36,749 nucleotides of DNA from Anncaliia algerae PRA339 (Eukaryota; Microsporidia; Tubulinosematidae). The translations under genes and the position numbers were made by a program. Where the stretch lies: NCBI GenBank assembly GCA_000385875.2, contig KK365136.1, positions 203,109 through 239,857 of the forward strand, written 5' to 3'. Shown one piece after another: positions 1-36,749 of the stretch. Position 1 is the first letter of the stretch, and each line of letters begins with the position of its first letter. Under the pieces are notes generated by a model. The model worked only from the letters and a program-made list of their open reading frames with translations. It ran no database searches and was not told where the DNA came from.

Positions 1-1003
1 AAATATAAACTTTTTACTTTAATTAAATCTTTACTAAAATGTTGGAAACTCATATTTTATCTAAAAATTCCCTTTTATCTTTTAGTTTCCCTCCATCTAA
101 ATTCGTTTTGTAATTTAATTAATCTATAATAAGAAACTAATAATATAATTTGGATCTTTGTTGTAGTCGATTCTAGACAATAATTTTAAAGAAAACAAAC
201 ATAAAAAATAATACCACATTAAAACCTTGCTTCTTTTTACTACCTATAAATTACAGAGATTTACTCTCTTAATCGGTTTAATATAAATTATCGGCATTCT
301 TTCTTTTGGAAATACTTGAATTGATTTATACAATCTAATTTTGTATGTTTTGAATTGTAAAACAACTGTTTAAAATATCATACCATCTTAATTTTTTTTC
401 ACATAAATTTAAAAGAATATAAATTCTCCAGAATATCTTTTATAAGACAATATTTGTACAAAAATAAATTAGTATATAAATAGTAAACAACAGCACTTTT
501 TATTTGGATTATTGTCATAGAATTACAAAGCTTCAACGTGTTTGTTGAAAATAAATTAAAAAATGGAGAAAAAATAAATATATTTGCAAACTGTTTTGGG
601 AAAAAATTTAGGGTCAGAGCTAAGAAAACCTTTGAAAAAAATTCTTTCAAAAAACACATTTATTTTTTGTATTATTGTTACAATATTAAATATTTTAAAA
701 AATATAGTATATAAACAAAATATTGTAACTGGACCCCAAACTATGAATAAAAGTTATGAAAGTAAATATTTTATTAAAAATATAATTGAAAGTTACTTCA
801 GCACAGGGAAGATACCCTTGGGTTGTAACAATTATATAATAAAATCATACTCCCTTTCAAGTAATTTATGTCATGTATAGTTTAAAATCCTTTGAAGTAA
901 AAATAAAAGATTGATTTATCGAGAAAAAAGTTCAAAAGATCATGAAAAAAACTATTTAGAAGAATGCTTGAAACTTATTGCATATTAAAAAGGTTTTTAT
1001 TAT
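1..1003. other. Gene-poor AT-rich left edge
   Basis: No convincing gene was found here. The longest open frames (about 584-880 on plus and 399-659 on minus) overlap each other on opposite strands. The plus one opens with TTG rather than ATG, and neither resembles a family I recognise. I see no tRNA or long tandem repeat. The stretch ends at the left target-site copy of a solo LTR. Confidence 0.5.
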
Positions 1004-1205
1004 TGTGGTATGCCCGGAACACTTTGTTTTGTAAGTGTTTGAGGTATAGGGCTTTAGCCTCCTTCCCTATAACTTTGGGCTTATATATATTTTTATTGGT
1101 TTTATTAAAATTTAAGGAAACCATAATATATTTAATTTTTCGAATATATATTTTTATTGCCCGATCATTTTGACGGGGAAATAATAATGTTATTGTTTTC
1201 TAACA
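1004..1205 (+). mobile_element. Solo LTR, family A, copy 1
   Basis: This 202-bp sequence begins TGTGGTATGCCCGG and ends TTTTCTAACA, so it has the TG...CA ends of a long terminal repeat. It is flanked by a perfect 5-bp target-site duplication, ATTAT at 999-1003 and 1206-1210. The same sequence recurs in inverted orientation at 26892-27089 with its own, different 5-bp duplication. No gag-pol internal region lies beside it, so it is a solo LTR left by LTR-LTR recombination. Known biology: 5-bp duplications and TG/CA ends are typical of Ty3/gypsy and Ty1/copia elements, and Ty3/gypsy elements are known from microsporidia. The family assignment is inference. A 69-codon open frame at 964-1173 is simply the LTR read through. 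Confidence 0.85.
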
Positions 1206-1210
1206 ATTAT

Positions 1211-3216
1211 ATATTTTAAATGCAAATATCAGATGAAATTAATGTTTATATCCGTCATAAAGAGATGGGCAGAGGATATTCAAAATTCCTATTTATATAT
1301 GTTGGTAAATTCATAATTATTTAAATAAATGTATAATATTTACAAATAGAGATAGAAATTAATTAAAGATAATCAATCATGAATATTTATAAAAGAAAGA
1401 TTAAATATTTACGAAATATTTGTTAAAGTTAACAAATGATAACTGTTACTTTATATTGTTACTGCTTTTTAAAGTTTTATTCATTAAAGCTTCTTTTGCA
1501 ATATAGCTTTTCAGCCTTACAGCTGAAGTTTATGTATATTAATGAACAAATATTTACTTCATATCTTTAATTTAACCTGTTTTTATCTTCCTTGAACTTT
1601 ATTGCATTTGTTCCTTTTCTTTCTTCCGTGCTTCCTTAGGGTATTTATAGAGAAATAATTAAATAATTTCTTTTTGTAAATACAAGATTTATATCTTATT
1701 AAGGCAAAATATTTTTAATTAAAAATTTACACTTATGGCATGATTATAAGGCTCTAGTTTTTTATTTATTTTTTTTTTTAAATCATGGCAAAAATAAAGG
1801 GTAAATAGAGAAGGATTTTGCATTTTAAAAAATAGTAAGCAACGAAATCATTTAAATTTAATAAAATGTTCAAAGCTTCAACAATGAAGAAAATTAAATT
1901 TTCATATGTTTTATTTTTTCTAAGGCAGAAATCAATAAAAATATTCTAACCATGCAATATGCAGTAAAAAACTTTTAAAAATAGTTCAATATAAAATTTA
2001 TAAATTGTTGAATCGAGTTATTGTTAATCATTCGGAAAAAATACTTTATAAAAATTGTTAAAATACTCCATAAAAGTTCTCTATCCGAATCCTTAAGGAT
2101 ATGATGTGCAAATCTTTAAGAAGGATATAAAATATTTTATTTAAATAAGACATAGGTGCAAATTTTAATCATAAATTAAGAGATATGAGATATTTTGTAA
2201 AATTTATTTTAAACTTAAAAACTTCTAAGGTTTTAAAAATTCTAATATTTTAATATATTAACAATTAGGATCGGATCCTTTTATATTAGAAACATTATGA
2301 TTCCATCCTGGAAGAAGAATAGAATCTTATAGTAAGAAAGTCTCGTTGTTTAAATAAAGTAATATCACAAAAATTTATATTCACTTGAACTTTGATATGA
2401 AAAATTTTTTTACGCAAAAAAAAAACACAACAATATTTTCTATTGCCTTGCAATACAACTACTTATAGCTTTTAAATGTATTTTGCCCTGTTGGTTTGCT
2501 GTCAGCTAGAAATCAATATTTTTTGCAATTTACAATTTTTAGAAGAAATAAAAACAACATTTTATGTTGCTTTTTTTGCAAAATATTTTATATTTGTTGT
2601 GTAACAGCATTTTTCAGTTGAAGGTAGTTGCCAACATTTCCTTTAATGGGAGCTTATTAGGTTTTTATAAGTATTTCTATACATAAAAATTATTAAATAT
2701 TTAATAAAATTAATTAACTCATGAAAGAAATTAATGAATTAAATAAAAGTGATAGTAGTACTTTAAAACTTATGGGCTTTTATAAAATTATCAATTTTTT
2801 ATCTTTAACAATTTTCTATTTCTTCTCTTTCAAAAAGAAGAGCTTATAAAAATAAGCTGAATTTTAAAAAAACTTTTTAAGATTTTTAATATTCCATCTT
2901 ATCAAAAGGTAATTTTTATATCTTGCGAAGCATATATAACGGCGACAATTTTAAGTAATCCAATTTGAGTTTATTATTTAACACTAATGCAAATGGTCTA
3001 ATTTTATGGAAAAAGAAGATTATAGATTTTGCATCATGTGTAACACAAGTCATTAAATATGATTATGTTATTTTTTAAATTTTTTATTGCCATCTAAAAA
3101 ATTTTTAAAAGATATTTTTTTAATCAATTGTTAATTAATATTTTTTATCATAATTTATATTATTTATTTAAGATAATAATTATAAGCAAATTATAATATA
3201 ATAATTCTATTGACCC
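1211..3216. other. Gene-free AT-rich spacer
   Basis: About 2 kb without a credible open frame on either strand. It holds A/T runs and scattered short inverted repeats, for example an ACACAACA motif near 2425 and its complement near 2597. No transposase motif, tRNA or rRNA was recognised. Confidence 0.5.
3214..3216 (+). promoter_or_regulatory. CCC start-site motif, CysRS
   Basis: CCC directly abuts the ATG (GACCCATG). Microsporidian genes often carry a CCC- or GGG-type signal just upstream of the start codon, linked to transcription initiation. The motif stands out in a nearly pure A/T upstream region and supports the chosen start. Confidence 0.6.
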
Positions 3217-4704
3217 ATGTCAGAAAAAGAATGGAAACAGCCAATACCAGATAAACCAGTATTGAAGTTTTTTAATTCAATTACAAAAAGAAAGGATGAA
3301 TTTATAGCTAAGAAAGACAATAAAATTAAATGGTATGCTTGTGGACCAACAGTATATGATTCTGCGCACATTGGTCATGCAAGAACATACATCTCATTTG
3401 ATATCATAAGAAGTGTCTTAGAGAATTACTTTGGTTATGATGTAAATTATACTATGAATATAACAGACATTGATGATAAGATAATTAAGAAAGCTAATGA
3501 AGAAGGAGTAAAGGATACAAGAATTATCACTAAAAAATATGAGCATGAATTCTTTGAGGATTTGAAAGCCTTAAACGTAAAGTATCCCACATTTGTTACA
3601 AGAGTAACTGATTATTTAGAAAAAATTAATTTATTTATTGAGGAACTGGAAAGCAAAGGATATGCTTATGAATCCAATGGAAGTGTTTATTTTGATTTAC
3701 AAAAGTATAAAACTAAATTTAAGTATCCAATTTTTGTTCCTGCGGGTGCAATCGATGAAAGTGAAACTGATACTGAGAAAAAGAATAAAACAGATTTTGT
3801 TTTATGGAAAAAGGCCAAGGAAAATGAACCCAGTTATCCTTCTAAGTGGGGAGAAGGAAGGCCAGGATGGCATATAGAATGTTCTGTGATGGCAAGTGAT
3901 ATTTTAGGAGAATTAGATATTCATTCAGGTGGTATTGATTTAGCATTTCCTCATCATGAGAATGAAATAATCCAAAGTCAGTCATACTTGGATTGTAAAC
4001 AATGGGTTAATTATTTTTTACACACTGGTCATTTGCATATACAAGGATGTAAAATGTCTAAGTCATTAAAGAATTTTATAACAATTAAAGATATGCTTAA
4101 AGATTACACTCCACGTGAAATAAGAATGCTATTTTTAATACATAATTGGAATACTGATATGGAATACAGTGTAGATGCAATGGAGTACTCTAAAAAGGTA
4201 GAACAAAAGATTATTAATTTTATTAGCACAATTGAATCAAGAATTAAAAATTATTCTGATATTTTAGAACATTCTTTCTCAAGGTTAGTGATTACTGATA
4301 ATAATGAAGCAATGAAGGTGTTAGAGGATACTCAGTCTCAGATTCATGTATCTCTTTGCAATAACATTGATACACAAAAGAGCATTAATGCTTTATTAGA
4401 ATTAATTAACTTTGTTAATAAAAGAAGTGATATTGCAAAGAATGAATTAATTTTAATATCAGAATATGTTAAGAAATTATTAAAAGTATTTGGAATAGTA
4501 TTTTCTGAGGAGAAGCTTAAAGGAAGTGATACTAAATTATCTGAATTATTGTGTAACTTTAGAAATGAAGTGAGGTTAATAGCAAAGAAAAATAAGAATT
4601 TGGATTTATTAAAATTATGTGATGAAGTTAGAAATAATTTAAAGGAAATGAATTTTATAATTGAAGATGATGGAACAAAATCAATTATAAGAGAGAAATT
4701 ATAA
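3217..4704 (+). CDS. Cysteinyl-tRNA synthetase
   Basis: A 495-residue class I aminoacyl-tRNA synthetase that charges tRNA-Cys with cysteine in the cytosol. Visible signatures are the HIGH motif (HIGH, residues 51-54, preceded by GPTVYDSA) and the KMSKS motif (residues 279-283). The family's zinc-binding set appears as Cys42, Cys222 (WHIECS), His246 and Glu250 (PHHENE). The length is close to bacterial CysRS and shorter than animal or yeast enzymes, as expected in a reduced genome. The start is an ATG directly preceded by CCC. The stop lies 39 bases before the left target-site copy of the Merlin element, so the insertion sits in the 3' flank and does not break the gene. It is the only gene in the first 4.7 kb. 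Confidence 0.97.
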   Translation: MSEKEWKQPIPDKPVLKFFNSITKRKDEFIAKKDNKIKWYACGPTVYDSAHIGHARTYISFDIIRSVLENYFGYDVNYTMNITDIDDKIIKKANEEGVKDTRIITKKYEHEFFEDLKALNVKYPTFVTRVTDYLEKINLFIEELESKGYAYESNGSVYFDLQKYKTKFKYPIFVPAGAIDESETDTEKKNKTDFVLWKKAKENEPSYPSKWGEGRPGWHIECSVMASDILGELDIHSGGIDLAFPHHENEIIQSQSYLDCKQWVNYFLHTGHLHIQGCKMSKSLKNFITIKDMLKDYTPREIRMLFLIHNWNTDMEYSVDAMEYSKKVEQKIINFISTIESRIKNYSDILEHSFSRLVITDNNEAMKVLEDTQSQIHVSLCNNIDTQKSINALLELINFVNKRSDIAKNELILISEYVKKLLKVFGIVFSEEKLKGSDTKLSELLCNFRNEVRLIAKKNKNLDLLKLCDEVRNNLKEMNFIIEDDGTKSIIREKL

Positions 4705-4743
4705 TTAAATTCTGATTTTTATTTTAAAAATTTAATTTAAAAA

Positions 4744-4751
4744 ATATTTTC
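4744..4751. repeat. Target-site duplication, left
   Basis: ATATTTTC, repeated exactly at 5780-5787 on the other side of the Merlin element. Duplications of 8-9 bp are the norm for Merlin/IS1016-type insertions. Confidence 0.9.
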
Positions 4752-4793
4752 GGTAAATGTCTGGTATACGTACAAGTACGAATCCCTGTTTTG
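4752..4793 (+). repeat. Merlin left terminal inverted repeat
   Basis: A 42-bp arm beginning GGTAAATGTCTGG and ending CCCTGTTTTG. It pairs with 5738-5779 at 37 of 42 positions. Confidence 0.93.
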
Positions 4794-4816
4794 TGTTTTT
4801 TTATTTTTGAAAAAAT

Positions 4817-5707
4817 ATGATAATTGTTAACAAGCCTCTTTTTATGAATCATAGAGACTTGGTGATGCTAACCAAAAATTATGAGAGCACAATTGAATGG
4901 TTAATGACAAACAATTACATACCATCTTACGCTTTGTGCAGCAGCTGTGATGACAAAGAAATGAAATTAGAAAACAATAAAAATATTAAAAGATGGAGGT
5001 GTTCTAAGTGTGGACAGGTCTCATCTATATTTAAAAATACAATATTAGAAAATTTAAAAATTAGCTTAAGCAATATTATTGATTTGATATATTTTTGGTC
5101 GATTGACCTTACACAAAATAAAAGTGCTTTTGAAACAGATAATATTTGTCGTGATACAGTTTCCAAATGGTATCATAAATTGAGTCTTCAAACATTTTTT
5201 ATCATGAAAGAAACACAAGCAAACAAGATAGGAGGAATAGGCCATATTGTTGAAGTAGATGAATCTAAATTCAGCAAAAGAAAATACAATATTGGAAGAC
5301 TTAATCGTTCGCCATGGATTGTAGGAGGAGTTGATATTCATACTGGTGAAATGTTTTTTGTTGAAGTTATAAACAGAAATCAACACACTTTGAGAAATAT
5401 TTTATTAGAAAAAGTACACCTAGGAACCACAATAGTGACTGATTGCTGGAATGGATATTTAAATTTAGAGTCTTTAGGATATATACATTTAACAGTGAAT
5501 CATTCGGAAAACTTTGTCGATCCCACAACAGGGGCAAATACACAAGTGATTGAGAATAGGTGGAGTATTTTTAAAAGAAAAATAAGGTCGCGCTTCATTA
5601 CCTCAAAATCTGATTTTTCTTTGATTTTTTCGGAATTTATGTTTAAACTGAAATTTAAGACTCATGCCTTTATTAAAATTATGGAAAACTTAAATAAATT
5701 TAATTAA
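4817..5707 (+). CDS. Merlin (DDE_Tnp_IS1595/ISXO2-like) transposase
   Basis: A 296-residue transposase expected to cut out and re-insert the surrounding element in the nucleus. The N-terminal part has a zinc ribbon (Cys41, Cys44, Cys62, Cys65; WRCSKC) followed by a helical segment. The catalytic DDE core reads Asp148 (VEVDESKF), Asp209 (TDCWNGY) and Glu246 (VIENRWS), each in the context typical of the ISXO2/IS1595 family. The HLTVNHSENFVDP block before the last acidic residue is also characteristic. The frame is unbroken and lies wholly between the inverted repeats. It starts at an ATG 23 bases inside the left repeat and stops 30 bases before the right one. Family membership is firm; activity is inferred. 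Confidence 0.95.
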   Translation: MIIVNKPLFMNHRDLVMLTKNYESTIEWLMTNNYIPSYALCSSCDDKEMKLENNKNIKRWRCSKCGQVSSIFKNTILENLKISLSNIIDLIYFWSIDLTQNKSAFETDNICRDTVSKWYHKLSLQTFFIMKETQANKIGGIGHIVEVDESKFSKRKYNIGRLNRSPWIVGGVDIHTGEMFFVEVINRNQHTLRNILLEKVHLGTTIVTDCWNGYLNLESLGYIHLTVNHSENFVDPTTGANTQVIENRWSIFKRKIRSRFITSKSDFSLIFSEFMFKLKFKTHAFIKIMENLNKFN

Positions 5708-5737
5708 GGATTTATTTTTTTAAAATATTAAAAAATG

Positions 5738-5779
5738 CAAAACAGGGATTCGTACTTGTACGTATTCCAGACACCAGCC
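5738..5779 (-). repeat. Merlin right terminal inverted repeat
   Basis: Inverted partner of 4752-4793. Read on the minus strand it begins GGCTGGTGTCTGG. It is immediately followed by the second ATATTTTC copy at 5780-5787. Confidence 0.93.
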
Positions 5780-5914
5780 ATATTTTCTTTTATTACACGT
5801 GTGTTTGTTAAATTTTCATGACACATCAAAAATTATTTTTAAATTGAACATTTAAACATTTAAAGAACAAAATAATTTTTTATTTTTATAAAGTATTTAT
5901 TGGTTTATGCATAA

Positions 5915-6124
5915 ATGGATCAGGAAGTAATGGATGGTATTGTCATTTCATACACAAAAATACTTCAGGAGATCAAATCAATAAAGCAGCAGGTAAATAG
6001 GATATTATTAAAATTAGAAAATAAGGAAAAAATCAAAAATAAAGCTGAGAAGAATAATGAACCAATAAGAAATTTTAATGAAGGATTAAACCAAGAGTTT
6101 TTTAAATCTTTAGAAAATGAATAA
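5915..6124 (+). CDS. Small coiled-coil protein, unknown
   Basis: An ATG-started frame of 69 codons. The protein is strongly charged. Residues from about 10 to 45 are a predicted helix with heptad-like hydrophobic spacing (ILQEIKSIKQQV, ILLKLENK), followed by a Lys/Asn-rich linker and a short acidic tail. I do not recognise the family. The size and helix would fit a small subunit of a larger complex such as a kinetochore or Mediator component, but nothing in the sequence decides this. It converges on the trehalase gene, with only 12 bases between the two stop codons. That tight convergent spacing, together with the charged helical composition, favours a real gene over a chance frame. Confidence 0.5.
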   Translation: MDQEVMDGIVISYTKILQEIKSIKQQVNRILLKLENKEKIKNKAEKNNEPIRNFNEGLNQEFFKSLENE

Positions 6125-6136
6125 ATAACCTGAATA

Positions 6137-7933
6137 TTAATTCTCTTCAATTTTCTGCATTAAATACTCTAAAATTGAATAATAAGATTGACAATGATCA
6201 GTTTCACTGATTAAATCATCACCAAACCATTCAATTAACTTCAATAAAGCACCATTTGTCCAACCAAATCCACACTGTGGTGCATACTCACCACCAAACC
6301 CAGTTTTACCGGGGCAAGTGACATTATATTTTTCAAAAAATTCTTTACACTCATTATAACCTCCCAATGCAGCCCTAAAAAAAGACCTAGCGCAATGTAA
6401 TGCCATCTCTCTTTCATTTATTTTTAGCAAATATGAAATAAAAGTGTGTTGATGTGGTGCCCAAGCATTAGGAAAATCCCATTGTTGCTCGGTTGGTATG
6501 TCCTGGTAGCCACTGGCAGGTATTCCTCCTGGGTATGAAAACAATTCTTTATGATATTTCAACAAAATTTTATATTTGTTTACAGGGGCAGTTACTCCCC
6601 AAAGTAATGGTTCAACATTAGAAAAGTAAAACCTCCAGTTTACAAAATCTTTTGTTGCCAGGTTATAATCCATCCAAGTTTCTTCAGTTTCATTCCACAA
6701 AATTTCATTAATAGCCCTTTCTCTCTTCAAAGCCCGTTCTTTAAAAATATTTGATTCCTCTAAATTTCCTTTTTCTTTCAGTAATTCAGAAATAATATTT
6801 TCATTTCTAAACATAATTGCATTTAATTCTGCTGGTATTTGCTCATAAGTTGAAATTGAATACAATTCATGACCATCAGTTTCCCATTTAGTAGAAAAAT
6901 CTAATCCTGACTCTGTTGCACTTTTAATGTTGCTATAAATCATATAATGAGATCTCAAACGGTCTGATTTATAAAGTGATACATCCTCATTAAATGATTC
7001 AGGCCTAGGATAATCTGAATCAACTTTATACAAGCATAATGAATATGCTTCATTCATACCATCTAATTCCATTGACCTGTATTTTATAAAGAAATTATAT
7101 TCTTCTATTGCCATGTCTAATCCTTCATTTAATACTAAATCCTTAAATTTTTCCTTATTATAATTGTAAAGTGTAAGTAGCATTAATGGAAAATAGGGTG
7201 GTTGTGTTCTGTGTGCATAATATTTTCTGATTCCGTTGGGAATAAATCCAAAATTCTTAATGAGAAAAATAAAGTTTTCAATAACATTTGATGCTGATAA
7301 TTCCATGTTGCAAGCAAGTAATCCTTCTAATATCCAATAAGTATCCCAGTAATAATATTCTCTAAACCTACCTCCTGGAACATAGAATGGATGTGGAATA
7401 TCAATCAATGTAGATACACTAGTTGGAGTACATTGTTTTCTTCTTCTATACAATTTTTTCCATTTTTCATTAATTTCGTTGGTAATCTCTTTTAGTTGTT
7501 GATTGGTTAATTTATCAATTAAACATAATTTCTCCTTAAAATCCTCAGGAACAGCCTCTTCTAAATCATAGCCTACTTCACAAAAATGTTTGTCAATGAA
7601 GGATTTTAATATGCATAATCTTTTTTCTCTCTTGATTCTTTCCAATTTCTTTCTTTTTTTGCCCTTTACCCTAGAACCCACAGTAAGAGTGTTGATATTA
7701 TATGCAATAATCTCATTCATTCTTCTGGAAGAAAGACCTTCTAAGCTAATCAGTCCAAGATCCTCTTCAATTTTTCGAAATTCCCTTTTAATAATATTTA
7801 AACTATTTTTCATCGGTCTGTCCATAAAATCCTTTGAATCTACTGACGGAAGCAATAAATGAGCTGAAAGCATTAAATTAATATCAAAGTATTCTTTAAC
7901 ATTTTCAAAATAGTCCTTTTTTCTTGCGTGCAT
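6137..7933 (-). CDS. Trehalase (GH37), paralogue 1
   Basis: Hydrolyses trehalose to two glucoses; trehalose is a major spore sugar in microsporidia and its breakdown has been linked to germination. The 598-residue frame contains both family signatures, PGGRFREYYYWDTY (about 186-199) and QWDFPNAWAP (about 484-493). By family comparison the catalytic acid and base are Asp345 (SGLDFS) and Glu549 (FGGEYAPQ). The first real ATG is at 7933. The open frame runs on upstream to a TAG at 7991-7993 and encodes a hydrophobic stretch (FYWLIIRILILL), but with only a TTG and no ATG. As annotated it has no signal peptide, unlike paralogue 2. A very basic patch (KGKKRKKLERIKREKR, about residues 90-105) is unusual for this family. 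It is divergent from the UBA2-like gene across 276 bases. Confidence 0.93.
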   Translation of the reverse strand: MHARKKDYFENVKEYFDINLMLSAHLLLPSVDSKDFMDRPMKNSLNIIKREFRKIEEDLGLISLEGLSSRRMNEIIAYNINTLTVGSRVKGKKRKKLERIKREKRLCILKSFIDKHFCEVGYDLEEAVPEDFKEKLCLIDKLTNQQLKEITNEINEKWKKLYRRRKQCTPTSVSTLIDIPHPFYVPGGRFREYYYWDTYWILEGLLACNMELSASNVIENFIFLIKNFGFIPNGIRKYYAHRTQPPYFPLMLLTLYNYNKEKFKDLVLNEGLDMAIEEYNFFIKYRSMELDGMNEAYSLCLYKVDSDYPRPESFNEDVSLYKSDRLRSHYMIYSNIKSATESGLDFSTKWETDGHELYSISTYEQIPAELNAIMFRNENIISELLKEKGNLEESNIFKERALKRERAINEILWNETEETWMDYNLATKDFVNWRFYFSNVEPLLWGVTAPVNKYKILLKYHKELFSYPGGIPASGYQDIPTEQQWDFPNAWAPHQHTFISYLLKINEREMALHCARSFFRAALGGYNECKEFFEKYNVTCPGKTGFGGEYAPQCGFGWTNGALLKLIEWFGDDLISETDHCQSYYSILEYLMQKIEEN

Positions 7934-8209
7934 GACTCCAATTTTTAAAAGGATTAATATTCTTATAATTAACCAATAAAAATTCAAAAGCTATTTTTAT
8001 CTTTTTAATGGTAAATATTTATTATTGTAATATTTTATAAATTACTTAAATAATAGACATTAAATTAAAATATTTAATTAAATAAATTCAATATTTAATT
8101 TAATTATGATAATTTCTATGTAATTTTTTAAAGGAATAAATAAATGAACCAATAAATTCTCAACTGAATTATTAAAAATATTTATTTAAAATAAAATATT
8201 AAATATTTA

Positions 8210-9418
8210 ATGAGTGACAAATCAATATTAGTAATAGGTGCTGGTGGAATAGGTTGTGAATTAATTAAAGTTCTATATCTCAATAAAATTACAAGATTTA
8301 CTTTAGTAGATTATGATATTATTGAGTTAACAAATTTAAATAGACAATTTCTTTTTTCTGATATTGATATAAAAAAACACAAATCATCTGTTGCTTCAAC
8401 AAAATACAAGAAAATATCAGAAAACATTGAAATAAGAGCATTAATTCAAAACATAAATGAATTTGATTACTCATTTTTTAGACAGTTTGATGTTGTTTTT
8501 AACTGTTTAGATAATAATGAAGCAAGGAAATATGTTAATAAGAGATGTTTGCTGACAAATACTTTATTGATTGATGGTGGATCTACTGGATTTTTAGGAC
8601 AATCACTATATTTTGACTACCAAAATGAATGCTTTGATTGCATACCGGAGAAAATAAAAGAGGATATTCCTGTATGTACTATAAGGTCATATCCTACAGA
8701 ATTTAAACATTGCCTAGTATGGGCTAAGGAGGTATTCTTAGAAAAATTAAAGGAAAATTTAGAAATTGAAGAAATTTTGAAACAAAGTTTTCAAGAAACA
8801 CAAAATTCAGAATTTTTCAAGAATAAAGAAATTGGAGAAAAAATTAAAATTATTAAGGAAAATATCTCCACATTTAACAAAAAAGAGATTATTTTTGATA
8901 AAGATAATATTTGTTGCATGAACTTAGTGTATTATTCTGCATTAATTAGAGCAAAATATTTTAACATCGAACCAAATTCTTTTTTTGAGTCACAATCAAT
9001 TATAGGTAATATTATACCCTCTATTTGTACTACCAATGCAATAGTAGCTTCCTTTATGTATTTATCATACATAAAAAAGAGAAATTTCTATATTTTTAAT
9101 AAAAAAAAGTTTCTCATGACTGAACCTGCAGAAAAAAACCCACTTTGTTCTTTTTGTAGCAAAAGAATTTTTATATTAAAAAGAAAACAAGAATTTCATT
9201 TTAAAGAGCTTTTCAATGTTTTATCTAAACATCTGAAACAAATTGAATCAGTCTATGACAATAATAATATTTATTTTAACAAATATTTATCTAAAGATTT
9301 GAGTAAAGAAGTAAAAATAGAAAATAATTCATTCTTTTACGTTAAAGGAGAAGAAATAATTGTTATATATAACTTAATAATGGATAAAGAGACATCATTG
9401 GAGATAATATCTGAGTAA
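8210..9418 (+). CDS. UBA2-like SUMO-activating E1 subunit
   Basis: A 402-residue catalytic subunit of the heterodimeric E1 that adenylates SUMO and captures it as a thioester, normally with an Aos1 partner. The N-terminal Rossmann motif is GAGGIG (10-15), followed by DYDIIELTNLNRQFLF. The active cysteine is expected to be Cys156 in PVCTIRS, which matches the UBA2 GCTIR context and is followed by HCLVWAK. Two CxxC zinc pairs are visible (Cys141/144 and Cys313/316). GNIIPSICTTNAIVA is a close match to the UBA2 GNIIPAIATTNA segment. The C-terminal 80 residues look like a reduced ubiquitin-fold domain. The usual long C-terminal tail is absent, so the protein is much shorter than fungal or animal UBA2. 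UBA3 or UBA1-type E1s are less likely because of the CTIR context and domain order. Confidence 0.87.
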   Translation: MSDKSILVIGAGGIGCELIKVLYLNKITRFTLVDYDIIELTNLNRQFLFSDIDIKKHKSSVASTKYKKISENIEIRALIQNINEFDYSFFRQFDVVFNCLDNNEARKYVNKRCLLTNTLLIDGGSTGFLGQSLYFDYQNECFDCIPEKIKEDIPVCTIRSYPTEFKHCLVWAKEVFLEKLKENLEIEEILKQSFQETQNSEFFKNKEIGEKIKIIKENISTFNKKEIIFDKDNICCMNLVYYSALIRAKYFNIEPNSFFESQSIIGNIIPSICTTNAIVASFMYLSYIKKRNFYIFNKKKFLMTEPAEKNPLCSFCSKRIFILKRKQEFHFKELFNVLSKHLKQIESVYDNNNIYFNKYLSKDLSKEVKIENNSFFYVKGEEIIVIYNLIMDKETSLEIISE

Positions 9419-10352
9419 TAAATTAATTTCCAAAACAAATTTAAATAAATTTAATGTAAAAATCTATGAAAGGATTAAGGAATTCAAAATATTAAAAAAC
9501 ATTAAAATTCTTGCATAATTTAAAATATTAACGAAATAATTAATTAAAGTAAAAAATATATACACAATTATTAAATGAAAAATAATTTGGTTTTATCAAC
9601 GTTTTTTTAAAGAACTTAAATCATTAAATATACATTTTTATTAAAATATTATTTATTTTCATAAAATATAAATTAAAAATTAACATTAAATATTTTTTAT
9701 TTTATTTTTTAAAAAATTAAAGTCTTTAAAAATATTAAATATTTCTAAAAAAATAGCCTTTATTTCATAAGCATCATTGATTAATTTATCCATAAATATT
9801 ATTGATTAAACATAATTGAATAAGAATATTAGTATTTTTATCTTTTAATAAATTGTCTCAAAAATGTAATATTCTAAGAATATAGAATAATGAGAAACAT
9901 AAATACTATATATCATTATTAATTTTTAGAAAGATTTTTTGATGTATAAAATAATTTATTAAATTTATTTATAATGGAAATATTTGATATTTAAAAATTT
10001 AAACACAAATTTCAAAATTTAAATGGTTTTTATTGAAGTAGAAATGATTAATTAAGTTATTGGTTGCTATTGCTTTAAGTTTAATTTTCTGATACAAATA
10101 TTAAAACAATTAAGATTTTTAAAAAAATATTTTATAACAGGAATATATAAATTGTAAAAATTTATCAATTTATATTTATTTAATTAAATCCTCTAACAAA
10201 CATGCAATACATTTTAAAACAAAGTAATATTTAAATGAAATATACAGATATTCATCAAATGAATGTGCAGAAAGACTGGTTTTGTTTTATAATCAAACAC
10301 ATTTTTAATTCATTTATGTTTCATGCAAAATATAAATAAAAAAAATTACATA
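9419..10352. other. AT-rich intergenic spacer
   Basis: About 930 bases of almost pure A/T sequence with no open frame of note, tRNA or recognisable repeat. The only landmark is the CCCC motif at its right end, just before the CTP synthase start. Confidence 0.6.
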
Positions 10353-10356
10353 CCCC
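10353..10356 (+). promoter_or_regulatory. CCC-type start-site motif, CTP synthase
   Basis: CCCC lies one base before the ATG (TACCCCTATGG). It is the same placement as at CysRS and MCM4. Confidence 0.6.
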
Positions 10357-10357
10357 T

Positions 10358-12112
10358 ATGGCAGCAAATATGAATTATATAGTAGTCACAGGTGGAACAC
10401 TTTCCGGAGTAGGAAAGGGTATCACTGCAAGTAGCATAGGAGTAATATTACAGTCCATGGGTCATACAGTTACATTTATTAAAATAGATCCATATATAAA
10501 TTCGGATGCGGGAACATTGAATCCCTTTGATCATGGTGAAGTTTATGTCTTAGAAGATGGTACTGAGACAGATTTGGATTTAGGAAATTATGAGAGATTT
10601 TTAAACATCTCATTGACTGGAAAACATTCAATAACAACAGGAAAGATTTTTAAGGAATTAATTGAAAGAGAGAGAGAAGGAGTATATCTCGGAAAAACTG
10701 TTCAGATAGTGCCACATGCAACAGATTTAATAAAGGAAAAAATAGTAGAAGTAGCTCATGAGCCAATTAAAGTAGGAATTGCATTTGAAGATGAAGTAAA
10801 GGTAAGAGCTGATTTCTGCATAATTGAATTAGGAGGAACTGTTGGAGACATTGAATCATTGGTATTTATTGAAGCTTTAAGACAACTAAAAAGAGAGGCT
10901 GTGTGCAGCAATTTTTTGGTTGTTTCAGTTGAATTTTTGCCACAACTCAGCAACAAAGAAATTAAAACAAAGCCAGTGCAAAATTCCATTAAAAAAAGCT
11001 TAGGCTTAGGAATTAAGCCAGACATCATCATTTGCAGATGTGAGTCTCCAATTGATGAACCCATTAAAGAAAAAATAAGCCTCTTTTGTGAGGTCGAGAA
11101 AAAAGATATTTTCCAGTCTTACACTCTAAAAAGTGTTTATGATTTACCAGAAGTGTTAAATAAACAAGGACTATTTAAAAGTATAACAGATCATTTAAAA
11201 ATCAAGGAGAGGAAGAAAAGTATTTTAAGACATTATAATTCACTAGCAAGAAATGAACAACAATTAGAGAATACCATTGTAGAAGGAGAAGAGTGTCTCA
11301 AGTATTTAAAACCAAATACAAATTTATGCTTCTCTTTAAAAGAAAGATTTGGTCAATTGTCATCAAAGTATGAAAATTGCTTAAAGATTAGTATCATTGG
11401 TAAATATGTTACAAACAATGATTGCTACATGTCTTTATACAATGCAATCAAATTTTCTGCTGCCTTCTTAAAGATTGAGGCTAACATTAATTGGGTGGAA
11501 GCTTCAGATTTAGAAGTTCATGATCCAGAGAAGTTTCTGGGTGGGTCTGATTGCATTATAGTCCCAGGTGGCTTTGGGCCAAGAGGGGTTGAAGGAAAAA
11601 TCCATGCAATTCAATATGCAAGGATCAATAATATTCCATTCTTGGGAATATGTCTTGGTTTTCAGATGGCAGTAGTTGAATTCTGCAGAAATGTTTTAGG
11701 AATGAAGGATGCTCATTCTGAAGAATTTATAAAGAATGATGATAACGTAATAGTTTATTTAAATCAATACAATCAGAAAAGCTTTGGTGGAACAATGAGG
11801 TTAGGAAACAAACCAACAATTTTAAAGGATTGTAGAGTTAAAGAGTGGTATGGAGTAAATGAAATGATTCATGAAAGACATAGACACAGATATGAAGTAA
11901 ACACCAAAGTAGTCAACCAATTAGAAGAACATAAATTTGAATTTGTTGGTAAAAGTGAAAATCTTGAGAGAATGGAGATATTTGATTATAAAATTAATGA
12001 TTTTCATATTGGTGTTCAATTCCATCCTGAATTTAATGCGAGACCAAATTTACCACACTGTTTGTTTAATGAACTTATGACCCATGCATTAAACAAAAGA
12101 CAAAATAATTAA
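10358..12112 (+). CDS. CTP synthase
   Basis: A 584-residue enzyme that makes CTP from UTP, ATP and glutamine, the last step of pyrimidine nucleotide synthesis. The synthase half opens with TGGTLSGVGKGI (P-loop-like, residues 11-22) and has the DPYINSDAGTLNPFDHGEV and DLDLGNYERF blocks. The glutamine amidotransferase half has the nucleophile Cys432 in GICLGFQ and the His556/Glu558 pair in QFHPEF, so the catalytic triad is complete. The length matches yeast Ura7 and human CTPS. Microsporidia import many nucleotides from the host, so a complete CTP synthase shows that UTP-to-CTP conversion is kept. The start ATG sits one base after a CCCC motif; an internal Met at residue 5 is a less likely start. 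Confidence 0.97.
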   Translation: MAANMNYIVVTGGTLSGVGKGITASSIGVILQSMGHTVTFIKIDPYINSDAGTLNPFDHGEVYVLEDGTETDLDLGNYERFLNISLTGKHSITTGKIFKELIEREREGVYLGKTVQIVPHATDLIKEKIVEVAHEPIKVGIAFEDEVKVRADFCIIELGGTVGDIESLVFIEALRQLKREAVCSNFLVVSVEFLPQLSNKEIKTKPVQNSIKKSLGLGIKPDIIICRCESPIDEPIKEKISLFCEVEKKDIFQSYTLKSVYDLPEVLNKQGLFKSITDHLKIKERKKSILRHYNSLARNEQQLENTIVEGEECLKYLKPNTNLCFSLKERFGQLSSKYENCLKISIIGKYVTNNDCYMSLYNAIKFSAAFLKIEANINWVEASDLEVHDPEKFLGGSDCIIVPGGFGPRGVEGKIHAIQYARINNIPFLGICLGFQMAVVEFCRNVLGMKDAHSEEFIKNDDNVIVYLNQYNQKSFGGTMRLGNKPTILKDCRVKEWYGVNEMIHERHRHRYEVNTKVVNQLEEHKFEFVGKSENLERMEIFDYKINDFHIGVQFHPEFNARPNLPHCLFNELMTHALNKRQNN

Positions 12113-13437
12113 AAGTAGTTCAAAAATGTTTATTCATTAAAATAAAAATTATACTTTGTATTATTTTAAATATTTTAATTTTTAATTTATGATTAATTTA
12201 AATATTAAAATATTTTGAGATTTAATCACATATTAAATTTTAAAATATTAAAAATAATTAAATATTTAGTTTAGAATACATTGCTTTCCGTTGAATTTCA
12301 ATTTATATAGATAAATAAGATTTATCAAATTTAAAAAAGTTTTATATTAATCTAATAATATATTTTTTATTTTAATGTTATTTTTCAATATTTTTTTATT
12401 ATTTTTTTTTAGTATTTTTTTAATATTTTTTTTAGTATTTTTTTAGTATTTTTTTGATATTTTTTATTATTTTTTTTTATTATTTTTTTTTTAATATTTT
12501 TTAATATTTTTTTAATATTTCTTTAATATTTTATTATTTAATCATTTAAACTAATTAATTTATATACAATAGTATAATTATTTAAATATTTTATGATTTA
12601 AATATTTACTTCCTATTTTTGATTTATCAAATTATTTAAAACTTAATTACCTACCAAAAAGTCCGCGTACTTTCATTGTTAGGTTATTTATGATCGAGAA
12701 TTTATTAAATGCAGGATTAAGTTGTTAAAACTTTAAATATATTTTCATTTGCGTTTCAATATTTGATTTTCTATTACTTTCTGCCAAATATTACTTGTAT
12801 TTTTGGTATCTAAATAAATCACTACAAAATTATAAGAAATTATTAAAAAGAAAAAATAATAAAATAAAAGAGAAAGTTTTTATTAAGTATTTGCAATGTT
12901 AAATTCTTATAATTCTAAGAAATTTTATCTAAATATTAATAAAATTTACAAAATTATTTTAAATAATAAAATAGAAATTATTTTTTTATATTAATTCCCA
13001 TAAAACTTTATTTTTAACATAAAATATTTCAAAGTTATTGAAGTAACTTATTAAGTTTATTTAATGTTTAACTAAGTTGTTATAATATTTAAAGAAAGGA
13101 GAGAATATTTGTTTATAATCTTATATTATTTAGAATTATATTTAAATCTTTTATTTTAAAAACAGCTTTTTAAAAAAGATTAAATTTTGTTGATATAAAA
13201 TAATTTATGATTTAAAAAATAATAACAAAAGATAATTTATCACAAGTCACTTAATATCATTCATAGATTTAAAAATTTTATACAACAAATAAAAAGTAAA
13301 CTTTAACAAATAAAAAACAAAGATATCATTTACGTCATTCATATTTTTGATTTAATTCTTTGAAACACAAGTAAAAATTCATTTTCTAAAACATCTGTTT
13401 CAGAAAAAAAGTATAAATATAAGATAGAAATGATCAT
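12113..13437. other. AT-rich intergenic spacer with T-tract repeat
   Basis: About 1.3 kb without a credible gene. It contains the imperfect T-rich tandem tract listed separately at 12362-12535. No promoter motif of the CCC type is seen directly before the trehalase start at its right end. Confidence 0.6.
12362..12535. repeat. Degenerate T-rich tandem repeat
   Basis: A run of units of about 10 bases of the form TATTTTTTTA, with the separator varying between AT, AG, GA and AA. It is asymmetrical, with T almost entirely on the plus strand. It looks like a slippage-expanded low-complexity tract. Confidence 0.75.
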
Positions 13438-15375
13438 ATGCTATTTTTTATTACACTAATATCTTCATCAAAGGTGGAAATAAATACAAGTATGACTGAT
13501 TCAGTTGATAATATAACTGATTATACCGATATAAACATGCTATTAGCTGTGCAACTTTTACTTCCTAAAGTAGATTCCAAGGACTTTGTAGATAGACCTA
13601 CAAATAAACCCTTGTATAAAGTAAAAGAAGCATTTAGCAAAATTGAAGAAAAATTAGGAATTACATCTATGAAAAATTTAAATTCCTATTCTGTTGTTAG
13701 ATTATTAAACCTTAACTTAGATAAGGTTGTGGGAGAGAATATTTATGATGAGGAAAAGGTTACTTATGATGTCCTAAGTCTGAGAAAAAAACATCTAAGC
13801 AAGATTGATATCCTTAAAAAGTTTTTAGCTGAAAACTTTCTAAAAGTAGGTAGTGACATCACTGATCATGTTCCTGAAGATTGGAAAGAAAATCCAGAAT
13901 TCTTAAAGACATTGAAAAATAAGGACGTGTTACAAACTGCAAAAGCACTTGTATTTAAATGGAAAGAATTATCAAGAAAGAGCGTTAGCTTTAAAAATGG
14001 TGAGAGATCTACACTTCTAGAACTCCCTCATCCATTTATCATTCCTGGGGGAAGATTTAGAGAATATTATTATTGGGACACTTATTGGATATTAGAAGGA
14101 CTGATCATCTGTGAAATGGACAAATCCGCAGAAAATATCATAAAAAACTTTATCCATGTGATTAAGAAATATGGATACATTCCTAATGGCTTAAGAAAAT
14201 ACTACTTATTCAGATCACATCCTCCATTCTTCCCATCTATGCTATTAAAGCTTTATAATATAAAGGGAGGAAAGTACAACAGTTTGATCTTAGGAGAAGG
14301 ATTAGACATGGCAATTAAGGAATATGAATTCTTTAATAAATACAGAACTATCACAGTTAGTGATGAAGATAACAACATGTATGATCTCAATTACTACCAT
14401 GTGAAGACAGATTTCCCAAGGCCAGAATCCTTTGGAGAAGATGTTCTAACGTATAAAAATCAGAAATACATGTCTGGTGAAGAGGTATATTCTAATTTAA
14501 AATCAGGTGCCGAATCAGGTTGGGATTTCTCTTCAAGATGGTTAACAAAGGTAACTGATTTAAGAACTATTAATGCTTATAACCAAATACCAGTTGATTT
14601 GAATGCACTAATGTATAGAAATGAAAGGATTATCGAAAAGTTGTTGGCTGATAAAGGGGATATGACAAGATCAAAAGAATTTGGTGATAAAGCAATGAAA
14701 AGATATGAAGCAATCAATACAGTTTTGTGGAATGAAGAAGAAAAGAGTTGGATGGATTATGATTTTGTTAGAAACAAATATGTGAATCACAGATTTTATT
14801 TCAGCAATGTGTTTCCCCTTATCTATGGAATCAATCCACCTAATGATGTCTCACCTTATGAAGTGCTTAAGAAGTATCATATGGAGCTATTTGGTTATCC
14901 AGGTGGTATACCTGCAAGTGGTGATGGTCCAGAAACCCATCAACAATGGGACTTCCCTAATGCATGGGCGCCTCATCAACATTTGTTTGTAGATTATTTG
15001 CTAAGTATAGGTGAAAGAAAAATGGCTTTACACGTTGCAAAGTCATTTATGAGATCAGTAATTGAAGGTTATAAACATGACAAAGACTTTTATGAAAAGT
15101 ATAACGTAAAGACACCTGGTTTCACAGGTGCAGGTGGCGAATATGCCCCTCAGACAGGATTTGGTTGGACTAACGGAACAGCATTATCATTTATTAATGA
15201 ATTTGGAGATGAGCTTATTGGAGGTAAAGAACATACAGAATCATATAAACACATTTTAAAGAAATTGATCGGCAGAGGAAAAATTACCGATTCAGAAGTT
15301 AAAATGGTTGATTTCAGCGTTGATTTTGAAAAAACACCAATACCAGTAGATGAATTACCAATTGGTGGTAAATAA
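13438..15375 (+). CDS. Trehalase (GH37), paralogue 2, probably secreted
   Basis: A 645-residue trehalase with both family signatures, PGGRFREYYYWDTY (203-216) and QWDFPNAWAP (503-512). The expected catalytic residues are present: Asp363 (SGWDFS) and Glu568 (GGEYAPQTGFGW). The N-terminus (MLFFITLISSS) is a short hydrophobic leader that could direct secretion or membrane association, a contrast with paralogue 1. A C-terminal extension of about 30 residues after the catalytic domain is not present in paralogue 1. The codons for that extension mark the left edge of a tandem duplication, so a 3' fragment of this gene reappears at 16082. The two paralogues share motif order and the preceding LLLPSVDSKDF/LLLPKVDSKDF block, so they arose by duplication, but they have diverged a great deal. 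An upstream ATG at 13431 is out of frame. Confidence 0.94.
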   Translation: MLFFITLISSSKVEINTSMTDSVDNITDYTDINMLLAVQLLLPKVDSKDFVDRPTNKPLYKVKEAFSKIEEKLGITSMKNLNSYSVVRLLNLNLDKVVGENIYDEEKVTYDVLSLRKKHLSKIDILKKFLAENFLKVGSDITDHVPEDWKENPEFLKTLKNKDVLQTAKALVFKWKELSRKSVSFKNGERSTLLELPHPFIIPGGRFREYYYWDTYWILEGLIICEMDKSAENIIKNFIHVIKKYGYIPNGLRKYYLFRSHPPFFPSMLLKLYNIKGGKYNSLILGEGLDMAIKEYEFFNKYRTITVSDEDNNMYDLNYYHVKTDFPRPESFGEDVLTYKNQKYMSGEEVYSNLKSGAESGWDFSSRWLTKVTDLRTINAYNQIPVDLNALMYRNERIIEKLLADKGDMTRSKEFGDKAMKRYEAINTVLWNEEEKSWMDYDFVRNKYVNHRFYFSNVFPLIYGINPPNDVSPYEVLKKYHMELFGYPGGIPASGDGPETHQQWDFPNAWAPHQHLFVDYLLSIGERKMALHVAKSFMRSVIEGYKHDKDFYEKYNVKTPGFTGAGGEYAPQTGFGWTNGTALSFINEFGDELIGGKEHTESYKHILKKLIGRGKITDSEVKMVDFSVDFEKTPIPVDELPIGGK

Positions 15376-15583
15376 AAAATTGTAGTATGAATATTTTATA
15401 ATGATATTTTATCTTTCCTGTCTTTAAAATGTTTAATATATTAATTCTTTTTTTGTTTAAATATTTCTTAAATTTTATGTATTAAATATTATAAGTCTTT
15501 TAATAAATCAATATAAAATAAATGATTCAAATATAAAAAAATACAGACAAAAGTTATTTTTAAATTTTAAGCAAAAATTAATT

Positions 15584-15586
15584 CCC
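15584..15586 (+). promoter_or_regulatory. CCC start-site motif, SmD3 copy 1
   Basis: ATTCCCTAAATG: a CCC three bases before the ATG, preserved in the second copy at 16379-16381. Confidence 0.5.
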
Positions 15587-15589
15587 TAA

Positions 15590-15859
15590 ATGTCTGAGTC
15601 TATTCCTTTCAAATTATTATACGAATCACTTAATTTAAAAATATCTCTAGACATGAAAAACGGTTCATCAATTACAGGAATATTAATAGAATTAGATGAT
15701 TTAATGAACATACAGCTGAAAAATGCTATTATTTTAACAAATAGCACTAGTAAACTGGTTAAATCCATATATTTAAGGGGTTCTGAAATTAATTTTTTTG
15801 TTTTACCACCTGCTATGAAATTTACGCCAATTCTACTTAAGGAAAGAAATAAAAATTAA
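15590..15859 (+). CDS. Sm core protein SmD3, copy 1
   Basis: An 89-residue Sm-fold protein, part of the heptameric ring on spliceosomal U snRNAs. The Sm1 motif covers about residues 18-46 (LDMKNGSSITGILIELDDLMN). The Sm2 motif is IYLRGSEINFFVLP (about 60-73), where the RG dipeptide is the family hallmark. IPFKLLYES at the start and LPPAMKFTPIL at the end match SmD3 (IPIKVLHEA and LPDMLKNAPML) better than other Sm or LSm proteins. The Arg/Gly-rich tail of animal SmD3 is missing. Keeping a core spliceosome protein fits the presence of small introns in this window. It lies between trehalase 2 and tRNA-Arg on the same strand. A second nearly identical copy is at 16385. The opposite-strand frame at 15586-15768 is a shadow. 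Confidence 0.87.
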   Translation: MSESIPFKLLYESLNLKISLDMKNGSSITGILIELDDLMNIQLKNAIILTNSTSKLVKSIYLRGSEINFFVLPPAMKFTPILLKERNKN

Positions 15860-15904
15860 GCCTTCATTTATATTAGATCTTATAACGTCAAACACTAATC
15901 TACA

Positions 15905-15978
15905 ACCTCAGTGGCGCAATTGGCTAGCGCGTTTGACTTCTAATCAAAAGGTTGCGGGTTCGATTCCCGCCTGGGGTG
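15905..15978 (+). tRNA. tRNA-Arg (anticodon UCU), copy 1
   Basis: A complete 74-nt cloverleaf. The acceptor stem ACCTCAG pairs with CTGGGGT (one G-U pair), and G78 is the discriminator base. The D arm is GCGC-AATTGGCTA-GCGC. The anticodon stem TTTGA/TCAAA encloses the loop CTTCTAA with anticodon TCT at 15939-15941, which reads AGA codons. The T arm is GCGGG-TTCGATT-CCCGC. AGA is the natural main arginine codon in such an AT-rich genome. No intron. T-runs follow the gene, fitting RNA polymerase III termination. Confidence 0.97.
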
Positions 15979-16081
15979 ATTTTTAAATATTTATTTATTA
16001 TTTTAACCATAAAATAAATATTTTTTGCATTTCTTACATAATCACTTTAAATTTATTCTTTACGATTTAATGATATTATGT

Positions 16082-16171
16082 ACCGATTCAGAAGTTAAAA
16101 TGGTTGATTTCAGCGTTGATTTTGAAAAAACACCAATACCAGTAGATGAATTACCAATTGGTGGTAAATAA
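16082..16171 (+). pseudogene. Duplicated 3' fragment of trehalase 2
   Basis: This 90-base stretch repeats the last 29 codons and stop of trehalase 2 (beginning TDSEVKMVDF). It has no start and no upstream coding sequence, so it is a by-product of the tandem duplication. It marks the point where the duplication broke into the coding region. Confidence 0.93.
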
Positions 16172-16384
16172 AAAATTGTAGTATGAATATTTTATAATGA
16201 TATTTTATCTTTCCTGTCTTTAAAATGTTTAATATATTAATTCTTTTTTTGTTAAATATTTCTTAAATTTTATGTATTAAAAATTATAAGTCTTTTAATA
16301 AATCAATATAAAATAAATGCTTCAAATATAAAAAAATACAGACAAAAGTTATTTTTAAATTTTAAACAAAAATTAATTCCCTAA

Positions 16385-16654
16385 ATGTCTGAGTCCATTC
16401 CTTTCAAATTATTATACGAATCACTTAATTTAAAAATATCTCTAGACATGAAAAACGGTTCATCAATTACAGGAATATTGATAGAATTAGATGATTTAAT
16501 GAACATACAGCTGAAAAATGCTATTATTTTTACAAATAACACCAGTAAACTGGTTAAATCCATATACTTAAGGGGTTCTGAAATTAATTTTTTTGTTTTA
16601 CCACCTGCTATGAAATTTACGCCAATTCTACTTAAAGAAAGAAATAAAAATTAA
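16385..16654 (+). CDS. Sm core protein SmD3, copy 2
   Basis: The duplicate of the SmD3 gene at 15590, also 89 residues with an intact frame. Only two amino acids differ: Leu to Phe and Ser to Asn, in the segment NAII(L/F)TN(S/N)TSKL between the Sm1 and Sm2 motifs. Several other changes are silent. The CCC motif before the start is preserved, so both copies could be expressed. The difference falls in the variable linker of the Sm fold, so both proteins are likely functional. The duplication is recent or is being homogenised by gene conversion. Confidence 0.87.
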   Translation: MSESIPFKLLYESLNLKISLDMKNGSSITGILIELDDLMNIQLKNAIIFTNNTSKLVKSIYLRGSEINFFVLPPAMKFTPILLKERNKN

Positions 16655-16699
16655 GCCTTCATTTATATTAGATCTTATAACGTCAAATATAAATCAACA

Positions 16700-16773
16700 A
16701 CCTCAGTGGCGCAATTGGCTAGCGCGTTTGACTTCTAATCAAAAGGTTGCGGGTTCGATTCCCGCCTGGGGTG
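16700..16773 (+). tRNA. tRNA-Arg (anticodon UCU), copy 2
   Basis: Identical over all 74 nt to the copy at 15905-15978. It has the same position relative to SmD3 and lies inside the second unit of the tandem duplication. Confidence 0.97.
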
Positions 16774-17032
16774 ATTTTTAAATTCCTTTTTAAATATTTA
16801 TTTATTATTTTAACAATAAAATAAATATTTTTTGCATTTCTTACATAATCACTTTAAATTTATTCTTTACGATTTAATGATATTATGTTGAAATAAATTA
16901 ATTAAATATTTTTAATTAAAAAATAGCATCACTCAATATATAGATTGTAATTTATTTAAAGATTATAATAAACACAAGTTTTATGGTTAAAATATAATAT
17001 TTACCTCTAATAATAAAATAATTTATTAATGC

Positions 17033-18595
17033 CTACCATTTTTCATTATCTGTATTTTTATCTTTCTCTTTATTTTCTTTGGGTTTAAAAGTAAAAGAAC
17101 TCTTTTTTTCTTTATAGCTATTGACATTTAAATCCTTCATTAAATGAGAAATATCATAAACTTTAGATTTGTTAGGCAATTTAGAATCTCTTTTTAAATC
17201 CTTCTCAGAATCATAATTTGTGGAAATAGTTGGTTTCACACATTCAGACCAATGCTTATTATCATCTTCTTCTTTTCTAGGTGTCACAAAAGAACCTTTC
17301 TTCTGTAAGAATGATGGTACATAAACATTTGATTTGGGCGAAGAAAAGAAGTCTTCACTAGGTTTAAAAGTATCCGGTTCTTTTATTGTTGGATTTTTAA
17401 TTTTTTCTCCTAATTTTTCTATCAAGTTAGATACTGTGCTATCTAACATCATAAATAGTGCTTTTTTTTCTTCAAGTTTCTCCTTAGCCTTGCATATTTC
17501 TTCTTCATAATTATTTTTTCTTGTTTCAAAATGAATATCATCGCATTTTTTTATCTTCTCCTTCATTCCTAACCTAAATATATTATATTTCATAGTAAAA
17601 TGATCTTTCTTTACAGTTTTTTCTTTCTTTTTAATTTCCTTCTTTTTCTTTTCTTCTATTTTAACAACATTTTTAACTTCTTCTTTTGGTATGACCTTTA
17701 CTTCTTTAACCTTTCTATAGAAATCCCTGATTGAAAATAACTTCTGAGTAAAAGTAATATTTTTTAACTCTAAAGTTATTGGATCAAAGTTAAATTGGTT
17801 TAAAAATTCTTTGCTACTTTCATTTTTCATAACCTTTTTCCAGTTCTCATCAAAATATTTTAAAATATCAAATTCATATCCAATCTTACCATCCCAAGCA
17901 TCAAAAAATACTTCCAAATCTTTCAAAGGGATTAATTGTATAAATCCTTTATATTTTTCTCTCTCCCTTTCATTTTCTTCTTCATTTTTTAGTTTAGAAT
18001 ATGAAATAGCATTCTTGACGAAATCTTTTAAAAAATGATTCTCAATTGGTTTTTCGCTCAATAGGATGACTTTATGAATGCAATTAAGAAATAAAAAGAA
18101 AGAGTTGCCCTTCAGAAAGATAGAACTTAGTGTTGAATAGAATACTAAAGCAGTCTGCCTATTGGGAAACTTCTTACATTTGAGTATCAACTGACCAATA
18201 AACATTAGAGACTGGAAACTTTCAAGCAAATATTCCTCTTCAAAAAACATCCTTGATATTTTCATTGTCAAATTTATAATCAAATGGCATTCTTCCTCAG
18301 TTGTGGTGATTTCTTTGGTTGTTAAAATTAATCTATGAAAAAGTATAAGATTTTCAGGTTGTAATTTATAAATGGTAAGTATCCCACTTAAAAGACTATT
18401 AAACTCATTAAACAGTTTGTTATTTATGAAATGCTTTAAAAGAATCAAAATGCATGCTAAATCTGTATTTTTATTACAAACAATAGCATCAATTGTTTCT
18501 TTATAATTAAATTTACCAATAATTTCTAAAATACATTCTAATTCTTTTATATCTGCAGTATTAATAGCTTTAAAAAGATTCTCTTCTTGTAACAT
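17033..18595 (-). CDS. Probable eIF3a-like translation initiation factor subunit
   Basis: A 520-residue protein. Residues 1 to about 300 are helical, Leu/Ile-rich and repetitive, resembling the HAT/PCI-type repeat region of eIF3 subunits. A Lys/Glu-rich segment follows (about 300-400, KIEEKKKKEIKKKEKTVKK and a coiled coil around 365-400). The tail is low-complexity and charged, and includes a YVPSFLQKKG motif. This order (helical N-terminus, long charged coiled coil, basic tail with a YVP-type motif) is what I would expect of a shortened eIF3a/TIF32. Key residues for a certain call are lacking. Alternatives are another PCI-type scaffold or an unrelated coiled-coil protein. The start ATG at 18595 is real, and an AACCC motif lies 11 bases upstream. 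The A-rich Lys/Glu tract may undergo slippage. Confidence 0.42.
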   Translation of the reverse strand: MLQEENLFKAINTADIKELECILEIIGKFNYKETIDAIVCNKNTDLACILILLKHFINNKLFNEFNSLLSGILTIYKLQPENLILFHRLILTTKEITTTEEECHLIINLTMKISRMFFEEEYLLESFQSLMFIGQLILKCKKFPNRQTALVFYSTLSSIFLKGNSFFLFLNCIHKVILLSEKPIENHFLKDFVKNAISYSKLKNEEENEREREKYKGFIQLIPLKDLEVFFDAWDGKIGYEFDILKYFDENWKKVMKNESSKEFLNQFNFDPITLELKNITFTQKLFSIRDFYRKVKEVKVIPKEEVKNVVKIEEKKKKEIKKKEKTVKKDHFTMKYNIFRLGMKEKIKKCDDIHFETRKNNYEEEICKAKEKLEEKKALFMMLDSTVSNLIEKLGEKIKNPTIKEPDTFKPSEDFFSSPKSNVYVPSFLQKKGSFVTPRKEEDDNKHWSECVKPTISTNYDSEKDLKRDSKLPNKSKVYDISHLMKDLNVNSYKEKKSSFTFKPKENKEKDKNTDNEKW

Positions 18596-18602
18596 GTGTT
18601 AT

Positions 18603-18605
18603 GGG
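18603..18605 (-). promoter_or_regulatory. CCC-type motif upstream of the eIF3a-like gene
   Basis: AACCC on the minus strand about 8-12 bases before the ATG. It is further from the start than at CysRS and MCM4, so its role is less sure. Confidence 0.35.
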
Positions 18606-19095
18606 TTAAAAATACTATTCATTTTAAAAATAAATATTAAAGTAAATTATGAAACATTTTTTAATTAATTATTAATTTTATTATATTTAATTTATTTATT
18701 AAATAATAGGATTTAAACATATATAAAAGATATAAAAAATAAATTCAATATTTAAATATCTGAGATTTTGTAAAAGTATTACATTATTATAATTAAAGAA
18801 CATCAAATTAATAATAATATGGTAGAGATTAAATTTTCAGTTGAGGATATATGACTACTTGATGAAATTCATTGTTTAAATATATATTGATATAATGATG
18901 ATGAAAAATAATACTAAAGATATAAATTTTAAGAAATCAGTATATTTAAGTAATAAAATTCTATACAAACTGATCACGGAATAAAAAAATGAATTTAAAA
19001 CAATTTTATAATTGATTGGCTAGAAATCAGAGCAAAAATTCTATCTGTTGATCATAAGACTCACAATATTAGAATACTAAATAATACAATAAATT
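18606..19095. other. AT-rich intergenic spacer
   Basis: About 490 bases between the eIF3a-like gene and a repeated segment. No open frame, RNA gene or clear repeat was seen. Confidence 0.5.
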
Positions 19096-19720
19096 TTTAT
19101 ATTTAAAAACATAACAAAAATATGGTTATGTTAAATTTTATTAGTAGGTTTTGTTTACTTAAAATATTTAACGATAAAACATGGCTTAAAAATTAATTTA
19201 TAACAAAATAAAGAATTAGATGTATTTTTATTGTTATATAAAATATATGAATTCTATATGCGCAGTAATTTATATCAATTAATCAACAAGTCAAGTAAAA
19301 ATTTTATAACTAAAGGAGAAATATTAAATTCTGATACAAAACATATTTTTTTAAAAATCTGTATGATATTGTCCTGGAACGAAGACAGTCGTCCAATTTT
19401 TATATAATTTAAATAAAAACTATTTTTATGATCACTTTTATTCACTTCTTCTCCCTACCTTGCATGTATCTTCACTTTCTCACTTTTAAATAGTTTTAAA
19501 ATGATAAATGCAAATATTCTAAGTCCCTAAAAAACCACATTTTAATTAAAGATTAATTACTTAAATTAATTTATCATTGACATTAATTAAGATAAATGTC
19601 AGATATCTTTGGAGATTCATAGTTTAAGTATTACATAAGTAAACTATTTAGTATCAATAAAATTAACACATAATTTAGTTCTCTTATTTACGTGTAAAGT
19701 GGTTTATTTTAAATGAAAGA
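19096..19720 (+). repeat. Segment R, copy 1 (occupied by a solo LTR)
   Basis: 625 bases matching 19922-20309 (388 bases) almost base for base. The excess of exactly 237 bases is the solo LTR (232) plus one target-site copy (5). Only a few single-base differences separate the copies. The segment runs into the N gap at its right end. Confidence 0.9.
19370..19601 (+). mobile_element. Solo LTR, family B
   Basis: A 232-bp insertion beginning TGTCCTGGAAC and ending AAATGTCA, with a perfect 5-bp duplication GATAT at 19365-19369 and 19602-19606. The second copy of the host segment lacks the insertion and has a single GACAT at 20191-20195, so the pre-insertion site is directly visible. The TG/CA ends and 5-bp duplication identify a retrovirus-like LTR. 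No internal region remains. The sequence is unlike family A. Confidence 0.85.
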
Positions 19721-19820
19721 NNNNNNNNNNNNNNNNNNNNNNNNNNNNNNNNNNNNNNNNNNNNNNNNNNNNNNNNNNNNNNNNNNNNNNNNNNNNNNNN
19801 NNNNNNNNNNNNNNNNNNNN
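19721..19820. other. Assembly gap (100 N)
   Basis: Exactly 100 N, the conventional length for a gap of unknown size. Both flanks are repeats found elsewhere in the window, which probably caused the break. Confidence 0.98.
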
Positions 19821-19922
19821 TACAGATTTAAAGACCTTAAGATAGGTCAAGACTTGGAATTCGTGGCAATATAATATTTTTAACGGTAAGAAAAAGATGT
19901 TTCTTTGATTGCAGGTATTTCT
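19821..19922 (+). pseudogene. Fragment of Tc1/mariner transposase fossil
   Basis: 102 bases that read identically to 22334-22435 inside the larger fossil transposase. It begins at the gap edge and switches abruptly to segment R at 19922. It covers the region just after the first catalytic motif. Confidence 0.8.
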
Positions 19923-20309
19923 TTATATTTAAAAACATAACAAAAATATGTTTATGTTAAATTTTATTAGTAGGTTTTGTTTACTTAAAGTATTTAACGA
20001 TAAAACATGGCTTAAAAATTAATTTATAACAAAATAAAGAATTACATGTATTTTTATTGCTATATAAAATATATGAATTATATATGCGCAGTAATTTATA
20101 CCAATTAATCAACAAGTCAAGTAAAAATTTTATAAATAAAGGAGAAATATTAAATTCTGATACAAAACATATTTTTTTAAAAATCTGTATGACATCTTTG
20201 GAGATTCATAGTTTAAGTATTACATAAGTAAATTATTTAGTATCAATAAAATTAACACATAATTTAGTTCCCTTATTTATGTGTAAAGTGGTTTATTTTA
20301 AATGAAAGA
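19922..20309 (+). repeat. Segment R, copy 2 (empty site)
   Basis: A 388-base match to 19096-19720 without the LTR. Small differences include TAACTAAAGG versus TAAATAAAGG and TTAGTTCTC versus TTAGTTCCC. It may be a true duplicate or the other haplotype placed next to its partner. Confidence 0.9.
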
Positions 20310-21265
20310 GATTAAATTATCAAAATTTAAATAAAAAAATTTTAAGAGACTAATTGCTGTGTTTTAGAGATTTATTTTTATTTTTATTAAAATACATGAT
20401 GAGTTAGTGCATTTATTTAATATTTCTTTTTAAGTTTAATATTCGAATCTGTATATATTTAAATCTACCAATTAAAACTACCATACTAATATTTCTACTT
20501 CATTAAGATTTATAAAATCTTTACACTAATAAATTATATCTGATCACCACTTTATTACATTTTTATACAAACAAAGAATGTAAATCCATTTTATTAGTTT
20601 ATAAAAAAATCAAATATATTTAAAATACTTTGAATAAATTTGTGGGTTTATAAATAAAGTATTAAAAAATACAATTCACTTGATAATATTCACAGTCTTT
20701 TTTATATATTTATAATATATACAAGCAACTCTTAATTTTGAATAGGTCGTAACAAAGAAAATTGTGTATACTCGCGTTCGCTGGCCCATTTTTAGGTATT
20801 TTTGGACCAGCGAAGAGAAAGAGTTGTTATTTGAATAAAATTTGGTTTTATGTAGTTTACCCATAATAAAAATATATTTAAAATTTTTTCTTAAATGCTT
20901 TAAACCAACCAATCATAACCAGTAATTTTACTTTTCCTCTTTTTGATTTCTTGAGGAGACATTATCTGATTAAGGTTATTAGAAAAAACATTTAAAGAAG
21001 TAGAAGAAGTGTGTGGTTTTACAAAGAACATATATATTTACTTCGGATAATATCTATCATTCCTAAACTAACAATCATTTTTCAAAATAACTATCCAATG
21101 TTTTAGAGCAACAAATGCTTAGTCAGAAATATATTGTACTTCACATCTTTAAATAAATATTCTCTACAGAAATAAATGTATAACATAATACCTCTTTGTT
21201 AAAACTATAAAAAGTATTATTTATAGAAATAATATATTTATTTTATTAAATTATTTAATTTTATC
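20310..21265. other. Gene-poor spacer with one strong stem-loop
   Basis: About 950 bases. An open frame on the minus strand (20676-20912) starts with TTG and resembles nothing I know, so it is not called. The main landmark is the stem-loop at 20777-20814, listed separately. Confidence 0.5.
20777..20814. repeat. GC-rich stem-loop
   Basis: The arms TTCGCTGGCCCA (20777-20788) and TGGACCAGCGAA (20803-20814) pair over 12 bp. The single non-Watson-Crick position can form G-U or C-A depending on strand. The loop is 14 bases. It stands out by its GC content in A/T sequence. It may be part of a structured RNA or a decayed mobile-element end; nothing here decides which. Confidence 0.6.
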
Positions 21266-21635
21266 ATGGAAGATATTGCTTACAAGACATTGTCTGCCGT
21301 TGAAGATGTTGGCACATCATTTATGGTAGGATTTATTTCTTCATTACCTAAATCTCTTTATGATACTAGAAAAAGTAAGTAAATTTTAATTAGGACCTAT
21401 AAGTATAGCAATAAATAGATCTTATAAAACCGGCTGTAGTTATGCTAAATACACTTTATTATATCATATTTCTAAGAATATACTAAATACTAACAATTTA
21501 ACCTCCTCTTTTGTTGCTAGTACTCTTCTAAAATATCGCTATGGACCTTCTCTTGCTGTAAAAAAAGGATTGATGAGTACTTTATATTCATATACTTTGG
21601 GTAAAGCTAATAAATTAATTAAAGATATCATTTAA
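21266..21635 (+). CDS. Tim17/22/23-family protein with a 19-nt intron
   Basis: Exon 1 is 21266-21374 and exon 2 is 21394-21635. Removing the 19-nt intron joins them in frame into a 116-residue protein; unspliced, the frame stops after 38 codons. The protein has alternating short hydrophobic segments with small residues: VGTSFMVGFISS (about 15-26), CSYAKYTLLYH (51-61) and a C-terminal block, NNLTSSFVASTLLKYRYGPS (70-89) plus a Gly-containing helix. That last block fits the N-S-x-x-x-G/A...L..R.GP pattern of the Tim17/Tim22/Tim23 family, whose members form inner-membrane protein import channels. Microsporidia keep a minimal import machinery for their mitosome, so a Tim22-like role is the natural inference. 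Some conserved Gly positions are Ser/Ala, so the assignment is good but not certain. It is surrounded by transposon debris, yet exon 2 is open for 80 codons. Confidence 0.7.
21375..21393 (+). other. Predicted 19-nt spliceosomal intron
   Basis: GTAAGTAAATTTTAATTAG. It has a consensus 5' site (GTAAGT) and a branch-like TTTTAAT running straight into TAG, the fused branch/acceptor layout of microsporidian introns. Excision removes the in-frame TAA and shifts frame by exactly one, into the long exon 2. At 19 nt it would be among the shortest spliceosomal introns. A sequencing indel is the alternative, but the splice signals make that less likely. Confidence 0.7.
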
Positions 21636-21873
21636 TTTATATGATATTTTATGTTGTATTATTTTCTAATCAATTTACACACCTTTCTAATGATTTTAAA
21701 TTTTATTTACATATAAATATATGTAATCTTTTAGATAAGAATCATTTAAATATCTTTAGCTGAAAATACAACTTAAATCTAAAAGAAATCTCTGATTTTT
21801 TAAAGATTTCTTCTTATTGTAAAGAAAATTCACGCAATTCAAAAGAAATCAAAACAGAAAAATCATATAAAAG

Positions 21874-22609
21874 ATGTCTAATGAGAAGAGTTTAAGCTTA
21901 ACCCGTTTGATCGATAACTAAAGAGGATACATCATAATAATACGACAGATATTTTATAGACAACAATACTGCAATTACTATTGTGCAGAAATTTTACAAC
22001 CAGAATATCTTGCTCATATAGTATATATGAGGAAGTAAAGGAATTGTAGTTATAACAGAAAAAAAATTTAAAGATTAGTGATTTAAAAGCTCAGCTGTAT
22101 CTCAAACGAATTAAAAAATCTTTTAAGGAAACAGGGTAGATGGGTTTACCATATGAAATTCATCTATTCATAGATGTAATTAAAATTATAAAATACGTTA
22201 AAAATTCACAACGAACCTGATCGTGTTAATGGTACTGATTAGACTTTATTGAGTAAATAATATTCGTCATGATTTAATTAGAAATTTCAAAAGATTTTCC
22301 AGAATAATATTTGTAAATGAATCATCTTTAATTTACAGATTTAAAGACCTTAAGATAGGTCAAGACTTGGAATTCGTGGCAATATAATATTTTTAACGGT
22401 AAGAAAAAGATGTTTCTTTGATTGCAGGTATTTCTATTGATGAAATATTCTATTGTTAATCTATATCCTATTTCACTGTGAATGGTGATATATTTTCTGA
22501 ATATTTCTATGTTATATGTGTATATTTAATAGCTGATTTACATATTAAAAATGCATTTATTATTTTAAATAATTCTAAATCCCCCGAAAAACCAATATCA
22601 GAAGGATAG
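21874..22609 (+). pseudogene. Decayed Tc1/mariner-type transposase
   Basis: A non-functional transposase remnant broken by stop codons and frameshifts. It opens at ATG 21874 (MSNEKSLSLTRLIDN, then a stop). Near 22300 the frame reads RIIFVNESSLIYRFKDLK, which matches the F-V-D-E-S-x-F first catalytic block of Tc1/mariner DDE domains with Asp changed to Asn. From about 22409 it reads DVSLIAGISIDEIFY, then after a stop VNGDIFSEYFYVI, and ends FIILNNSKSPEKP. These match the I-x-V-I-A-x-I-S-x-D-G, G-S-x-N-S-x-x-F and L-x-L-D-N-A-x-x-H blocks, and the second catalytic Asp is also Asn. Loss of both acidic residues plus several stops shows an old dead copy. I could not identify terminal inverted repeats. 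The stretch 22334-22435 is repeated at 19821. Confidence 0.68.
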
Positions 22610-23701
22610 TAATATAATTTAATTTTAAATTTCCCTTCCTATTATCATATTCATTTGTGTTAAACAAAATTATAAATGTTTTTTAAAAATAAAACGTGCG
22701 TTATAACTAAGAAGATAACGATTTTCCCAAAATAATTTAACCAGAGATGCGAAAAATTACACCATATTATTGGGTAAGATATATTATATACGTTCCAATA
22801 ATCTATCTGGTTGAATTATCCCCCATTTAAAGAAAGAATTTGTGAAAAACTATTTATTTAAATTATCATTTTTATTTGCCATCTATGTATTTTTCACACA
22901 TTTATATGGTTAATAGTCGTCAATAATATCTATCTTCTTTCAATGTCTGGTACTATACCTCTCAATGCCAATTGTACTGTCAAACACTTTAGAATGTTCA
23001 ACCTAACTAATTGTGTTCATAAGTACCTCATAATCGCCGGTGTATATTTTTCCTTTTAAACTGCATTATATATATTGATTTTATGTTGGAATTCCATGGG
23101 AACATGTTCATATTCATTTAAATTGATAAATTGATTCAGAAAGTGGGGAGAAGGTCCTAGTAAAGTATATTTAATAGGGAAATATTTTTTCACCGTAGCC
23201 CAAAAATTGTCTTTAACAGGTAGAAATTAAAGTAACTTAAAAAATAATAAAAATACTTGATTAATAAATTTATGATAACTTCTGTTAATATAACCAATTA
23301 CACTATTTTAGCATATATTATTTTAATATAAATATGTAATTTTTTAAGTAAAAAATGACATTTGCTAGAACAGGCTCGAAAGTATGGTTAAAAGCGCTTA
23401 ATATATTCTATGATAAGTAAAAAATGTGTGAAATAGTCTTCAAAAAATATTTGAAAGAGTAAAATAAATATATTTAAAAATGCAATTGTAAACCATGTTC
23501 TTCTAAAATATATGCTTAAGAAACATGCTTCTCAAGGTTAAAAATTGGAATGATAAAAATCCTAGATTTGATGGCATTTTGAGTTCATAGAATATCATTT
23601 AAAAATATTTCTTTGATAATTAACGTAAGTTGTCAATTTGAGCCTCAATTTTATAGAAAACTAAATCAGGTTTTGAAAAAATATCATAATAGCAAAAAAA
23701 T
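22610..23701. other. Gene-free stretch with a hairpin
   Basis: About 1.1 kb between two transposase fossils. It contains the nested inverted repeat at 22731-22819. No open frame with recognisable content and no RNA gene were seen. The composition is slightly less A/T-extreme than the true intergenic spacers, which fits decayed mobile DNA. Confidence 0.45.
22731..22819. repeat. Nested inverted repeat, MITE-like hairpin
   Basis: Outer arms AATAATTTAACCAGAGAT (22731-22748) and CTATCTGGTTGAATTAT (22803-22819), and inner arms ATTATTGG (22766-22773) and CCAATAAT (22795-22802). Together they fold an 89-base hairpin. The size and structure suit a small non-autonomous element or its end, but no target duplication or second copy was found. 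Confidence 0.4.
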
Positions 23702-23899
23702 ATAGGAGATAAGAAAATAATTGTTTTAATACACGAATCAAGATTATTTAGATGTAAATGCCATAAAGGCAACCAATTAGAAGATATTTGAGCATTTGGT
23801 TTATTAAAAAACACCAAAACGTAGAATACTTTTTTTCCAATGGAAAAGAGTGGTATTGCGACTTCAATGGCATTATTAAAAATCATGTTTTTGCCGTAA
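23702..23899 (+). pseudogene. Decayed Merlin/IS1595-type transposase fragment
   Basis: One reading frame gives IGDKKIIVLIHESRLFRCKCHKGNQ, a stop where the family has Trp (TGA for TGG), then AFGLL, another stop, and NTFFPMEKSGIATSMALLKIMFLP. This lines up in order with the intact Merlin transposase of this window (GIGHIVEVDESKFSKRKYNIGR, WIVGG, MFFVEV...TLRNILLEKV). The first catalytic Asp is His. Two stops and the lost Asp make it dead. The 111-codon frame on the opposite strand (23620-23955) overlaps this fossil and is regarded as its shadow. Homology may extend about 200 bases further each way, but too eroded to read. Confidence 0.6.
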
Positions 23900-25048
23900 A
23901 AAAACGAATAAAAATGTTCATATAGTCTATAATTAGGTTTTTTTGGCATGGACATGAGCCGTAAGAAAAACGAAAGAATTAAAATTAAGAATTGTTAGAA
24001 AACCATTTAATGGCCAATTAGGTAGTGTAATTGGACCAATTTTAAAAAATTTAATCATTTATCCAGCTTTCTGGAATGCTTGTAATATATTATATACAGA
24101 ATTTGCTAGTTATACTTTAATCTACTCAAAAATAGTCTGTTTTTAGGAAAATAATTATCTATTAACAATTTTAATTAATGACCCATGAGGACACAAGAAA
24201 GTACTTTAAATAATTATTATTCTTCTATTTTTTTGAGTCTCTCTTTGATGAATATTGCCTTATGGTAATATTTCCACGCCATATCAAAGAACCATACAAG
24301 AGAATTTGTTTATAAAGAATATATTTACACATAAATACTATAGAAAAAAATTGGTCAGGAATTAAAGACTCCATATTAAAGCGTCATCGAAATATAAATT
24401 ATATTTTTTCTGCTATAAATTTTAGAAATAAGAGTTTAGTTTGTGATATAAATTTATACCTAGAAACCATTAAAATAATTTAATAGTAGGTTAGTTAAAT
24501 TTAATAATCAAATTAATATGCATTCTCTTTTAATCATCTAAGGAATGTATACTCGTTTTCAGCTAGATCTTATTTTAAAGGTTTTACATCTAATTGATGA
24601 ATTATACTTTATCAACCACATCAAAGCCCGCAAGAAGCCCCTAAAAAGAAAAGTATAAATATGCAGATTTTTTGGGAAGAATAAAAAAATTAACGAAAAA
24701 ACAACATTTAAAACATATCTTTTAATTGTAACAATTTAAAGTACAGATACTTTAAAATGGTGATTTTAAATCATTACAACAACAATAATTTTATTTTTAA
24801 TCAAAGAATCTCCATTTTTTCAATACATTCAAAAAGTATAAATTCTTTTAATATTAATAATTATAAAATACAAACTTGTTAAATTAAAGATACCTCTTTA
24901 TGAATAAAATATTTCATTATAGTTTTGATAATAATAATTTGTGTTTTTTAATAATATTTTTCATTTATTTTGTTTTTTAAAAATAATAAATTTTTATATT
25001 TTTTACGTATTTTTATAAAGAAAATAATTAAATGTTAAGAATATCCTT
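23900..25048. other. Gene-free stretch
   Basis: About 1.15 kb. The left part probably continues the decayed Merlin copy. Short inverted repeats occur (GGCCAATTA/TAATTGGACC near 24012-24037 and ATATTGCC/GGTAATAT near 24253-24272). No gene was recognised. Confidence 0.45.
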
Positions 25049-25552
25049 ATGGAAACCATTAACATCAAAAGGACATTAGCTGAATTAAAGAATGATCCTT
25101 ACAAATCATTACTCTATATTTTAGATTGTTATACGCCTACCTCTTCAAGATATGCATTCTCATTTACATTTAAAAGCATTATAAATGATAAAACTATTCC
25201 TGCAACAATCAAAGGATTTGAAATGCTTAATGAAAGAATTAACCTACAAAGACAAACCCTTAATAAGTTAATATTAGCTAATCAATCATTGAAACAAAAA
25301 TTAAATAACATTAAAGCTCATCATGAAGTTGTAGATGATAAATTAAAGAAAGCATTGGAGAAAACAAGAAAACTTTTTGTTTTAAAAGGGGAAAATGATA
25401 AAATCTATAAAATTAGGAACAAATTTTTATTAATGGAAAATAAACAGCCTTTAATGATTGATGAAAATAAGAGATCAGAAGTAATTGAAATATTAAAAAT
25501 ATTTAATAAAGCTTTAGAAAAGATGAGAGAAGAGAATTTTAAAAACAAATGA
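25049..25552 (+). CDS. Nup54/Nup57-like nucleoporin (C-terminal core only)
   Basis: A 167-residue, mostly helical protein. The N-terminal DPYKSLLYILDCYTPTSSRY segment, followed by FSFTFKSII, resembles the short block before the coiled coil in Nup54/Nup57 (N-P-L-x-x-L-x-x-I-x-x-x-Y-x-P-x-S-P-x-Y-x-F-x-x-x-F-Y). The segment GFEMLNERINLQRQ and the long coiled coil up to about residue 118, then a second helix, match the Nup54 helical core that packs with Nup58 and Nup62 in the central channel of the nuclear pore. The FG-repeat region of normal Nup54/57 is absent. That would be a severe reduction, or the FG part may be supplied by other nucleoporins. Start is ATG with CC four to five bases upstream. 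Other coiled-coil proteins remain possible. Confidence 0.55.
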   Translation: METINIKRTLAELKNDPYKSLLYILDCYTPTSSRYAFSFTFKSIINDKTIPATIKGFEMLNERINLQRQTLNKLILANQSLKQKLNNIKAHHEVVDDKLKKALEKTRKLFVLKGENDKIYKIRNKFLLMENKQPLMIDENKRSEVIEILKIFNKALEKMREENFKNK

Positions 25553-25827
25553 AAAATAAAGTTATGTTAATTAGTAAATTATATTAATTAAAGTAATTTT
25601 AATTTTTTATTTTTTATAAATAATTTAAAATTTTTAATAAAATAATTTAAGAAGAATATTAATTATTGAAGAAGATAAAATAGCAATACATTAAAAGATA
25701 ATATTATTCTTTTATGTTAGGTTATTTTTTATCTTAATTAAGAAGGGCTAAAAATACTAAAAAGATTTTTTAATTAAGATTGTTAAAAATTTAAAAGCAT
25801 AATCAAAAAAAAAATAAAGTTAGCACC

Positions 25828-26126
25828 ATGGACACTGAAGGTAAGAAACAAACTCCTTTAAATAAACTTTACAAGAGAAAATTTAATAAAAACTTTATTA
25901 ACAAGTTGCAGCTGCCTATGGCGCAGCATTTAGGTTGGATTTTCGGTCCTTCCTTGAAGAAATATTATCAACTGACGATTTATTTAAATCCTTTTGTGGC
26001 CAATGTTGCACCCATACTCTCGTCTTTACTGTTTATACTTCTTCTCTTCTAAGCCCAACAATCATCTATTCAATTCAAAACTCTTATATTATGATTGCGA
26101 GCTTCCTTTTCGGAATAATGGATTAA
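25828..26126 (+). CDS. Small membrane protein with a 65-nt intron, unknown
   Basis: Exon 1 is 25828-25840 (four codons plus one base) and exon 2 is 25906-26126. Splicing gives a 77-residue protein starting MDTEVAAAYGAAF. Without splicing, the ATG frame runs 74 codons into a different hydrophobic sequence of less coding-like character. The spliced protein has an N-terminal region with a helical acidic segment (FRSFLEEILSTDDLFKSF), a CGQCC cysteine cluster (residues 35-39) and a hydrophobic C-terminal half that could form one or two membrane helices. I do not recognise the family. The intron right after the start codon is the position favoured in microsporidian and yeast intron-bearing genes. 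ACC directly precedes the ATG. The choice of spliced over unspliced frame is inference. Confidence 0.5.
25841..25905 (+). other. Predicted 65-nt spliceosomal intron
   Basis: The 5' site is GTAAGA and the 3' end is TTATTAACAAG, with the TTAAC branch sequence two bases from the final AG. The phase (1) joins the exons in frame. Confidence 0.5.
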
Positions 26127-26649
26127 TCATATGATCCAACACTTTATATTACAAATATTTTACTTATTTAATATTCATGATTTTTTCTTAAACTACAAAA
26201 TATAAAAATATTTTGTATTGATACAATTATAAGATTTAATTTTTTTTAGATATACATATTTAATTTTTTTTAAAAAACTCACTTTTCAAATGTACAAAGA
26301 AGTATTTAACAAATTTATATCCCAATGAATTGTATCTGAAATTGAAATTATAATAACTGATAATTTTAATGGTTGTAAATTAAATCATAAAAAGTTTGCA
26401 TTCAATTATCAAATATTTACGACAAAGTAAAGTAAAGGATAGAATTAAGATAAGGATTATAAAAATACCTTTAAAAATAGTTGAAAAATGGGAAAATATA
26501 TTTTTTGTTTTGTATTTACAAGTAAAAAATATTTAAATAATGAAAATATCTCAAGATAACTAAATACTAAGATTTACTACAAATTTTTTAAAAAATTGTT
26601 GAATGAAATGTAAATAAATTTTAATCCTCTAAATATATTAAATATGGCT
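26127..26649. other. AT-rich spacer
   Basis: About 520 bases with nothing recognisable on either strand. Confidence 0.5.
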
Positions 26650-26719
26650 GTATGGTGTCCAGGATACCATACTTTTAAGGGCCCTGAGGTACATTTACTT
26701 GATTGGTTCCTTTGTACCT
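26650..26719. repeat. Pair of adjacent hairpins
   Basis: GTATGGTGTCC/GGATACCATAC (26650-26672) is an almost perfect palindrome with one mismatch. It is followed by AGGTACA (26687-26693) pairing with TGTACCT (26713-26719). A GGGCCC lies between them. They lie about 170 bases before the family A solo LTR and are richer in GC than their surroundings. Confidence 0.5.
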
Positions 26720-26891
26720 AAGGACTTGTCTTCATAATCTATATTAAATTTATTAGAAACAAAGACCCATTTCTATTTAAAAATTTATCTTTTATAGTTT
26801 TGCTTCCAGCACAGTTGGGTAGGAAAATAAATGTTAGACCTATTAACAATGGTATACGCATTCGTCTTTTTCATGTAATAATATTTGTCTG

Positions 26892-27089
26892 TGTTAGAAA
26901 ATGCTAACGTTGTTATTTCCCGCCAAAGTGCACGGGAAATAAAATATAAATAGGAATAATTAATCAAAGATGGTTCCCGTAAACAATAATAGAAGAAATA
27001 AAAATACTTATCATCCCAAAGGTATAGGAAAGAAGCCTAAAGCCCTTATCTCAGACACTTACAAGACAAAGTGTTCCGGGCATACCGCA
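26892..27089 (-). mobile_element. Solo LTR, family A, copy 2
   Basis: A 198-bp LTR in reverse orientation, flanked by a perfect GTCTG duplication at 26887-26891 and 27090-27094. Read on the minus strand it begins TGCGGTATGCCCGG and ends TTTTCTAACA, as in copy 1 at 1004-1205. Shared blocks include GGAACACTTTGT, TTGTAAGTGT and GGGCTTTAG. The middle has diverged, so the two insertions are not recent copies of one another. The 60-codon frame on the minus strand near 26785-26967 overlaps it and is not a gene. Confidence 0.85.
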
Positions 27090-27094
27090 GTCTG

Positions 27095-27754
27095 TATTAT
27101 ATTTTACATCAAATCTGTATCTTAATATGATTAAATTGCTATTGTTTTATAAAAAAAATTAAATTTTTATTTGGTTCTTTCCTGGATAGTAAGAAGGGTA
27201 CATTTTTAATATAATTTCAATAAAAATCATTTACAACCCTTTTATTTATGATTCTCTTGTCAGATTCACTACTGCAACATTCCTATTAATTTTATTTATT
27301 TTTTCTCTCTGATTTATTAAATCGTCCTAAGATTTAAATTAAATAATCTTTAATTTATATATCTAAATGTCCTGATCGCACGGTAAGGCATTGTACATTA
27401 AACCCTTAGGTAGATGGACTTTATTTTAAGATTAAAATAATTCTGATTTGTACTTTTATTTAAGTTGTTCTGTTCCATGGGTATTGGCTTTATTCGGTTT
27501 ATTTAATATTTTTTTATTAAAATACCAATATTAAGACTTGAACCGTTGTTCATCGTATGTGTACCACACTATATTATAATAATCTGTGAGCAATTAATTT
27601 AAATGTCAGTTTTTTATGTAAACAACTTACTAAATCATTAACTTGGCTTTTTTTGACTATTTAATAGAAAAAAAATTAATTTTTAAATTCGATTCACAGA
27701 AATATAAATTTATACTTTTTAATTAAAATAAATTAATAAGTTTAATACTTTAGA
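27095..27754. other. Gene-free spacer with a possible old LTR B relative
   Basis: No coding potential was seen. The part 27178-27372 looks distantly like the family B LTR and is listed separately. Confidence 0.45.
27178..27372 (+). mobile_element. Possible degenerate relative of solo LTR family B
   Basis: It starts TTTCCTGGATAG (family B: TGTCCTGGAACG), contains ATTTTTAATATAATTT-AATAAAAA close to the family B order, and ends CTAAATGTCC (family B: ATAAATGTCA). No target duplication is visible. Much of the match is in A/T-rich sequence, so it could be chance. Confidence 0.28.
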
Positions 27755-29383
27755 ATGAATAAAGAAAATAAAACATTTCTTGTTCTTGGTGCGTTCCAAA
27801 GTGGTAAATCAGAATTAATTAAACTATTTGGAAGTGACGCAGAAGAATTCAATAAGTTTCCTATCACTAAATATGAATTTATGTATAATATAACTGTACA
27901 TTCAAGACCATTCAGTTATTTATTTAGAGATGGAAATATTATAACATTTATTGATACCCCGGGACATTGTGATTATATTGATGAAGCTTTAGTACTACTT
28001 AAAATATTAAATGATGTAATATTAGTCTTAACTTTAGAGGAAAATGTTGAGAGTTTATATTTTGATATTCTTCCTTCTCTTAGAAATAAAAATGTATACT
28101 TGTTTCTTAATAAAATGGATGTATCAATTGGTAATTTACAGAGAGATATTATCTATAAGATCATAGAGAACATAAAAATAGATTACAAAAAAGTCTATCT
28201 TTGTTCTGCCAGAGAAAAATGGATATTTGAATTTAATCCTAATAATTGTAAAATAAACCAATTAAAAATGATTTATAATTACAGTAGAACTAAAATGAAA
28301 TTTGAAATGAAAAAGTTTAAAATATCAAATTCATTTTTATTTCAGGTTAAAAGATTTCTAACAAATGATAATTTACAAAATAACTGTGTTTATGCCTTTA
28401 AAAAGTATTTTATTGAAGGAGAATTTTTTATTTTAGTTTTTTCTAAAAAAGTTTTCACAAAGGGAGAAATATTTAAAAGTAACAAAATAAAAAAGATAAT
28501 TGTAGATGGTATCGAAGTAGAGAAAAGCTTAAGAGATGTTCCTGCATTTATTACTTTTGAAAAACAGATTGAAAACAACACGCTTTTAGAGGGAGATACA
28601 AGAAATCATATAAATAGTCCATTAATTTATAAAGTTAATTTAAGTAATGATGATGATATTGTATTTCTAAGTAAATATAAATCAATGTATTTAAACATAG
28701 AAATAAAAAATGATTGTATCTACGTAAGTAATGAATTAACTTTAGATTCATTTCTTACTGATGTTTATCAATTAGAAAATAAATTAATAAAGATAAAAGA
28801 CTTTGGTCTTAAAGAAAAAAGATTAATTGTACAAAGAAGAGAAAAAGAAATCAAAGTCAAAGATCAAAATACCTTTATTTTTAAAATAGAAGAAATTATG
28901 CCTAAGAACAATAGATTAATTGTAGAAGTTAATAATATGTTTTTGTATAACAATTTACCAAAAGAAATTGAACCAATGATTTTAATTTCCTTGAAAAAGG
29001 CATTTACTTTTCTCTTTAATGATTTAGAGGTTATAAAAAATGATAAGGTAATTCCTTTGTACATTTCACTTGAATCCTACAGAATAGTAGAAAATAAATC
29101 AAATGATTTTTATAATGAAATAAAACATTCCTTAGAAGAAGAGCTTAATCTGATTACATGTCAACTACAAGAGAATTTTCTCTATAAAATATTTTATGAA
29201 GATTTGGTTCATGATATAGTTTATAATGAAGTCAAAGTAATTGAGCACTATAAAATAGAAAATAGCATATTTAATGTTATTTTATGTCATATTTCTGCAA
29301 AGGATGTCTTTGGTTTTGAGAATTATTTGTATCATAAAACATTAGGAAGAATATTCTGCATTAAAAAATGTTTAATTAAATAA
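27755..29383 (+). CDS. EF2-like GTPase, possibly Snu114 (U5 snRNP)
   Basis: A 542-residue translation-factor-type GTPase. G1 is GAFQSGKS (12-19), G3 DTPGH, and G4 NKMD. The C-terminal 150 residues look like EF2 domains IV-V and end with FGFENYLYHKTLGRIF, resembling the FGxxxxLRSxTxGxG motif of EF2 domain V. The P-loop in the G-x-x-x-S-G-K form and the NKMD...LQRDIIYKIIENI context, which recalls the NKIDRL...DAYYKLRHIVDE block of Snu114, point to Snu114, which drives spliceosome activation with Brr2 and Prp8. Ria1/EFL1 (60S maturation) is the main alternative; true EF2 is unlikely because the GHVDHGK-type P-loop is missing. It is much shorter than any of these in model organisms (about 900-1100 residues). 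It converges on eRF3, with 62 bases between the stops. Confidence 0.6.
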   Translation: MNKENKTFLVLGAFQSGKSELIKLFGSDAEEFNKFPITKYEFMYNITVHSRPFSYLFRDGNIITFIDTPGHCDYIDEALVLLKILNDVILVLTLEENVESLYFDILPSLRNKNVYLFLNKMDVSIGNLQRDIIYKIIENIKIDYKKVYLCSAREKWIFEFNPNNCKINQLKMIYNYSRTKMKFEMKKFKISNSFLFQVKRFLTNDNLQNNCVYAFKKYFIEGEFFILVFSKKVFTKGEIFKSNKIKKIIVDGIEVEKSLRDVPAFITFEKQIENNTLLEGDTRNHINSPLIYKVNLSNDDDIVFLSKYKSMYLNIEIKNDCIYVSNELTLDSFLTDVYQLENKLIKIKDFGLKEKRLIVQRREKEIKVKDQNTFIFKIEEIMPKNNRLIVEVNNMFLYNNLPKEIEPMILISLKKAFTFLFNDLEVIKNDKVIPLYISLESYRIVENKSNDFYNEIKHSLEEELNLITCQLQENFLYKIFYEDLVHDIVYNEVKVIEHYKIENSIFNVILCHISAKDVFGFENYLYHKTLGRIFCIKKCLIK

Positions 29384-29445
29384 TTGATTAAGAAAATAAA
29401 TCTATTAAAATACCTCATAAATAAAATTAAATAAAATAAAAATGT

Positions 29446-30750
29446 TTATTCTTTTTTACTAATTATTTTCTTTATAAAACCTAATGCTATTGTTTTATTT
29501 TCATTTCTTAATGCAAATTTATCTGTTTGTGATTCAGTAACATTTTTTAAAACTATTGGTTGGTTAACTTTAATTTTTGCCAAAACTTTTTCTCCCTTGA
29601 CTGCAAATTTCTTTTTAACAAGCTTTTTATTTACCATAGCTGCTAATTCAGTAATACGGCATTCTATTTTAATCATCCTTAGATGCAAAACACATTGATA
29701 GCCAGGACATATTATATTATGGACCTCTAGAATTGTCAAAGCACAGACAAATTCTTCAGAAACAACAAAATTACTGCAAGAAGGATGCATAATTAAATCA
29801 CCAACATCTATAGCATCAAAGTTTTCCTTTAACTTGATTCTAACAAAATCTCCGGCATATACTTCTTCAATCTCAACATCATCATCATTGTATATTCCTG
29901 TGATAGAAGTAGAAATATTCCTTGGTAAAACCATCACATCAGTTTTAGTCAGTTTACCAGTTTCTACTTTTCCTTCATAATGAATTATTCCTGAATGCTT
30001 GATCTTATCTACTACGGTTAAAGAAAAGTATGAATCAAAATCTCTTTCAATATTAATTTCATTTAAATATTCTAAAAATGAAGGTCCTTTGTAAAAACAA
30101 TCCTCTTTTCTTTCTAAAATATTTTCTCCTTTGTATCCAGAAATTGGAATGAAATTAATTTCTTTATTTTGGTAAAATTTGCTTAAAAATGAGGAAATTT
30201 TATTTTTTATAAAATTAAACCTCTCTTCTGACCAATCAGCCTCATCCATTTTATTGACTAAAACCAATATTTCATTAATGCCACCTGCTTTACTTAAATA
30301 TATATGTTCTCTTGTTTGACCTTCCTTTTCAAATCCTGCCTCAAATTCATTCACTCGTGCCGAAACAACCAAAACAGCAACATCAGCCAAATTAGCCCCA
30401 CTTATCATATCAGACACATACATAGAATGGCCTGGTGCATCAAGAACCACTATACGTTTATTTCCATATTCAAATATTGCTCTACCTACCTCAACAGTTT
30501 TACCTTTTTCTCTTTCATTCTCATCGGTATCAAATGCCCAGCTTAAATACCATGACTCTCTGTTCTTTTCTTTGGCTTGTTCTTTATATTTATCCAATGT
30601 TCGTTTATCTATTAAATTTAATTTATTCAATAACTGTCCTCCTATTGTTGATTTACCTGCATCTACATGTCCTATAAAGACAATGCTTAAATTGTCTTTT
30701 TTATTGACTTTGAGTTCTTCTAATTTTTTTTCTAATTCTTCTTTATGCAT
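29446..30750 (-). CDS. Peptide chain release factor eRF3 (Sup35 GTPase core)
   Basis: A 434-residue GTPase that works with eRF1 to release the finished protein at stop codons. The G domain is at the N-terminus: P-loop GHVDAGKST (27-35), the eRF3-typical AKEKNRESWYLSWAFDT and EREKGKTVEVGRA, DAPGH, and NKMDEADW. The FEAGFEKEGQTREH block separates eRF3 from Hbs1 and EF-1 alpha. Two beta-barrel domains follow. The prion-like, PABP-binding N-terminal extension of yeast Sup35 is missing, so this is the minimal catalytic core. Start ATG at 30750. Confidence 0.93.
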   Translation of the reverse strand: MHKEELEKKLEELKVNKKDNLSIVFIGHVDAGKSTIGGQLLNKLNLIDKRTLDKYKEQAKEKNRESWYLSWAFDTDENEREKGKTVEVGRAIFEYGNKRIVVLDAPGHSMYVSDMISGANLADVAVLVVSARVNEFEAGFEKEGQTREHIYLSKAGGINEILVLVNKMDEADWSEERFNFIKNKISSFLSKFYQNKEINFIPISGYKGENILERKEDCFYKGPSFLEYLNEINIERDFDSYFSLTVVDKIKHSGIIHYEGKVETGKLTKTDVMVLPRNISTSITGIYNDDDVEIEEVYAGDFVRIKLKENFDAIDVGDLIMHPSCSNFVVSEEFVCALTILEVHNIICPGYQCVLHLRMIKIECRITELAAMVNKKLVKKKFAVKGEKVLAKIKVNQPIVLKNVTESQTDKFALRNENKTIALGFIKKIISKKE

Positions 30751-32611
30751 TAACCAGAAATATTTTCTAATTTAAATCATAAAACTTACAAAATATTTAA
30801 ATATTTAAATATTTTAAATTAAAAAATAATAAATAAAATTTAAATAATTTAAATCCTAATATTTTAATTAATTTTTAACTTAATCACATAATTTTACAAG
30901 ATTAAATAATATTTTATAGCATTACTTTAGAATTATAACCATAAAATTATAGAATCTAATTCTGAATAATTATATTTTTTTTAAGTCCTCAGATAATATT
31001 TTTAGGTTTGTACTCAGATTATATTTATATGTTTGTAATTTAAATTCTGCAATTGTTCTTATTTATAATTTACTTTAAAAAATTTAAAAATCTTTTCTTA
31101 TAAAAGTCAAGAATAATAACTATTGATTATCTTGAAAAAAAATTTAATAAAATAATACCTGAAGCTCTGATGGTATTTTTTCAGAATAATTATTTCATAA
31201 AAAGAGATGATTATCATCAAATACTTAATTTACGCAATTTGATATATTTAAGGGTATCAAAGATAGTTTTACTTTTTAGTGTAAATAACATTTTTTTAAA
31301 AAAAGAGAGAGACATCATATGAGGATTATTTATCTTTTACTATCATAAATTTACTTCTGATCCAAATTTCTAAAATTTTTATAAGCGGGTTAAACAAAAT
31401 TTTTATAGTAAAGGTTGAATCAAATCACAAAGGGCCTTATCTTAGAATCAAAAAGCAAATCCATTTATTATTTGGGTAAAATACTTTTTGGTTATTATTT
31501 GAACGAAATAAATGAGTCAGGACAGATATAACACGAAAACAAATAGACCATGCTACAAATTAAATTAAAAATGTAAGAGAAAGATTCTGAACCAAAAAAG
31601 GGATGCATTATGCATAATTAAATGTGATGCTTCCATTATTAACCAATGTGCTAACTTAAAATTAAACAAAGAAGATGTTATAATTATTCTTATCCATTTC
31701 AACAGGATTTATATGGAATAATTGCTTGAAATAATTATCAAACAAATGCTCACATTAACAAAAAGAGGTTTTTTATCATAGCGAATGTCATCAATATAGT
31801 TTTATCAGTAAAATAAAAGATTGCATTACACATGAAGTTAAAACATACAATAATGTATAAGGCTTGAAATTATGTGAAGAAAGAGAATAATTACTAGTTT
31901 AAGAAGAAGTTTTTAAAAGGAAATTATTTCATCATCCAATATAAAAAAATAGTTTATAAGTGTCATGTTCAAGGGGAGAATTTTATATAAGAGATGGTTC
32001 AAGTAAAAATCTTTAAAGTATCTTTTATTTACTTCCTTCACTATTGGGATTCTCTAGAATAAATAAATTATTTACCTAATCTATTTATTTATTAATTTTA
32101 TTATTTTATAAGATATTATAATAAGATTGCTAAAAATGATTAATTTATCATTTCTGTATAATTTGGAAATACAATAATTCTCATAAATTTTAGAAATTAA
32201 ATAATAATTGATTTATTATTTAATTTAAATATTTTGTTATAATCAAATATTAAATGTATTATTAATTTGATAAGAAGAATAGGAACTATTAATGTAAATA
32301 AAGCATGATGATGATGATCAATTAATGCATAAAAAATCCACTGTTATTAAATATTTTTTTAAGTTAAAAAAATACAATCTTATAAACTTATTGCTTATAT
32401 TTAATTTTATAGAATTACAATTTTTTAATATCACAAATCTCTAAATTTATAAATAATAAACTTTGATTGTGAAAAACATTAAATTTAAATATTATAAAAA
32501 TCAAAAATTTTTATAATTATTATTTAAAGTATAAATTAAAGTTTATTAACAAACCATCGTAATAAATTCCTATGGAGAAATATTATTTAAATTAATAAAT
32601 GTTCAATTAAA
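30751..32611. other. Gene-free AT-rich spacer
   Basis: About 1.86 kb with many stops in every frame. The part around 31380-32000 is a little less A/T-rich and could be very old transposon sequence, but I found no stretch whose translation supports a call. No RNA gene was seen. Confidence 0.45.
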
Positions 32612-33865
32612 TCAATCAATAAATACATAAATTCCTCCCTCAGTCAAAAGAAAGAATTTGTCTTCACTTGAAACAAAATCAATTATTTCTTCATTGATTT
32701 TATATTTATAAATGACTTTCCATTTTTCAATGTCAAAAACAACTATCTCTCTATTTGAATCATCCACTGTAAATAAATAATTGTTAAATATTTTATCTCT
32801 ATTTCTTCTGTAATGAATTCTCCCTAAATTCAGGAATAAATCAGTGTTTAACAAATAATGCATGGCTGTCATTGATTCATTCCTAAAGGTAGCTAAAATG
32901 GATTTACCATCTGAAAACAAATTAGTGCATACAGGGTAAAATCTTCCTTCTACTTTTTCAATTATATCCTCTATTATTTTATAGACACCAAGAAAACCTG
33001 CACAATACAATATTTCATTATCCTTGCATATTGAGTGTATTGGACAACCAGCTACAAAGATCTCTTGAATAATGCGATTGGTTTCCAAATTTAAAATGGA
33101 CACTTTCCCATCTTCACATCCCAAAAAAATTAAATGTCTATTTTCATCATCAAAATCAAAACTTGTGAGATTTCTATCGTGTGTGAAGGTGTAAGCTTCT
33201 TTGTTGTTAAAAGAAGTAAAAAGCTTAAAAAACTTTTGGTACACAATTCCAAATATTCCATCGTTGAATGGACTTGGTTTTATATCCTTGATAAAATCAC
33301 TGGTGAAAAAATCATTTACTCCAAAAAATTCGACATTTTTTAAAGTATTTGCATCAAATTTCTTTATTCCCAATTTATTTTCTAAAAATGAAAATAAAAT
33401 AACATTATTCATTTTTTCATAAATCAAAATTGAATTTTTGTTAACTTTGGTGTGAAACTTTTTCAGGAGTCGTTTATGCAAGAAATTATATGTTGTTTGT
33501 GTCTTTAAGCTTTCTTTTTTTAATAACTCATTATTCAAATAATTAATTGTTGTTTTTAGTTTATCATTTTCTATTTGCAGATCCATTCTTAATTTTCTCT
33601 CCTGATTTAATTCTTTAATTGTTTCCTCCTCTTTTACTGAATCAATTGCAATGATTTTACTTGCAAATACAGGTCTAATCTCTGTTTTTTTAGATTTCAT
33701 GCAGCATTTAGGACACAAGGCAGTACTCCTTCTATTAAACCAAGATTCTATACATTGTTTGCCAAAGAGATGTCCACACTTTAATGATACAATTTTATGG
33801 TCTCCTGTGGTAGTATAGTTGCATAAACAAATAGGACATGAATCTTCTCCTTCTTCATTATCCAT
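32612..33865 (-). CDS. RFWD3-like RING E3 ubiquitin ligase
   Basis: A 417-residue protein with an N-terminal RING (Cys10, Cys13, Cys30, His32, Cys38, Cys51, Cys54), then a coiled coil (about 78-115), then a repeat region that looks like WD40 blades (for example FDDENRHLIFLGCEDGKVSILNL). The RING core GDHKIVSLKCGHLFGKQCIESWF, followed by CPKC and a short ALD-like segment (SKIIAID), closely follows the human RFWD3 pattern (GDHR..LRCGHLFG..CI..W, then CP.C and ALD). The usual fifth ligand is Gly in CGHLFG, and RFWD3 shares this; His23 may serve instead. In animals RFWD3 ubiquitinates RPA and RAD51 at stalled forks. A role in genome maintenance here is inference. It is divergent from MCM4, with 122 bases between start codons. 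Confidence 0.72.
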   Translation of the reverse strand: MDNEEGEDSCPICLCNYTTTGDHKIVSLKCGHLFGKQCIESWFNRRSTALCPKCCMKSKKTEIRPVFASKIIAIDSVKEEETIKELNQERKLRMDLQIENDKLKTTINYLNNELLKKESLKTQTTYNFLHKRLLKKFHTKVNKNSILIYEKMNNVILFSFLENKLGIKKFDANTLKNVEFFGVNDFFTSDFIKDIKPSPFNDGIFGIVYQKFFKLFTSFNNKEAYTFTHDRNLTSFDFDDENRHLIFLGCEDGKVSILNLETNRIIQEIFVAGCPIHSICKDNEILYCAGFLGVYKIIEDIIEKVEGRFYPVCTNLFSDGKSILATFRNESMTAMHYLLNTDLFLNLGRIHYRRNRDKIFNNYLFTVDDSNREIVVFDIEKWKVIYKYKINEEIIDFVSSEDKFFLLTEGGIYVFID

Positions 33866-33984
33866 TAAAAGGATTTACTGTGATTTTGTTAAAATATAAA
33901 TATTTAAAGCTATTCATGGTTCAAAACTCACTAAAATGACTTTTTTTTAGAAAAAAAAAATATTTTTTAATTAATTTTTAACTA

Positions 33985-33987
33985 CCC
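33985..33987 (+). promoter_or_regulatory. CCC start-site motif, MCM4
   Basis: ACTACCCATGG: CCC directly abuts the ATG, as at CysRS. Confidence 0.6.
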
Positions 33988-36105
33988 ATGGATCCATCAC
34001 AGATTTCTTCAGCATTTTCCTTTGAAGACTTTTCACATGACATGAATTCCCCCTTCTCTTCAGTACTTTCACAACCTGTGATAGAAACAGAAAGAATAAA
34101 GGTTATTTGGGGTACCACAATAAATGTTCAACATACTTCTGAAAAGGTCAAACAATTTATCCGTTCCTCGGAGAAATATTTATCAAAACTTAATGATTCT
34201 ATTTATGCGCAACTTTCTATCTTTGAAATTGATTGTGTTGATTTGTCTAAAGAGTTGTGTGAACAATTGGAGTTATTTCCTCAAGAAACCATTTCAATAT
34301 TTGAAATGTCAATAAATGAAGTAGCTTATGAAATGTCACCTGATTCTTTAATCAACTTGAAAATTATGTTAAAAAACATTGGGAAAGAAATTTCCATAAG
34401 AAACTTTGAACCAAAAGATTTGGACAGGATAATAAGAATGAAAGGACTAGTTACAAGAGTCTCCCCTGTTATGCCAGAGATTGTCAAAGCATTTTACAAA
34501 TGTGTTAATTGTAAAAATGAGTTGCTTATTGAACAATATAAAGGAATCATTACTGAACCAACAAATTGTGACTGCGGTAGTAAAATGTCATACCAACTTA
34601 TCATAAATAAATGTGTTTACGCAGATAAACAAATTGTCAAATTACAAGAGTTACCAGAAAATTTAAAAGCTGGTTCTACACCTATGCCTATAACTGTCTT
34701 ACTTTCAGGACAATCTGTAGATTGCATTATACCAGGAGATAAAATTGATCTTATTGGTATTTTAAGAGCTGTTCCTGTAAAATTAAATGCAACAACTAGA
34801 AAAGTTAAAAATAATTTTAGGGTTTATGTTGAATTCTTGAGTTACGAAAAAATTACGCAATATTTGCAAGAAATTAAAGAAGAGGATGCAAAAGTACCAT
34901 TGGACAGAATTAAAAGCTTAAGAGATAATCCAGAATGTTATGAAATTCTTGCAAATATGATAGCTCCATCCGTTTATGGAATGGTTAACACCAAGAAGGC
35001 TCTTTTATTGCAATTATTTGGAGGAGTAAGAAAAGAGATTAACAACATGACTTTGCGTGGAGACATAAATATATTGTTAGCTGGCGATCCTGGTGTATCT
35101 AAATCACAGTTGCTTTCCTTTATACACAGAATTTCCGCAAGAGGAATTTACACAAGCGGAAGAGGCTCTTCAGCAGTTGGTTTAAGTGCCTCAGTAAAAA
35201 GGGACATTGATACACATGCTTTTGTTTTAGAGCCTGGTGCACTCGTATTAAGTGATAATGGAATTTGTTGCATTGATGAGTTTGATAAAATGTCTGATAA
35301 TACAAAAAGTGTACTTCATGAAGTCATGGAACAACAAACGGTTACCATTGCTAAAGCAGGCATAATTACTACACTTAATGCTAGATGTTCTATTTTAGCC
35401 AGTTGCAATCCCATTGAATCAAAGTATAATCCTAGGAAAAGTATAATTGAAAACCTTAACCTAATACCAACATTATTAAGTAGATTTGATATTATTTGTA
35501 TATTAATTGATAAAATTGATGAAGAGAATGATAGGGCAGTAAGTTATCATATTTTAGATCTTTACTCAGTTGATGTAGAAGAAGAAATTGAGTTTTTAAA
35601 GGAATACATAAAAGAAGCTAAAAAGATTAATCCAATTCTCTCAAGAGAAAGTATTATTGAACTAAAGAATGCATATTGTGATTTAAGACAACTTGATAAT
35701 GGTAAAACAATTACTGCTACAACCAGACAGCTAGAAAGTCTAATAAGATTAAGTGAGGCACGTGCTAGGGTTAGATTAAGTGATACTATCAGTGTTGAGG
35801 ATGTTAAAGAGGCTGTTAGATTAGTTAGAGAAAGTTTGTTGATGTATGCAGTAGATCCTTTAACAGGTAAGATTGATATGGATTTAGTAATTACAGGTAA
35901 GTCTTCCCATAAGAAAAGAATGATTGAGGAAATGAAGATGGAGGTATTAAAACATTTAACTAATCCAATTAAATTTAATGATTTATTAGAAATACTTAAA
36001 TCTGATGAAAAATTACTCAATGAAGTAATTAATGTTTTAGTGAATGAAGAAATAATATTTTACAACGATAAAACAGGAATAATTGAAAAGATTGATAAAA
36101 ACTAA
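33988..36105 (+). CDS. MCM4 replicative helicase subunit
   Basis: A 705-residue AAA+ subunit of the MCM2-7 helicase that unwinds origins and forks in the nucleus. VIWGTTINV (39-47) is the MCM4-type N-terminal motif. The zinc finger is Cys172, Cys175, Cys194, Cys196. The LQELPENLKAGSTPMPITVL segment is typical of MCM4 (LQE.PE..PAG.TP). The AAA+ core shows Walker A GDPGVSKS (366-373), Walker B CIDEFDKM (428-435), sensor-1 SCNP (472-475) and the arginine finger SRFD (498-501). A winged-helix-like tail follows. The long Ser/Thr-rich N-terminal extension that Cdc7 phosphorylates in yeast is reduced to about 30 residues. CCC abuts the ATG. The gene shares a 122-base divergent promoter region with the RFWD3-like gene. 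Confidence 0.94.
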   Translation: MDPSQISSAFSFEDFSHDMNSPFSSVLSQPVIETERIKVIWGTTINVQHTSEKVKQFIRSSEKYLSKLNDSIYAQLSIFEIDCVDLSKELCEQLELFPQETISIFEMSINEVAYEMSPDSLINLKIMLKNIGKEISIRNFEPKDLDRIIRMKGLVTRVSPVMPEIVKAFYKCVNCKNELLIEQYKGIITEPTNCDCGSKMSYQLIINKCVYADKQIVKLQELPENLKAGSTPMPITVLLSGQSVDCIIPGDKIDLIGILRAVPVKLNATTRKVKNNFRVYVEFLSYEKITQYLQEIKEEDAKVPLDRIKSLRDNPECYEILANMIAPSVYGMVNTKKALLLQLFGGVRKEINNMTLRGDINILLAGDPGVSKSQLLSFIHRISARGIYTSGRGSSAVGLSASVKRDIDTHAFVLEPGALVLSDNGICCIDEFDKMSDNTKSVLHEVMEQQTVTIAKAGIITTLNARCSILASCNPIESKYNPRKSIIENLNLIPTLLSRFDIICILIDKIDEENDRAVSYHILDLYSVDVEEEIEFLKEYIKEAKKINPILSRESIIELKNAYCDLRQLDNGKTITATTRQLESLIRLSEARARVRLSDTISVEDVKEAVRLVRESLLMYAVDPLTGKIDMDLVITGKSSHKKRMIEEMKMEVLKHLTNPIKFNDLLEILKSDEKLLNEVINVLVNEEIIFYNDKTGIIEKIDKN

Positions 36106-36500
36106 ACTTTATTGCATTATATTTTAATTTATAAAATATTTTGTCTTTTAATTCATTAACAAAGTATTTAATGTATGTGAGATTTTTTACAAAAATCATA
36201 ATTAAAAAATATCTTTAATATTCATTCGTAGCCAAAAGTTTTAATTTATAATTTAGGTATTTTAGAGTAAAGAAATGAATAGGAGGAAATTTTAAAGATT
36301 TATAAAGAAACTTTTTTAAAAAATATACTTTTTAATTAAAAAAAAGACCAGAGATTATTAAATTTAACTAAATGATACTTTTATCCAAACAAGATTCCTT
36401 GTTAATAAAAAATCAATCTGTCTTCATTAAAAAATCATGTATACAATTTGTTAAAACACCTTTCTTTTTAATAACTAATTTTAAGTAACTATTAAAGGAT
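36106..36500. other. AT-rich 3' flank of MCM4
   Basis: No gene or repeat was recognised in this spacer. Confidence 0.5.
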
Positions 36501-36509
36501 TCTACTGCT

Positions 36510-36749
36510 TGTCTAGCGAGGATTCCCGAGGTTTTTTCTAGTTAAATTTGTGGCATACAGTGGAGTGCAAAAATCTTTAGATGAAAGAATGCAATAAGAC
36601 TTATGGTCGTCTGTTCATATTGTATTTTCTTTAGCATGATTATCACATATAATATGTGGAATGATAATAGCTTTTTTATTTTTGGATACTGTTGCGAATA
36701 TAGGAGCAAAATTTTCAGCATAGTTAATGATAACATGTGCATAGGTTTT
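36510..36749 (-). pseudogene. Decayed transposase fragment at the right edge (IS1595/Merlin-like)
   Basis: The minus-strand frame from the window edge is open for about 50 codons, broken by one TGA, and reads on. It contains KENTI, the stop, and then TDDHKSYCILSSKDF. This matches the second catalytic block of Merlin/IS1595 transposases (G-S-T-I-x-T-D-x-W-K-S-Y-x-x-L), with TGA just before the TD. The preceding residues resemble the strand and helix before that block. It is cut by the window edge, so the rest cannot be judged. Confidence 0.38.

Follow-up and report, generated by a model that had tools for sequence, protein, structure and literature searches.

Short spliceosomal introns have been described in several microsporidia. 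In E. cuniculi, excerpts of the published account give intron lengths of 22–76 nt, all GT-AG (PMC3629993), and the expression used to search T. hominis is GTA[AG]GT...TAATT N{0,4} AG (PMC3486916). In the excerpted text of the latter source, the L39 intron motif has a position common to E. cuniculi, N. ceranae, and T. hominis. For Spraguea lophii, six of eight intron-like sites are described as not seen spliced (PMC3749934, in extract), which counts against the splicing proposed below for Anncaliia. Extracts of two further sources concern A. algerae: splicing losses are given for E. bieneusi and V. corneae, A. algerae not being among the species named (Desjardins et al., PMC4435813), and a survey calls A. 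algerae devoid of introns (Lim et al., PMC8476143). Outside the microsporidia, introns of 16–17 nt are given for mikrocytids (PMC10245619) and 19 nt is the commonest intron size in two chlorarachniophyte nucleomorphs (PMC4035089), again as excerpted. A partial search of the literature found no account of 19–21 nt introns in Anncaliia.

In the present study, a stretch of 36,749 nt from A. algerae PRA339 (contig KK365136.1, positions 203,109–239,857; hereafter the window), with a GC content of 19–31% per 2 kb, was analysed together with the 5.6 Mb genome (78 contigs, designated by C-numbers). A 19-nt gap in a hidden gene of the window is, with high probability on the sequence evidence, a genuine U2-type spliceosomal intron, belonging to a class of 19–21 nt in this genome. 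There are 22 candidates in total, 19 ending in AG and three in TG. Like the introns of E. cuniculi, T. hominis, and S. lophii, as far as the excerpted accounts describe them, they have GTAAGT and TAATT near AG, are few, and include ribosomal protein introns after the ATG and an L39 intron (PMC3486916, PMC3629993, PMC3749934). Their very narrow size range lies below that excerpted for E. cuniculi. They also differ from the microsporidian short introns in these excerpts in that most copies are located in one membrane-protein family, where three of the introns have TG rather than AG at the end. Mikrocytid and nucleomorph introns are likewise tiny and uniform (PMC10245619; PMC4035089), however in the extracts those unrelated lineages have hundreds of introns. 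An earlier description of the 19-nt intron as one of the shortest spliceosomal introns known is fair, although it is not a record, given the sizes excerpted for these two groups.

The hidden gene and its protein

The intron reads GTAAGT...TTTTAATTAG directly from the sequence and separates two exons (Table 1). In the sequence-only reading, the unspliced frame from the ATG at 21266 ended after 38 codons and a 19-nt GTAAGT intron restored a frame of 116 residues. Re-reading the sequence gives exactly this first frame, and the joined exons form 116 codons without a stop. The 5′ site is GTAAGT, the AG adjoins TAATT, within the 0–4 nt spacing of the T. hominis expression, and removal of the 19 nt restores the frame.

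Table 1. Position and character of the hidden gene, the SmD3 genes, and the intron-containing family; positions are those of the window unless a contig is named.
Feature	Position	Strand	Locus	Remarks
Hidden gene exon 1	21266..21374	+		ATG, 36 codons and one base; codon score +0.35 bits per codon
Phase-1 intron, 19 nt, GTAAGTAAATTTTAATTAG	21375..21393	+		5′ splice site GTAAGT; TAATT (branch-point-like), then AG directly
Hidden gene exon 2	21394..21635	+		Stop TAA, completes the 116-residue protein; codon score −0.03 (79 codons)
SmD3 snRNP core protein gene, copy 1	15590..15859	+		PF01423; of 30 PDB matches, the best 13 are all to SmD3
SmD3 gene, copy 2 (tandem duplicate)	16385..16654	+		Two of the 89 residues encoded are not the same as in copy 1
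Nine-member hydrophobic protein family	C43 6.6–21.1 kb; C2 274–285 kb; C3 near 124.7 kb		L006–L009, L011, L012, L015–L022, L038–L040	
TG-ending family introns	C2:273916–273936; C2:280005–280024; C43:17324–17343		L038, L039, L040	Long frames joined, at positions that the paralogues predict

Both strands of the window were scanned for GTAAGT donors preceded by an exon that starts with ATG and has 34 codons or more and followed, after a gap of 15–40 nt ending in AG, by an open stretch of 60 codons or more. The hidden-gene donor was the only one to qualify, with two acceptors giving 19 and 34 nt, and no qualifying structure was returned by the same scan of 30 simulated windows (order-3 Markov); the structure exceeds what is expected by chance. 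The looser donor GTA[AT]G, for which there is no simulation, adds one site in the window, at 33191 (33 nt).

The gene had been described as unannotated, and this agrees with the protein comparison, in which the hidden protein has no match at E ≤ 1 (six candidates scored) in a collection that includes at least one protein of A. algerae PRA109. The lack of a relative at this threshold fits a gene overlooked by annotation. The window's cysteinyl-tRNA synthetase matches its A. algerae PRA109 counterpart at 99% identity over 100% of its length, which places the genome in A. algerae or a close relative; the next match is at 72%, and the named matches near the top (among the best 120 of 7988) are mostly from microsporidia.

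The protein had also been assigned to the Tim17/22/23 family, as a mitosomal import component, a name that was proposed ahead of the test. The HMM check that accompanied this assignment has now been run and came out negative. Up to E 10, the spliced protein has no match in Pfam, where a yeast Tim22 control matches PF02466 at 2.3e-29, and no sequence match in the PDB; likewise, it has no match in NCBIfam. Against a 121-sequence Tim22 HMM it ranked 60 (0 being the best) among 2431 sequences reported, and against a 124-sequence Tim17/22/23 HMM it ranked 15 among 2370, nearly all of those reported being its own shuffles; its profile scores are within the shuffle range. The hhalign probabilities were 0.3% and 1.0%, with at least 6/60 and at least 2/60 shuffles, respectively, scoring higher. 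A PF02466 search of the genome itself is uninformative, since the control genomes were silent.

The assignment is thus not supported, and what is left of it is a marginal pairwise similarity. In local alignments with yeast Tim22 and with human TIM17A, the score of the spliced protein was reached by none of 500 shuffles each; for yeast TIM17, human TIM22, and yeast TIM23 it was reached by 13, 96, and 108 of 500. When 24 members of the family were compared, the highest score (71, BLOSUM45) was reached by 1/400 shuffles and, in a second run, by 7/1000; with BLOSUM62 and PAM250 the best score was reached by 11/1000 and 106/1000. When shuffling was confined to blocks of eight residues, the corresponding counts were 4, 7, and 38 of 500 (BLOSUM45, BLOSUM62, and PAM250). 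Of 77 unrelated ORF pieces compared with the Tim family, one outscores the spliced protein. Proteins of the Tim17, Tim22, and Tim23 type have four membrane spans. The hydropathy of the spliced protein is weak, with a peak of 1.14 near residues 8–24 and lower values later, against a peak of 1.89 for yeast Tim22.

The alternative of a diverged Tim22-type translocase, located in the inner membrane of the parasite's mitosome, gains from the low shuffle counts for yeast Tim22, human TIM17A, and the best of the 24 members, and from an excerpted report in which the single microsporidian Tim is probably Tim22-derived and HHpred may fail to recognise proteins of this sort (PMC6200312). Because single mitosomal Tims can be unrecognisable, this identity is possible; set against the absent Pfam and PDB matches, the HMM ranks amid shuffles, the higher-scoring unrelated piece, and the weak hydropathy, it is rather unlikely. 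On this evidence the most fitting label is that of a small orphan protein in which a few stretches weakly resemble membrane spans.

Probable introns of 19–21 nt in the genome

The genome was searched with the pattern GTAAGTN{2,20}TAATTAG, in which the ends are fixed and lengths of 15–33 nt are allowed. This identified 21 sites, compared with 11 for the reversed-pattern control. Nineteen of them are 19–21 nt long: 11 of 19 nt, six of 20 nt, and two of 21 nt. At 17 of the 21 sites, the two stretches that the candidate intron joins are both open, the upstream one over at least 47 codons, counted from the last stop, and the downstream one over at least 35. Two more join a start codon to a ribosomal protein, in both cases through a 20-nt intron directly after the ATG: eL37 (PF01907, 1.5e-20) and eL39 (PF00832, 4.1e-13). 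Judged from its ATG-adjacent site, the eL39 intron would be at the same position as the L39 motif of the three species named above. The remaining two sites (26 and 15 nt) show no convincing gene on inspection.

Motif counts alone are weak support. A looser motif is present at 24 sites and its reverse at 22, and the five extra sites of the looser motif show no convincing intron (one, L025, only makes an already open frame shorter). The ATG-adjacent motif has six sites, as does its control, and of these six only eL37 and eL39 are convincing. The case for the introns is carried by their size, the joined frames, the conserved positions, and the known proteins.

The 19 introns are spread over 13 genes: the hidden gene, eL37, eL39, a gene at C2:18680, and nine members of one paralogous family. 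Fifteen of the 19 are in this family and hence are not independent, which leaves five unrelated gene settings, rather than 19 separate cases, as the basis of the class. The exact 19-mer of the hidden-gene intron is present twice in the genome; its second copy, at C43:17616, is likewise frame-joining and is in an unrelated gene. At C2:18680–18698 (L005), a 19-nt intron joins another gene to 119 residues, with no Pfam match.

In the family, each gene has two introns of 19–21 nt, one phase-0 and one phase-2, at the same positions in all nine members, and the middle exon is 89–91 codons throughout. Since both introns are at common positions in every member, they would predate the divergence of the family. 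The kinship itself is borne out by pieces that match between contigs when read apart, with best E values of 4e-17 (C3/C43), 2e-13 (C2/C43), and 1e-5 (C2/C3), although identity between contigs is only about 24–36% in the best pairs. Exon 1 and the middle exon together have two to six strongly hydrophobic stretches, and a Pfam scan of two members gave no match.

Three of the family introns end in TAATTTG, with TG replacing AG, and were found when the 3′ end was left free in the search for partner introns. Genome-wide, GTAAGTN{4,12}TAATTTG has four sites, compared with two in the control; three are these introns and the fourth is unconvincing. Within 130 nt of the donor, frame-keeping AG acceptors number none at C43:17324, one at C2:280005 (89 nt), and one at C2:273916 (30 nt). 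These introns may have TG acceptors, may be decayed copies, or may use other AG acceptors.

Splicing and its alternatives

In all likelihood the intron of the hidden gene is genuine, its kind being known and its length unusually small. It is supported by another 18 sites that join frames and have this motif and size, among them those of two ribosomal protein genes, as well as by the U2 snRNA and SmD3 encoded in the genome. The spliceosome would recognise GTAAGT at the 5′ end, the branch-point-like TAATT fused directly to the AG would serve as the recognised 3′ element, and removal of the intron would join the two exons to give the 116-residue protein. From the nucleotide sequence we infer both that the RNA is spliced and that TAATT contains the branch point.

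Alternatively, there is no splicing, and either an indel or assembly error breaks the gene or exon 1 alone gives a 38-residue product. Codon usage bears on this. The score was trained on 12 ORFs, which themselves give +0.08 to +0.30 bits per codon when scored on themselves, and the non-training open stretches of at least 50 codons, among them those of a transposase and of the second SmD3, lie between −0.33 and +0.27, excepting three low scorers near 19.7–19.9 kb. Exon 1 is supported by its score and exon 2 is neutral, so the earlier description of exon 2 as coding-like is not supported by codon usage; the neutral score speaks for the no-splicing alternative. Against it, the supposed insert is a complete intron, matching the 18 other frame-joining sites in size and motif. 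An absence of splicing is improbable.

Use of the downstream AG, which would give a 34-nt intron and a protein five residues shorter, also keeps the frame, and rare downstream acceptor use is reported for E. cuniculi in the excerpted account (PMC3629993), but it is very improbable, since splicing of eL37 at the AG that adjoins TAATT yields a protein whose beginning agrees with the Pfam profile from position one, the presence of AG directly after TAATT at the other sites being partly built into the search pattern.

The transposase of the window (4817–5707) is of the IS1595 type (DDE_Tnp_IS1595), and its N-terminal stretch matches an eIF-5/eIF-2B domain.

Candidates for the machinery that would splice the 19-nt intron are present. 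A U2 snRNA at C44 near 42387 (L036:1473–1658) scores 66.5 bits (E 6e-12) in Rfam, where the gathering score is 46. The U2 pattern search gave two matches, compared with three in the control, and the match on C44 has one mismatch. The window itself has two SmD3 genes (Table 1). U6 was not found in the genome with Rfam and a pattern, nor was Prp8 with two Pfam domains; these family searches were silent in all 14 control genomes, so absence is not implied.

In the window, SmD3 and a following tRNA gene form a duplicated unit (15590–15978 and 16385–16773, 795 bases apart). A translation-type GTPase is encoded at 27755–29383, its PDB matches being weak ones to TetM; this ORF was considered as Snu114 and, having only these matches, was rejected.

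Taken jointly, these observations may tentatively be read, at somewhat less than even confidence, as an Anncaliia spliceosome that serves uniform introns of 19–21 nt whose branch point runs straight into the 3′ end (TAATTAG), with the 3′ end perhaps placed at a constant spacing from the branch point, which would allow TG instead of AG, and with most introns paired in a diverged membrane-protein family rather than in housekeeping genes. In a lineage whose spliceosome is reduced, a uniform set of introns that have branch point and acceptor fused would make the minimal size of a U2-type intron and the choice of its 3′ end testable. Introns of 19–21 nt are easily overlooked by gene callers and by spliced-read mappers, so gene catalogues of parasites of this sort may lose genes and species may be wrongly counted as intron-free.
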